Shown: piece after piece, positions 1-40,603 of the stretch
How positions within the stretch are numbered: position 1 is the first letter of the stretch
Layout of the letters: every line of letters begins with the position of its first letter
From: a virus
Length of the DNA stretch: 40,603 nucleotides
Direction: 5' to 3' (one strand)
Virus record (IMG/VR): IMGVR_UViG_3300038802_000018
Location: 1-40,603 of that record
The notes under the pieces: model-generated
Seen by the model: the letters and a program-made list of their open reading frames with translations, nothing else
Databases searched by the model: none
What the model was told of the DNA's origin: nothing
Program-made: the position numbers and the translations under genes

Positions 1-60
1 GGCGGAAACGTGTTTTGTGAGTCGCAATCCATTACTCGACTCAAGAAACACAAACTGCAT
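1..60 (-). CDS. Partial unknown protein (N-terminal 20 residues)
   Basis: An ATG on the minus strand at 60-58 follows a good Shine-Dalgarno (GGAGG, 5 bases before the ATG) and opens a frame that runs without a stop to the window edge. It begins MQFVFLESSNG. It lies downstream of the csrA-like gene in the same direction, with one copy of the 15-bp palindrome between them, so it is probably the next gene of the leftward early operon. Twenty residues are too few to assign a family. Confidence 0.6.
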   Translation of the reverse strand, partial: MQFVFLESSNGLRLTKHVSA

Positions 61-77
61 TGGTCCTCCGATCCAGC

Positions 78-92
78 ATTAGCTTTGCTAAT
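78..92. repeat. Palindrome copy 1 (ATTAGC-TTT-GCTAAT)
   Basis: Perfect 6-bp inverted repeat with a 3-base centre. It fills the 45-base gap between the csrA-like stop and the next leftward gene. It belongs to a family of similar 15-bp palindromes found at 2380, 9868, 12680, 18288, 32261, 34952 and 40249. Confidence 0.75.
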
Positions 93-105
93 ACTATCGT
101 AAAAT

Positions 106-291
106 CTAAACGATGTTGTACTTACGTTGAAAGACTTCTTCCCTGTCGATATCAACGTCATCGCTGGCTTCAAATAATAGGCGAGCTGAAGAGCGTCTCG
201 CTTCGGTCAACTTCACGAGGCAGATAATCTCGCCGTCTTTGTGAATGACAACGTTCTCGTCTTCCTTGCGATGTAGCACCAGTCTGCTCAT
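106..291 (-). CDS. csrA: CsrA/RsmA-family RNA-binding regulator
   Basis: This 61-residue protein has the length and pattern of CsrA. The N-terminal strand LVLHRKEDENVVI matches the family pattern (L-LTR-GE-I-I), and the C-terminus DVDIDREEVFQR matches the family D-V--HREEIY-R. R50 is the equivalent of the RNA-contacting Arg44 of bacterial CsrA. CsrA dimers bind GGA motifs in RNA hairpin loops and usually block ribosome binding. The middle strands (residues 20-40) are more diverged and richer in Arg than in host proteins. The ATG overlaps the stop of the DNA polymerase gene (ATGA), so the two are translationally coupled. A phage copy could reset host carbon metabolism or regulate phage messages; that part is inference. 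Confidence 0.88.
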   Translation of the reverse strand: MSRLVLHRKEDENVVIHKDGEIICLVKLTEARRSSARLLFEASDDVDIDREEVFQRKYNIV

Positions 292-2114
292 TTACTGTAC
301 GCCTTGTCGTAGCCGCCTTCTGCGGCAAGTGGTAAGTCTGGAGCCCAGTCAGGTGGTATGCACATGAGCTCAATAATCTTGTCCATCACTTTGTTAGCAT
401 CTGTTTCGGGAGCGATGCAAACGATTTCGTCATGAACCGTCAGTACAACCGAACCTCCCAGGTCCTGGAGATATGTATGTATGCGCATGAGCCCGTCAGT
501 AATTACGATGCGGGACAATGCTTGCACTATGTTCTCTGTAATTTTTCCGCCCCAAGTAAACTCTGGTTTACCGCGGAAGCTGTACTTGTACTGACTGCCT
601 AGTATCTGCAGGTCTTTGTATGCAAGTCGCATTCCGTTGGGTAGTCCGATTGCATTTTCATGTATTGAAAACACTCGGTACTGAAGCGGCGGATTGTATT
701 TCTGTTTGTCGAGAGTCCACATCAGCATGTTGGTTGCACGTGACCAGAACTCCGGGATACCTGGGTATGTAGTTCTGTATGTACTGACAACGTCATGTGC
801 TTCTTCGCTTGTGAACTCCATCGGTGGGCCCATAGCCCCAGACTTCAATGTAGCTTGGAACTTGTTAGCACCCATGCCGTAGCCAAGACCCAAGATAGCC
901 GTCTTACCTACAAAACGTTCCGTCGGATCGTCATGCTTGTTTATAGGTCGTCCGTATACTTGACTGGCAAACTGACTGTAGACATCGTCATTACGTGCAA
1001 ACGCCTGGAGTAGATCCTGTTCGTCTGCAAGCCATGCAAGCATGCGTGCTTCGATGTTGCTGAGGTCAGCTACATACACTAACCTGCCTTCCGGGGCGAC
1101 CAACGACTTACGTATCTCGCTGCCTCTAGGTAGGTTTTGCATGTTGATTTTTTCTGTACCGCCAAAGCGGCCGGTGTGTGCTGCATAATATCGAAGCGGT
1201 ACGCTGAGTGTTCCGTCTTCGTTACATGCATCCAAGAATCGCTGCGCGCGTGTCTCTGCAATACGTGATTTGACGACGACTCGTGCATCCCAGATGTGCT
1301 GCAGCTCGGGATGTTTGTTGCAGAGCTGCTTGTAGCCTGCATCGTTCTTGCCGAGTGCCGGTATCTGTTCGCCTGTAGACGGAGACTTCTTGGTTGGTGC
1401 GTTGATGTTGTGTTCGTTCTTTAGATATTCGGTAAATTGTTGGTTGCTTGATAATATTTTTCTGTCGATTCCTGATGCTTCGATTAGTTGTTCTGCGTTC
1501 GTTATCTGTTGATCTCGGTACGTGGTCAGTCGTTCACGGTCCACGATCAGCTTTGGCTCGACAAACATCCGTGTTGTTAGATTGATGAGGTCGAGTTCTT
1601 GTTGTGGATAGTCATGCCACAGTTCTTCGAAGATGGCGTGTGTTAGGTCCACGTCTTGTATGCAGTAGCCTGCAATCTGTTCTTCGATGTCCGGTGGTAA
1701 ATCCACAATACCTTTGGCATTAACGAGCTCGTCGCCTTTACGCATGCCGGGATCGTTGGGGAACACACGTTCTGCTACGTCGGCAAGCCGTGCTGATTGA
1801 CCTGGCCACAAGCCTCGGGCCATGGCAGCCGTATCGTAGTAGTAGGCAGGTGTTACTCCGTAGTATTGAGTAAGAATGTATGCGTCAAACATAGCGTTAT
1901 GCGCAATCATCTTAACGGATCCCCAAGGTATGGAGTGTATGTAGTCCTCGACTTCATCTTCGCCATACCAGGTGGCGGTATCGTCTTCAACATAGCGCAC
2001 GCCGACGCCCCAGACTTTGAAGTCAGGGTGTCGTACGTACTCCATAGTTGTCATTTTAGTGAGGCTTAGCTTCGTGTCGAAGTAAGTCTCGAAGTCAATA
2101 CTTAATAGTGTCAT
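288..2114 (-). CDS. Family A DNA polymerase with 3'-5' exonuclease domain
   Basis: About 608 residues from the ATG at 2114, which has GGAAG about 8 bases upstream. The frame is open further upstream, but that part overlaps the preceding gene. The first residues carry the proofreading DEDD motif (IDFET), followed by HNAMFDAY and a third exonuclease motif near YCIQDVDLTHAIF. The C-terminal half has polymerase motif A (YVADLSNIEARMLAW), motif B (GKTAILGLGYGMGANKF) and motif C (VLTVHDEIV, catalytic Asp in HDE). No 5'-3' nuclease domain is present, as in T7-type replicative enzymes. It is expected to be the phage replicase. The stop overlaps csrA by ATGA. Confidence 0.95.
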   Translation of the reverse strand: MTLLSIDFETYFDTKLSLTKMTTMEYVRHPDFKVWGVGVRYVEDDTATWYGEDEVEDYIHSIPWGSVKMIAHNAMFDAYILTQYYGVTPAYYYDTAAMARGLWPGQSARLADVAERVFPNDPGMRKGDELVNAKGIVDLPPDIEEQIAGYCIQDVDLTHAIFEELWHDYPQQELDLINLTTRMFVEPKLIVDRERLTTYRDQQITNAEQLIEASGIDRKILSSNQQFTEYLKNEHNINAPTKKSPSTGEQIPALGKNDAGYKQLCNKHPELQHIWDARVVVKSRIAETRAQRFLDACNEDGTLSVPLRYYAAHTGRFGGTEKINMQNLPRGSEIRKSLVAPEGRLVYVADLSNIEARMLAWLADEQDLLQAFARNDDVYSQFASQVYGRPINKHDDPTERFVGKTAILGLGYGMGANKFQATLKSGAMGPPMEFTSEEAHDVVSTYRTTYPGIPEFWSRATNMLMWTLDKQKYNPPLQYRVFSIHENAIGLPNGMRLAYKDLQILGSQYKYSFRGKPEFTWGGKITENIVQALSRIVITDGLMRIHTYLQDLGGSVVLTVHDEIVCIAPETDANKVMDKIIELMCIPPDWAPDLPLAAEGGYDKAYSK

Positions 2115-2355
2115 CTTCAAGGTCTTCCAGTCTGTTGTCGTAGAGCTGCTCGAGATGAAGCACGTGTTCAATTTCGCGCGCAGTACTTACTTGTTGTTCT
2201 ATTTGTTTGAAGTTTTCTTCAAGCTCTTTGGCAAGACTGGGTTGACGGGTCTTGAGCCACATATAGGTGTAGCTGTATAGCTCGTATTGATTCGGGTTTT
2301 GGCGTCGCTCTTTTTCTTCCTGGCGAGCGAGGTCCATATATTCATCAGCTTTCAT
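2095..2355 (-). CDS. Small unknown protein, charged, helical
   Basis: 86 residues, starting MKADEYMDLARQEE, with a strong AGGAGGAAGTA leader before the ATG at 2355. It is rich in Glu, Gln, Arg and Leu, with a likely coiled coil in the second half (residues about 40-80). It overlaps the DNA polymerase start by 20 bases, so both are read from one message. No family recognised. The position just before the polymerase would suit a replication accessory protein, but nothing in the sequence shows it. Confidence 0.75.
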   Translation of the reverse strand: MKADEYMDLARQEEKERRQNPNQYELYSYTYMWLKTRQPSLAKELEENFKQIEQQVSTAREIEHVLHLEQLYDNRLEDLEDDTIKY

Positions 2356-2379
2356 TACTTCCTCCTGAAGTTAGCTAAT

Positions 2380-2394
2380 ATTAGTTGGACTAAT
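2380..2394. repeat. Palindrome copy 2 (ATTAGT-TGG-ACTAAT)
   Basis: Perfect 6-bp inverted repeat in the gap between the genes at 2398-2586 and 2095-2355. A second partly matching stretch (TTAGCTAATATTAG) abuts it on the left. Confidence 0.75.
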
Positions 2395-2397
2395 TTT

Positions 2398-2586
2398 CTA
2401 TGACAAGTCGAACTCAAGTTGTTCGTAGTTGCCTGGACGTACTTCGTCCCAGATAGCACAGCATCTATCCAGTCCATAGATAGCGCTTTCAATGTGGTAT
2501 TCAAACACACTGTCGGGTGGCAGTTGTTCCTTTACTTGTTTACACGCAACTGCAAGCGCGCGTACTTGATTGATGTCTAAAGCCAT
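2398..2586 (-). CDS. Small unknown protein
   Basis: 62 residues, MALDINQVRALAVACKQVK onward, with an AAAGG ribosome site 9-10 bases before the ATG. It is mostly helical with two cysteines next to each other (RCCAIW). No family recognised. It sits between the 57-residue gene at 2601-2774 and the palindrome at 2380, within the leftward operon. Confidence 0.65.
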   Translation of the reverse strand: MALDINQVRALAVACKQVKEQLPPDSVFEYHIESAIYGLDRCCAIWDEVRPGNYEQLEFDLS

Positions 2587-2600
2587 GGCTTAAAACCTTT

Positions 2601-2774
2601 CTAAAATAATGGTTCGTAAATTTCTCCACGATCTAATTTTTCTTTGAGGCGACGGTACTCATCCCACAAATGTTCGGATGGACTGCCGTCCCAGTCAGCA
2701 TCACGTGCTCTGTCGTATGCTTTTTCTACAGCTTCGGTGATAGATATAAGACGTGCTTTTACTTGGCCAGTCAT
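2601..2774 (-). CDS. Small unknown protein, 57 residues
   Basis: The ATG at 2774 overlaps the TGA of the vWA metallopeptidase gene (ATGA), a strong sign of translational coupling. The frame encodes 57 residues beginning MTGQVKARLISITEAVEKA and ending in a TAG at 2601. It is charged and helical with two Trp residues (ADWDGSPSEHLWDEY). No family recognised. It could serve the MoxR/vWA cluster just upstream, judged only from the overlap. Confidence 0.7.
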   Translation of the reverse strand: MTGQVKARLISITEAVEKAYDRARDADWDGSPSEHLWDEYRRLKEKLDRGEIYEPLF

Positions 2775-3892
2775 GATGTTAACTCCATGTAAATTGTTTC
2801 ACCCCAAGGGGCCTGAAGATGTTTGTCAGTACTAACCCATAGCACAGGATAGTGAGGTTCCTCACCAAAATCGTCAGAGCCGAGGTCGGTGAGATACACA
2901 CAAGCTTCAATGTCTTCTTGAAGTTCATCGATTTTTTCAAAGGCTGGAGAGAAAGCAGTGCCTCCACGACCTGTGAAAGTGGGCGGTTCTTCCCAGAAGT
3001 TTTCTGCTTCAGACCACTCAAAGATATCGTTGACTTGTGCATCACAGCCGATGCAAATAATTTTGGTTGGTTGGGTTTCTTTGGCGACAGCAACGATCTC
3101 GGACCAGAACTGATGTAGTTCTGCATCGGAGACTGATCCGCTGGTGTCAACACAGATGGCAATCGTGCCGCATGATTCGTTGTACATGGATGGTAGATAC
3201 TCGTCCTCGCTTATGTATGCGCGGTTTGGTTTACGCCATGTGTATTCATCACGGCTTGTGTTGGTAAAGAAGGGCCAGAGAACCTGACGCCAGTCGACTA
3301 GTGGTTGGAGGACATCACCGATAAGAGTCTCAATGTCACTCGGTAGTTTGCCTTGTGCTTTGGCAAGCTCAGCTGCTTGATTGATGGCAACCTGCCAATC
3401 AGATTCCAATGCTGCGCCTGAGTTGCCTTCAACACTGTCGGTGCCTGCATCCTGTACAAGACCCCATGCAGGCATCTCAATTGTTTCTGCATCGTCTAGA
3501 AGTTTTGCATACAGTGACTCGGTGGTGTCGTCATCGTACTCACCTTCTCTGTCGACAAGCCCACCTTCGGGAAGAACAAACCCAGCGTTGAGAAGATGGC
3601 CGTTGATTTTGTAATCACCGGCTACATTCCATACGGTTGGGTGTCGGTCTTGTCGTCGAGTCATGTGCTGCAGCACGCAGTGCATAACTTCGTGTGCAAC
3701 AAGACCTACTGTTTCGTGGATTGATAGTTTTTCTACAAAGCTGGGGTTGTACAACAGACGGGTGCCGTCGGTTGCAGCAGTAGCAATGTCTTCAGTTGCT
3801 ACAATTTTAAGGCGCAAAGCCAAGGTGCCGAAGAACGGTTGTTCCATCAGCAACTTGGCGCGTGCCTTGAGAAACTTGTTCTCAACAGACAT
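2771..3892 (-). CDS. vWA-domain metallopeptidase-like protein (DUF2201 type)
   Basis: 373 residues. The N-terminal half has a zinc-protease motif, H67-E-V-M-H71 (VAHEVMHCVLQH), followed by a region like putative metallopeptidases of the DUF2201 family. The C-terminal half is a von Willebrand A-like domain with a MIDAS motif, DTSGS at 249-253, and a later conserved Gly-rich GRGGTAFSPAF and YLTDLGSDD. Proteins of this layout are normally encoded beside a MoxR-family AAA+ ATPase, and one lies two genes upstream (4604-5614). The ATPase probably remodels or loads this protein or its target. In phages the role is unknown; takeover of a host complex or late virion maturation are both possible. Confidence 0.85.
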   Translation of the reverse strand: MSVENKFLKARAKLLMEQPFFGTLALRLKIVATEDIATAATDGTRLLYNPSFVEKLSIHETVGLVAHEVMHCVLQHMTRRQDRHPTVWNVAGDYKINGHLLNAGFVLPEGGLVDREGEYDDDTTESLYAKLLDDAETIEMPAWGLVQDAGTDSVEGNSGAALESDWQVAINQAAELAKAQGKLPSDIETLIGDVLQPLVDWRQVLWPFFTNTSRDEYTWRKPNRAYISEDEYLPSMYNESCGTIAICVDTSGSVSDAELHQFWSEIVAVAKETQPTKIICIGCDAQVNDIFEWSEAENFWEEPPTFTGRGGTAFSPAFEKIDELQEDIEACVYLTDLGSDDFGEEPHYPVLWVSTDKHLQAPWGETIYMELTS

Positions 3893-3893
3893 A

Positions 3894-4586
3894 TCAGTCT
3901 CCTAGTAAAGAAGAGGTAAGAAGCACTTGGTTGGCTGCATCAGCATCAAACTCTGATAAGTCACGAACTTTGTCCGCATCGATTTTGCGTGTGACTTTGG
4001 TGTGCAGCTTTTGGATAACGTCAGCTGGCAACAGTTTTTCTGCAGCAGGCCATACTTCCAGTAGTTGTTTCACAGTGTTGCACTGTGAAATCACACCATC
4101 GATTGATTTAGAAAAGGTCCTGAACTTTTCTTCCCACGCTTCAGCTGTATCAACAGCATGCGCAAGTTTTGTATGCAGTGCTTCACGAATACTTGCATCA
4201 AACATATCGATGTGCATGGTGTAGGTTAGATACCCACCACCAGCTGGTACACTGATTGGTGTAGGTAGCTCGATGTCAATGCGTGCGGTGTCACCGCTGT
4301 TTTCATACTCGGCATGTTTTTTGATGCCGATGATTGCAATATCAGTAACGTCTTTCTTTTGAAATCCGTTGATCTCTCTTGCAAGGGTACCGTCTGCTGT
4401 CTGCAGGTGTATTGAAGAAAGAAGCGTGTCGACATCTTTAAACAATGGAACATTGTTCAGAGCGTTTCGAACTTCTGATATAAGTTCGGGAGATTGATTG
4501 GGCTCAGGGTTTGAGACCCTGTATTTTTGCTCAGCTGTTTTGAGCAGCTCACGTGATAGTTGTTGTGATAGACGTACAGTAGCCAT
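3894..4586 (-). CDS. Unknown protein between MoxR ATPase and vWA gene
   Basis: About 230 residues from the ATG at 4586 (MATVRLSQQLSRELL), which has AAAGGA upstream; the frame is open for another 17 codons without a good ribosome site. It is mostly helical with a beta-rich middle (residues about 90-135, IDIELPTPISVPAGGG). The end at 3894 is one base from the vWA start, so three genes form one tight unit. Such middle genes in MoxR/vWA clusters often encode the substrate or adaptor, so I infer a partner role. The opening pattern faintly recalls phage Nmad5-type proteins, but I would not rely on it. Confidence 0.8.
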   Translation of the reverse strand: MATVRLSQQLSRELLKTAEQKYRVSNPEPNQSPELISEVRNALNNVPLFKDVDTLLSSIHLQTADGTLAREINGFQKKDVTDIAIIGIKKHAEYENSGDTARIDIELPTPISVPAGGGYLTYTMHIDMFDASIREALHTKLAHAVDTAEAWEEKFRTFSKSIDGVISQCNTVKQLLEVWPAAEKLLPADVIQKLHTKVTRKIDADKVRDLSEFDADAANQVLLTSSLLGD

Positions 4587-4603
4587 GATTAGAATCCTTT
4601 CTG

Positions 4604-5614
4604 TTAGATAAGTACGTTGGCGTTGTCTTGCGTCCACTTCTGGAACGCTGCTGATTTGACCAAGTCGCGGTCTTTTGCGAGTGAGTCACGGACAAGAACA
4701 ACCTGATACTCAGAGGGCATACGTTTTGCGTAAGCCATGATGTCTTTGAAGTTGTTGTCGTCAGCTCGGGCAGCAAGTGCACCAGATACAGCAAACAAAA
4801 TTGACGGATCGTCAGGGACGCTTGCTGAATGTGGTGATGCCAATAGCTTTTCAAGGTCAGGCATCTTGTCGGCCGTTTGCTTGAACGCAATGAACTCACC
4901 AGCTGGTCCATCGCCAATGATTGAAGCCACACCATAGAACTCGTCGTCAGGTGTGCCGCCCATAAAAGGTAACTTACGGTCAACCATTTCCCAGGCACGC
5001 GGTGTCGGGAATGCATTCTCACGAGAGTCGAGTGAATGCAAAAGTGTCGGCCGGTAACGCAGAAATGAAATAATAGTGGGACTAATATTCCTTTGCATAG
5101 CCCAAGCAGCCCAGTCATCGATGTTGGCCTCGATTTCATAGTGAGCGAAACGGTTCTTCACTGGTGTTGGCATCTCGTGTACAGCTGCACGATCAATGCT
5201 TCGGTTGCCCGCAGCAATGATTGCTGTGCCGGCAGGCAGTGTGTATGTACCAATCTTCTTGTCGAGGATTAGTTGAAGCAGTGCATTCTGTGTAGCTTTA
5301 GGTGCATTGGGCAACTCGTCGACGAGCAGCACGACATTACCTGAGTATGTGGATTCAGGATAATCTTCGGGGACACCGTACCTGGTCTTGTATGTACCGT
5401 CGTCTTGCTCGACAACTTTGAGTCCGCCGCGTACGTCGACTGGGTCAAACAAGTTGGCCCGCAGCTCGAATAGTTTGGCGTTCAAGTCCTCTGCAATCTG
5501 ATAAGCAATCTGGGACTTACCAATACCCGGTGGTCCCCATACCATGGTTGGAATGTTTGCACGTGCGTTGGCACGCAGTTCATTGGATAGTTGTGATGGT
5601 CGAATTGTGCGCAT
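4604..5614 (-). CDS. MoxR-family AAA+ ATPase
   Basis: 336 residues. Walker A is GPPGIGKS at 27-34, Walker B LLVDELPNA with D99-E100, and a sensor-1-like segment is IIAAGNRSIDRA. The region after Walker A carries the MoxR-type substrate loop (DPVDVRGGLKV). MoxR ATPases act as chaperones that insert cofactors or change the shape of partner proteins, and they typically work with vWA-domain proteins such as the one at 2771-3892. The gene begins after a 14-base gap from the 5629-6159 gene and is the first of the three-gene cluster. Confidence 0.92.
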   Translation of the reverse strand: MRTIRPSQLSNELRANARANIPTMVWGPPGIGKSQIAYQIAEDLNAKLFELRANLFDPVDVRGGLKVVEQDDGTYKTRYGVPEDYPESTYSGNVVLLVDELPNAPKATQNALLQLILDKKIGTYTLPAGTAIIAAGNRSIDRAAVHEMPTPVKNRFAHYEIEANIDDWAAWAMQRNISPTIISFLRYRPTLLHSLDSRENAFPTPRAWEMVDRKLPFMGGTPDDEFYGVASIIGDGPAGEFIAFKQTADKMPDLEKLLASPHSASVPDDPSILFAVSGALAARADDNNFKDIMAYAKRMPSEYQVVLVRDSLAKDRDLVKSAAFQKWTQDNANVLI

Positions 5615-5628
5615 TGTCTACTCCTTAG

Positions 5629-6159
5629 TTATGCAGTGGCATTCATAAATTGAATTGGTAAATAATCTTTGAACTCTGTGCTTCGTTTAAATACTGTCCA
5701 TGATTCTTGTTGGAAATACTTGGCAAGCTTTATCTTGGATCCGTTATGTCGGTTACCATTTACTAAGTTGTCGTTGTAAAGTTTGTATGCAAGCTGTCCA
5801 TCTTTGTAGATGTATCCACCAAGATACATGTACTCTATTTCTTCATCCCGGTTTCTGCCTGTAACAGCATTGGGATGAAGATAGTATGTAGGGTCATAAC
5901 TACGTTCTGGTGGGTGTTGGTATGATCGTGATGAAGATTCGGTACGCCATTCCATCGGCCGTTCCATAAATGCAACGACGCGCATAGGTACTGGGTCAGT
6001 TACATGTCGCTGGCCCCATGTGTAATACTCTGTGCCGTAGCCACTGCCAGCTGTGTATACTTCGTGTTCGTCTGGTTGTTGGAATAATAAATCTTCTTTG
6101 ATATTGAACTGTTCTCTAAGCGCTACCCCCAGTTCTATGGGTAGGTAATTCTTCCTCAT
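5629..6159 (-). CDS. Unknown protein, Tyr-rich
   Basis: 176 residues from the ATG at 6159 (MRKNYLPIELGVALRE), chosen because AAAGGAATCC lies just upstream. The frame is open to a GTG at 6246, but that stretch is used by a zinc-ribbon gene in another frame. The protein has many Tyr and Pro residues (SYQHPPERSYDPTYYLHP) and no membrane segment. No family recognised. It overlaps the zinc-ribbon gene by 44 bases and precedes the MoxR ATPase. Confidence 0.75.
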   Translation of the reverse strand: MRKNYLPIELGVALREQFNIKEDLLFQQPDEHEVYTAGSGYGTEYYTWGQRHVTDPVPMRVVAFMERPMEWRTESSSRSYQHPPERSYDPTYYLHPNAVTGRNRDEEIEYMYLGGYIYKDGQLAYKLYNDNLVNGNRHNGSKIKLAKYFQQESWTVFKRSTEFKDYLPIQFMNATA

Positions 6160-6271
6160 TTGGATTCCTTTCCATATATTTCTCATGACAAAAGCGGCAC
6201 GCTCCATCCTGGAGTCGGTGTCTTCTTCCGCAAAAGTCACATTCACCTACGGGTCTTGGGTCTTCATCCAC
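6116..6271 (-). CDS. Zinc-ribbon mini-protein, 51 residues
   Basis: A GTG at 6271 follows a strong GGGAGGAAGAACC leader and opens a 51-residue frame ending at 6116. It encodes two CxxC knuckles ten residues apart (CDFCGRRH and CRFCHEKY), a classic treble-clef or zinc-ribbon spacing. It overlaps the gene before it by 8 bases and the gene after it by 44 bases, in a different frame. Small zinc ribbons of early phage regions often bind host RNA polymerase or nucleic acid; here that is only inference. Confidence 0.72.
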   Translation of the reverse strand: MDEDPRPVGECDFCGRRHRLQDGACRFCHEKYMERNPNEEELPTHRTGGSA

Positions 6272-6524
6272 GGTTCTTCCTCCCTCTTAGATAATCTAAA
6301 GATGGCTGAAAGTTTCTGCAGCGTGAGTTGTGTGATCTAGGAAACCAGATATGAAGGTCATGAGCTGACCCACTGTTTATGTAACGCAGGCACGATCGTG
6401 CTACTGGGCATTTGTTATCGTTACATAGAACTTTGACGTTACCCCAAAGGCGATTACTTGTATCAGCTATCTGGTTTCCATGATCATTTGAGAACTTTTG
6501 AGCTCTCTGTATATAAGATGTCAT
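6264..6524 (-). CDS. Small Cys-containing unknown protein
   Basis: 86 residues, MTSYIQRAQKFSNDHGNQ onward, with GGAGG 6 bases before the ATG. Cysteines are clustered mid-protein (LCNDNKCPVARSC) with another near the end, so metal binding or an iron-sulphur-like site is possible but not established. The C-terminus is basic (RGRKNRG). It overlaps both neighbours (41 bases and 8 bases). Confidence 0.65.
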   Translation of the reverse strand: MTSYIQRAQKFSNDHGNQIADTSNRLWGNVKVLCNDNKCPVARSCLRYINSGSAHDLHIWFPRSHNSRCRNFQPSLDYLRGRKNRG

Positions 6525-6711
6525 CTATATCCTCCGCTTGTTCAATCAGTTGTTTAGCAAGGGATTGATAGCCTGATGTATATGAGGCCAGGCCACCTTG
6601 CCCTGTTAAAGGAAACATCTCGATGTCAACGTATTGATTGACATCGGATAGAACTTCCAACAGAGCAACTGCTTGGGTTCTAGTCAAGCGAAAGGATACG
6701 TAACGTGACAC
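6484..6711 (-). CDS. Small unknown protein
   Basis: 75 residues starting from a GTG at 6711 that overlaps the stop of the preceding gene (TAGTG). The protein (SRYVSFRLTRTQAVALLEVL) looks like a compact alpha/beta fold with an acidic tail. No family recognised. Coupled translation with the 6711-6986 gene is likely. Confidence 0.65.
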   Translation of the reverse strand: MSRYVSFRLTRTQAVALLEVLSDVNQYVDIEMFPLTGQGGLASYTSGYQSLAKQLIEQAEDIDDILYTESSKVLK

Positions 6712-6986
6712 TATGCAGTACGCCAGATTCGAACAAACTTGCCACCATTTTCTACAACTGTTTGTACTTTCAGTTTAAAAGCGGGGGGAAGTTTGTTTAT
6801 TTTCTTCAGCCTATTGGCTGCTGACGTTGCTGCGTACGCTTCTTTGGCTTCATTGAAACGTACTGAATCACCTATGTCCATTTGGTGCAGCCAAACAAAT
6901 TTGATTGTTCCAAACTTGGTAGGTTCCATACCTCTACGCTTTGGTTCTGCAGGTACAGGTATGTTTTTTTCAATCTTAACCGTCAT
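6711..6986 (-). CDS. Conserved phage unknown protein (IPVP...VGDS...WR pattern)
   Basis: 91 residues with an AAAGGA ribosome site. It follows a pattern I know from many small phage proteins: an N-terminal IPVPAEPKRRG, a central MDIGDSVRF, a helix rich in Ala (EAKEAYAATSAANRL), and a C-terminal FVRIWRTA. The function of that group is unknown to me; a small DNA- or RNA-binding role is often presumed from the basic, RVWR-like ending. It is the first gene of a short overlapping run toward 6264. Confidence 0.75.
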   Translation of the reverse strand: MTVKIEKNIPVPAEPKRRGMEPTKFGTIKFVWLHQMDIGDSVRFNEAKEAYAATSAANRLKKINKLPPAFKLKVQTVVENGGKFVRIWRTA

Positions 6987-7027
6987 ATTAAATCCTTTCG
7001 TATAACGGGTGTTGAAATCTTGCCGGT

Positions 7028-7465
7028 TTACCGGTTCTTATTATACATCTGGTTCCACAGCCAACTGCTCAAACGTGCAAGCTGTTGTGAAACTAGAATC
7101 ATCGCACGGCTATTCCATAGCCAGTGGTTATGTCGTCGTAAGGTTTGTTTTACACCTTCATCACAGTTGTATTCATCCCAATAAAGATTTAATGCTTTAT
7201 CTTCTAAGTCGGATATTTGTTGTTGAAGTTCTTCTTGTCGTGCACATAGGTCTTCAAACTGTTCTTCAAGTTGATAGCCTTTGATTCGTTGTTGACCGTC
7301 CTGCATGTAGTACGTGCAACGTTCCTCGATCTGTGCAATCTGCGAACGCACATCTTCGAGTTCATCTTCAGCAGCGGCAAGCTTATTACCAAGGTCAGCT
7401 TCTTGCTGAGCAATTGATAGGCCTTCTAGGTAAGCGTCGTATGAAGTATCAGAGACCATGTTCAT
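7028..7465 (-). CDS. Coiled-coil unknown protein
   Basis: 145 residues with a GAGGAGAAGG leader. Residues about 15-95 form a long coiled coil (AAAEDELEDVRSQIAQIEE and LEEQFEDLCARQEELQQQ). The C-terminus is Trp-rich and amphipathic (HNHWLWNSRAMIL, SSWLWNQMY). There is no clear membrane span. It overlaps the upstream 63-residue gene by 17 bases. Function unknown. Confidence 0.75.
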   Translation of the reverse strand: MNMVSDTSYDAYLEGLSIAQQEADLGNKLAAAEDELEDVRSQIAQIEERCTYYMQDGQQRIKGYQLEEQFEDLCARQEELQQQISDLEDKALNLYWDEYNCDEGVKQTLRRHNHWLWNSRAMILVSQQLARLSSWLWNQMYNKNR

Positions 7466-7640
7466 CGTCCTTCTCCTCTTTTAATAATGGCATACAAGCT
7501 GCGATTTCTTTGCCGGCGCTGGCATTTATATCTTCTGCTAACATTATACATTCGTCTCGTTCGAGGCGCGTTTCTGCGGAGGTAAGTTCTAATTTATCTC
7601 CGATACTGATGTAAATTAGCAACACGTATACATAGGTCAT
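7449..7640 (-). CDS. Small protein with N-terminal hydrophobic segment
   Basis: 63 residues. The start MTYVYVLLIYISIGDKLEL is a short hydrophobic segment that could anchor it in the inner membrane or act as an uncleaved signal; the rest is acidic and helical. The ATG at 7640 overlaps the stop of the zinc-ribbon gene (ATGA), and its end overlaps the coiled-coil gene by 17 bases. The three are thus coupled. No family recognised. Confidence 0.65.
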   Translation of the reverse strand: MTYVYVLLIYISIGDKLELTSAETRLERDECIMLAEDINASAGKEIAACMPLLKEEKDDEHGL

Positions 7641-7807
7641 TTGTCATCCTCATCTAGTTGTATTCCTTTATCCCAGAAACGCATGATTGCCATTGGCACT
7701 TCGAAGATGGCGTCGCATTTTTTACATGCCCACGTTTCCCAATCGATTCCGTTACTATCTACCCATCTAAGTTGGGTATCACAGTGGTTACATGTTTCTG
7801 GTTTCAT
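7637..7807 (-). CDS. Zinc-ribbon mini-protein, 56 residues
   Basis: The ATG at 7807 overlaps the stop of the 46-residue gene before it (ATGA) and the TGA overlaps the next ATG, so both ends show translational coupling. The 56-residue product has two CxxC pairs, CNHCDTQ near residue 6 and ACKKCDAIF near residue 27, about 20 residues apart: a typical zinc ribbon. Its function is not evident. Along with 6116-6271 it is the second such mini-protein in this early run. Confidence 0.72.
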   Translation of the reverse strand: MKPETCNHCDTQLRWVDSNGIDWETWACKKCDAIFEVPMAIMRFWDKGIQLDEDDK

Positions 7808-7944
7808 TCGTCTTCATCCTCTCTTACAAGGAAGCGTACGTATCGCACGCCTTCAAATACTTCTGTCACTTCCCACTTGATAACGTCGTCAGGGTATGTG
7901 TCCAGCCATTCATAAAAATCTTTTAAGTGAATATCATCATCCAT
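7804..7944 (-). CDS. Acidic mini-protein, 46 residues
   Basis: The frame begins with an ATG at 7944 (MDDDIHLKDFYEWLDTYP) and ends in a TGA that overlaps the next ATG. It is strongly acidic at both ends (DDD, EDEDE). Its start lies 1 base after the stop of the 7946-8308 gene. No family recognised. Small acidic early phage proteins can mimic DNA or inhibit host enzymes, but nothing here proves that. Confidence 0.65.
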   Translation of the reverse strand: MDDDIHLKDFYEWLDTYPDDVIKWEVTEVFEGVRYVRFLVREDEDE

Positions 7945-7945
7945 A

Positions 7946-8308
7946 CTAATACCAGCACGAGTAAACAACCGTGCTGCCTTCTACTTGGAGTGCTTGTTTG
8001 GCACGCTCTATAAAATCTAAGTCGTTGCCTTTCTCATCTTCGACAGCTTCTTCCTGCCACTGATGTCCCCAAAAGAAACCGCCGGGACAGGGATAATCTT
8101 CATAACCCTTGTGTACCTGCTCTTCTAGTTTGGTGATGTCATCGATGTCGAGGTGCAACTCTTGAAGGTTGAACTCTTCGTTGAAGCCTTTGCTGTGCCA
8201 CAGTTCCATCATGAACTGCTGCAAGCGGGAGTGCTTCCGCCATTCAAAGCTGTATTCGTGTGGATTCCATTTGTTAATCCGAACGTGTGCGTATTGATCA
8301 AGTCCCAT
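7946..8308 (-). CDS. Conserved phage unknown protein (MGLDQYA type)
   Basis: 120 residues from the ATG at 8308, chosen because AAGGAG lies 6 bases upstream and the ATG overlaps the TAA of the preceding gene. Distinctive segments are MGLDQYAHVRI, FEWRKHSRLQQFM, CPGGFFWGHQWQEE and the ending VVYSCWY. I recognise this pattern from phages of aquatic bacteria, always without a known function. The conserved Trp, His and Gly residues suggest an enzyme or a ligand-binding fold. Confidence 0.78.
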   Translation of the reverse strand: MGLDQYAHVRINKWNPHEYSFEWRKHSRLQQFMMELWHSKGFNEEFNLQELHLDIDDITKLEEQVHKGYEDYPCPGGFFWGHQWQEEAVEDEKGNDLDFIERAKQALQVEGSTVVYSCWY

Positions 8309-8583
8309 TACAATCTCCTTTTCCAATTGTTTGATCGGTGTACATTGGCTCGGCAGCCGTGGTCATGACGACCAAGCATCCATAGATTGATGCGTGCACG
8401 GCGTTTGCTCTGCTTAAAACGGTCGGCACGTTTTGCATCAAGTCTTTTAAACAAGACTTCTCTTCGTGGGCTTGGAACGTATTTGTGTTTTGGCGGGAAA
8501 AGAATGCTGCTGCCTCCAGCTACTTCTTTTTTGTACCAAATAGAAAAGAAGTAATTTCCAAACGGATGCCTCAGTGGTCTCAT
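8308..8583 (-). CDS. Basic unknown protein, 91 residues
   Basis: The ATG at 8583 (MRPLRHPFGNYFFSIWYKK) has AAAGGA about 9 bases upstream. The C-terminal half is very basic (KRADRFKQSKRRARIN) and ends at 8308 with a stop that overlaps the next gene. Its charge suggests nucleic-acid binding. It is the first gene after the terminator at 8707-8735, so it probably opens a new transcription unit. Confidence 0.65.
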   Translation of the reverse strand: MRPLRHPFGNYFFSIWYKKEVAGGSSILFPPKHKYVPSPRREVLFKRLDAKRADRFKQSKRRARINLWMLGRHDHGCRANVHRSNNWKRRL

Positions 8584-8706
8584 GTCAGTGGTCCTTTCTC
8601 CGTGGTCTACGGTTCGTGGCCAGGGTGGCCAGCAGAAAAATAAAGTTTTTGCCCGACTTATGTTTTGTATGTATTGCAAGCAAGCCAGTCACCCACAAGA
8701 AGAAAA
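8584..8706 (-). promoter_or_regulatory. Leader between terminator and 8308-8583 gene
   Basis: This non-coding stretch separates the terminator from the first gene of the next leftward unit, so a promoter is expected here. On the minus strand an AT-rich segment (TTGCTTGCAATACATAC then AAAACATAAG) could hold one, though no box matches well. Closer to the gene are copies of the CGTGGTC / GTGGCC motif, which also occurs around the iteron region at 10.48-10.87 kb, suggesting a shared binding factor. Confidence 0.4.
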
Positions 8707-8735
8707 GCCCCCCGTCTCTCTTCGGGACGGGGGGC
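8707..8735 (-). terminator. Strong intrinsic terminator (leftward)
   Basis: A 10-bp GC stem (GCCCCCCGTC at 8707-8716 with GACGGGGGGC at 8726-8735) has a 9-base loop. On the minus strand it is followed by TTTTCTTCTT. The plus-strand side has no T run, so it acts leftward. It immediately follows the structured element at 8741-8796. Confidence 0.8.
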
Positions 8736-8740
8736 TTCCC

Positions 8741-8796
8741 GCAGTGCTGGGCAGGCGAAGCGTTACACTTCTTCCGTACAACCCCAGATTCACTGC
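8741..8796 (-). ncRNA. Putative structured small RNA before the terminator
   Basis: Read leftward, the segment folds on paper as one long arm: GCAGTG (8796-8791) with CACTGC (8746-8741), then CTGGG (8787-8783) with CCCAG (8751-8747), then an apical GAAGTG (8771-8766) with CGCTTC (8762-8757) around a 3-base loop. All three stems are complementary apart from one G-T pair. No reading frame with a ribosome site is present. Together with the strong terminator right after it, this looks like the 3' part of a phage small RNA. No RNA family recognised. Confidence 0.5.
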
Positions 8797-8801
8797 ACTC
8801 C

Positions 8802-8871
8802 TGTGTGTATGCGGATTCGAACCGCAACCTTTGGCAACCAAGTCTGACTACATATTGTCAAAGGTCACCAC
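8802..8871 (-). other. tRNA-like segment with T-arm; not a normal tRNA
   Basis: On the minus strand 8826-8810 is a perfect T-arm: TGCGG, loop TTCGAAT, CCGCA. A TTGCCAA stretch that could be a Gly(GCC) anticodon loop lies 15 bases upstream, and a possible acceptor pair is GTGGTGA with TACACAC. However, the anticodon stem does not pair, the acceptor has three mismatches and no CCA is encoded. It could be a decayed tRNA, a tRNA 3' end kept as an attachment site, or a tRNA mimic inside a larger RNA. I cannot decide between these. Confidence 0.3.
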
Positions 8872-8881
8872 GAAACCCCCA

Positions 8882-8895
8882 CCACCCGAAGGTGG
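8882..8895 (-). terminator. Hairpin after the 8910-9680 gene
   Basis: CCACC and GGTGG enclose a TTCG loop on the minus strand, 15 bases past the stop codon at 8910. There is only a weak T-containing tail (GGGGGTTTCG), so it may stabilise the message end or give partial termination rather than a full stop. Confidence 0.45.
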
Positions 8896-8909
8896 CAGGG
8901 GTAAGTTGG

Positions 8910-9680
8910 TTAGCAGGCGAGAGTAGTCTCGACATACTCACGAGCTGCAGCCACAACAGGCTTGACCTCGCGATACTGTTCGTCGATGTACTTCGCTGCG
9001 TTGATGAGACGGAACTTCACATCGTTCTCGATGTAGTAGTTCGGCGTGCCTTTGTATTGCACATAGTCCCAGCAATGCTGATGAACGTCGTACCAGATAC
9101 CTGCAGTTACAGCGGCCTCGAAGACTTTGTCTTGGCGACGCTGAACAAACTCAGGTAGCTCTGCATCGGGGTCGCGGACAGAACCGTACGCACTGATGAA
9201 CAGATGCTTGGCGTATGCCCGCTCAGCAAGTGCAACCTGCACTGCGTTGGAGATGCCCTTCATCACTGGATACTTTTGTGAATCTGGGATACCAGCCAAG
9301 ATAGACTCGTAGTTCTCCTTGAGAACCTTGATGGTCTCGGCTTGTTCTTGGTGAGCCATAGCAACCATGTCTTTGACAGTTGCCATACCCTGTACGTGAT
9401 GCTCCATCACAGCTGCGATGGTAGATTGCTTGGGTATGAGGTACTCACCTTTGCCTTGTGGCCACGCTTTGCCCCAAAGGTTAGTGGCACTGGGCTCGAA
9501 GTCATTGGTCGCCCAGTCAGGATACGTAGCGACTTCAGCACGTGCGGCTGCACCATCAGGGTCAGCCAGTGTGTCGTCGTTAATCATATCGTGAGTTGTC
9601 TCCACGGGTGCGGTGAGCTCTTCACGCTCGCCCTCCAACAGAGGGTCGAAGTGGTTTGTTTTAGCTAGATTAGTCATCAT
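8910..9680 (-). CDS. Unknown protein, 256 residues
   Basis: Begins with two adjacent ATGs (9680 and 9677) after AAGGAGATTT; the second has the better spacing. The first 75 residues are acidic and probably disordered (DTLADPDGAAARAEV). The rest is helical and rich in Ala, Glu and Gln (MEHHVQGMATVKDMVAMAHQ), with Trp, Tyr and His clusters near residue 195 (GIWYDVHQHCWDY). No membrane span and no catalytic motif recognised. It is the largest gene of the stretch between the origin-like region and the small-RNA region, so it is probably made early and in quantity. Confidence 0.8.
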   Translation of the reverse strand: MMTNLAKTNHFDPLLEGEREELTAPVETTHDMINDDTLADPDGAAARAEVATYPDWATNDFEPSATNLWGKAWPQGKGEYLIPKQSTIAAVMEHHVQGMATVKDMVAMAHQEQAETIKVLKENYESILAGIPDSQKYPVMKGISNAVQVALAERAYAKHLFISAYGSVRDPDAELPEFVQRRQDKVFEAAVTAGIWYDVHQHCWDYVQYKGTPNYYIENDVKFRLINAAKYIDEQYREVKPVVAAAREYVETTLAC

Positions 9681-9688
9681 AAATCTCC

Positions 9689-9853
9689 TTAGTTAATGAC
9701 TTTGGTAAATGCAGCTCTGCCCATCAGGCTGCTCAAAAATTGCACGTCGCTCCAAAGGTTGTCTTCAGAAACGCGCTCCGTTTCAGGATTGATACGGATT
9801 GGTGGGATATTTGCCTCAGCAAGTATTTCGTTGAGCCATTCGATGTCATCCAT
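9689..9853 (-). CDS. Small unknown protein, 54 residues
   Basis: The ATG at 9853 follows GGGAGAAAATC and opens a frame beginning MDDIEWLNEILAEANIPP and ending at 9689, 9 bases before the next gene start. It has an acidic N-terminal helix and a short hydrophobic end (SSLMGRAAF). Its leader contains palindrome copy 3 and the repeated leader described at 9856-9920. No family recognised. Confidence 0.7.
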   Translation of the reverse strand: MDDIEWLNEILAEANIPPIRINPETERVSEDNLWSDVQFLSSLMGRAAFTKVIN

Positions 9854-9855
9854 GA

Positions 9856-9920
9856 TTTTCTCCCTTCATTAGTGACACTAATAATTGCCATCACAGCGAG
9901 CTGCGGAGCAGCGAGCTTCA
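9856..9920 (-). repeat. Repeated gene leader, copy A
   Basis: Read leftward it holds GCTCGCTG (twice), GATGGCA, the palindrome ATTAGTGTCACTAAT (9882-9868), then the ribosome site and ATG at 9853. The order CGCTCGCTG, ATGGCA, TTAGTG-like, GTTAACA-like, GGAGG, ATG is repeated at 10403-10470, 11352-11428 and 11929-12001. Confidence 0.55.
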
Positions 9921-10004
9921 GGCTAAGATAAGTAGGTGGAATGCATATGCTAGGAACATCCCGGCTACGAATGGTGTGTATATATTTTCGAAAAAGTCTT
10001 TCAT
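9918..10004 (-). CDS. Tiny membrane protein, 28 residues
   Basis: An optimal TTTAGGAGGTACCA leader precedes the ATG at 10004. The frame (MKDFFENIYTPFVAG then a hydrophobic run to LLILA) ends at 9918. Residues about 11-28 form one membrane helix. The strong ribosome site on so short a frame argues that it is expressed. It resembles in design, not clearly in sequence, the 24-residue membrane peptide at 11277-11351. Possible roles are inner-membrane perturbation or an exclusion function; none is shown. Confidence 0.65.
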   Translation of the reverse strand: MKDFFENIYTPFVAGMFLAYAFHLLILA

Positions 10005-10013
10005 TGGTACCTC

Positions 10014-10397
10014 CTAAACTGCCAATTCCATTTGCTGGTTTCGATATTCGATAACGCGCAGTGGCATGCCAGCCGCCTTTGCAATATCAATCATGTGCTT
10101 ACTGCCACGGGATTCACCATCCCAGAAGACAACACATGCATCTGCATACTCAGCCATCTGTTGATTGCGTTTGTACCCGGCTGACTTGCCATACTTATTC
10201 CATTGGGCAGGCATGACAGTTACTTTGTAGCCACGCTTGTGGGCATACACTTCACCGAAGCGGTCTGCACCACGGGCGTTGCCCGATACAATCTCAATCT
10301 CATCTGGTGATTTGTTGTGAAGCAAGTGGTCAAGCTTGCGATTCATAAGGTCTTGTGACCAGAAGCCACGAGAACCAGCGACGATTAAACGAAACAT
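10014..10397 (-). CDS. SLOG/YspA-like (DUF2493) nucleotide-binding protein
   Basis: About 127 residues from the ATG at 10397 (MFRLIVAGSRGFWSQ), chosen for the AAAGGAG leader. It shows the DUF2493 pattern: N-terminal VAGSRGF, SGNARGADRFGEVYAHKRG, PAQWNKYGKSAGYKRNQQM, and DACVVFWDGESRGSKHMID. SLOG-fold proteins bind nucleotide-derived ligands such as ADP-ribose or NAD-related molecules, and some act in signalling or defence conflict. The gene lies beside the iteron-rich region and carries leader copy B. What it senses here is unknown. Confidence 0.88.
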   Translation of the reverse strand: MFRLIVAGSRGFWSQDLMNRKLDHLLHNKSPDEIEIVSGNARGADRFGEVYAHKRGYKVTVMPAQWNKYGKSAGYKRNQQMAEYADACVVFWDGESRGSKHMIDIAKAAGMPLRVIEYRNQQMELAV

Positions 10398-10402
10398 GTT
10401 AT

Positions 10403-10470
10403 TTACTCCTTTGTTAACAACACTATTCACTGCCACTACAGCGAACCGCGGCGCGGTGAGCGTTGTCTAT
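10403..10470 (-). repeat. Repeated gene leader, copy B
   Basis: Read leftward it has GCTCACCGCGCCGCGG, TTCGCTG, AGTGGCAGTGAATAGTG, TTGTTAACAAAGGAG and then the ATG at 10397. It matches leaders A, C and D in element order. The GC-rich part can form a hairpin (CCGCGCCGCGG). Confidence 0.55.
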
Positions 10471-10949
10471 GAACCGTGGTCCGTGGTCCATGGGTGTGTA
10501 CCACTGTGTACCACTGTGTACCAGCTGTGTACCACTTACGAATCAGGGTTAAGTGTTTGATGTGTATAGATAAAAGGGATGTGTACCACTGTGTACCAGT
10601 TTTAGGGGGGGTCTTTTGATGTTGGAAAAACAAAAACACAAAAGCGTTTTCTAAAACTAAACCGTGGCAATGTGGTACACATGGTACACACGGTCCGTGA
10701 AACGTGATTAGTTGTTCGTGGTCAAGGGTTTAGGTGTGTACCAGAATGTGTACCAAGTGTGTACCACAAACGGTGTATTCGCGGTACACAAGGGACGACG
10801 GACGTGGGACAGAGGACCGTTGAGAACGAACCGAGAACAGTTGTTCGTGGTCATTTGACCGTGGTTCAATGCCCGCAAATAGATGTTCGATGCCCGCAGC
10901 AAGCACGCAAGCCCGCAAGCAAGCAAGCGCCCCCCGCAGAAGGAAGGGG
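10471..10949. other. Origin-like non-coding region with iterons
   Basis: No supported gene lies here. The 8-mer GTGTACCA occurs exactly nine times on the plus strand (starting at 10496, 10506, 10516, 10527, 10581, 10591, 10736, 10748, 10759) and twice inverted (10673-10680, 10682-10689); a near-copy is at 10783. Spacing inside clusters is 10-12 bases, one helical turn. An A/T-rich stretch with a TTTTAG / CTAAAA inverted pair (10598-10660) lies between clusters, like a melting region. CGTGGTC motifs flank it. The right end (10870-10940) has several GCCCGCA and GCAAGC copies. This is the layout of an iteron replication origin, but it could also be a multi-site operator. Confidence 0.6.
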
Positions 10950-10976
10950 ACCCGACCCGCCATTGGCGAGCCGGGT
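10950..10976 (-). terminator. Hairpin terminator after 10983-11177 gene
   Basis: Outer stem ACCCG/CGGGT (10950-10954, 10972-10976) and inner stem CGCC/GGCG (10958-10961, 10965-10968) lie 7 bases past the stop codon. The leftward tail is pyrimidine-rich (CCCCTTCCTTCTG), not a pure T run, so termination may be partial. Confidence 0.45.
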
Positions 10977-10982
10977 TGGAGG

Positions 10983-11177
10983 TTACTCCTTTTCGGTTGC
11001 GACGTGGTCAATGATGATGTCGCTTTGCTGAGCGGACTTACGTTTGTCCAGCTCGTCAAAAGCTTTCATGTCATTGCGTACGTCAGCAACGAAACCCTTT
11101 ACGAAGCCACCAGAACCTTTAGCGACTTTGGTTGTTTTATGTGCTGCGTATGCAGTCACTTTAGATAAAAAACTCAT
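10983..11177 (-). CDS. Small basic/amphipathic unknown protein, 64 residues
   Basis: The ATG at 11177 (MSFLSKVTAYAAHKTTKVAKG) follows TTGGAGGTAAC, which decides the start; the frame is open for another 29 codons with no ribosome site. The N-terminal half is basic and glycine-containing (KGSGGFVKGFVADVRND), the end acidic. No family recognised. It lies immediately before the iteron region, so an origin-related role is possible. Confidence 0.7.
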   Translation of the reverse strand: MSFLSKVTAYAAHKTTKVAKGSGGFVKGFVADVRNDMKAFDELDKRKSAQQSDIIIDHVATEKE

Positions 11178-11276
11178 TGTTACCTCCAATGGTTTGAGTA
11201 AGAAAAGTGAGGGAATGGTCAACGCTCCCTCGGGCGTTCCTGACGCTTTCGTCGGCATCGTCAAGTCGCCGTTGCG

Positions 11277-11351
11277 CTAGATAATTCCGAATGCGGTCAG
11301 CAAAACGAACCACAAACCAGCGCCTAACAAAAAGTCATAGAACCTTGTCAT
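11277..11351 (-). CDS. Tiny membrane protein, 24 residues
   Basis: The ATG at 11351 overlaps the TGA of the 11348-11662 gene and has AAGGAGGTTTACG directly upstream. The product starts MTRFYDFLLGAGLW and is hydrophobic to its end, enough for one membrane helix. Leader copy C precedes it, within the coding sequence of the upstream gene. A strong ribosome site and ATGA overlap support expression. Function unknown. Confidence 0.6.
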   Translation of the reverse strand: MTRFYDFLLGAGLWFVLLTAFGII

Positions 11352-11662
11352 CGTAAACCTCCTTGTTGATAACGCTCATCACTGCCATTCTGGTCAGCGA
11401 GCGGACGCGAGCGGGTTAGGGACCTCATAGCATCGAGTGACTCTATGAGTTGTTGGGGACTGAGTTCCCTCACCGTTACCTCTAGGAATCGGCCAGTTGT
11501 CCAGCCGATAAAGGCGAAGAATGCTGCGCCGCAGATTATGATTCCGGAGCAGATGAGAACCGCGATGTTGTCTGCAGTTACAGCGGCGACAACACCGAGG
11601 ATGAAGTGGACTACTGAGCAGAAGAACCAGAAGCCAGAGAGTATGTTGAATTTATATCGCAT
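11348..11662 (-). CDS. Small membrane protein, 104 residues
   Basis: The ATG at 11662 follows AATAGGAGGTAACC. Residues about 6-55 form two membrane helices (SGFWFFCSVVHFILGVVAAV and a run ending AAFFAFIGW); a cytoplasmic tail of about 45 residues follows. The tail from about residue 78 (SLTRSRPLADQNGSDERYQ) is encoded by repeated leader copy C, so the C-terminus was probably created when that repeat was inserted or duplicated. No family recognised. Confidence 0.7.
   Translation of the reverse strand: MRYKFNILSGFWFFCSVVHFILGVVAAVTADNIAVLICSGIIICGAAFFAFIGWTTGRFLEVTVRELSPQQLIESLDAMRSLTRSRPLADQNGSDERYQQGGLR
11352..11428 (-). repeat. Repeated gene leader, copy C
   Basis: Read leftward: GAGGTCCCTAACCCGCTCGCG, TCCGCTCGCTG, ACCAGAATGGCAGTGATGAG, CGTTATCAACAAGGAGG, then the ATG at 11351. 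It shares with copy D both the leader and the upstream GGGACC / CCCGYTCGC part. It overlaps the 3' end of the 11348-11662 gene. Confidence 0.55.
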
Positions 11663-11671
11663 GGTTACCTC

Positions 11672-11923
11672 CTATTTGAACGATACGGTTTTGATTGCAT
11701 GGTGGCTGAAGAACTCTTTCAGCCGTGGGCCTTCACTGCGGAACATATCTCGCGCGTCGTGAATCTCCATATAGAAGTGAGCGTGTGTGGCTTGCTTGCC
11801 AGCTTGCTCTGCAAACACCTCCAACTGCGCTGTCCCGAGGCGGCCCTCTGGATTGTATGAGCCGACCAGCGGCCACTCAGGACATTCAATCACGACATCC
11901 CATTTGTTTTTTGTATGTGTCAT
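11672..11923 (-). CDS. Unknown protein, 83 residues
   Basis: The ATG at 11923 (MTHTKNKWDVVIECPEWP) is spaced 5 bases from GGAGG; a GTG/ATG further upstream lies too close to the ribosome site. It is a soluble alpha/beta-looking protein with His residues (THAHFYMEIHDARD). No family recognised. It is the first leftward gene beside the divergent control region and carries leader copy D, so it is probably among the first genes transcribed. Confidence 0.72.
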   Translation of the reverse strand: MTHTKNKWDVVIECPEWPLVGSYNPEGRLGTAQLEVFAEQAGKQATHAHFYMEIHDARDMFRSEGPRLKEFFSHHAIKTVSFK

Positions 11924-11928
11924 ATCAA

Positions 11929-12001
11929 CCTCCATCTGTTAATGACACCTACTAATGCCATCTTGACCAGTGAGCAGAGCGAACGGGTATGGGACCCCTA
12001 T
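11929..12001 (-). repeat. Repeated gene leader, copy D
   Basis: Read leftward: GGGGTCCCATACCCGTTCGC, TCTGCTCACTG, GTCAAGATGGCATTAGTAGG, TGTCATTAACAGATGGAGG, then the ATG at 11923. Fourth and outermost copy; it includes a degenerate form of the 15-bp palindrome. Confidence 0.55.
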
Positions 12002-12179
12002 CTATGACTAGGTTCACGTAGGCATTTAGGAAACAAGGTTCCACAGCGCGATCGGGGGCTGGGGTAGCCACTATGAGCAGCGGGGGGAGAATGTCTGAGC
12101 AATTCAGAAATATATTTTCAAATTTTTTTTCTGAAAAAATTTTCTAGACTTTTTTTCCACGGCGTGTAGCACTACATCC
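12002..12179. promoter_or_regulatory. Divergent control region with AT-rich inverted repeat
   Basis: All genes to the left read leftward and all to the right read rightward, so promoters for both arms should lie here. The right half is very AT-rich. An 8-bp inverted repeat (TTCAGAAA at 12103-12110, TTTCTGAA at 12128-12135, 17 bases apart) may be an operator or a hairpin. I see no convincing -35/-10 pair. The left half is G-rich (CGATCGGGGGCTGGGG) with nothing recognisable. Confidence 0.5.
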
Positions 12180-12677
12180 ATGGCTAAACAGACAAAGATT
12201 TGTTTGTATTGCGGTGAGGAAAAACCACTTTCGGACTTCGGCCCGATTGCAAAATCGCAAAACGACACGGACGGCACAGGTAAAGTAAACCGGTGCAATT
12301 CGTGCGTTACTAATAAGCGTATGCAGCGTAACTCCCAGGACTCTACTCACTTCCTAAAAGACCTGTACAGCAAACATAAGTCAGCGGTCGCCAAGAAAGG
12401 TAAATACCAGTGGCGGATCACCGTTGACGACATTATTGATCTTTGGGCAGAACAAGGAGGTAGGTGCGCGCTAAGCGGTGTATACATGACCCACCACCAC
12501 GATCGCGGCGAACGTAAAGAATTTAATGTCAGCATCGACCGTATTCGAAGTACCGAAGACTATACTAATGACAACATCCAGCTGGTTTGCGCCCGCGTAA
12601 ACATAATAAAGAACGATCTGGATGAAGCCTCGCTCTACTGGTGGGTAAAAAATATTTATGATTTTTCTTGTGACTAG
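12180..12677 (+). CDS. HNH endonuclease
   Basis: 165 residues. The N-terminus has a CxxC zinc knuckle (CLYCGEE, with a later CNSC), and the C-terminal half is an HNH domain: GGRCALSGVYM, then NVSIDRIRSTEDYTNDNIQLV with a conserved Asp-Arg-Ile, and a final VNIIKNDL. The metal-binding His lie in THHHDR. HNH nucleases next to the terminase genes assist genome cleavage during packaging in several phages; a homing role is the other option, but the gene stands free and does not interrupt anything. It is the first gene of the rightward arm. No strong ribosome site is visible before its ATG. Confidence 0.82.
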   Translation: MAKQTKICLYCGEEKPLSDFGPIAKSQNDTDGTGKVNRCNSCVTNKRMQRNSQDSTHFLKDLYSKHKSAVAKKGKYQWRITVDDIIDLWAEQGGRCALSGVYMTHHHDRGERKEFNVSIDRIRSTEDYTNDNIQLVCARVNIIKNDLDEASLYWWVKNIYDFSCD

Positions 12678-12679
12678 GT

Positions 12680-12694
12680 ATTAGTTCGACTAAT
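12680..12694. repeat. Palindrome copy 4 (ATTAGT-TCG-ACTAAT)
   Basis: Perfect 6-bp inverted repeat filling the 26-base gap between the HNH gene and the next gene. Confidence 0.75.
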
Positions 12695-12703
12695 AATTAT
12701 GAA

Positions 12704-12973
12704 ATGACCAATGCTGCTCAAGTTATTGCCCTAGATGGCTTAGACGATGCGATCATCGGAACGTGTAACCAGATGGGCGGCGGCGAGGTTATAGCTTACG
12801 ACTACAACAAGGTGGTTGAGTTGTTTGAATCCATGGACTGGGATGAAGAAGAATTTGGAGAATGGTGGGAGCTCATGTCTGAAAACATCCCGCCGGACTC
12901 GTATCCTGTTTTTGTAAATCTAGATGACTCAGTCCGATATGAAATCGCAGCCCAAAGAAACGGATGTCACTGA
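12704..12973 (+). CDS. Acidic unknown protein, 89 residues
   Basis: MTNAAQVIALDGLDDAIIG onward, strongly acidic (MDWDEEEFGEWWEL), ending at 12973 inside the small terminase start. It has no obvious ribosome site; the palindrome at 12680 lies just upstream, so the two may interact in translation control. The pattern IIGTCNQMGGGEVIAYDYNK followed by a short acidic domain occurs in small phage proteins near terminases, but I cannot name a family. Confidence 0.65.
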   Translation: MTNAAQVIALDGLDDAIIGTCNQMGGGEVIAYDYNKVVELFESMDWDEEEFGEWWELMSENIPPDSYPVFVNLDDSVRYEIAAQRNGCH

Positions 12974-13445
12974 CCTCGACCCACATGTCGAGTTCCAGTC
13001 ACATCTGAGATACGCCGGTCTAAATCTAAATGAGCTTACGACTCAACAAGAGACGTATGTACTCGCACGTGTGGGCGGTATGAATATTAAAGCGTCCGCC
13101 CGTGCGGCTGGCTATTCCGAGCGTTCAGCCTATGACATTGAAAAGCGCCCAGCTGTTGCGAAAGCTATTGAGTACTTTCGTGAACAAAATCGTGAAGAAG
13201 TACGGTTTGAACTGGCCGATGCGCATTGGATGTATTTAAAAGCATATAACTCCAGTGCAAATGCAACAGAGATGAAGAACACCACCGACTCTCTTGTGAA
13301 ACTGCACGGCCTGGCGAAAGAAGAAACAAAACCGCTGGTCAACATACAGATAAACGGATCCAAGCAGCTTGAACGTATGACCGACGAAGAGTTGCTCGAG
13401 ATCGCTGGTAAAACAATCGACCACCTGGAGCCCAAAGCTGACTGA
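12924..13445 (+). CDS. Terminase small subunit
   Basis: 173 residues (or 168 from the ATG at 12939). Residues about 30-80 form the typical DNA-binding helix bundle: LTTQQETYVLARV, MNIKASARAAGYSERSAYDIEKRPAVAKAIEYF, with the A-RAAGYS turn of small terminases. The rest is a helical oligomerisation region (DSLVKLHGLAKEETKP) and an acidic tail that should contact the large subunit. It overlaps the upstream gene by 50 bases and directly precedes the large terminase. Confidence 0.85.
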   Translation: MTQSDMKSQPKETDVTDLDPHVEFQSHLRYAGLNLNELTTQQETYVLARVGGMNIKASARAAGYSERSAYDIEKRPAVAKAIEYFREQNREEVRFELADAHWMYLKAYNSSANATEMKNTTDSLVKLHGLAKEETKPLVNIQINGSKQLERMTDEELLEIAGKTIDHLEPKAD

Positions 13446-13530
13446 GGTAACCCAAATTGAGTGCAGACGTTGCCATAAGAATCAACCGGAGACGCTCTAC
13501 TCTGGAGACGATGGGTACTGCGCGTATTGT

Positions 13531-15084
13531 GTGGCTGATATGCAGGACGCCATGCCGGACCCTGACCAGCCCACGCCCCAAGAAGTTGAACAACGGACCA
13601 CGGCCGAAGAACTAGCGAAACAGGAGCTTGCATCACGGTTCCTGACTCGTCGTCGGTTGTTACCGTTCATCGAGCGAAACAATCCTGACTATATGGCGGG
13701 ATGGGTACATAAAGACATATGCCAACGGCTCGAGAAGTTCAGTGAGGCTGTCGTAAATAAAGAAAGCCCTCGGCTGATTTTGCAGATGCCGCCCCGACTA
13801 GGTAAATCGACAATTGCCAGTGTGGGCTTTCCCGCTTGGCACTTGGGTCGTAATCCACAACATGAGTTCATCAGCTGTTCGTACTCTGGAGCGTTGGCCA
13901 TGACCTTCAGCCGTAAAGTACGGCAGACGCTCCGTGAACCGTCGTTCAAGACTACATTCAAAACACGCCTGGATCCTGACTCGCAGTCAGCTGAAGCCTG
14001 GCTAACGTCTGCTGGTGGTGGCTATGTCGCCGCTGGTGTTGGTGGTGGTATCACCGGTAAAGGTGCACATGTATTAGTGATTGACGACCCTGTTAAAAAC
14101 CGCGAGGACGCAGAGTCGCAAAATAACCGTGAGAGCACTTGGGACTGGTACACCTCCACCGCGTATACACGTCTCGCACCCGGCGGAGGGATTCTTGTAA
14201 TCATGACCCGCTGGCACGACGACGATTTGGTTGGCCGACTTTTGAAGAACATGTCTGAAGGTGGCGACGAATGGGAAGTTGTGAAATACCCCGCTATCGC
14301 GGAAGAGGACGAAGAGTTTCGTCGCCAAGGGGAAGCACTTCATCCAGAGCGATATGATCTCGATGCACTGGAGCGTATACAACGAGCCGTGGGCCCTAGA
14401 GATTGGTCCGCGTTGTATCAGCAGAATCCAGTTGCAGATGACGGCGATTACTTTACAAGGGATATGATTCAGTACTACGACAGAGAGGATATCGATCAAG
14501 ATCGACTGCGTTATTACTGTGCATGGGACTTAGCCATAGGAAAGCGAGATAGAAATGACTACTCAGTTGGTATGGTGGTTGGTATTGACGAGTACGATAA
14601 TCTATTCGTTGTCGATGTCATCCGCGGTCGGTTCGACGGTTTTGAGCTTGTCGAACGGATTTTAGACTGTTATGAATTATGGAGGCCCTCGATTATTGGA
14701 ATCGAAAAGGGCCACATCGAGATGGCGCTTGGCCCGTTCCTAGAAAAGCGAACGCGCGAGCGAGGTCTCAATGAGGCTTACTTCAAGGATTTGAAAGTAG
14801 GTCGCCGCGATAAGGAAGCTCGTGCTCGAGCTATTCAAGGTCGTATGCAGCAGGGAATGGTGTTCTTGCCGCGTAACGAAGTATTTACTGGCCCGTTGGT
14901 GGCAGAGCTTTTGCGTTTCCCCAATGGTGTCCACGATGACCAAGTTGATGCGTTGGCATGGATTGGATTGATGATGACGGAGTTTTCTACATTCCACGAA
15001 CGTATTGTTGAGCCGCCAAGTTGGAGAGACAAACTCCGCTATCTTGGCAAAGAAGTGAAAATTAAGTCAGCGATGAGTGCGTGA
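13531..15084 (+). CDS. Terminase large subunit (packaging ATPase-nuclease)
   Basis: 517 residues from a GTG at 13531; an ATG follows at 13540. Walker A is PPRLGKST at 87-94, Walker B VLVIDDPVKN, and coupling segment MTRWHDDDL. The nuclease domain has CAWDLAIGKRDRNDYS (first catalytic Asp), IGIEKG and the late HDDQVDALAW. It translocates DNA into the prohead and cuts it. The frame is open upstream of the GTG and encodes another two-knuckle zinc ribbon (ECRRC ... CAYC), so the true start is probably upstream, perhaps CTG at 13438, which has GGAG 7 bases before it. Confidence 0.95.
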   Translation: MADMQDAMPDPDQPTPQEVEQRTTAEELAKQELASRFLTRRRLLPFIERNNPDYMAGWVHKDICQRLEKFSEAVVNKESPRLILQMPPRLGKSTIASVGFPAWHLGRNPQHEFISCSYSGALAMTFSRKVRQTLREPSFKTTFKTRLDPDSQSAEAWLTSAGGGYVAAGVGGGITGKGAHVLVIDDPVKNREDAESQNNRESTWDWYTSTAYTRLAPGGGILVIMTRWHDDDLVGRLLKNMSEGGDEWEVVKYPAIAEEDEEFRRQGEALHPERYDLDALERIQRAVGPRDWSALYQQNPVADDGDYFTRDMIQYYDREDIDQDRLRYYCAWDLAIGKRDRNDYSVGMVVGIDEYDNLFVVDVIRGRFDGFELVERILDCYELWRPSIIGIEKGHIEMALGPFLEKRTRERGLNEAYFKDLKVGRRDKEARARAIQGRMQQGMVFLPRNEVFTGPLVAELLRFPNGVHDDQVDALAWIGLMMTEFSTFHERIVEPPSWRDKLRYLGKEVKIKSAMSA

Positions 15085-15085
15085 T

Positions 15086-17200
15086 ATGGCAACACATAGT
15101 AAGAAGCCCAGACTATCCCCCGGTGAAGAAGATAAATTAGCGCACGATCAGTGGGAACGATACACCCGAGCCCGAGATCATGGTCACATTGACTATATTG
15201 ATATGGCTAAGAAGTGCGACGCTTTCTATCAGGGCGAACAATGGGATGCTATGGATGTTGCCAATCTTGATGCAGAAGGCCGCCCCGCCCTCACGATTAA
15301 TACCATTCTACCTACTGTAAATACTGTTCTTGGCGAGCAGTCCAACCGACGTGCAGATATAAAGTTTAAACCTCGTCGTGGTGGGTCAGAAGATGTTGCG
15401 CATACCCTAACAAAGTTGTACATGCAGATTGCAGATAACAATAAGCTCGATTGGGTTGAGCAGCAGGTTTTTTCCGACGGTTTGATTATGGATGGCCGTG
15501 GATACTTCGATGCAAGAATGGATTTCAGCGATCACGTAGAAGGCGAAGTGCGGATCAGAGCCCTCGACCCACTAGACGTTGTTATTGACCCTGACGCCAA
15601 GGACTACGACCCCAAGACGTGGAACGAGTTCTTCTATACTCGCTGGATGACGCTCGATGACATCGAGGAAATGTACGGACAAGAACAAGCGGACCGTCTT
15701 CGGTTTATTGCCGAGAACGGTAACAGCTTCGGTCGGGATTCTGTCGAATACAGTGAAACACGCTACGGCGACCTTGATGAGTCTGATGATTATCTGGGCA
15801 CCGCCATTCCTGGAGAAGATGAATATCGTACTGTCAAGGCCTTACGTGTCATTGAGCGCCAGCATCGTAAAATCACTCGCGTCGATTGTTTTGTAGACCC
15901 AAACACCGGCGACCAACGCGACGTACCCGAGGCGTGGTCTGACCGTAAGACAAAGAAGTTCGCCAAAGACTACGGCCTGAACGTTATTTCAAAAACTAAA
16001 AAGAAAGTTCGTTGGACTGTTACTTGCGATAAGGTCGTACTCCATGACGATTGGTCACCTTACGCAGACTTTACTATTGTCCCGTTCTTCGCCTATTTCC
16101 GGCGCGGACGCCCGTTCGGTATGGTGCGCAACCTGCTCTCCCCTCAAGAGCAACTGAACAAAATCGCCTCTCAAGAGCTGCACATTGTAAACACCACCGC
16201 TAACAGTGGTTGGGTCGTCGAGTCTGGTTCACTGACGAATATGCAGGCTGAAGATTTAGAGGAACACGGGGCAGAGACCGGTTTGGTGCTGGAGTACAAT
16301 CGTGGATCATCTCCTCCCTCCAAGATCCAACCTAACCAGATACCAACCGGTCTCGACCGTATTAGTCAGAAAGCCGCTGCGAACATCAAAGCTATATCGG
16401 GTATTAACGATTCCATGCTCGGCACGGACGGCGCCGAGGTCTCAGGCATAGCGATTCAGGCTAAACAGAATCGTGGCGTGATTATGATTCAAGTTCCGCT
16501 AGACAACCTGCGGAAGACCCGACAGTACCTAGCCGAGAAAATCCTAAATCTTATCCAAACGTTTTACACCGAGGAAAGAATTATTAGAATTACTAATGAT
16601 GACGACCCGATGGAGCCCCGCGAGGAGATGATTATTAACGAAATGACGGCTTCTGGTGAAATTATCAATGATTTGACTATTGGTGAGTACGATGTGGTGG
16701 TTGCTACGCAGCCTGCACGTGATTCATTTGATGAAGTTCAGTTTGCAGAAGCTCTAGCACTTCGCCAGGCCGGTGTTGCTGTACCAGATGATGCGATTGT
16801 TCAGTACTCGCATCTCGCCAAGAAAGCAGAATTGGCCGCTAGACTTCGTCAAGACCCGTCTGAAGAGCAGATGCAAATCATGCAGATGCAGCAACAGCTC
16901 GCTATGCAAGAAGCTCAGCTACAAGTTGCCAAACTTGAGGCTGAAATACGCAAACTTCAATCTGACGCAGCCGTAAATCTCGCTAAAACACAGGATATCG
17001 CGGACGTTCAGCCGCAGTTGAAAGTGGCAGAGCTACAGCAAGAGCTGCAAATGGCGCAAGAAAACCTGCAATTGCGGCGTGAACTTGCAAATCTAACGAG
17101 TAGAACTCGACAAACACAGGCTCAAACAACCGCAGCGGCAAAATTGGCCACCACTGCGATGAACACAGCAGCTAAAAACGGCCAAAACACGCAAAATTAG
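15086..17200 (+). CDS. Portal protein (P22-like)
   Basis: 704 residues from the ATG at 15086, 1 base after the terminase stop. It shows the P22-type portal pattern: N-terminal AHDQWERYTRARDHGHIDYIDM, YQGEQWDAMDVANLDAEGRPALTINTI, LDPLDVVIDPDAKDYDP, and FGMVRNLLSPQEQLNKIASQEL. The C-terminal 130 residues are a long Gln/Leu coiled coil (MQMQQQLAMQEAQLQVAKLE), which corresponds to the barrel of P22-like portals. The dodecamer forms the DNA entry channel at one capsid vertex. Confidence 0.93.
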   Translation: MATHSKKPRLSPGEEDKLAHDQWERYTRARDHGHIDYIDMAKKCDAFYQGEQWDAMDVANLDAEGRPALTINTILPTVNTVLGEQSNRRADIKFKPRRGGSEDVAHTLTKLYMQIADNNKLDWVEQQVFSDGLIMDGRGYFDARMDFSDHVEGEVRIRALDPLDVVIDPDAKDYDPKTWNEFFYTRWMTLDDIEEMYGQEQADRLRFIAENGNSFGRDSVEYSETRYGDLDESDDYLGTAIPGEDEYRTVKALRVIERQHRKITRVDCFVDPNTGDQRDVPEAWSDRKTKKFAKDYGLNVISKTKKKVRWTVTCDKVVLHDDWSPYADFTIVPFFAYFRRGRPFGMVRNLLSPQEQLNKIASQELHIVNTTANSGWVVESGSLTNMQAEDLEEHGAETGLVLEYNRGSSPPSKIQPNQIPTGLDRISQKAAANIKAISGINDSMLGTDGAEVSGIAIQAKQNRGVIMIQVPLDNLRKTRQYLAEKILNLIQTFYTEERIIRITNDDDPMEPREEMIINEMTASGEIINDLTIGEYDVVVATQPARDSFDEVQFAEALALRQAGVAVPDDAIVQYSHLAKKAELAARLRQDPSEEQMQIMQMQQQLAMQEAQLQVAKLEAEIRKLQSDAAVNLAKTQDIADVQPQLKVAELQQELQMAQENLQLRRELANLTSRTRQTQAQTTAAAKLATTAMNTAAKNGQNTQN

Positions 17201-17209
17201 GAGTGCGTA

Positions 17210-18265
17210 ATGAGTGAAGACATGGAAAAACAGGAAGCGACCGAGGAAAAAGCGCTTACTTTTGACGTTATGCCGGGGGCAGAGCCTCTGGAAGCACCAG
17301 AAAATGTAGATTTGAGTTTCCCAGCGCCTGAGCCGGAGTCGGAAAAAGCTGAAGAATCGGAAGAAACCGAAGAAACATCCGCCGAATCGGAAGAAGTAGA
17401 AGAAACTGCAGACGCCGAACCTGAAACAGACGGCGATGACGACGATGATACTGAACCTGATGAGGGTACACCCGAAGAGGAGCCAGAATCGCAGGAAGAA
17501 ACTGAGGAAGAGCTGCCGCTTGCGGCTGAAAAAGCGGAACCAGAGGCGAAAAGCCCAATGGTGCCCAAGTCTCGCCTCGATGAAGTGCTAGCTAAACAGA
17601 AAGCACTGCAAAAACAGGTGGAAGAAATGAAGGCAGCAGCCGAAAAACCCGCCGAAGCACCAGAGGAGTACGATTTTGATGCCAAAGAAATCGAATACCA
17701 ACAACTCGTTCTCGACGGAGAAGCTGAAAAAGCTGTCGCGCTTCGTAAAGAAATACGTGGAGCTGAGAAAGCACAGATTGAGTGGGAAATGGAGCAGAAG
17801 ATGGGACAGACTGTCCAGCAATCTGCCCAAGCTACAGCTTTGCAACAGGCTGCAGCAGAAATGGAAGCAGCTTACCCAGTATTTGATCAGAACTCTCCAG
17901 ACTTTAACCAAGAGTACACAGATGAAGTTGTCGAACTTCGCGACGCGTTCATTATTAAAGGTTATGACGCCGTTGACGCTTTGGGTCGAGCAGTTAAGTA
18001 CGTGGTTAAGGACCGTAATCTCGACGCTGCAGGGGAAGCTGAACAGAAACCAGCCTTAGCCGCGGCATCGCCAGAACAATCGGCTAAAAAGAAAGCCAAT
18101 GTAGCTAAGAAACTGAAAGCAGCGGAATCACAGCCACCTGAATTGGAAGGTGAAGGCTCATCTTCGCGCGGCGAGAACGTAGTCGACTTTACCGGAATGT
18201 CAGAAGAAGAGTTTGATGCTCTTCCTGAGGCTACTCTTCGTAGACTGAGAGGAGACATCGTCTGA
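17210..18265 (+). CDS. Acidic scaffold-like protein
   Basis: 351 residues. The first 110 residues are almost entirely Glu, Asp, Ser, Pro and Thr (TDGDDDDDTEPDEG), and therefore disordered. Residues 120-240 form a coiled coil (LDEVLAKQKALQKQVEEM), then a helical part (FIIKGYDAVDALGRAVKYVV) and a short C-terminal helix-turn-helix-like end (MSEEEFDALPEATLRRLRGDIV), the usual coat-binding end of scaffolds. Position between portal and capsid genes fits a scaffolding protein. A GAG-rich ribosome site (TAGGAGTGCGTA) precedes the ATG. Confidence 0.85.
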   Translation: MSEDMEKQEATEEKALTFDVMPGAEPLEAPENVDLSFPAPEPESEKAEESEETEETSAESEEVEETADAEPETDGDDDDDTEPDEGTPEEEPESQEETEEELPLAAEKAEPEAKSPMVPKSRLDEVLAKQKALQKQVEEMKAAAEKPAEAPEEYDFDAKEIEYQQLVLDGEAEKAVALRKEIRGAEKAQIEWEMEQKMGQTVQQSAQATALQQAAAEMEAAYPVFDQNSPDFNQEYTDEVVELRDAFIIKGYDAVDALGRAVKYVVKDRNLDAAGEAEQKPALAAASPEQSAKKKANVAKKLKAAESQPPELEGEGSSSRGENVVDFTGMSEEEFDALPEATLRRLRGDIV

Positions 18266-18287
18266 TTCTTATTGCTTGCGGGAATTT

Positions 18288-18302
18288 ATTAGTTTAACTA
18301 AT
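18288..18302. repeat. Palindrome copy 5 (ATTAGT-TTA-ACTAAT)
   Basis: Perfect 6-bp inverted repeat at the start of the 264-base gap before the capsid gene. It is followed by a TATAATATTATC stretch that resembles a -10 box, so a late promoter may sit here. Confidence 0.75.
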
Positions 18303-18320
18303 ATAATATTATCTTCGCTT

Positions 18321-18512
18321 ACCTGTGCGATATCAGGTCGTGGTCGATCACGATAAAAATCGTTCTCGCCCGTCGGGGCGTAAAACACGCCGAGTTCGTA
18401 ACTCGCTAAATATACGCCACACGTCTCCTCACGATACGAGGTACACGGGCATGTCTGCCCATCAACAAGGCGCGGTGATTAGGAATGACCCTAATCATTA
18501 TGTGAAACACAT
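18321..18512 (+). ncRNA. Run of ten small hairpins in the capsid-gene leader
   Basis: Between palindrome copy 5 and the capsid ATG I can pair ten short hairpins: ACCTG/CAGGT (18321), CGTG/CACG (18339), ACGAT/ATCGT (18350), CGCCC/GGGCG (18367), GGCGT/ACGCC (18377), CGAGTT/AACTCG (18391), CCTC/GAGG (18427), GGGCA/TGCCC (18447), TGATTAGG/CCTAATCA (18476), ATGTG/CACAT (18500). Loops are 3-8 bases. A few neighbours share bases and would be alternatives. A weak reading frame from a GTG at 18325 crosses this region, but it lacks a ribosome site and runs into the capsid start. The run most likely shapes the capsid message. Confidence 0.55.
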
Positions 18513-18529
18513 CTTTATTGGAGCTTAAA

Positions 18530-19678
18530 ATGGCTACTACTAACTATGGAACGCTGACTGGTGATCAGCTTCAGGTGTGGTCACGCGACTTCTGGCGTGT
18601 GGCCCGCAACATGTCGTTCATTAACCAGTTCGCTGGTTCTGGACAAAACGCTATGGTTCAGCGTGTAACAGAGCTGACCAAAAGCAACAAAGGTACAAAA
18701 GCTAACATTACATTGCTTGCAGATATGACTGGCGACGGTATTACCGGCGACAACACTCTGGAAGGTAATGAAGAAGCACTGCGTGCCTTCGACATCACAA
18801 TCGAGCTGGACCAGCTGCGCTTTGCTAACCGCATCGCCGGACGCATGGCCGACCAGAAAACGGTTGTGAACTTCCGTGAGCAATCACGTGACGCCCTGGC
18901 ATATGCAATGGCTGACCGTATTGACCAGCTGGCGTTCCTGACGCTTGCCGGTGTTGCTTACACCAACAAAAACAACGGCGCACTCCGTCCAGTCTCTTCT
19001 TCAGCTGGCCATGAGTTGGTTGACCTTGAGTTTGCTTCTGACGTATCAGCACCGACCACCAACCGCCACCGTCGTTGGGACGCAACCAACGGTCTGGTAG
19101 CTGGTGATACGACTGCCGTCGCCGCTGCTGACACAATCAGCTACGAGTGCATCGTGAACCTCAAAGCCTATGCTAAAGACCAGTACATCCGTGGTATCCG
19201 CGGTGCCGCTAACGACGAGATGTTCCATCTCTTCGTGACTCCGCAGCAAATGGCTGACCTGAAACTTGACTCTGACTTCCTGGCTAACGTCCGGAACGCA
19301 GGTGTTCGCGGTAACGCCAACAGCCTGTTCGCCGGTTCGTCCAGCCTGATGGTTGACGGTGTCATGGTTCATGAGTTCCGTCACGTGTTCAACACCTCGG
19401 GTGCTACCGCCGGTACATCCACTAATGCTGGCGCCGCTGGCTACAAATGGGGTGCTAACGCTGATGTGAATGGTGCCCGTGCACTGTTCTGCGGCGCTCA
19501 AGCCTTGGCCATGGCTGACATCGGTCTGCCGGAAATCGTAGAAGATACCTTCGACTACGAAAACCAGGCTGGTATCTCCGTCGGTAAAATCTTCGGTCTT
19601 CGTAAGCCGAAGTACAACACTGACGTAACGTCGACCACCGAAGACTTCGGTGTGATCGCACTCGATACCGCTCAGTAA
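18530..19678 (+). CDS. Major capsid protein (N4-gp56 family)
   Basis: 382 residues from the ATG at 18530, with TTGGAG 6 bases upstream. The pattern is that of the N4-gp56 capsid family: early LQVWSRDFWRVARNMSFINQF, ANITLLADMTGDGITGDNTLEGNEEAL, FDITIELDQLRFANRIAGRMADQKTVVNFRE, and a C-terminal GRALFCGAQALAMAD-like stretch followed by EDTFDYENQAGISVGKIFG. It has the HK97-type fold in this family. The isolated leader with hairpins and the strong hairpin after the stop mark it as a separately controlled, highly expressed gene. Confidence 0.93.
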   Translation: MATTNYGTLTGDQLQVWSRDFWRVARNMSFINQFAGSGQNAMVQRVTELTKSNKGTKANITLLADMTGDGITGDNTLEGNEEALRAFDITIELDQLRFANRIAGRMADQKTVVNFREQSRDALAYAMADRIDQLAFLTLAGVAYTNKNNGALRPVSSSAGHELVDLEFASDVSAPTTNRHRRWDATNGLVAGDTTAVAAADTISYECIVNLKAYAKDQYIRGIRGAANDEMFHLFVTPQQMADLKLDSDFLANVRNAGVRGNANSLFAGSSSLMVDGVMVHEFRHVFNTSGATAGTSTNAGAAGYKWGANADVNGARALFCGAQALAMADIGLPEIVEDTFDYENQAGISVGKIFGLRKPKYNTDVTSTTEDFGVIALDTAQ

Positions 19679-19686
19679 GTATAAGT

Positions 19687-19706
19687 CCCCCCTCTTCGGA
19701 GGGGGG
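19687..19706 (+). terminator. Strong hairpin after the capsid gene
   Basis: CCCCCCTC, TTCG tetraloop, GAGGGGGG: an 8-bp stem 8 bases past the capsid stop. What follows is CATCTTCTATCTT, pyrimidine-rich but not a clean T run, so partial termination or mRNA end protection is likely; tail genes must still be reached. Confidence 0.7.
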
Positions 19707-19733
19707 CATCTTCTATCTTAGAAAGGAATTGCA

Positions 19734-20084
19734 ATGAAAGTTGTGTCTGAGAATGCACTTCGCGTCACTACATTAGATGGTGCTGCAGTGCTGTTTGAGC
19801 CAGGAGTTGCTCGTGAAGTATCAGAGACCATTGGTCTCTTGGCCCTACAACAGGGAGCAAAACAAGTTGACGGTGACGCCGTTGAACCAGCAGTACAAGA
19901 AGAAACCACTGATGTTTCTTTTAATGAACTGGTAGATAAATTGGTTGCTTTGATGGAAGAAGGCGACGCCACCAAATTTAAGAAAGACAATACTCCTAAG
20001 GCTGCCGTTGTAAACGAACTAGCCGGAAAGACATTGTCTACAGAGCAACGCGAAGCTGCCTGGGAGGCCGCTTTACGTTCATAA
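19734..20084 (+). CDS. Post-capsid unknown virion-associated protein
   Basis: 116 residues after an AAAGGA ribosome site. An N-terminal beta-rich part (ALRVTTLDGAAVLFEPGVAREV) is followed by an acidic linker and a C-terminal helical domain (NTPKAAVVNELAGKTLSTEQREAAW) resembling the small HeH/LEM-like ends of phage head proteins. Its position right after the capsid gene suggests a head decoration or head-completion role, as inference. No family named with confidence. Confidence 0.7.
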   Translation: MKVVSENALRVTTLDGAAVLFEPGVAREVSETIGLLALQQGAKQVDGDAVEPAVQEETTDVSFNELVDKLVALMEEGDATKFKKDNTPKAAVVNELAGKTLSTEQREAAWEAALRS

Positions 20085-20094
20085 GAGGTAAACA

Positions 20095-20775
20095 ATGGCT
20101 GTAACGGTTGCATCGGTTATAGATAAAGTCCAAGAGACTTTGCAGGACACTGGGGGCATTCGCTGGGATCAATCTGATGAGCTCCTCGAATGGCTGAACG
20201 ATGCCCAACGGGAGATTGCCCTACTTAAGCCTGACGCCACATCCGAAAATACCACGGTCACACTTGTTACTGGGACTAAACAAACGATTCCTTCTGACGG
20301 CAACCGCTTGCTCCGCGTTATACGGAACATGTCGGCAGCGTCTAGCGGTAACGGGGGGCGAGCGATTCGCCTCGTTGCAAGAGATGTATTGGACACACAG
20401 ACCCCTACGTGGCACGACCCAGCTGTAACAGGTGATGCTGCTCACACAAACGTAGTGAAAAACTACATCTACGACGAGCAGGACCCAAAAAACTATTACG
20501 TGTTTCCCGGAGTCTCAGGGAATGCGTACATAGAAATTGTTTATTCCAAGAACCCCGCAACTGTCGCGTTAAACGGCAACCTTAGTGTTGATGACATGTA
20601 TGCAAACGCCGTCATGAATTACGTTTTGTATATGGCGTTTATGAAAGAGTCGGAGTCTGCTGGCAATGCACAGCGAGCCTCGTCTCACTACAACCTGTTC
20701 ACTCAGGCGATCACCGGTAAAGCGCAGATTGACACAATCACCACCCCTAATATGGAACGTAGAGGAGACGGCTAA
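20095..20775 (+). CDS. Head-tail adaptor protein (DUF6682-like)
   Basis: 226 residues. The pattern VIDKVQETLQDTGGIRWDQSDELLEWLNDAQREIALLKPDA at the start and the later NYYVFPGV and VDDMYANAVMNYVLYMAFMKE match the phage adaptor group I know as DUF6682. These adaptors form the ring below the portal. AGAGGTAAAC lies before the ATG. The stop overlaps the next gene by one base (TAATG). Confidence 0.8.
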   Translation: MAVTVASVIDKVQETLQDTGGIRWDQSDELLEWLNDAQREIALLKPDATSENTTVTLVTGTKQTIPSDGNRLLRVIRNMSAASSGNGGRAIRLVARDVLDTQTPTWHDPAVTGDAAHTNVVKNYIYDEQDPKNYYVFPGVSGNAYIEIVYSKNPATVALNGNLSVDDMYANAVMNYVLYMAFMKESESAGNAQRASSHYNLFTQAITGKAQIDTITTPNMERRGDG

Positions 20776-21458
20776 TGGCTATCAGATACGACACCTTACT
20801 CCCCGATGTTCTTTCTATGGTGCCTGCGTGCCCAGAGGTTATTGCAGAGCGCGCGATTCGGTCGACCGCTATTGAACTTTGTGAAAAGACTGATGCGTAT
20901 CAGAAGCAACTAGACCCGATTACTGTTGTTGCTGGCATCTATGAATACGACTTGGAGCCGCCTACAGGGACTTTGGTTCATCGCATCATTTGGATGACAC
21001 ATGAAGGTAAACCGCTTGAGCCTGTGTCTAGTGGATTGCTGGAACAACGTAAAGAAAACTGGCGTAACGACACAGGAGTTCCTGAGTACTTTATCAAACA
21101 GGGGCTGAGTATTGTAAACCTCGTCCCAGTTCCAAGCTCAACTATTTCACAAGGAGTAGAAATCCGAGTCGCGCTTAAACCGACACAAACTTCAAATGCT
21201 TGTGATGACGAAATTATGACTGACTACAGGGATACGATAATCAACGGTGCGTTATTCAGGCTCACCCGTATGCCTTCTCAGGATTGGACAGATTTTTCAG
21301 CAGCTCAGATTTACAACGGGTTGTTCAACGAAGGGCTGGTTTATGCCGAAAGACGCGGTCGTCAGGCGGATAACCCAGTCGTTGCGAAAGTTAGATATGG
21401 GGGGCTGCATGGCGGGCGTAAAACTCGTAAGTACGCAGGTAGAAAAACCTTTATCTAA
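20775..21458 (+). CDS. Second adaptor / tail tubular-like protein
   Basis: 227 residues, starting MAIRYDTLLPDVLSMVPACP. The second half has the pattern of tail-tube adaptors: YFIKQGLSIVNLVPVPSS, DYRDTIINGALFRLTRMPSQDW, and a C-terminal basic tail (GGRKTRKYAGRK). The overall architecture, a helical body with a beta middle (PITVVAGIYEYDLEPPTGTLV), is shared by gp11/gatekeeper-type proteins of short-tailed phages. It probably forms the second ring of the neck. Confidence 0.72.
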   Translation: MAIRYDTLLPDVLSMVPACPEVIAERAIRSTAIELCEKTDAYQKQLDPITVVAGIYEYDLEPPTGTLVHRIIWMTHEGKPLEPVSSGLLEQRKENWRNDTGVPEYFIKQGLSIVNLVPVPSSTISQGVEIRVALKPTQTSNACDDEIMTDYRDTIINGALFRLTRMPSQDWTDFSAAQIYNGLFNEGLVYAERRGRQADNPVVAKVRYGGLHGGRKTRKYAGRKTFI

Positions 21459-21861
21459 TCCAGTTATCGCGGATATCCGCGAAGAATGGGATTGGATTCG
21501 CCCGGCTTTGGAAGAGCTTCGGGAGCAAATACCAAGCCTGACATATAGACCCGAGGACGTGTATGCGGAGTGCTTATATGGAAATGCTCTCCTACACGTG
21601 GCCCCAGAAGGTTTTGTTATAACAAACGTTATAACGGATCAATATACGAAGGAACGTACGCTACATTTTTGGATTTGCTGGGCCAAAAAGCTCGGTGATG
21701 GGAACGTAATTAACTATTTGCCGTTCTTCAAAAATGTGGCAAAACAATTGGAGTGCACCAAGTTAGAGGTATGGACACCTGTTAAGGAACTAGAGGCGTA
21801 TCTAATTAGCTCTGGATGGAGTTTAGATACAAAAATATATACGAGGCAGGTAGATGAGTAA
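21409..21861 (+). CDS. Unknown protein, possible GNAT-like fold
   Basis: 150 residues from the ATG at 21409, chosen for the GGGGGG just upstream; it overlaps the adaptor gene by 50 bases. It has an alpha/beta alternation (ALLHVAPEGFVITNVI, LHFWICWAKKLGDGNVI, FFKNVAKQLECTKLEVWTP, YLISSGWSLDTKIYTR) that recalls phage proteins with a GNAT-like fold found in the same place. The acetyl-CoA motif is not evident, so enzyme activity is doubtful. Confidence 0.65.
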   Translation: MAGVKLVSTQVEKPLSNPVIADIREEWDWIRPALEELREQIPSLTYRPEDVYAECLYGNALLHVAPEGFVITNVITDQYTKERTLHFWICWAKKLGDGNVINYLPFFKNVAKQLECTKLEVWTPVKELEAYLISSGWSLDTKIYTRQVDE

Positions 21862-22432
21862 GAAGCCCAAAGCACAGAGTTATAAGCCAAGCGAAGCGGA
21901 TAAAATAAGCGCTTCTGTCGCCATGGCTGAGTATAACTTTTTTAAGGATAACTACGACCCGCTTCTTCAAACAATGCGGGATGAGGCAGGAAGCGATGAC
22001 GCCACAACAACTCTTAGGGCTAGGTCTAACGCCGACACTATGCAGGCGCTCACCAGCAACTTGTCTTTACAAGAAACGCAGCGTATTGATTCGGGCTCGG
22101 ACATGGCGCAAGCCGTTCAGGGTCAATTAGGCCAAGCTACTGTTCAAGGTAAAAATATTCAAAATCAAATGGGATCAAATGTCTTGGGGATCGCTCGCGG
22201 TCAGGCTGCAGACGCACAAAAAGGTATGGCTGTCGCGTCTCGTCTTGGAACGTCTGAAGCACTAGCTAGGGCGCAAGCGAAACAGACCGAGTCTCAAGCA
22301 AAATTCAAAGCTGGAACTCAAATTGCCGGTGCGCTTTTTGGCCAGGGTCTAAAAAATTATGCTGAAACCGATAACATTTTTGGTGAGGGCTCTATTAAAG
22401 ATCGTATTAAATCATCGATGGGAGTCGCGTAA
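21854..22432 (+). CDS. Ejection / internal virion protein A
   Basis: 192 residues, rich in Ala, Gln, Ser and Thr, with helical repeats (QAVQGQLGQATVQGKNIQ, RGQAADAQKGMAVASR, ARAQAKQTESQAK). Such Ala/Gln-rich helical proteins encoded between adaptors and the giant internal protein are typical internal virion proteins released into the host with the DNA. It overlaps both neighbours by 1-8 bases. Confidence 0.7.
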   Translation: MSKKPKAQSYKPSEADKISASVAMAEYNFFKDNYDPLLQTMRDEAGSDDATTTLRARSNADTMQALTSNLSLQETQRIDSGSDMAQAVQGQLGQATVQGKNIQNQMGSNVLGIARGQAADAQKGMAVASRLGTSEALARAQAKQTESQAKFKAGTQIAGALFGQGLKNYAETDNIFGEGSIKDRIKSSMGVA

Positions 22433-23046
22433 TGGGGATATTAAGTAATTTTTTTGCGTACGGCGGGCCGTTGTCACAACTTTATATGCAGAATCAACAA
22501 CCCCATTCTTATGGCGGTCGAGGCCCACTACAACCTGTGTCTGACCCAGACAAGGCTTTTGCTGACCTTACTCGTAAAGAGTACGAAGACTTCATAGCGA
22601 ATTATGGTGACTTCGAAATGGAGATGATCGCGAAATCACAAACCGACACAAGCATTATTGATCAAGCTCGAGACGATACGGCAACAGCCGCTAAGTTAAC
22701 CAGAGAGGTGCAGCAGCGTAATCTCCAACGTTATGGAGGGCAGCTTACTGGTGCCCAACAACAAGAGATGAATCGTGCCCTTCAGCGCGGCAATACGCTA
22801 GGCAGCATCCAGTCGATGAATGATGCGCGTATCGCGCAGGATGAGGCCAATACAAGACTATTGTCTGACTTAATAAATATTGGCCAGGGCGTTAATCGCA
22901 CCTCACAGTCTCAATTGGGGCAATCCGCTCAGAACGCTACTAATCTTAAGAACGCTTACACGCAAGCCAAAGCCCAATCAAAGGCCAACACTTACAACAC
23001 AGTTAGTAGTTTAGCTGCTACTGCAATTATTGCGCTGGCTATTTAG
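22432..23046 (+). CDS. Ejection / internal virion protein B
   Basis: 204 residues. The N-terminus is Gly/Gln-rich (FAYGGPLSQLYMQNQQ), the middle an Arg/Gln helical region (REVQQRNLQRYGGQLTGAQ) and the end a hydrophobic stretch (VSSLAATAIIALAI) that could insert into a membrane. The ATG overlaps the stop of the preceding gene. Role inferred from composition and position, as for its neighbour. Confidence 0.7.
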   Translation: MGILSNFFAYGGPLSQLYMQNQQPHSYGGRGPLQPVSDPDKAFADLTRKEYEDFIANYGDFEMEMIAKSQTDTSIIDQARDDTATAAKLTREVQQRNLQRYGGQLTGAQQQEMNRALQRGNTLGSIQSMNDARIAQDEANTRLLSDLINIGQGVNRTSQSQLGQSAQNATNLKNAYTQAKAQSKANTYNTVSSLAATAIIALAI

Positions 23047-23055
23047 GAGTCTGTC

Positions 23056-24978
23056 ATGAGTTTTTTAGCGGGTTTTCAAGCGGTACAACAAGCGGGTCTC
23101 AACGCTCAAAGGATTAAAGGGCAAAGAATATCCAACGAGGCCGCGCAGGCCCAACTTTCTCAATATCAGTCTCAAGAGGTTATGCAAGTCGGCAATAGTT
23201 TAGGTTACGTGAGAGCTGACAATACTTTTGATCGTGAGCTGTGGCAGAGCCATATAGAAAGCGATGATAAAACCTTACGTGATAAAGCCTCTTTTTTTGG
23301 TGCCGCGCTGGCTAACCGGGTGCACGGAAACGAACAATTTTTAGCTACAGACGTGAAAAAACTAAAAGATGGAAGTTTTGTAACGACTGGTCAAAACCTT
23401 CAGACAGGTAAACCTGGCGTTATCACTGATAATGCTACTACAGACCCTGACGACACCGTGACAAGATTTGGTTCTCAAGAAGCAGGAAACCTAATGGATC
23501 TGATTTACTCTACTAAAATTAGACCAGACGGCAGTGATCCATTACGTCAGAACCAGATGGCTTTGATAAACGACGCCGAATATATATCCGAAAGCCAAGG
23601 GCGTCCCGATTTTATTCGTAATGCTTATGGTGCCCTGTCTAGGTTACCAGAAGAAGAACGCGAAGAAGCCGCTGGTAGAATACACGCGTTGATTAAAGGG
23701 GAAGAGTATGTGGGGCCGGGCGCAACAACTACTCAGACCCAAGATACAAGTGCATCAGCATCAGAAGCTAGTGATGCCCCTGCTCCAACTCCGACTGATA
23801 GGAACACCGTTATTACACGTATTGAGGACCTTAGAACTCAGTTAGTCGAAGAAACTCCTGGAAAACCAGGAAGAGGACTTACGCCAAATCAGCAAAAAGT
23901 TGCTAATAAAAACAAAGCGACTAATGCACAGATAGACGCAGCCTTCGAAAAATTACCGGAAGTAATCGAGTTAAGGGAAAAAATAGCTGGGCTTGATCTC
24001 CGCTCTGGCGGCACAAAAAGAGCCCAATACCTTAGGGATATTGAAGCTATTAAGAATAACCCCCTTGTTCCTGATGAGATTAATCAGGCAGCATCTAGTC
24101 TGCCAGATGATCCTGAGGAACTGAAAACTACATTACAAAGCAATACTCCTGTCCGGAACCAAGAGTTGATTTCTACAATCGCAAATTACATGCGCAATAA
24201 CAACGTCACTAATATAAACCAACTCAGTGGCCAACCTCTGGCCGTCAAAAAAATGGTTGTCGCAGCGGCTGTTGCAAACATACCGGAAGGTAATTTAAGG
24301 AATCAGACTCTAGTTGCTCTGACGAACTTGATGGAAACAGGTAATCCAGGCACTTCAAGCTTAGATGTTGCTAAATTTGGGCTTGACCAGAAAACGTTTG
24401 GTTTGAGGTACGCTGAGTTACAGAGACAGTTTGGTAATGACACTGATGCTGCTAATAAAGCCGTATCTGAGATATCGACCAATATAGTTAAACCGCTTGT
24501 TGATGATGACGGTAAAATTAGAGCTCTTGATGACCTCGAGGATGGTCAGAGGGCGGAAATTTTGACGACTTACTCTATCTTGACAAGAAACGCTAGAGGT
24601 GCACAAACAAATAGGAGAGCTAATAGACCACCTACACCCGTACAGCTTGCCGCGGAAAAACAACTTCTTGATGCTCTAATACCATTAACAATTAGTAGAG
24701 CCAGAGAAGAAGGCCTCAGTATCTTATTTGAACCACTAGAGTCTCTATTCTCTATACCTCGCGACGACCCTAACTACATACCTGGGTCTATGGCTGATCA
24801 GATTGGTATTGAGAAAGACCGTAACGGTAACGTTACCCGTATTTTCTTTGGTGACCCAAGCGGCGGTAGAACCGAAGATTCTATTTCAGTCAAAGATTTA
24901 CTCAAAGTTATGGATCAAGCGGACATCAATACACTAATCGCAATAGGCGAGAGAAACCAAAGCCAGGCCACTCAGTAG
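23056..24978 (+). CDS. Ejection / internal virion protein C
   Basis: 640 residues. The N-terminal 60 residues are Gln/Ala-rich (AGFQAVQQAGLNAQRIKGQ); an extended Ala/Pro/Thr linker (TSASASEASDAPAPTPTDR) near residue 235 separates an N-terminal from a C-terminal helical half (LPDDPEELKTTLQSN; MVVAAAVANIPEGNLRNQ). No enzyme motif seen. It directly precedes the giant protein and probably forms the internal core or periplasmic channel together with it. Confidence 0.75.
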   Translation: MSFLAGFQAVQQAGLNAQRIKGQRISNEAAQAQLSQYQSQEVMQVGNSLGYVRADNTFDRELWQSHIESDDKTLRDKASFFGAALANRVHGNEQFLATDVKKLKDGSFVTTGQNLQTGKPGVITDNATTDPDDTVTRFGSQEAGNLMDLIYSTKIRPDGSDPLRQNQMALINDAEYISESQGRPDFIRNAYGALSRLPEEEREEAAGRIHALIKGEEYVGPGATTTQTQDTSASASEASDAPAPTPTDRNTVITRIEDLRTQLVEETPGKPGRGLTPNQQKVANKNKATNAQIDAAFEKLPEVIELREKIAGLDLRSGGTKRAQYLRDIEAIKNNPLVPDEINQAASSLPDDPEELKTTLQSNTPVRNQELISTIANYMRNNNVTNINQLSGQPLAVKKMVVAAAVANIPEGNLRNQTLVALTNLMETGNPGTSSLDVAKFGLDQKTFGLRYAELQRQFGNDTDAANKAVSEISTNIVKPLVDDDGKIRALDDLEDGQRAEILTTYSILTRNARGAQTNRRANRPPTPVQLAAEKQLLDALIPLTISRAREEGLSILFEPLESLFSIPRDDPNYIPGSMADQIGIEKDRNGNVTRIFFGDPSGGRTEDSISVKDLLKVMDQADINTLIAIGERNQSQATQ

Positions 24979-24993
24979 GAAAGATTAAGGGCG

Positions 24994-32259
<7,266 letters not shown>

Positions 32260-32260
32260 T

Positions 32261-32275
32261 ATTAGTGGAGCTAAT
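32261..32275 (+). promoter_or_regulatory. Palindrome copy 6 with GGA loop over the ribosome site
   Basis: ATTAGT-GGA-GCTAAT is one mismatch (a G-U pair in RNA) from perfect. It differs from other copies in that the loop is GGA and the loop plus next base form the Shine-Dalgarno GGAG, 2 bases after the giant gene's stop and 6 bases before the next ATG. A GGA in a short hairpin loop over a ribosome site is the known target form of CsrA, and this phage encodes a CsrA homologue. Confidence 0.6.
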
Positions 32276-32276
32276 T

Positions 32277-32567
32277 ATGGCAGCAAAGAAGGATCCAAGA
32301 TTGGCTAGAGCCGGAGTCAGCGGGTACAACAAACCGAAGCGTACCCCTAACCATCCGAAGAAAAGCCATGTTGTCGTTGCCAAAGAAGGCGACAAAGTAA
32401 AGACCATTCGTTTCGGTGAGCAAGGCGCGAAGACCGCGGGCAAACCAAAGAAAGGCGAAAGCGACCGTATGAAAAAGAAGCGTGCTAGCTTCAAGGCTCG
32501 CCATCGCCGCAACATAGCAAAAGGAAAGATGTCAGCGGCTTATTGGGCTGACAAAGTTAAATGGTGA
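32277..32567 (+). CDS. Basic DUF5872-like protein
   Basis: 96 residues from the ATG at 32277. Very basic (GYNKPKRTPNHPKKSH). The C-terminal pattern TIRFGEQGAKTAGKPKKGESD, KKKRASFKARHRRNIAKGKMSAAYWADKVKW fits the DUF5872 group of marine phages, where the usual end is RRKSFRARH-...-YWSCKMW. Function of the group unknown; the charge suggests DNA binding or virion-associated packing. It overlaps the endolysin gene by 7 bases. Confidence 0.8.
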   Translation: MAAKKDPRLARAGVSGYNKPKRTPNHPKKSHVVVAKEGDKVKTIRFGEQGAKTAGKPKKGESDRMKKKRASFKARHRRNIAKGKMSAAYWADKVKW

Positions 32568-32971
32568 GTGAAATGGATTGGAGCAGGTACCCAAATTTTA
32601 GCCGTGAAGAGTTCGAGTGCTCAGCCACGGGTTACTGCGATATGAACGCTGATTTCATGGAGCAGATTCAAATTCTTCGTGAGGTCTATGGAAGACCCAT
32701 GGTTGTAACCAGTGGGTATAGAGACCCGATAGAGCACCCTATTGAGGCCAACAAGACACGTCCTGGCGCTCATGCATATGGAGTGGCTGCAGACTTCAAA
32801 GTGGCGTATGGCGACGCTTATGAGCTTTTGACCTCTGCTATTGAATTGAATGTATTTACGGGCATAGGAATTGCCCAGAAAGGCGATCCAGCTAGTCGTT
32901 TTATACACCTGGATACTGCCACGAGTGAGATGCTTGACGGAGCGCTGCGTCCCACGATCTGGAGTTACTGA
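32561..32971 (+). CDS. Endolysin, peptidase M15 (D-Ala-D-Ala carboxypeptidase type)
   Basis: 136 residues. Zinc ligands are visible in the M15_3 pattern: PGAHAYGVAADF gives H71 and D78, and FIHLD gives H116. The upstream SGYRDPIEHPIEANK loop is also typical. It cuts the peptide stems of peptidoglycan at lysis. No signal peptide, so it needs a holin, which follows directly (stop and start overlap in TGATG). A second in-frame ATG at 32573 has a GGTGAG leader and could be the real start. Confidence 0.9.
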   Translation: MVSEMDWSRYPNFSREEFECSATGYCDMNADFMEQIQILREVYGRPMVVTSGYRDPIEHPIEANKTRPGAHAYGVAADFKVAYGDAYELLTSAIELNVFTGIGIAQKGDPASRFIHLDTATSEMLDGALRPTIWSY

Positions 32972-33336
32972 TGTTACAGAGTCTGTTTGGCCCCGTTGCC
33001 AGTGTTGCTACAAAGTTTATGGAAGGTCGGCAAAAGAAAGCCGAGCTCAAAGCACGTGTGGAAGAAGCCAAAGTCAACGCGAAGATTAAGAAGTTGGAGC
33101 AAGACGGCGGCTGGGAAGAAAAAGCTATGGACGCCTCGGCAGACTCGTGGAAAGACGAGGCCTGGACGATTTGTTTTATCGCGATCATAGCCGGGTCCTT
33201 CATTCCTGCGGCACAGCCGTATATGCAGCAGGGTTTTGACTTCCTTCGTACCGCCCCTGAGTGGATTCAATGGGGCATCTTGGCATCTATAGGCGCGAGC
33301 TTCGGCCTCAAGTCTATCGGTAAATTGAAAGGTTAA
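32971..33336 (+). CDS. Holin-like membrane protein (3TM / GTA holin type)
   Basis: 121 residues. The N-terminal 65 residues are a charged coiled coil (KKAELKARVEEAKVNAKIKK); two membrane helices follow (AWTICFIAIIAGSFIPA and IQWGILASIGASFGLKSIG). Proteins of this form belong to the 3TM holin group that releases gene transfer agents and many proteobacterial phages. Position right after the endolysin confirms a lysis role. Confidence 0.8.
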   Translation: MLQSLFGPVASVATKFMEGRQKKAELKARVEEAKVNAKIKKLEQDGGWEEKAMDASADSWKDEAWTICFIAIIAGSFIPAAQPYMQQGFDFLRTAPEWIQWGILASIGASFGLKSIGKLKG

Positions 33337-33338
33337 TC

Positions 33339-33713
33339 ATGGCGTATTTACAAACAGTAAAAATGGTGACCGGCGATACGCTTCCAGAGGTCACCGTCAG
33401 TCTTAAAGACAGTAATGAAGCAGCAGCGGGTCAAACGCTGGATGAAAACAATAGTGACACCTGGGCACCAATACCGCTTTCTGGCGCAACGGTGCGTCTG
33501 CGGATTCGTCAGGTCGGGCAAACAGAAATCTTGAAAACCTTACTTATGACTATTACGGATGCCACTAACGGTAAAGCGGCAACCGTTTTTCCCGCAGATA
33601 CGTTTGCTACACCAGGCGTGTATGAGGGTGAGGTCGAGATATCTTTTTCAGGCGGCGGCATACAAACACTGTTTGACCTAATCAAGTTCAATGTCCGAGG
33701 TGACTTCGACTAA
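33339..33713 (+). CDS. Baseplate/fibre-type immunoglobulin-like protein (BppU-like)
   Basis: 124 residues. The conserved pattern is ATVRLRIRQVGQTEILKTLL, then TITDATNGKAATVFPADTFATPGVYEGEVEISFSGG and LFDLIKFNVRGDF, a BppU N-domain-like beta sandwich used in tail fibre and baseplate proteins. As a stand-alone protein it probably attaches another fibre to the tail. Its stop overlaps the next start by one base. Confidence 0.78.
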   Translation: MAYLQTVKMVTGDTLPEVTVSLKDSNEAAAGQTLDENNSDTWAPIPLSGATVRLRIRQVGQTEILKTLLMTITDATNGKAATVFPADTFATPGVYEGEVEISFSGGGIQTLFDLIKFNVRGDFD

Positions 33714-34510
33714 TGGCCTCAAAATACGTACTCACTGCTGTCGAACTCAAGGCTGTCTTGGAAAAGATTGAAGCTGAGGGTGTCGTCACGCTTGATGCGT
33801 ATCCGGTGAACAAATATTTTATTGGTGACGATGCTGATCCGGTCACTATGACTGATGTTCAGCAGTTTGATGTTGCTACTTCTTTGACTGACATTGCGTC
33901 TATGTCAGATAGTTTGCCGCTGTTTACAATTGACAAAGGCCTGGCGGATACAGTCGGTATTACTGAATCGATTGACTTTTTTGTCACAACAATCCGAGAG
34001 GTTGCAGACGCTGTTTCTATGGTCGAAGTAGCGGGCATTCTTTTCGAACATGGTGGCTTTACAGACTCGATGTCGGTGTCAGAGGCTATCTCTGTTCAAG
34101 CCGAGCCGAATCCTTCTGAAACTCTTACGATCGGTGACGCCCCCGTCACAGTTATGACATTACAAAAAGCTGACAGCGTCTCTGTTGGGGACGCGCCAGT
34201 GCTGGTCATAAGCAAAGCATTCACAGATGGCATAGCCATCGACGATCAATCAGAGCTTGAGACTCTGTCTGACATTGCTAAACAAAATGTATTTTCCGTG
34301 CTCGAAAGTCATGCTATTAACGTAGATAGTGTCCTTTCCGACACAACGAACTTGTCAGAGTCAGCGGTGCTGGCCCTTTCAACTGTAGAGTCTGATTCCA
34401 TTTCAATGGGTGATGATTCTGTAGAACTGCGACTCAACGGTTTTCTGGTTGGGGCAGAGTCGTCAGTCCTTAACGCCCAATCACTTAACGAGTTCACGTT
34501 GAACTCATAG
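33713..34510 (+). CDS. Repeat-containing fibre-like protein
   Basis: 265 residues. After about 55 residues the chain consists of degenerate repeats of about 17-19 residues with the core D-x-V-S-V-x-[DE]: ADTVGITESI, ADAVSMVEVA, TDSMSVSEAI, SETLTIGDAP, ADSVSVGDAP, TDGIAIDDQS and further copies. Such acidic beta-strand repeats form elongated solenoid or fibre shafts. Probably a tail appendage. The number of repeats may vary between relatives. Confidence 0.7.
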   Translation: MASKYVLTAVELKAVLEKIEAEGVVTLDAYPVNKYFIGDDADPVTMTDVQQFDVATSLTDIASMSDSLPLFTIDKGLADTVGITESIDFFVTTIREVADAVSMVEVAGILFEHGGFTDSMSVSEAISVQAEPNPSETLTIGDAPVTVMTLQKADSVSVGDAPVLVISKAFTDGIAIDDQSELETLSDIAKQNVFSVLESHAINVDSVLSDTTNLSESAVLALSTVESDSISMGDDSVELRLNGFLVGAESSVLNAQSLNEFTLNS

Positions 34511-34519
34511 GAGCTGAAA

Positions 34520-34945
34520 ATGATTAATGATGGTTTGAAAATGAAAGGCCGACTTACGATTGCCTTGAATGATGAAGTCGTTCAGGAAGTCGATAACTTG
34601 GTCGTGACTGCAGGTAAGAACTATGTAGCTAGTCGTATGAAAGATGCTACAGCAACCGCAATGTCGCATATGGCAATCGGAACAGGAACTACAGCCGCTG
34701 CTGCTAATGACGCAACTCTCGAAACTGAGGCAGCCCGTACAGCACTTACTTCGGTAACTGTCTCGAATAACACAATTGTTTATGTTGATACTTTCGGAGC
34801 CGGTACCGGTACGGGCGCAATCACTGAAGCAGGTGTTTTTAACGCTGCCTCGAACGGAACAATGCTTTGCCGCACTGTGTTTAGTGTTGTTAACAAAGGC
34901 GCTGACGACTCAATGACTATCACATGGACGGTCACCGTTTCGTAG
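34520..34945 (+). CDS. Conserved tail-associated protein
   Basis: 141 residues. The pattern is LVVTAGKNYVASRMKDAT, HMAIGTGTTAAAANDATLETEAARTAL, GAITEAGVFNAASNGTMLCRTVFSVV and a final DDSMTITWTVTVS. I have seen this beta-rich domain in tail proteins of many phages, where it is usually annotated only as hypothetical. It lies between fibre proteins with the same direction and short gaps. No catalytic site. Confidence 0.72.
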   Translation: MINDGLKMKGRLTIALNDEVVQEVDNLVVTAGKNYVASRMKDATATAMSHMAIGTGTTAAAANDATLETEAARTALTSVTVSNNTIVYVDTFGAGTGTGAITEAGVFNAASNGTMLCRTVFSVVNKGADDSMTITWTVTVS

Positions 34946-34951
34946 ATTTAA

Positions 34952-34966
34952 ATTAGCTACGCTAAT
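34952..34966. repeat. Palindrome copy 7 (ATTAGC-TAC-GCTAAT)
   Basis: Perfect 6-bp inverted repeat in the 35-base gap between two tail genes, 4 bases before the GGAGG ribosome site of the next gene. Confidence 0.75.
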
Positions 34967-34980
34967 AACGGAGGCCGCTC

Positions 34981-35760
34981 ATGGGAATTAAGTTTGCGAA
35001 TAACGCTAAGACGACGCTTAGCGCCAGTTTAAACAACTCGGCTACAAGCTGTACCGTTACTGATGCCAGCGTGTTTCCCACACTTGGGACATACGACTAT
35101 TTTTACATGACGTTAGAAGACGCTTCTCTAAATGCAGAAGTAGTCAAAGTCACGGCAATTAGTACTAACACGTTGACAATTGTGCGTGCGCAAGATGGCA
35201 CATCAGCTCGTGCCTTTGATTCCGGTAATAAGGCTGAGTTAAGGCTTCCTGCTAAAGCGTTGTCTGATGTAACGAACAACGAGTTCACTGACCCACAGGT
35301 TGCACCAGACGGCACTGTGCGGACACTCACAGTAAAAGTAGTTACAAAGACTCAGAGGCATCCTTACTACAATGTGGGCTCCTCTTCCGGTTACGAGATC
35401 GACGGTGTTGAGTCGCCGTTTATTGAGTTGATCATCGGTAACACTTATAAGTTTGATCAGTCTGACAGCAGTAACGCTAATCATCCGTTACGCATGTATT
35501 ATGACGTGGGTAAAAACCGCGCTTATACAACAAATGTCACAACTAGCGGCACACCCGGGTCTGCTGGTGCGTATACACAGATTGCTGTTACCGAAGCAAC
35601 GCCAAGAGTTTTGTTTTACCAATGCAGTGCCCACGCAAATATGGGCTTCTATGCAGCTAGCGCGACTGACAACAACTACGGTTTTTCTGAAGTAACAACC
35701 ACAGCTCCGTCTAGTGGAGCAAACTACCCGGCAGGATATGTTTGGTATGTAGTGAGTTAA
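34981..35760 (+). CDS. Tail-fibre protein with cupredoxin-like metal motif
   Basis: 259 residues. The first 95 residues are a fibre/collar domain (TTLSASLNNSATSCTVTDAS, EVVKVTAISTNTLTIVRAQDGT, AELRLPAKAL). Residues 115-225 resemble a cupredoxin fold: FIELIIGNTYKFDQ, NHPLRMYYD with H168, and YQCSAHANMGF with C215, H218 and M221, in the C-x2-H-x2-M spacing of type 1 copper sites. Short-tailed and myovirus marine phages are known to carry such YCSxHxxMG segments in structural proteins. Whether copper binds is unproven. Confidence 0.78.
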   Translation: MGIKFANNAKTTLSASLNNSATSCTVTDASVFPTLGTYDYFYMTLEDASLNAEVVKVTAISTNTLTIVRAQDGTSARAFDSGNKAELRLPAKALSDVTNNEFTDPQVAPDGTVRTLTVKVVTKTQRHPYYNVGSSSGYEIDGVESPFIELIIGNTYKFDQSDSSNANHPLRMYYDVGKNRAYTTNVTTSGTPGSAGAYTQIAVTEATPRVLFYQCSAHANMGFYAASATDNNYGFSEVTTTAPSSGANYPAGYVWYVVS

Positions 35761-35764
35761 CAGT

Positions 35765-36742
35765 ATGGCAGATCTAAAGGTTAACGATGGCGGTACTGTA
35801 AAAACACCCGAACGTATATTTACTGTAGGTGCTAGTAATACGCTGTACCAAGTGAACTACGTTGTAGCTAACAACGCTAGTCAAACACCTGTGACCGTTT
35901 GGGACGCGATTTTCGCAACTAGCCGCACTACAACCTTTAATACGACTACGTCGTTTATTACGACTTTTGCGACGACCGGAGATACTACTCAGACCACGAC
36001 TACGTCTTTTGCTACAGGCTTTAATACGAGCCAGTCTACAAGTAATGCTACAACCACTACTTTTAGTACAAGTAGGTCGACTTCGTTTAACACAAGTAAA
36101 TCAACGACGACTAGCTTTACGACCTCTTATAACACAAGTAGATCAACTAGTAGGGCAACGAGCGGAGCTTGGTCAGGTTATACTTATAGCGGCACCACTT
36201 TTTGGGTTACATCTTCAGGCGCCGGTGGGAACACCGGACAAGTTAATTGGGGAGGAACTTATCAAGGCCAGGTTACTGGTACCGCTACTCTTGCACAATT
36301 TGGCAGCTACCAGTATCAACGCGGTAGCGTATATTCAAGTACATATGATTCCAAATTAGGGATTACTTCTACTTATTATTACATACAAAGACGTTATAAC
36401 GTTACGACCAGTTTTACGACGACCTTTGGTACTAGTAGAGGAACTAGTAGAGCAACGACTACCACTTACGCCACAAGTAGAACGACCTCCTTTAATACAA
36501 GCAGATCAACTACAACTACATTCAATACGGCGGTAGGTACAAGCGCAACAACAAGCCGAGACACAACTACCACATTTAGTACGTCTTTCGATACTACAAA
36601 TACAACAAGCCAACTCACGGCTACCAGCAACGCTACGACTGTATATGAACGCGTTACCGCTACAGGGGCAGAAACAGAAGTTTCGTCTGCAGGTGCGCAC
36701 AACATTAGATATTGGGATGGAAGCCAATGGACAGAGGAATAG
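35765..36742 (+). CDS. Thr/Ser-repeat tail fibre
   Basis: 325 residues. Two blocks of low-complexity repeats (residues about 52-135 and 215-300) are built from units such as TSFNTSRSTT, TTFSTSRSTS and TTTSFNTS, mostly 7-8 residues long, and almost all Thr, Ser, Phe/Tyr, Asn and Arg. Between them is a unique Gly/Tyr-rich domain (GNTGQVNWGGTYQGQVTG). The last 30 residues are a compact cap (HNIRYWDGSQWTEE). The repeats should form a thin, regular beta shaft exposing Thr/Ser/Arg faces. It may adapt host binding by changing repeat number. Confidence 0.72.
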   Translation: MADLKVNDGGTVKTPERIFTVGASNTLYQVNYVVANNASQTPVTVWDAIFATSRTTTFNTTTSFITTFATTGDTTQTTTTSFATGFNTSQSTSNATTTTFSTSRSTSFNTSKSTTTSFTTSYNTSRSTSRATSGAWSGYTYSGTTFWVTSSGAGGNTGQVNWGGTYQGQVTGTATLAQFGSYQYQRGSVYSSTYDSKLGITSTYYYIQRRYNVTTSFTTTFGTSRGTSRATTTTYATSRTTSFNTSRSTTTTFNTAVGTSATTSRDTTTTFSTSFDTTNTTSQLTATSNATTVYERVTATGAETEVSSAGAHNIRYWDGSQWTEE

Positions 36743-36876
36743 AAGAAGCAATCGATCTTTTAAATAAGAGAATTGAGGCAACAATAGAAATACTTATGGA
36801 GCATCTGAAAGACACTGAAGAGCGTCTTGAAGCCATGGAGGAAAAGGTTGATGGCTTTTCAGAAGATGTCGAATAA
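36727..36876 (+). CDS. Coiled-coil mini-protein, 49 residues
   Basis: An ATG at 36727 lies inside the end of the fibre gene (16-base overlap) and opens a 49-residue frame, MDRGIEEAIDLLNKRIEATI onward, ending at a TAA at 36876. It is one continuous acidic coiled coil. Its last 26 bases overlap the start of the next gene in another frame. Small coiled coils next to fibre genes often act as chaperones or trimerisation aids; this is inference. Confidence 0.6.
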   Translation: MDRGIEEAIDLLNKRIEATIEILMEHLKDTEERLEAMEEKVDGFSEDVE

Positions 36877-37702
36877 TGAGGTGCTAGGGGATACAGCCGC
36901 GCATTTTTTTAAATCAGGAAACACGTTGCGAGCCGATAACTTTGGTGACGTTATAAAAATATCTGAGCTGCTACCCACCGATCGCAAGATTGAGTACGAC
37001 ATTTGGTACGATAAAAACGACAAGACCACAGTTCATGGTTACGTCTACACTGACATGGCTAATCAGTTTTTGTATATACGGCCAGCTTGTACCGTCAGAA
37101 CGTATCAGACAATGATTGATGCTGCGCAGAGCGACATTACTCAAGAGGGAGAAATGTTATATGAAAAAATACAGCTATGCGCCGACAAGTATAGGCTTCG
37201 AAAAGCGAAAAAAACGCACGACTTTGTGATCTTTCTGCCAGGCAGCAACATCTTCGACAAAATAGCCGACGTTTCTCGTTTACAAAACGCAGTCTCTCAA
37301 GGCGCTAAATGTAAACTGCATCCACTGTCTGCCGCCCCAATGGTGGCCTACTTAAAAAACAAACTAGGCAGCGACTGTCTTCTTGATAAAAATATGTCGG
37401 GCCATCAACTCATGACACAAGCATCTATCGTGGGTGCCTTCACTAATAGTGAAATGGGTCTTATCGCTTCAGCGCTAGGTAAAAAAGTTTATGTCTTTAA
37501 CGACATGCGGGGTGTCTATACCTACTCTGCTTTCTATAACGCAGTGTTCCCAGGTGAATCTTATTCAGAAGAGCGAATGAAGCGCCTTCTTTCGTGTAAA
37601 TCATCAGGGTTAATATCGGTGCACGCTAATGACCCCCAAGAAAATGTAGATTTGTTTTTCCAAAGATTCGAGGATGTGGATGTTAGATTACCTTGTGCTT
37701 GA
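36851..37702 (+). CDS. Glycosyltransferase-like protein (GT-B type, tentative)
   Basis: 283 residues from the ATG at 36851 with GGAGG 9 bases upstream. The C-terminal half has the capsule/teichoic-type GT-B pattern: KLHPLSAAPMVAYLKN, MSGHQLMTQASIVGAFTNSEMGLIASALGKKVYVF, where a Ser/Asn-rich turn is followed by Gly and an [AI]-x-ALGK[KP]V segment that binds the sugar nucleotide. N-terminal half not recognised. It may modify virion proteins or host surface sugars. The neighbouring gene may work with it. Assignment is by motif pattern only. Confidence 0.5.
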   Translation: MAFQKMSNNEVLGDTAAHFFKSGNTLRADNFGDVIKISELLPTDRKIEYDIWYDKNDKTTVHGYVYTDMANQFLYIRPACTVRTYQTMIDAAQSDITQEGEMLYEKIQLCADKYRLRKAKKTHDFVIFLPGSNIFDKIADVSRLQNAVSQGAKCKLHPLSAAPMVAYLKNKLGSDCLLDKNMSGHQLMTQASIVGAFTNSEMGLIASALGKKVYVFNDMRGVYTYSAFYNAVFPGESYSEERMKRLLSCKSSGLISVHANDPQENVDLFFQRFEDVDVRLPCA

Positions 37703-38381
37703 GACTAACGAATTAGCTGCACTAACAATCAATGCTATTAGCCAACACGACCCCGGTGCAACCATACGTTGTGTATCGCCTGGCGAATCATTTGTTGGCA
37801 CAGCCCTAAAACACAGCACTAGTTTAACGATGGTGTTAAAAAGCGGTGTGGTTTGGCGCGGCTCGTCCAGCGATATACCAGAAGTTGCCAGAAACTATCC
37901 GATTTGCGCAAGTGAGTATGCGGTGTTTATTGATAACGACAAGTTGAACCATATCTATCAGTTAAAAGGATCGCCGCTTGCTTTAGGTATAAAGGACCTG
38001 AGCATTTTTCTAATTAACCCAGAGCTATGGGACGACATTCCTGAAACTGACAAAGGTGTTTTTAAAGACAAACGCATCCTTAATATGCCCCGCTACATGA
38101 ATCATAAAGAAGACGAGCTAGTTGTGGGCGGGTTACCCGCTCACCAGTGCTTGTACTATGGCGTATTAGGCCTTAACTCGTTGGCTCTTAACTATGTGAC
38201 TTGTCTGCGTAACCGCAAGGCGTCGGTGTTAGAAACAATAGCATACCCCTTTGACCACTTGACACCTTATGTAAATGGCTTGGATAAAAACGATATTCAT
38301 TTTATAACAAAAGTAGCAGACAAAACGCGCGCTCGCGTCAGCAAGTTGCGCGATGGTCTTGCAAAAATTAATGGAGTCTGA
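37674..38381 (+). CDS. Unknown protein, possible glycosyltransferase-like partner
   Basis: 235 residues, with a second ATG two codons in. It begins LDYLVLETNELAALTINAI, which resembles the first strand and helix of a GT-A fold, and has an acidic AVFIDNDK that could be a DxD-like metal site. The remainder (DLSIFLINPELWDDIPETDK, HQCLYYGVLGLNSLALNY) is not recognised. It overlaps the preceding GT-like gene by 29 bases, so the two are coupled and may act together. Weak evidence. Confidence 0.45.
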   Translation: MWMLDYLVLETNELAALTINAISQHDPGATIRCVSPGESFVGTALKHSTSLTMVLKSGVVWRGSSSDIPEVARNYPICASEYAVFIDNDKLNHIYQLKGSPLALGIKDLSIFLINPELWDDIPETDKGVFKDKRILNMPRYMNHKEDELVVGGLPAHQCLYYGVLGLNSLALNYVTCLRNRKASVLETIAYPFDHLTPYVNGLDKNDIHFITKVADKTRARVSKLRDGLAKINGV

Positions 38382-38382
38382 G

Positions 38383-38598
38383 ATGCCAAGAGTGATTACA
38401 AACAAAGACCCAGTAAATCGGTCTGTGACTTTTAAACAAGGCTATCGAACTATAAAGGTTTATTTAGACCCCTGGCCGGATACTGACGAGGAAATTGAAG
38501 CTCAAGCCAATGCAAAATTACCACCTTATACTGGAGATGATGACTCAAAGGTAAGGGCTTTTTACGCAGATCAAACAGAACCCACGGAGGAATTATGA
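38383..38598 (+). CDS. Small unknown protein, 71 residues
   Basis: The ATG at 38383 follows AATGGAGTCTG. It starts MPRVITNKDPVNRSVTFKQG and has a short beta-rich head (TIKVYLDPWPDTDEEIEAQA) and an acidic end. The stop overlaps the next gene's start by 4 bases. No family recognised. Confidence 0.65.
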   Translation: MPRVITNKDPVNRSVTFKQGYRTIKVYLDPWPDTDEEIEAQANAKLPPYTGDDDSKVRAFYADQTEPTEEL

Positions 38599-39299
38599 CT
38601 CGCCCGTTTACAGACTTGGATTTTACAATCAGCGGCTATTATGACAACAAACTTTTTATGTCAGCGGCTGTTAACCAACCCGCAGGTAGGTACATGGAAA
38701 GAGACACAGTTACGTCTATTAACCACAATAACGACGAAATTGTACGCCATCCTACTATAGACGGTCTTATTCGAAGTGGTGAAAGTCAACTGCTTACAGA
38801 AGGTAGTATTACTATAGAGTTTGATTTAGTCGATGGTTTTACTGCGCAACAACGGGCTAATTTTGAAACTTGGCTTGAGTCAAACGACGAAGGAATGCGC
38901 GACATAACTGGAGGCACATTTACTTACGACAGCGAAAACAACAAGCTTGTGGTTACGTATACATGTGAGTTTGGAAATACAAAATGGCGCCAATTACCGA
39001 TTAAATGGATTCCTGAGTCAAGTACTGCGCGACTTACTTTAGGGGCGAACAGCTCGATTGCATGTTTTCTTAGAATTGATGATGACCCCGACGCATGGAC
39101 GGTTCGAGTTAAAGATATTCCTAGCGGCGCAACGTCGACAATCGATAAAGCAGGTGAGACTTGTTATGTCGCTTTTTCAACAGATGTAACTAAAGACGGT
39201 ACTGCTTTAACCGCTTATAAATTTTATAAAATGACTTCTTCGAGTTTTGATGTTAGCGCAGCTAATAATACTAAGGTCATGAGGGTGCATCATGATTAA
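38595..39299 (+). CDS. Unknown beta-rich protein, probably tail-associated
   Basis: 234 residues after a GGAGGAATT ribosome site. It is beta-rich (ITIEFDLVDGFTAQQR, FTYDSENNKLVVTYTCEFG, AWTVRVKDIPSGATSTIDKAGETC), with no membrane span. Position between fibre genes and the Coq4-like gene gives no clear role. The C-terminal 70 residues resemble a small Ig-like or lectin-like domain in composition. No family named. Confidence 0.65.
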   Translation: MTRPFTDLDFTISGYYDNKLFMSAAVNQPAGRYMERDTVTSINHNNDEIVRHPTIDGLIRSGESQLLTEGSITIEFDLVDGFTAQQRANFETWLESNDEGMRDITGGTFTYDSENNKLVVTYTCEFGNTKWRQLPIKWIPESSTARLTLGANSSIACFLRIDDDPDAWTVRVKDIPSGATSTIDKAGETCYVAFSTDVTKDGTALTAYKFYKMTSSSFDVSAANNTKVMRVHHD

Positions 39300-39999
39300 A
39301 ACGTTGCATGCCTTAAATCAATTCAGAAAGATACGAACAGCGCCTGAATCTGATCGTCTTAAGTACGTTTTTGGGGCTGTTAGAGCTATGGGTGATAAGC
39401 GAGTTGATAAAACTCGAAACCGCTATTTATGTGATAAGAGGTTTTGCGCCCTACTTACAGCCCATCCACGTTTATCCGATATAATTTCTGACACGAATAG
39501 CTTGGAAAAAATGCCTGAAGGTTCTTTAGGGCAAAGGCTTTTTGAGTATCTACAGGATGATCAAGTTGATTATGCTAAATACTTAAGCGAATACAAAAAC
39601 GCGGGGTTAGGAAAAACTGCCGGTGAGTTAAATTATCTTTATAACGCTCGTGAGCGGGACCTTCATGATATTTTTCACATTGTTTTTGATTATGAAAGGA
39701 CTCGTTTTGGTGAAATGGCTACGATTGCTACCCAGTATTGGCAGGGCGGCTCTTCAGGATTTGGATTAATAATGTTTGCGGGTGTGATTCGGTACATGTT
39801 TGTCCGGCCTCGTAAGTCGTTATGGGTATTGAGAGCGTTGTATAACGTTTGGCACCGACAACGTGGTACTGATTTGCGCGTTTATCCATTTGAACAAAAT
39901 CTTGAAAAACCTTTATGGCTTGTGCGCAAAGAACTAGGCGTGAAGCCTAAAAGCTACGCATTAAAGGTAGTTCTTAAAACTGCAAGTTGGAAAGATTAG
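39292..39999 (+). CDS. Coq4-like ubiquinone biosynthesis protein
   Basis: 235 residues. It has the Coq4 pattern: PEGSLGQRLFEYLQDDQVDY, then RERDLHDIFHIVFDYERTRFGE, which contains H125-D126-x2-H129 and E141, exactly HDxxH-x11-E, the metal-binding signature of the family. GSSGFGLIMFAGVIRYM, RALYNVWHRQRGTDL and the ending LEKPLWLVRKELGVKP also fit. In cells Coq4 is needed for ubiquinone synthesis (C1 oxidative decarboxylation of the ring). The catalytic residues are intact, so it may be active. It overlaps the preceding gene by 8 bases, so it is part of the late message. See the finding. Confidence 0.82.
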   Translation: MIKTLHALNQFRKIRTAPESDRLKYVFGAVRAMGDKRVDKTRNRYLCDKRFCALLTAHPRLSDIISDTNSLEKMPEGSLGQRLFEYLQDDQVDYAKYLSEYKNAGLGKTAGELNYLYNARERDLHDIFHIVFDYERTRFGEMATIATQYWQGGSSGFGLIMFAGVIRYMFVRPRKSLWVLRALYNVWHRQRGTDLRVYPFEQNLEKPLWLVRKELGVKPKSYALKVVLKTASWKD

Positions 40000-40012
40000 G
40001 AGTAATTTTAAA

Positions 40013-40234
40013 ATGATAGCGGCTATTCAAAACACAGCAATCGAAAAATTTAATGAAATAAGGCACAAACGCTGGTTCAAGATTCTTGCGGGTTTGTTTA
40101 TTATTCGTTGGACAATACGGTTGGCTATTCTTGCTTACATTTTGTGGGCTTTTTTACCCGAACCTGCTTTTTTTATTGAACTAAAAGCTTGGTCTGATTT
40201 TTACAATACGGGGCCTTGCGCAGCGTCCTGTTAA
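40013..40234 (+). CDS. Small membrane protein, 73 residues
   Basis: Follows TTAGGAGTAATTTT. Residues about 20-50 hold one long or two short membrane segments (WFKILAGLFIIRWTIRLAI, YILWAFLPEPAFFI); the end has two Cys (GPCAASC). It lies 13 bases after the Coq4-like gene. It may anchor that protein or act in lysis; neither is shown. Confidence 0.6.
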   Translation: MIAAIQNTAIEKFNEIRHKRWFKILAGLFIIRWTIRLAILAYILWAFLPEPAFFIELKAWSDFYNTGPCAASC

Positions 40235-40248
40235 CTTTGGCTTGTTGT

Positions 40249-40263
40249 ATTAGCTGAACTAAT
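40249..40263. repeat. Palindrome copy 8 (ATTAGC-TGA-ACTAAT)
   Basis: 5 of 6 arm pairs match (C against A at the inner pair). It lies in the 42-base gap between the small membrane protein and the XhlA-like gene. Confidence 0.65.
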
Positions 40264-40276
40264 ATAGGTTGGGTTC

Positions 40277-40486
40277 ATGAAGGTTGAAGAGCGCATATTT
40301 GAAGCCATAAGCCGCATAGAGCGACATGAAGCTATGTGCGAAGAACGGTCGAAGACCATCTTCAATCGACTAGATTCTATAGATGAAAGTCTAACTGCGT
40401 TGAATCGGATGGTACTTACAGCAGCGGGAACAGTGATCTTAAGCATGGGCGGGGTGATTGTTTCGCTGCTTTTTCTTTTGAAGTAA
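40277..40486 (+). CDS. XhlA-like coiled-coil membrane protein
   Basis: 69 residues. An N-terminal charged coiled coil (ERIFEAISRIERHEAM, RLDSIDESLTALNRM) leads to one membrane helix at the end (GTVILSMGGVIVSLLFLL). This is the layout of the haemolysin XhlA family (PF10779), often a second lysis or holin-partner protein. It is far from the endolysin/holin pair at 32.5-33.3 kb, so it may be a pinholin or anti-holin-type partner, or serve another membrane role. Confidence 0.65.
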   Translation: MKVEERIFEAISRIERHEAMCEERSKTIFNRLDSIDESLTALNRMVLTAAGTVILSMGGVIVSLLFLLK

Positions 40487-40494
40487 GGAACAGC

Positions 40495-40603
40495 ATGCTC
40501 ATAAAACTTCAAAATTTTGTTGGTATTGCCCCGGCCGTAGACGAGCGTCGGCTAGGCGAACAGTACGCTACCGTAGCTAAAAACATTGATTTTGAGTCGG
40601 GGG
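40495..40603 (+). CDS. Partial tail/virion protein, N-terminal 36 residues
   Basis: The ATG at 40495 follows AAGGAACAGC; the frame runs off the right edge. The start MLIKLQNFVGIAPAVDERRLG and the later AxNIDFESG match the pattern of large phage structural proteins that begin with a NFGGIAPRxxxRLL and NCDLxSG stretch. Without the rest, the product cannot be fixed; a tail-hub or stabilisation protein is likely. Confidence 0.7.
   Translation, partial: MLIKLQNFVGIAPAVDERRLGEQYATVAKNIDFESG

Follow-up and report, generated by a model that had tools for sequence, protein, structure and literature searches.

The window analysed here is a 40.6-kb virus contig, IMG/VR record IMGVR_UViG_3300038802_000018, taken at its full length of 40,603 nucleotides and probably a fragment. 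It encodes a homologue of the bacterial global regulator CsrA within its replication operon, directly after the DNA polymerase gene (pol), and phages that share this gene pair carry an excess of predicted RNA hairpins whose loops hold the GGA of the Shine-Dalgarno (SD) sequence. On balance, we lean towards the view that this phage-adapted CsrA regulates translation autogenously, acting on early and replication genes of the phage itself. Given that csrA lies behind pol and that the SDs of replication genes are often found in small hairpins of the type bound by CsrA, this protein probably controls phage translation rather than host metabolism. Both roles had been proposed in an earlier note on this DNA. 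The enrichment of GGA-loop hairpins at the phages' own start sites favours the former, and no evidence was found for the steering of host metabolism.

The csrA gene and its product

The csrA gene is located at positions 106 to 291, as given in the earlier note, and lies on the minus strand, which that note had not stated. Its product is a protein of 61 amino acids (MSRLVLHRKEDENVVIHKDGEIICLVKLTEARRSSARLLFEASDDVDIDREEVFQRKYNIV). The note had called this protein a CsrA homologue with the RNA-contact arginine and had suggested a profile search, which bears the assignment out: PF02599 (CsrA) is matched with an E-value of 1.2e-8 and 35.2 bits, above the curated cut-off of 27, and is the sole Pfam match, while the CsrA-like families of PHROG give weak matches. 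All 41 aligned relatives of the protein likewise match PF02599. Residues L4, R8 and R50 align with the canonical L4, R6 and R44 (E. coli numbering), and published evidence indicates the importance of L4 and R44 for RNA contact (PMC7652899). The equivalents of these two, L4 and R50, do not vary across the 41 aligned copies. At the R8 position, four copies (L022, L030, L031 and L032) carry a leucine, giving RLVLTLK.

Compared with host CsrA, the phage protein has two more residues at the N terminus and approximately four extra residues mid-protein. The central strands have diverged, as the earlier note remarked, and a shift in target choice is plausible. Two further contigs hold csrA orthologues at the same position that are 84% identical to the window copy. 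Between the window gene and its nearest relative omega is 0.15, and the sequences indicate that csrA is under purifying selection. With the profile matches of its relatives, this makes the gene more than a chance finding.

An AlphaFold2 monomer model was built from the 41-row alignment (pLDDT 88.5), with strands at residues 13-18, 21-31 and 36-42 and a helix at 51-58. In this monomer the two outer CsrA strands, beta-1 and beta-5, are unpaired, as expected for a strand-swapped dimer. The 13 best Foldseek matches to the model are all CsrA, RsmA or RsmE proteins, the first 12 with a probability of 1.0 but with E-values of 0.007 or worse. As modelled, the protein has the five-strand and helix fold of CsrA.

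Organization of the replication operon

The third gene of the operon, csrA, follows a family-A DNA polymerase with a 3'-5' exonuclease (608 amino acids; positions 288 to 2114, minus strand; DNA_pol_A, E 1.9e-35; phrog_17, E 4.3e-95). The pol stop codon TGA (290-288) and the csrA start codon ATG (291-289) have bases in common; thus, the ATGA overlap described previously is present, but the two genes are not fused as that description had it. The likely start of pol is the ATG at 2114, although the open frame extends to a TTG at 2171; alignments to most relatives begin at residue 20. This ATG lies inside the end of the first gene of the operon, which encodes 86 amino acids (2095 to 2355, minus strand; 52 leaders of its family are known in relatives) and overlaps the start of pol by 20 nucleotides, so that three genes overlap in a chain. 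After csrA comes the start of a primase/helicase gene (1 to 60, minus strand), of which the first 20 amino acids are encoded in the window and the remainder lies beyond its edge. In relatives, the intact orthologue has about 830 amino acids and follows csrA. This gene order, in which a hairpin-gated first gene is followed by an overlapping pol and an overlapping csrA, suggests autogenous control.

Several other features of the window were recorded. Positions 2771 to 5614 hold in a row genes for a MoxR-like AAA ATPase (4604 to 5614, minus strand; Pfam and PHROG matches), an Nmad5-like protein associated with nucleotide modification, and a DUF2201 metallopeptidase/VWA protein. Upstream of pol, Rhizobium phage RHph_TM3_14A likewise has an ATPase gene and one of the DUF2201 type. 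The structural region includes a single open reading frame of 2421 amino acids (24994 to 32259) for which a Pfam search gave no convincing match. A gene-poor stretch at 10495 to 10766 contains 11 exact copies of TGTGTACCA, nine forward and two reverse, where 0.35 are expected; this iteron-like array is a possible origin or regulator site. No Rfam match to an antagonist sRNA of the CsrB/RsmZ type, which not all CsrA members require, was found within the window.

Distribution and ancestry of the pol-csrA gene pair

Scans with the polymerase and with CsrA yielded 153 distinct contigs, including the window. By script, csrA was placed directly after pol in 134 of the 153. One further contig (L253), scored at first as lacking csrA, proved on reading of its DNA by eye to contain the gene, and 11 contigs offer no usable context, giving 135 of 142. 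The two genes mostly overlap by 4 or 11 nucleotides or are separated by a gap of a few nucleotides. Among the seven contigs without csrA after pol, six have distant polymerases (at most 39% identity) and one (L080) has a polymerase at 53%. In L080, pol adjoins the primase gene with no csrA between them, and the hairpin is missing from both leaders.

The phages with the pol-csrA pair are mostly marine. The terminase, portal and polymerase proteins of the window put it close to podovirus-like phages of 55-65 kb such as KPP25, phiA008 and RHph_TM3_14A, at 30-53% identity, and csrA is absent from these phages. In a phylogenetic tree, which rests on only 65 alignment columns, the pol-linked CsrA proteins all group together, and a branch with 100/100 support separates them from bacterial and ordinary phage CsrA. 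Bacterial genomes scanned with patterns from the CsrA alignment gave no close relative of the pol-linked gene, and a query of isolated phages with E. coli CsrA did not reach the pol-linked lineage. On these sequence comparisons, csrA seems to have been acquired once, long ago, and inherited since, rather than being a recent cargo gene. Three contigs of this phage group (L143, L144 and L145) are filed inside bacterial metagenome-assembled genomes assigned to Neomarinimicrobiota, Planctomycetaceae and Rhodospirillaceae, and these are probably misbinned.

GGA-loop hairpins at Shine-Dalgarno sites

A scan of phage leaders for GGA-loop hairpins had also been proposed. For each called gene with an SD GGA, we asked whether the GGA lies in a loop of 4-8 nucleotides closed by a stem of 4 bp or more, and compared the counts with shuffled flanks in which the SD was fixed, a null that keeps base content but not dinucleotide content. 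The pol-csrA group has 381 distinct leaders, of which 112 form such a hairpin where 66.1 are expected (z 6.4); these counts come from a simple gene caller and from related leaders that are only partly independent. Tallied over 204 protein families, the excess amounts to 0.116 (t 4.25). The hairpin rate in clade 1 is 31% against 17% for flank shuffles, or about two-fold, and clade 2, which was separate from the set-up of the test, gives 36.4% against 19.4% (120 families, t 3.4). In the same group, no excess is seen for start-codon loops or for internal GGAs.

Corresponding counts were made for phages of other kinds. Relatives without csrA have 29 of 164 leaders against 22.6 expected, with no such excess, and other phages without csrA have 25 of 188 against 33.6. 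Among marine phages that lack csrA, the cobaviruses show no excess (10.2% against 13.8% expected), and the cyanopodoviruses have 26.2% against 18.9%, but with a t of only 0.6 by family. Nine phages with an ordinary csrA gene also show no excess (32 against 36.4). An apparent avoidance of GGA hairpins in this last set, seen with three phages (4 of 80 against 12.1), was gone with nine. The idea that the hairpins are confined to the neighbourhood of pol is likewise unsupported, as the excess is 0.114 near pol and 0.092 far from it. The leaders of the window alone, about 10 of 33 against 18% expected, form too small a set and are not significant.

Because every SD contains GGA, the presence of this triplet in a loop is not independent proof of CsrA binding. 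The A at position -2 that is required in SELEX sites occurs in 32 of 136 hairpin leaders and is less frequent there than in the remaining leaders (243 of 497); the CAGGA repeats of CsrB likewise lack the A at -2 (PMC7652899).

Individual leader hairpins

The candidate CsrA operator of the window operon is a predicted leader RNA hairpin, ACUUC-AGGAG-GAAGU, at positions 2357 to 2371 on the minus strand (fold z -2.3). Its loop holds the SD GGA, and it ends 1 nucleotide before the AUG of the 86-aa gene. The signal is strongest at this position: for the gene before pol, 22 of 30 distinct leaders reach a stem of 4 bp or more, where 5.7 are expected (z 7.9). The leader of one relative (L006), AACUAC-AGGAG-GUAGUU, differs from the window stem by compensatory change. 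In clade 2, a 70-aa gene before or near pol has the hairpin in 7 of 7 leaders against 1.3 expected. Clade 2 has the hairpin UUUAAUUA-A(C)GGAG-UAAUUAAA, with compensatory and wobble changes, and also AGUUC-AAGGAG-GAACU.

Hairpins also precede the primase gene after csrA in 24 of 45 leaders against 8.7 expected (z 6.0), although the window copy has a stem of 3 bp only. A highly conserved leader element, GCUCUGUAGGAGGAGC, is found between csrA and the primase start in clade 1 (L024, L025 and others) and is absent from clade 2. For the MoxR ATPase gene, 16 of 28 leaders in relatives form the hairpin against 5.5 expected (z 5.1), but it is absent in the window.

Pairing was examined in the leader upstream of pol, using a 67-aa family whose 31 distinct leaders were aligned on the GGA, with pairing not used for selection. 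Their consensus is CAYC-NNGGAG-GRUG. The third pair (9-18) occurs as CG 16 times, UA 10, GC 1 and UG 3, and covariation is 0.296 against 0.160 for shuffled alignments (0 of 500) and is destroyed by sliding the pairing partner. The second pair is broken in 12 of the 31 rows, and therefore the stem is not universal in this family.

A 17-bp DNA dyad

A second element, the 17-bp dyad TATTAGYNNNRCTAATA, lies upstream of the operon (positions 2379 to 2395) and between csrA and the next gene (77 to 93), with one mismatch and without assigned strand in each case. The window contains 14 sites with at most two mismatches where 1.27 are expected, many of them just upstream of gene starts on both strands. 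They are located at 77, 2379, 5071, 9867, 12679, 16582, 18287, 24609, 32260, 34951, 36433, 37711, 39251 and 40248. The dyad is also found in many related phages and probably serves a phage regulator as an operator or promoter element. As a candidate CsrA RNA hairpin, the dyad TATTAGNNNNNCTAATA was rejected, because its positions 7 and 11 vary independently (of 108, TA 30, CG 25, CA 25 and TG 21), as in a DNA operator, and because some relatives that carry csrA lack it.

Proposed function and alternative explanations

A circuit consistent with these observations can be outlined for the operon of the 86-aa gene, pol, csrA and primase, whose first cistron is predicted to present its SD GGA in a short hairpin loop. 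Ribosomes would start at the 86-aa gene, and the overlapping starts and stops would couple translation into pol and then into csrA. As the CsrA dimer accumulates, it would bind the GGA loops and block the ribosome, so that the operon and the other hairpin-led phage genes would be turned down, in the manner of a timer or balancer like RegA of phage T4. The established model of CsrA repression, in which the dimer occupies the GGA loop and the SD (PMC7652899), fits the phage leaders. We infer that CsrA is the ligand of the hairpins, that binding represses, that the protein dimerises and that translation is coupled along the operon. The further proposal, that this phage lineage turned an acquired CsrA into a regulator of its own replication operon and spread GGA-loop operators over its start sites, strikes us as an evenly balanced proposition.

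Campa et al. 2021 put forward a different role for an RsmA encoded by phages, and the protein encoded here might similarly act mainly on host mRNAs, mimicking or overriding host CsrA in the control of metabolism, motility or CRISPR-Cas. The RNA-contact residues that the phage protein keeps would suit such a role, as would the finding that host CsrA/RsmA represses CRISPR-Cas in Serratia and has homologues in many phages (PMC8450108), and the rewiring of its host by a plasmid-encoded RsmQ (PMC9928087). However, the phage copies in the former study are close to host CsrA, whereas the pol-linked proteins branch separately (100/100), and the scan of bacterial genomes gave nothing close to them. Moreover, csrA keeps a fixed place beside the polymerase gene and is not scattered as cargo, and the phages' own start sites are rich in GGA hairpins, unlike those of the nine phages with ordinary csrA. 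We therefore regard action mainly on host mRNAs as unlikely.

The hairpins might instead be real operators that are read by the polymerase itself or by host CsrA, with phage CsrA competing or having some other job. T4 DNA polymerase provides a precedent, as an operator hairpin allows it to repress translation of its own mRNA (PMC3014915). This reading, which we find quite unlikely, draws on the scarcity of A at -2 in hairpin leaders and on the csrA-less L080 fragment, which retains weak 4-bp hairpins before two genes, the MoxR ATPase gene and the next one. Yet the stems differ and occur at many genes with the GGA loop alone in common, which suits a reader of GGA loops better than a polymerase with one operator, and the excess is not seen in marine phages without csrA, although CsrA may be present in their hosts. 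It is also conceivable, though very improbable, that the hairpins merely expose the SD or tune translation without a protein, and that csrA is a little-used passenger. The stems are indeed short (4-8 bp), and SD accessibility is a general need, but other phages show no such excess, and csrA is under purifying selection (omega 0.15) and is carried by almost all members of the group. Autogenous control by phage CsrA remains the reading we favour, and the group offers a concrete and testable case, with named hairpins, named genes and a linked candidate ligand.

Comparison with known systems

The protein resembles bacterial CsrA, RsmA and RsmE (PF02599; PDB 2BTI, 1VPZ and 2JPP) in its profile, length, fold and equivalents of L4 and R44, and its proposed targets are likewise GGA-in-loop sites over the SD. 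It differs from the bacterial proteins in being phage-borne within a replication operon, in its separate tree branch and in its extra N-terminal and central residues, and most of the phage loops read AGGA(G) and lack the A that SELEX sites have at -2. Phage csrA genes have already been widely reported (PMC7366521, PMC8450108, PMC12038007). The CsrA/RsmA proteins of F116, Vibrio 219E41.2 and PTXU04 (gp28) belong to the same family (PMC8450108, PMC7366521, PMC11879866), and knockdown of the PTXU04 copy resulted in smaller plaques (PMC11879866). Unlike the pol-linked lineage, the ordinary phage copies that we examined resemble host CsrA, and their phages have no excess of GGA hairpins. In the literature searched, we found no report that links a phage CsrA to pol or that describes hairpins of the CsrA type at the genes of the phage itself. 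Thus, phage CsrA itself is known, and what is new is the setting: a conserved pol-csrA pair, a separate branch and GGA-loop hairpins.

Two regulators of phage T4 provide the closest parallels. The autogenous control of T4 DNA polymerase (gp43) is alike in that a leader hairpin operator governs translation of the polymerase, but gp43 is not a homologue, the polymerase itself is the repressor, and there is a single operator (PMC3014915). RegA represses translation and is encoded within the core cluster of T4 replication genes (PMC3014915), and the phage csrA gene likewise lies among replication genes. It is a functional parallel rather than a homologue: CsrA is the only Pfam match of the 61-aa protein, and the RegA fold differs (PMC3014915). 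RegA sites are A+U-rich, unstructured and located over the AUG, whereas the sites proposed for phage CsrA are GGA hairpins. If our preferred reading is correct, these phages would have re-used a bacterial global regulator as a dedicated timer in a RegA-like circuit, and they would represent a second solution to the problem that T4 handles with RegA.

Follow-up and report, generated by a model that had tools for sequence, protein, structure and literature searches.

A conserved iteron array as the probable replication origin of a group of uncultivated phages

In satellite phage P4, the alpha protein acts as primase and helicase and also binds iterons; the P4 origin differs in word and layout from the array described herein. 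Nitratiruptor phage NrS-1 (AB746912) carries 11 copies of GTGTAAC at 17062-17377, directly past its PrimPol gene (14895-17051). The literature on this enzyme states that it recognizes 5'-TTTGGTTA-3' (PMC8718748) and suggests that this 8-nt recognition site may serve as origin (PMC7102993, PMC8718748). The sequence TTTGGTTA is found once in AB746912, on the minus strand at 17198, within an iteron; this exact count differs from the published one. The initiators Rep of staphylococcal pathogenicity islands (SaPI) and Cch2 of SCCmec, self-loading as primase-helicase or helicase, use their C-terminal domain to read iterons, in two assemblies (PMC7581432). The nearest cultivated relatives of the phage under study, judged by terminase, polymerase, and PrimPol, are the Pseudomonas phages KPP25 (Kochitakasuvirus) and phiR18, together with phiA008. 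KPP25, whose PrimPol is 29% identical, exhibits eight TGTTACGA at 26394-26825 (L229) in a noncoding gap (26218-26895). A second KPP25 array (L230), with five TGTTACGA at 58257-58542, lies 32 kb away and has a partly identical layout. The KPP25 arrays are noted in the present analysis only.

The DNA analyzed herein (the window) is a virus record of 40,603 bases. Its first and last 3 kb have no 14-mer in common, and a megablast search with its first 25 kb against 50,697 phage records gave no match. The following features are referred to throughout.

1-60, minus strand: first 20 codons of the PrimPol gene, cut by the record end, the candidate initiator (by match to relatives)
106-291, minus strand: CsrA-family protein (PF02599, 1.2e-08), between the DNA polymerase and PrimPol genes
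288-2171, minus strand: family A DNA polymerase (PF00476, 1.9e-35)
4604-5614, minus strand: MoxR-like AAA ATPase, which anchors the replication arm
8910-9680, minus strand: p244 homologue (26-27% to G002 and L102) with no family, the next conserved gene on the replication side of the array
10472-10489, plus strand: AACCGTGGTCCGTGGTCC, resembling the GACCGTGGACCGTGG repeat, outside the blocks in the window
10496-10534, plus strand: outer iteron block of four GTGTACCA with 10-11 bp spacing (exact word match)
10581-10598, plus strand: inner GTGTACCA pair with 10 bp spacing (exact word match)
10599-10672, no strand: central spacer of 63% A+T that separates the innermost divergent sites, a candidate unwinding region by its inferred role
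10673-10689, minus strand: inner inverted GTGTACCA pair with 9 bp spacing (exact word match)
10736-10766, plus strand: outer block of three GTGTACCA with 12 and 11 bp spacing (exact word match)
10783-10789, minus strand: twelfth site, the 7 bases GTGTACC (some relatives have 12 exact sites)
12924-13445, plus strand: terminase small subunit, first anchor of the structural arm

The window contains 13 exact copies of GTGTACCA, where 0.79 are expected, and none of 100 dinucleotide shuffles reached this number. Eleven of them cluster at 10496-10766, in an array of about 290 bases. The first-pass annotation had described this cluster as 11 exact 8-mers, nine direct and two inverted, with spacings of 10, 10, and 11; 10; 9 in the inverted pair; and 12 and 11 bases; all of these are found, starting at 10496, 10506, 10516, 10527, 10581, 10591, 10736, 10748, and 10759 on the plus strand and at 10673 and 10682 on the minus strand. 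In L066, L075, and L092, which are close relatives, the array contains 12 exact sites. The A/T-rich stretch that had been placed between the clusters is moderate, with 62-72% in 40-base windows over 10600-10679 as opposed to 53% window-wide. Mechanical ORFs overlap the array, two of which match only L066, L075, and L092 among the array-bearing loci; hence, noncoding, as first supposed, is the better reading of the array. An Rfam search of 9000-13000 gave no match. Outside the array, at 9885, 10428, and 11380, the window contains similar stretches, in which CACTGCCA or TTGCCATCAC is followed by CAGCGA-like words. They precede several small leftward genes and appear to be a repeated regulatory or start-region element.

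Compared with NrS-1, the relatives of the window have homologous helicase and C-terminal PrimPol domains, and there are likewise about a dozen short noncoding repeats, which in NrS-1 read GTGTAAC(CA) and are very similar to GTGTACCA. The words differ by one inserted base (GTGTAACCA in NrS-1), the NrS-1 array adjoins its PrimPol gene whereas that of the window is about 10 kb distant, and the primase half is too diverged for tblastn, which matches query residues 489-780 only. KPP25 likewise has noncoding iteron arrays, but with the word TGTTACGA, as two arrays, and in a 64-kb genome. In phiA008 a homologous PrimPol (31%) is present and no array was found, which counts against a general rule. With SaPI Rep and Cch2 the window and its relatives have in common an array of short iterons in noncoding DNA. 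Those origins lie directly downstream of the initiator gene, unlike the array of the window, which is distant from PrimPol; moreover, the islands are satellites and the window is from a phage. The array would work like the SaPI Rep and Cch2 origins but is classed apart, since it does not adjoin the initiator gene and its binding by the PrimPol C-terminal domain is a prediction.

Viral contigs were first scanned with the word, two sites at a distance of 10 bases being required, which yielded 65 loci. At least three sites within 400 bp occur in 48 of these, and the remaining 17 were treated as chance. Most of the 48 array loci have terminase, portal, polymerase, or MoxR homologues in common with the window. 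Wherever both sides are present, the array is located between a structural arm (HNH, TerS, TerL) and a replication arm (p244, MoxR, vWA, polymerase, CsrA-like, PrimPol). The CsrA-family homologues keep the same place in G009, G002, and L079. As the first scan used the word itself, it was repeated by PrimPol homology without the word, which gave 80 loci; 20 contigs were word-searched and 16 examined (G084 and G075 in part). An array of 7-12 copies lies at the same place in 15 of the 16 long contigs selected by PrimPol only, and the sixteenth, G070, starts past the array position. In G072 a different repeat elsewhere is denser than the array. The GTGTACCA array itself is included in only 2 of the 80 PrimPol loci because most stop before the region or use another word. 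Upstream of MoxR, the survey covered 94 distinct stretches that had been located through the word or through a protein: 83 contain at least five copies of a family word, three contain another repeat, and eight, several of them short, contain no repeat. The array is an origin-like element common to a large group of uncultivated phages, for which a nonexhaustive literature search found no description of such arrays.

Some further loci were observed alongside. L097, a 48-kb record without a PrimPol match, contains at 9016-9074 a 10-bp tandem of five GTGTACCA together with an inverted copy. L123 is an otherwise unrelated 8-kb contig with genes for terminase small subunit, prohead protease, and capsid. 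Eight exact GTGTACCA lie at 969-1301, directly past its own DUF5906 gene; the protein encoded by the latter aligns to PrimPol at 23 bits only and would represent a parallel, not proof. The 16 copies of a TGCAACC word in L224 form a run of short similar units and were set aside. In all 14 relatives checked (G067 at 58986, G069 at 12231, G077 at 2436 and 2453, G009 at 23441 and 23463, and others), the 11-mer CTACTATCATC flanks the array at a short distance on its terminase side. The window lacks this 11-mer, which is possibly a further origin element.

The word shifts in concert by lineage, all sites of an array being rewritten. Read on the strand starting with TGG, it is TGGTACAC in the window (the other strand of GTGTACCA), G002, and G073; TGGTACA, the last base of which is less fixed, in G009, G066, and G084; TGGTACAG in G067, G068, and G076; TGGAACAT in G069 and G071; and TGGAACCA in G072, G074, G075, and G077-G080. 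L004 uses TGCTACA and L217 uses TGTAACA. Despite the different words, the site offsets are nearly constant between phages. The window, when turned, reads 0< 24> 35> 47> 100< 109<, then 192> 202> 256> 267> 277> 287>, and G069 reads 0< 9< 32> 45> 99< 107<, then 190> 199> 241< 264> 274> 283>. In 18 of 21 loci, 80-92 bp separate the innermost divergent sites; G072, G073, and G079 each have an inexact inner site and a largest gap of 147-155. Of the 18 loci with the spacer, 16 have one that exceeds the genome in A/T content, often only slightly, and two do not. In many relatives the GACCGTGGACCGTGG-like repeat sits inside this spacer, whereas the similar copy of the window is positioned outside the blocks at 10472. 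That the sites are rewritten while the layout is kept suggests that the phage's own primase-helicase reads the iterons.

The first-pass annotation had offered two guesses for the initiator, a protein encoded outside the window or the small protein at 10983-11177. The former fits the PrimPol gene, which runs off the left end, where the window encodes MQFVFLESSNGLRLTKHVSA from position 60 on the minus strand, in agreement in place and start with the 825-aa PrimPol of G009. The small protein is not a convincing initiator: it has no Pfam family and one weak PHROG match of unknown function, and among the array-bearing loci its relatives occur in L066, L075, and L092 only. No Rep-type initiator was found among the proteins scanned (10 window proteins and further sets of 5 and 10). 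The distance between array and PrimPol is similarly large in a relative, with the array at 10.5 kb and PrimPol at position 60 in the window, and at 23.5 and 35.4 kb, respectively, in G009.

All 20 PrimPol family members examined contain DUF5906, and 15 of them a VapE-like match. The PrimPols of the relatives match the helicase region of NrS-1 PrimPol at 1.2e-29 (6k9e) and in Foldseek at 2.1e-09. D91, D93, S145, and H147, which we take to be the primase residues of the primase-polymerase (AEP) domain, are invariant in the 20 PrimPols, and the Foldseek match to S-2L PrimPol is at 0.025 only. The full PrimPol model is poor overall (pLDDT 61, pTM 0.39). The C-terminal 138 residues model better (pLDDT 78.6, pTM 0.75) and show the winged-helix order of helices and strands; a Pfam search of this domain gave nothing firm. 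Its best structural match is NrS-1 residues 622-718 (Z 7.2 over 90 residues, 3.3 Å), and the next, unrelated rows have Z 3.9, with Z 7 itself being middling.

Cumulative GC skew had been named as a check for an origin. Beyond 5 kb, the G-C minimum of the window lies at 10446 and the A-T minimum at 10623, both at the array, and in seven of seven long relatives (read as circles and sampled every 500 bases) the G-C minimum is within 1.2 kb of the array. As gene direction turns at nearly the same place, the skew minima lend weak support only. The same turn bears on the idea that the array is an operator, by which a phage regulator would switch early and late transcription. The array does lie between two divergent gene blocks; in the window, though, the turn (11935-12180) is about 1.2 kb from the array, which sits behind three small same-strand genes, and for an operator a fixed 290-bp layout with a constant spacer and the NrS-1 motif inside an iteron would be unexpected. 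An operator is hence improbable.

Ten proteins, with 4450 columns in all, were scanned for positions that vary with the word and separate TGGTAC from TGGAAC phages. HNH (16 rows) as well as L217 and L004, whose word has other changes, were left out. Overlapping or near-identical contigs were merged into groups, in which the PrimPol and the array compared may stem from two near-identical contigs, and the word of G073 was assigned by hand (four exact TGGTACA in the group table; eight GGTACAC). Eleven columns separate the two classes without overlap. PrimPol 787 ranks first (24 of 24), with Ala in 12 TGGTAC phages and Ile in 11 plus Val in one of the TGGAAC phages; PrimPol 262 ranks second, and nine further columns also separate the classes. 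In the model, residue 787 would belong to the wing, in the loop that leads into its last strand. The PrimPol of G073 sits among those of TGGAAC phages (nearest L323, 79%), yet G073 has TGGTACAC and Ala787. Mapped on the PrimPol tree, the word requires four changes, and its fourth base and residue 787 require two each, which gives two independent pairs (sign test p 0.5); that residue 787 follows the word is thus a hint, not proof. L362, found after the scan, agrees, with Ile787 and seven TGGAAC within about 300 bp as opposed to one TGGTAC. In the database this contig is assigned to a Candidatus Neomarinimicrobiota MAG (PBPT01000002.1), which is either a host hint or a binning error. Seven long PrimPols (L352-L358), all with Ile or Val, come for the most part from groups that the count already includes and do not provide independent cases.

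The array could also be an origin whose iterons are bound not by PrimPol but by p244, the MoxR ATPase, or an unseen phage protein, which then loads PrimPol. On the replication side, no conserved genes are closer to the array than p244 and MoxR, and column 221 of MoxR likewise separates the TGGTAC and TGGAAC phages, G073 and L321 included. Nevertheless, MoxR 221 is highly variable within a class (entropy 1.91 versus 0.21 for PrimPol 787), p244 has no separating column in 32 sequences, and the NrS-1 repeats adjoin its PrimPol gene; a separate loader is unlikely, if less so than an operator. Least probable is that the terminase small subunit binds the array as a packaging start (pac or cos). The array is near the terminase genes, and besides the window six of the 48 array loci (L060, L067, L082, L086, L106, and L116) end at most 100 bp from the array or inside it, but repeats or strain variation can also break assemblies, and long contigs run through the array. 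Moreover, no TerS column follows the word in 28 sequences, and the TerS of L323 (TGGAACC) is 80-83% identical to those of G073 and L321 (TGGTACA).

The array is therefore best read as first proposed, namely as an iteron replication origin: its place and layout are conserved across diverged phages, and from sequence comparison it is probably the phage replication origin. The whole explanation, to which we assign a probability of roughly 0.7, is that the array is an origin with initiator sites, bound and fired by a PrimPol of the NrS-1 kind via its winged helix. Herein, two blocks of 8-base iterons flank the central spacer. The phage PrimPol, consisting of a primase-polymerase, a DUF5906 ring helicase, and a C-terminal winged helix, would bind the iterons through the latter, assemble on both blocks, open the spacer, and prime synthesis in what would be a bidirectional start, and the family A DNA polymerase would extend the primed DNA. 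More tentatively, and with somewhat less than even odds, the array and the PrimPol wing may form a switchable origin code, in which the sites are rewritten in step with a few wing residues, creating related phages with incompatible replicons on a fixed scaffold of two blocks and a constant spacer. This code would pair Ala787 with TGGTAC and Ile787 or Val787 with TGGAAC.

Origins of uncultivated phages are seldom located, and comparison alone herein shows where a whole phage group probably has its origin and points to a candidate initiator and a candidate specificity residue. It also provides a link to the PrimPol of NrS-1, whose origin has so far only been suggested. The natural series of words makes it testable how an initiator changes its site when about a dozen copies must shift together.

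Follow-up and report, generated by a model that had tools for sequence, protein, structure and literature searches.

A conserved structured RNA in the major capsid gene leader of a marine phage clade

The capsid locus and its transcription signals

The window, by which we mean the whole stretch of DNA that was analyzed, is a 40,603-base virus record (IMGVR_UViG_3300038802_000018) from a marine podovirus-like phage. Terminase and portal genes precede a scaffold-like acidic open reading frame (ORF) without a PHROG match, and the gene for the major capsid protein (MCP) follows, with head and tail genes after it. The 264-nt gap that the first-pass annotation had reported in front of the capsid gene is borne out, running from the end of the scaffold-like ORF (18265) to the MCP ATG (18530), and it holds a structured leader. 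The features of the locus, together with a palindrome found across the window, are as follows:

from 13531, terminase gene
15077-17200, portal gene
17210-18265, scaffold-like acidic ORF between the portal and MCP genes
18276-18304, plus strand, predicted MCP promoter (TTGCGG, 17 nt, TAATAT), start expected at about 18311
18313-18476, plus strand, structured leader RNA (covariance model R1, 129 bits in the window)
18520-18523, plus strand, Shine-Dalgarno sequence GGAG, outside the structure
18530-19678, plus strand, MCP gene, ATG at 18530 (phrog_334 major head protein, E 1.9e-85)
19687-19706, plus strand, terminator-like hairpin directly 3' of the MCP gene (8 bp, GC rich, UUCG)
2378-2396, 5070-5088, 9868-9884, and 12678-12696, ATTAG-N5-CTAAT sites
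18286-18304 (core, 18288-18302), 32259-32275, 34950-34966, and 40247-40265, ATTAG-N5-CTAAT sites

Of 49 distinct upstream regions, 35 contain the promoter form TTG-N20-TAATAT, which is seen in 0.3% of shuffles, and 48 contain a looser form (2.0% of shuffles). A generic sigma-70 scan did not list the site at 18276-18304, and generic promoter scores in the relatives were scarcely above those of shuffles (7.86 versus 7.37). Judging from the start position predicted by the promoter sequence, the transcript should begin within a few bases of the structured element. Further TTG-N20-TAATAT sites lie in the window at 2378 and 40237, where an ATG follows the -10 sequence by only 22 and 11 nt, respectively, indicating that the long leader is special to the MCP gene.

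The palindrome ATTAG-N5-CTAAT gave 13 strand matches with at most two mismatches, against 0.25 expected, at eight sites in the window, three of which overlap a TTG-N20-TAATAT promoter-like sequence. It resembles a phage-wide motif of operators or promoters. The copy at 18288-18302 overlaps the -10 sequence of the MCP promoter, also precedes the element in relatives, and is likely an operator. At the 3' end of the MCP gene, a GC-rich hairpin similar to that of the window was present in 37 of 46 distinct relatives, 33 of the 46 having at least four T residues in eight. With a promoter and a terminator-like hairpin of its own, the capsid mRNA is probably largely monocistronic. Separately, another palindrome-like sequence, TATTAG-CTAAT, follows the gene for a CsrA homologue near the start of the window (106-291, minus strand).

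Conservation and fold of the leader RNA

A capsid-protein scan of IMG/VR returned at least 595 relatives, the best 80 of which (81 to 95% identical) were kept; in most of these 80, where measurable, the gap upstream of the MCP gene is about 250 to 270 nt. A first alignment of the 270 nt upstream of the MCP gene, from which loci with shorter upstream sequence were omitted, used 75 of 81 sequences (52 distinct) and revealed a conserved block with evident paired changes. A DNA pattern taken from the 3' part of the element matched at least 120 viral contigs and a single contig among 84,980 genomes, belonging to the MAG Gammaproteobacteria bacterium TMED226. The MCP start lies 46 to 66 nt (median, 55) after the pattern in 115 of the 121 contigs listed, and the remaining six end 18 to 78 nt after the pattern, before any MCP start. 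Covariance model R1, which was built from 39 MAFFT-aligned sequences using nested stems only and from which pseudoknot pairs were absent, found the element in 82 of 82 tested clade sources (the window, the MAG contig, and 80 pattern contigs, four of the 82 being cut by contig ends). Exactly one copy was found in each of 97 loci picked by dissimilarity from 192 element sequences. R1 found none in five of five named relatives (Pseudomonas CRPAP1904, Aeromonas phiA008, Acidovorax AP1, MW202615, and Paracoccus KLEP18-1), and a viral scan with the phiA008 capsid gave no match.

In MW202615 (L085, approximately 1500 to 2530), a large AT-rich gap precedes the podovirus capsid gene, with a PacI restriction endonuclease gene annotated upstream; the gap may contain an intron or homing element. 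In Paracoccus phage KLEP18-1 (L086, 2287 to 2494), the leader has a TTGACA-17-CATAAT promoter-like sequence followed by GCC-CGCGCA-GGCGTTAACGCGC, a stretch that resembles one unit of the type found in the window.

The proposal of the first-pass annotation that the capsid leader contains a structured RNA is confirmed, since all 97 of the chosen loci have the stems and compensatory changes occur in them, and we are highly confident that 18313-18476 is a conserved structured RNA in the MCP 5' leader. Folding energy by itself is only moderate evidence for this. In the comparison with dinucleotide shuffles that had been suggested as a check, 18321-18512 lies beyond most shuffles: its minimum free energy is -60.8 kcal/mol, and 4 of 200 shuffles fold as well (z, -2.35). 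The exact element, 18313-18476, has a weaker z (-1.8 and -1.4 in two runs), and 26 folds of 25 sequences (the window counted twice) gave a mean z of -2.40 (range, -5.03 to -0.54).

Conservation with compensatory changes is decisive. Across 43 proposed pairs and 97 loci, 94.0% of 4167 cells were paired, compared with 84.9% when partners were shuffled and 32 to 44% when they were slid, and the covariation score of the proposed pairs was 0.301 versus 0.123. The nested stems were used to fit the 97-locus alignment, a bias in their favor; the unfitted MAFFT alignment A2 gives the same pairs. When changes were placed on a tree built from the element's own sequence, stem pairs had as many as 16 independent two-sided changes and hardly any breaks; the best H1 and H5 pairs had 10 to 16 independent double changes, with two breaking changes at most. 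Pairs of H1, H2, and H5 came out on top when 12,561 column pairs were ranked by covariation without guidance. In stems and pseudoknots, G-U combinations outnumber A-C combinations 112 to 15, so that what is conserved is the plus-strand RNA, and hairpins at the level of DNA are disfavored. The other check that had been suggested, stem covariation against coding conservation of the frame at 18325, came out on the side of stem covariation in the relatives. We rejected a protein-coding ORF at 18325-18528, its GTG start being kept in 11 of 97 loci and an in-frame stop lying inside the element in 94 of 97.

The fold appears to be a row of H-type pseudoknots followed by one plain hairpin, H7. In each of the six hairpins H1 to H6, loop bases can pair with flanking bases; the pseudoknot partner lies 5' of the stem for H1, H5, and H6 and 3' of the stem, across an A-rich linker, for H2, H3, and H4. 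In the window itself, PK1, PK2, PK4, and PK6 have four perfect pairs each, PK5 has three, and PK3 has two. Downstream of the six-unit row, H7 is succeeded by about 30 nt of open sequence that includes the Shine-Dalgarno sequence. The units are, in order:

18315-18338, plus strand, unit 1: H1 18321-18325/18334-18338; PK1 18315-18318/18327-18330
18339-18362, plus strand, unit 2: H2 18339-18342/18349-18352; PK2 18345-18348/18359-18362
18367-18390, plus strand, unit 3: H3 18367-18371/18376-18380; PK3 18372-18373/18389-18390
18391-18416, plus strand, unit 4: H4 18391-18395/18401-18405; PK4 18397-18400/18413-18416
18422-18441, plus strand, unit 5: H5 18427-18430/18438-18441; PK5 18422-18424/18431-18433
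18447-18471, plus strand, unit 6: H6 18453-18456/18468-18471; PK6 18447-18450/18457-18460
18475-18483 with 18490-18498, plus strand, H7: plain hairpin of variable sequence, nine pairs

The best three pairs of H1 have 10, 10, and 13 independent double changes, and three pairs of H5 have 6, 11, and 16 double events with no breaks. Pair 18341-18350 of H2 is UA in 51 of the 97 loci, GC in 33, and CG in 13, and the outer four pairs of H4 are paired in all 97. Among the pseudoknots, PK1, PK3, and PK6 are supported by covariation, and PK4 is partly supported. The pairing levels of PK3, PK1, and PK6 are reached by just 0.03%, 0.08%, and 0.47%, respectively, of all variable-column pairs; those of the second PK3 pair, the third PK4 pair, and the third PK3 pair are reached by 2.4%, 7.9%, and 13%. 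The outer PK3 pair is paired in 97 of 97 loci (GC 65, AU 18, GU 14), with eight double, ten single, and no breaking events, and PK3 extends further in relatives than the two pairs seen in the window. The inner PK1 pair (n = 97) is U-A in 78, C-G in 15, U-G in 3, and unpaired in 1, and the third PK6 pair is paired in 93 of 97 (AU 68, GU 12, UA 10, GC 3), each with three double events. In a motif reading, the third PK4 pair forms in 87 of 95 loci versus 76.2 when shuffled (maximum, 82 in 1000), with one double and four breaking events; in the PK4 region of alignment A3, the window's own clade is one base out of register.

The third PK2 pair forms in 63 of 97 loci versus 52.4 when shuffled (maximum, 62), and its pairing (CGAU/AUCG) holds only in the window's clade. 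We rejected PK2 as a general pseudoknot because it is unsupported outside that clade and shows six breaking events. PK5 is nearly invariant, with two U-A to U-G changes only; it is a candidate by its likeness to PK1 and not proven by covariation. Under a phylogeny-preserving null, single pseudoknot pairs had E values of 21 to 102, yet they rank 14 to 28 of 12,561. Several certain stem pairs failed as well (E 1.4 to 16), and we therefore judged this null too harsh for single pairs.

The ten hairpins described in the first-pass annotation reduce to seven, H1 to H7, that are conserved; some of the others are pseudoknot strands, and one is confined to close relatives. Thus GGGCATGTCTGCCC at 18447-18460, apparently a base-sharing hairpin, consists of pseudoknot strands compatible with the neighboring stem, and the small ATGTGAAACACAT hairpin near 18500-18512 is seen in the upstream alignment only in the window's close relatives. 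The 8-bp stem placed at 18476-18497 is H7, with one pair more. Of 79 distinct leaders, 76 have an H7 stem of at least 5 bp, but so do 68% of shuffles, and one of at least 7 bp is present in 35 of the 79 versus 18% of shuffles (18 of the 97 were left out as duplicates or cut short); H7 persists in a constant position as a hairpin whose sequence changes. Adjacent hairpins that share bases had been read as independent small hairpins switching between alternative pairings, and single-sequence folding does yield overlapping stems. However, the relatives keep the hairpins and the loop-to-flank pairs of PK1, PK3, and PK6 together, as is expected of pseudoknots that form together rather than switch, and we attach almost no probability to switching.

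Unpaired positions conserved in at least 95% of the 97 elements are mostly adenines in the linkers, which would fit a loop crossing a helix groove. Several loops are strongly conserved in sequence, which suggests that some partner recognizes them specifically.

Searches of known families returned no identity for the element. Rfam 15 gave no matches at gathering score in the window or in five relatives, E-value searches gave a weak lead to GP20-b (RF03003) and otherwise chance-level matches, and ARAGORN found no tRNA or tmRNA genes in the window. The GP20-b model scored 19.8 bits in one relative, L023, against a gathering score of 36.2 (E 0.035, with 206 nt of L023 searched alone), and it had no match in 18260-18540 of the window (E up to 5), in whole loci, or in a KPP25-like leader. 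Membership was rejected because the score is under the 36.2-bit cutoff. A search of open-licence papers on structured phage and capsid leader RNAs and on tandem pseudoknots turned up no description of the element.

Related units in KPP25-like phages

Eighty viral loci with 60 to 100% identity to the KPP25-type capsid protein made up a KPP25-like set. Their leaders differ in sequence from those of the window's clade; with E values up to 5 allowed, R1 matched 3 of 85 test loci, the lowest E being 7e-4. Near-duplicate removal kept 22 of 76 and 59 of 76 leaders, the KPP25-like set being the 59 dissimilar ones. For unit type 1, hairpins with an NCGANA loop were located and the base following an upstream CG was then read for pairing. 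In the 59 KPP25-like leaders, 62 of 78 can pair (shuffled mean, 40.6; maximum, 51 in 10,000), and in the window's clade 39 of 41 can pair (shuffled maximum, 38). In non-leader segments of the same loci, 6 of 18 and 24 of 73 pair, and the hairpins are more than 10 times rarer. Among the KPP25-like NCGANA-loop hairpins, 21 of 99 have no upstream CG, and 9 of the 59 leaders had no NCGANA-loop hairpin.

These counts demonstrate that KPP25-like phages carry unit type 1 before the capsid gene, a kinship at the level of the unit only. The number and order of units differ between the window's clade and the KPP25-like phages, and common descent of the whole element is unproven. As KPP25-like Pseudomonas phages share unit type 1, experiments on it could be done in phages that can be cultured.

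Possible functions and known systems

The roles that the first-pass annotation had put forward, protection of the message or a ribosome stand-by site, remain the best kind of explanation. With moderate confidence, we propose that the leader is a 5'-terminal cap that stabilizes the capsid mRNA and perhaps aids its translation. On this model, the capsid mRNA would start at its own promoter and end at the hairpin after the MCP stop codon. On emerging, the first 160 nt of the RNA would form a compact series of six hairpin units, the loop in most of them pairing with bases just 5' or 3' of the stem and the spanning loops carrying conserved adenines. RNase E acts in 5'-end-dependent decay, and the cap would leave such decay (by RNase E, or by RNase J where present) no free single-stranded start. 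The structure would also prevent the leader from invading the ribosome-binding site, and the outcome would be a long-lived, well-translated mRNA for a protein needed in hundreds of copies per particle. There is precedent in gene 32 of T4, whose mRNA, the most stable of that phage, contains a pseudoknot in its leader (PMC3014915). In a triple-pseudoknot leader, breaking one pseudoknot made mRNA accumulation about twofold slower in E. coli (PMC9458429). The conserved loop sequences suggest specific recognition, for which a mere mechanical cap would have no need.

We consider two other readings unlikely. In one, ribosomal protein S1 and the 30S subunit would dock at the pseudoknots, which would form a stand-by array feeding the open Shine-Dalgarno region. 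The start codon lies about 50 nt beyond the end of the element, a Shine-Dalgarno-like sequence is present in 79 of 79 distinct leaders, and PMC7708055 states that translation of tisB, like the binding of S1 and 30S to its mRNA, requires a 5' H-type pseudoknot and that many pseudoknots bind S1 well. The Shine-Dalgarno sequence looks accessible here, however, so that stand-by would not be required, and PMC9458429 reports that an IGR IRES recruits bacterial ribosomes without need of pseudoknots. The leader may instead be the site at which a regulatory protein paces capsid synthesis, either a phage protein such as the CsrA homologue or, by feedback, the capsid or scaffold protein. The unpaired loop bases are conserved; the window encodes a 61-amino-acid CsrA homologue (106-291, minus strand; match at 124-282, E 1.7e-9, over the cutoff), and CsrA was over the cutoff in 10 of 10 records tested from the window's clade versus 0 of 5 KPP25-like records. 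A CsrA-like gene also precedes the MCP gene in Burkholderia DC1, BcepIL02, Klebsiella LASTA, and Serratia Parlo, with no other same-strand gene between the two. But the elements do not conserve GGA, the core of a CsrA site, and 13 of the 97 lack it altogether; the GGA of PK6 varies to GGG or GGU with its partner changing to match; and R1 (E up to 5) found the element in none of eight more distant named phages with this CsrA-before-MCP context. A CsrA target or sponge RNA was rejected on the lack of conserved GGA cores in hairpin loops. An unannotated pre-MCP stretch of Erwinia phage Stean (L291, approximately 240 to 440) reads like CsrA by eye. The CsrA-like genes before the MCP gene in DC1, LASTA, Parlo, Stean, and BcepIL02 suggest control of the capsid at the level of RNA in those phages.

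Two further readings are improbable. Were the leader an antitermination RNA of the HK022 put type, it would let RNA polymerase pass the post-MCP terminator into the tail genes. The position of the element at the transcript start and the strong terminator-like hairpin after the MCP gene would suit such a role, but the KPP25-like phages have related units and seldom a post-MCP terminator (5 of 59 with at least four T residues), and put is smaller, at about 70 nt with two hairpins only. By itself, put RNA is reported to suppress pausing and termination (PMC9378689). A shade less probable still is that the element acts separately from the capsid message as a small RNA (in packaging, as a decoy, or as a ribozyme). 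It is compact, conserved, present in a single copy per source, and served by its own promoter. Nevertheless, its spacing from the MCP start hardly varies (115 of 115 testable loci), a scan for terminators listed none on the plus strand between it and the MCP gene, and neither ARAGORN nor Rfam identified anything.

More speculatively, and with considerable doubt, the units may be modular pseudoknot "beads" of two mirror types, an RNA architecture for which the sources searched gave no description, in one of which a 5' strand would pair with the hairpin loop and in the other the loop with a 3' strand across an A-rich linker. Their number and order at the 5' ends of capsid mRNAs would be specific to the clade, in the window's marine clade and the KPP25-like phages alike, and they would set the capsid supply as a repeated array on which either S1/30S or an RNA-binding protein of the phage docks. 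The element offers a natural test of the effect of serial pseudoknots on mRNA lifetime and ribosome loading and is a possible high-expression leader for laboratory use.

Several known systems share parts of this architecture. GP20-b, which is linked to phage GP20 genes, is an annotated cis-regulatory RNA, and its printed consensus (a hairpin, UAAAAAA, and a GC able to pair with the loop) has the layout of units 3 and 4, by analogy only; it differs in having 62 positions and two hairpins, compared with six units here. The T7 capsid gene, gene 10, like the MCP gene of the window, has a dedicated promoter and an expression-enhancing leader, but that leader is short and has a simple stem-loop. The dicistrovirus IGR IRES is located before a capsid reading frame. 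It resembles the element, by architecture alone, in having several pseudoknots in a row (a triple pseudoknot, PMC9458429), and it differs in being a ribosome-binding fold of three pseudoknots from a eukaryotic virus. The tisB stand-by site (PMC7708055) is likewise an H-type pseudoknot at the 5' terminus, a long way from the start codon, but a single one, on a bacterial toxin mRNA with a sequestered ribosome-binding site. The T4 gene 32 leader (PMC3014915) belongs to a very stable phage mRNA and has an H-type pseudoknot about 67 nt ahead of the start codon; it is one pseudoknot bound by the encoded single-stranded DNA-binding protein, whereas here a row of units precedes a capsid gene. Phage cis-leader RNAs with pseudoknots are already known, and to these the present element, absent from Rfam 15, adds six pseudoknot-type units lined up ahead of a capsid gene, in a very common marine phage group with at least 595 capsid relatives and at least 120 pattern contigs.

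Follow-up and report, generated by a model that had tools for sequence, protein, structure and literature searches.

A Coq4-family gene with a predicted metal site among the late genes of an aquatic phage, and its homologues in other uncultivated phages

Background

Known viral auxiliary genes concern photosynthesis, nucleotides and sulphur. The ubiquinone pathway is represented as well: from the Baltic Sea, another of its genes, ubiG, was reported to be carried by viruses as an auxiliary gene (PMC9301287). In vitro work, in which mutants of the metal site were tested, has established COQ4 as a Zn-dependent C1 decarboxylase (PMC7615680), and in human cells it was reported as a one-step oxidative decarboxylase (PMC11495197). 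Bacteria normally remove the carboxyl group by means of UbiX/UbiD (PMC7615680).

Here we describe a Coq4-family gene in a phage genome. The original prediction knew of no established role for Coq4 in phages, and our searches agree with this: four different viral Coq4 proteins, used as tblastn queries, detected no Coq4 among the 50,697 phage records of INPHARED, and phage Coq4 was found neither in PHROGs or BFVD nor in the open-access literature searched. It should be stressed that novelty means absence from these three collections and the papers searched, which is no proof of absence elsewhere.

Results

The DNA analysed, referred to as the window, corresponds to the whole of one IMG/VR virus record (40,603 bases), which is that of an aquatic phage. 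Comparison of the window genes with Pfam and PHROGs identified a DNA polymerase, a protein of an HNH-annotated PHROG and an ATPase, as well as structural and packaging genes (terminase subunits, portal, major head protein and a 2421-aa virion protein), an endolysin and a tail fibre, which confirms the late, structural phage setting that had been proposed for the Coq4 gene. The window terminase has relatives at 98% in four contigs among the IMG/VR matches listed, the remaining relatives among the best 80 listed being at about 76–90%, and among annotated phages Aeromonas phage phiA008 has the most similar terminase (53%). Within the gene of the 2421-aa virion protein, CTCCTG is repeated ten times in tandem (26018–26082).

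The Coq4-family gene (39292..39999, + strand) has an ATG start and encodes 235 aa, and its beginning overlaps the upstream ORF (38595–39299) by 8 nt, in line with the overlap noted in the original prediction. Pfam PF05019 (Coq4) matched residues 34–219 (186 residues) with 43.9 bits (E 2.2e-11), well above the curated cut-off of 22.9 bits, and the metal motif HDxxHx11E is exact, being made up of H125, D126, H129 and E141, the last two separated by 11 residues. When 66 homologues from the window and other loci were aligned (identity about 16–26%), R120, R122, D123, H125, D126, H129, G140 and E141 were invariant, and L71, G80, H125, D126, H129, G140, E141 and R212 were so in 16 viral and cellular rows picked for diversity. 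The protein is highly diverged, with only about 28–29% identity over a long stretch to any cellular Coq4. NCBIfam and PHROGs assigned no family to it, and when the single protein was compared with the PDB by phmmer, the Coq4 structure 3MSQ appeared at E 0.38, ranked below the unrelated TRPM3.

With the 66 homologues as input alignment, AlphaFold2 produced an all-helical model with a mean pLDDT of 88.8 and a pTM of 0.84. Used as a Foldseek query against the PDB, this model retrieved three chains below E 0.001 and no others, one of 3MSQ and two of 6E12, all of them Coq4. VIA-align superimposed the model on 6E12 with Z 19.2 (rmsd 2.8 over 201 residues) and on 3MSQ with Z 19.0 (rmsd 2.9), the top unrelated row having Z 3.3. 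A PDB search with the 66-homologue profile likewise picked out just those two structures (E 7e-22 and 2e-20), and the motif ligands of the window protein align in sequence with their counterparts in both structures; from this alignment and the model we infer that the four metal ligands come together. A search of BFVD with the model gave nothing better than E 0.9. Since the Pfam match, the match of the predicted fold and the PDB profile matches with aligned motif all agree, we regard membership of the Coq4 family as secure on sequence and modelling grounds, and the proposed Coq4-like protein with an intact metal site has thus stood up both to the family profile and to comparison of the fold.

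To place the gene in its genomic context, the window was compared gene by gene with eight longer relatives; the genes in this and the next paragraph whose coordinates are joined by two dots are on the + strand. The conserved left border of the tract that contains the Coq4 gene is a tail-fibre base (34981..35760, PHROG tail fibre E 3.9e-43), which has 41–58% identity in related phages, and the conserved right border is an XhlA/holin-like gene (40277..40486), with 47–56% identity in four related phages. The assignment of the latter is based on weak Pfam and PHROG matches (XhlA E 7e-4, below the cut-off, together with hemolysin and holin PHROGs). The next gene starts at about 40496, and its beginning resembles that of the structural gene at the same place in the relatives. 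The Coq4 gene is consequently flanked by viral genes on both sides, the tail fibre to the left and the XhlA-like gene and structural gene start to the right, i.e. a metabolic-type gene stands between viral genes on a virus contig, as is looked for in an auxiliary gene.

Directly after the tail fibre follows a 325-aa protein (35765–36742) consisting mostly of Thr/Ser-rich near-repeats (TTSFNTSRSTTTTF-like), for which INPHARED provided no match. The next gene in the variable tract (36827..37702) encodes a PHROG 26179 protein (E 2.8e-38). Its homologues in Caulobacter phage Lullwater and Stenotrophomonas phage DLP6 are encoded next to holin, so that it may be part of another mobile module of the fibre/lysis region. 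Thereafter come a small protein of 81 aa at the head of the Coq4 cassette (38353..38598), the 234-aa partner protein (38595..39299), Coq4 itself and, directly after it, a 73-aa hydrophobic protein (40013..40234) whose 19-residue hydrophobicity mean of 1.9 indicates that it is probably a membrane protein. The partner has no recognised family and no Pfam match, and its structure model (pLDDT 48.5) was too poor for a fold search.

Four relatives, with terminases at 78–81%, cover the whole interval from the tail-fibre base to the XhlA/holin gene, and all of them are without Coq4. The genes inside this interval vary between relatives and are mostly fibre-like or of no recognised function. Nor was any Coq4 match obtained in 50 records picked by terminase similarity, many of which are fragments. 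GC content is 41% in the Coq4 gene and its upstream partner, compared with 48% in the structural arm and 47% in the window. Because the interval is variable in the relatives and the GC content is lowered, the Coq4 gene looks to be an acquisition lying in an exchangeable tract. The relatives, the 50 records and the GC difference all speak against the claim in the original prediction that the gene is a fixed part of the phage and not a recent passenger; the overlap with the neighbour is no proof of fixation, since that neighbour belongs to the same exchangeable cassette.

These same observations (relatives lacking Coq4, deviating GC content and a variable location) are what one would expect if the gene were a recent passenger that does little or nothing for this phage. 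We nevertheless find such an explanation unlikely, as the reading frame is open with all conserved residues present and homologous cassettes occur in distant phages, where they are under purifying selection. An assembly artefact, in which a gene of bacterial origin was fused to phage sequence, is far less probable still: the exact gene was found in a single copy, with no near-identical second contig in IMG/VR, but phage genes occupy both flanks in the order seen in the relatives, through the XhlA-like gene and into the next structural gene start, and the upstream partner is a viral protein that is linked to Coq4 elsewhere.

The 234-aa partner is homologous to 233-aa proteins of marine contigs (pairwise blastp, E 5e-9 to L263). 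A scan for the partner family identified 10 viral contigs with homologues of 227–233 aa, and in 10/10 a Coq4-like ORF comes after the partner, the motif HDxxHx11E having been read in nine; nine of these contigs were read directly, six of them around the partner, while L305 is counted from the partner hit and a correctly placed Coq4 hit. Wherever the DNA after Coq4 was read (L263, L264, L304, L306 and L307–L310), it encodes a hydrophobic protein of 69–80 aa, and an 85-aa protein precedes the partner in L263–L265, L304 and L306, similar in position and size to the 81-aa protein of the window. For the 81-aa and 73-aa window proteins, place and size agree with those of the counterparts elsewhere, sequence homology being not significant. 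The recurrent pairing with the 234-aa protein and the small hydrophobic protein favours a dedicated unit, but is equally compatible with both functions suggested in the original prediction, upkeep of host respiration during late infection and a new use as a virion or quinone-binding protein.

To judge from their terminases (33–34% to that of the window), the L306 and L265 records are distant cousins of the window phage. They also have a matching tail-fibre base (about 50%), and the two matches together locate the cassette in a comparable region. The L307–L310 type, on the other hand, is a different phage from that of the window. No match was obtained in INPHARED by tblastn with a homologue of the 234-aa partner.

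Going by contig names, Coq4 homologues were found in 74 further contigs of IMG/VR, although several of these probably represent one virus that was sampled repeatedly. A search of IMG/VR with the single window protein gave no homologue, and the viral homologues were reached only with alignment (profile-style) queries; all 38 representative viral records tested (38/38) passed the PF05019 cut-off. In T4-like phages, Coq4 is located between terminase and tail sheath, near or overlapping the terminase end, and in the cultured phage S-IOM18, which is related to these carriers, the terminase is directly followed by a gp18-like tail sheath gene. Large phages of up to 360 kb have a glycosyltransferase, Coq4 and a 207-aa protein, usually with a radical-SAM protein. 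This cluster, in which the 207-aa protein is conserved, was seen in L249, L254, L255, L259 and L270, where most add the radical-SAM protein with weak B12-binding similarity, and it looks like a small biosynthetic pathway. One 46-kb contig encodes Hsp20, holin, endolysin, Coq4 and a weak match to 2OG-Fe(II) oxygenases, and marine contigs of two types share the window's order of partner, Coq4 and hydrophobic protein. As judged from dN/dS values of 0.09–0.51 in 12 within-group pairs, the viral Coq4 relatives are under purifying selection, i.e. the protein is being kept.

On a maximum-likelihood tree of 60 rows, the label has to switch between viral and cellular three times or more. The copies from T4-like and large phages form one supported clade beside Caulobacterales and Sphingomonas sequences, that of the 46-kb contig groups with Pseudomonadales, and the copies of the marine cassettes form a remote clade. 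The window Coq4 has a branch length of 2.98 and is joined to another long branch, which makes its placement unsure; its connection to the marine cassettes is accordingly based on the shared partner and gene order and not on the tree. Among the cellular loci, two different Coq4 genes occur within about 2 kb of each other in several genomes of the Erythrobacter group (L158, L160, L164, L166, L177, L195 and others). On two sphingomonad plasmids, Coq4 (L082, 3890–4687; L083, 3806–4603) shares an operon with genes for acyl-CoA dehydrogenases and a nitronate monooxygenase, and a P450 gene lies nearby. These operons appear catabolic and are not ubiquinone operons, which suggests that the Coq4 family is not restricted to ubiquinone synthesis.

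Discussion

We consider it demonstrated that the window protein belongs to the Coq4 family and has its fold and an intact metal site, that its gene is located among late genes, and that such genes recur across phage lineages and are linked to the partner. Beyond this, the window Coq4 is most likely a late-expressed, metal-dependent lipid or quinone enzyme, with a presumed substrate that is suggested by analogy. More specifically, we tentatively propose, at somewhat less than an even chance, that the gene specifies an accessory late Coq4 metalloprotein, carried in an exchangeable cassette, that supports quinone supply by COQ4-like chemistry. To go by the position of its gene, the protein would be produced late, and it would be situated next to the small hydrophobic protein, at the cytoplasmic membrane's inner face, where it would bind a divalent metal and act on a prenylated ring or a similar lipid. 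If it behaves like COQ4, the C1 carboxyl of the ubiquinone precursor would be removed and possibly replaced by a hydroxyl. Bacterial hydroxylation of that ring position is performed by a separate enzyme. Given the decarboxylation reported for COQ4 (PMC7615680, PMC11495197) and the separate bacterial steps, a single phage gene could bypass both the UbiX/UbiD and the hydroxylase steps late in infection, and such a bypass would keep up quinone supply and membrane energisation until lysis.

What counts against a role in ubiquinone synthesis is that Pfam and PHROGs revealed no further gene of this pathway among those window genes that were scanned. Moreover, the low identity to cellular Coq4 and the very long branch imply that the substrate may have changed, and the catabolic-looking plasmid operons imply that family membership does not fix the pathway. 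The main alternative, which we rate as only slightly less likely than our proposal, is that the Coq4 fold has been repurposed together with the partner and the membrane protein, to bind or modify another lipid, a glycan carrier or a tail-fibre component or to act in the timing of lysis, no ubiquinone being made. The strict link to a non-ubiquinone partner (10/10), the position among fibre and holin genes, the long branch, and the genes adjacent to Coq4 in other phages (glycosyltransferase, radical-SAM and 2OG-Fe(II) oxygenase genes, or holin/endolysin) would all agree with such a change, whereas the family's metal ligands and adjacent residues are unchanged, as one would expect of a protein that has kept its original chemistry, and a place among structural genes may merely reflect late expression. 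A related suggestion, which we doubt rather more than we believe, is that partner, Coq4 and small membrane protein make up a dedicated late phage module that is exchanged at the tail-fibre/holin locus, and in which the fold of a quinone enzyme has been co-opted for a task of the virus's own in membrane or virion.

Since several uncultivated phages that are unrelated to one another have similar Coq4 genes late in their genomes, viruses seem to have adopted these genes more than once. Their recurrence in several phage lineages, the purifying selection and the mostly late or accessory place point to a repeated viral need concerning quinones or membrane lipids. The idea is directly testable, as the enzyme is small and encoded by a single gene and the complementation assay is simple, and the highly diverged viral homologues should be useful for working out how Coq4 acts, which is a debated matter.

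With regard to known systems, the window protein shares with bacterial Coq4 (PF05019; Alr8543 = 6E12, Npun02000094 = 3MSQ) the fold, the motif HDxxHx11E and a C-terminal conserved Arg/Leu region, but it is only 15–19% identical to these two proteins and its gene resides in a phage late cassette, with no adjacent quinone or catabolic enzyme genes recognised. With eukaryotic COQ4, the C1 (oxidative) decarboxylase of coenzyme Q synthesis, it has in common the metal motif implicated in activity (PMC7615680); no COQ partners were recognised in the phage, however, and a corresponding activity of the phage protein is proposed by analogy. Viral ubiG (PMC9301287) likewise represents a ubiquinone-pathway family in aquatic viruses, but it belongs to another protein family and another step (methyltransferase). 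The other viral Coq4 genes in IMG/VR, from T4-like, large and marine phages, are of the same family and in a late or accessory position as in the window, although their phage backgrounds and neighbours differ from those of the window copy and those of T4-like and large phages constitute a clade of their own.
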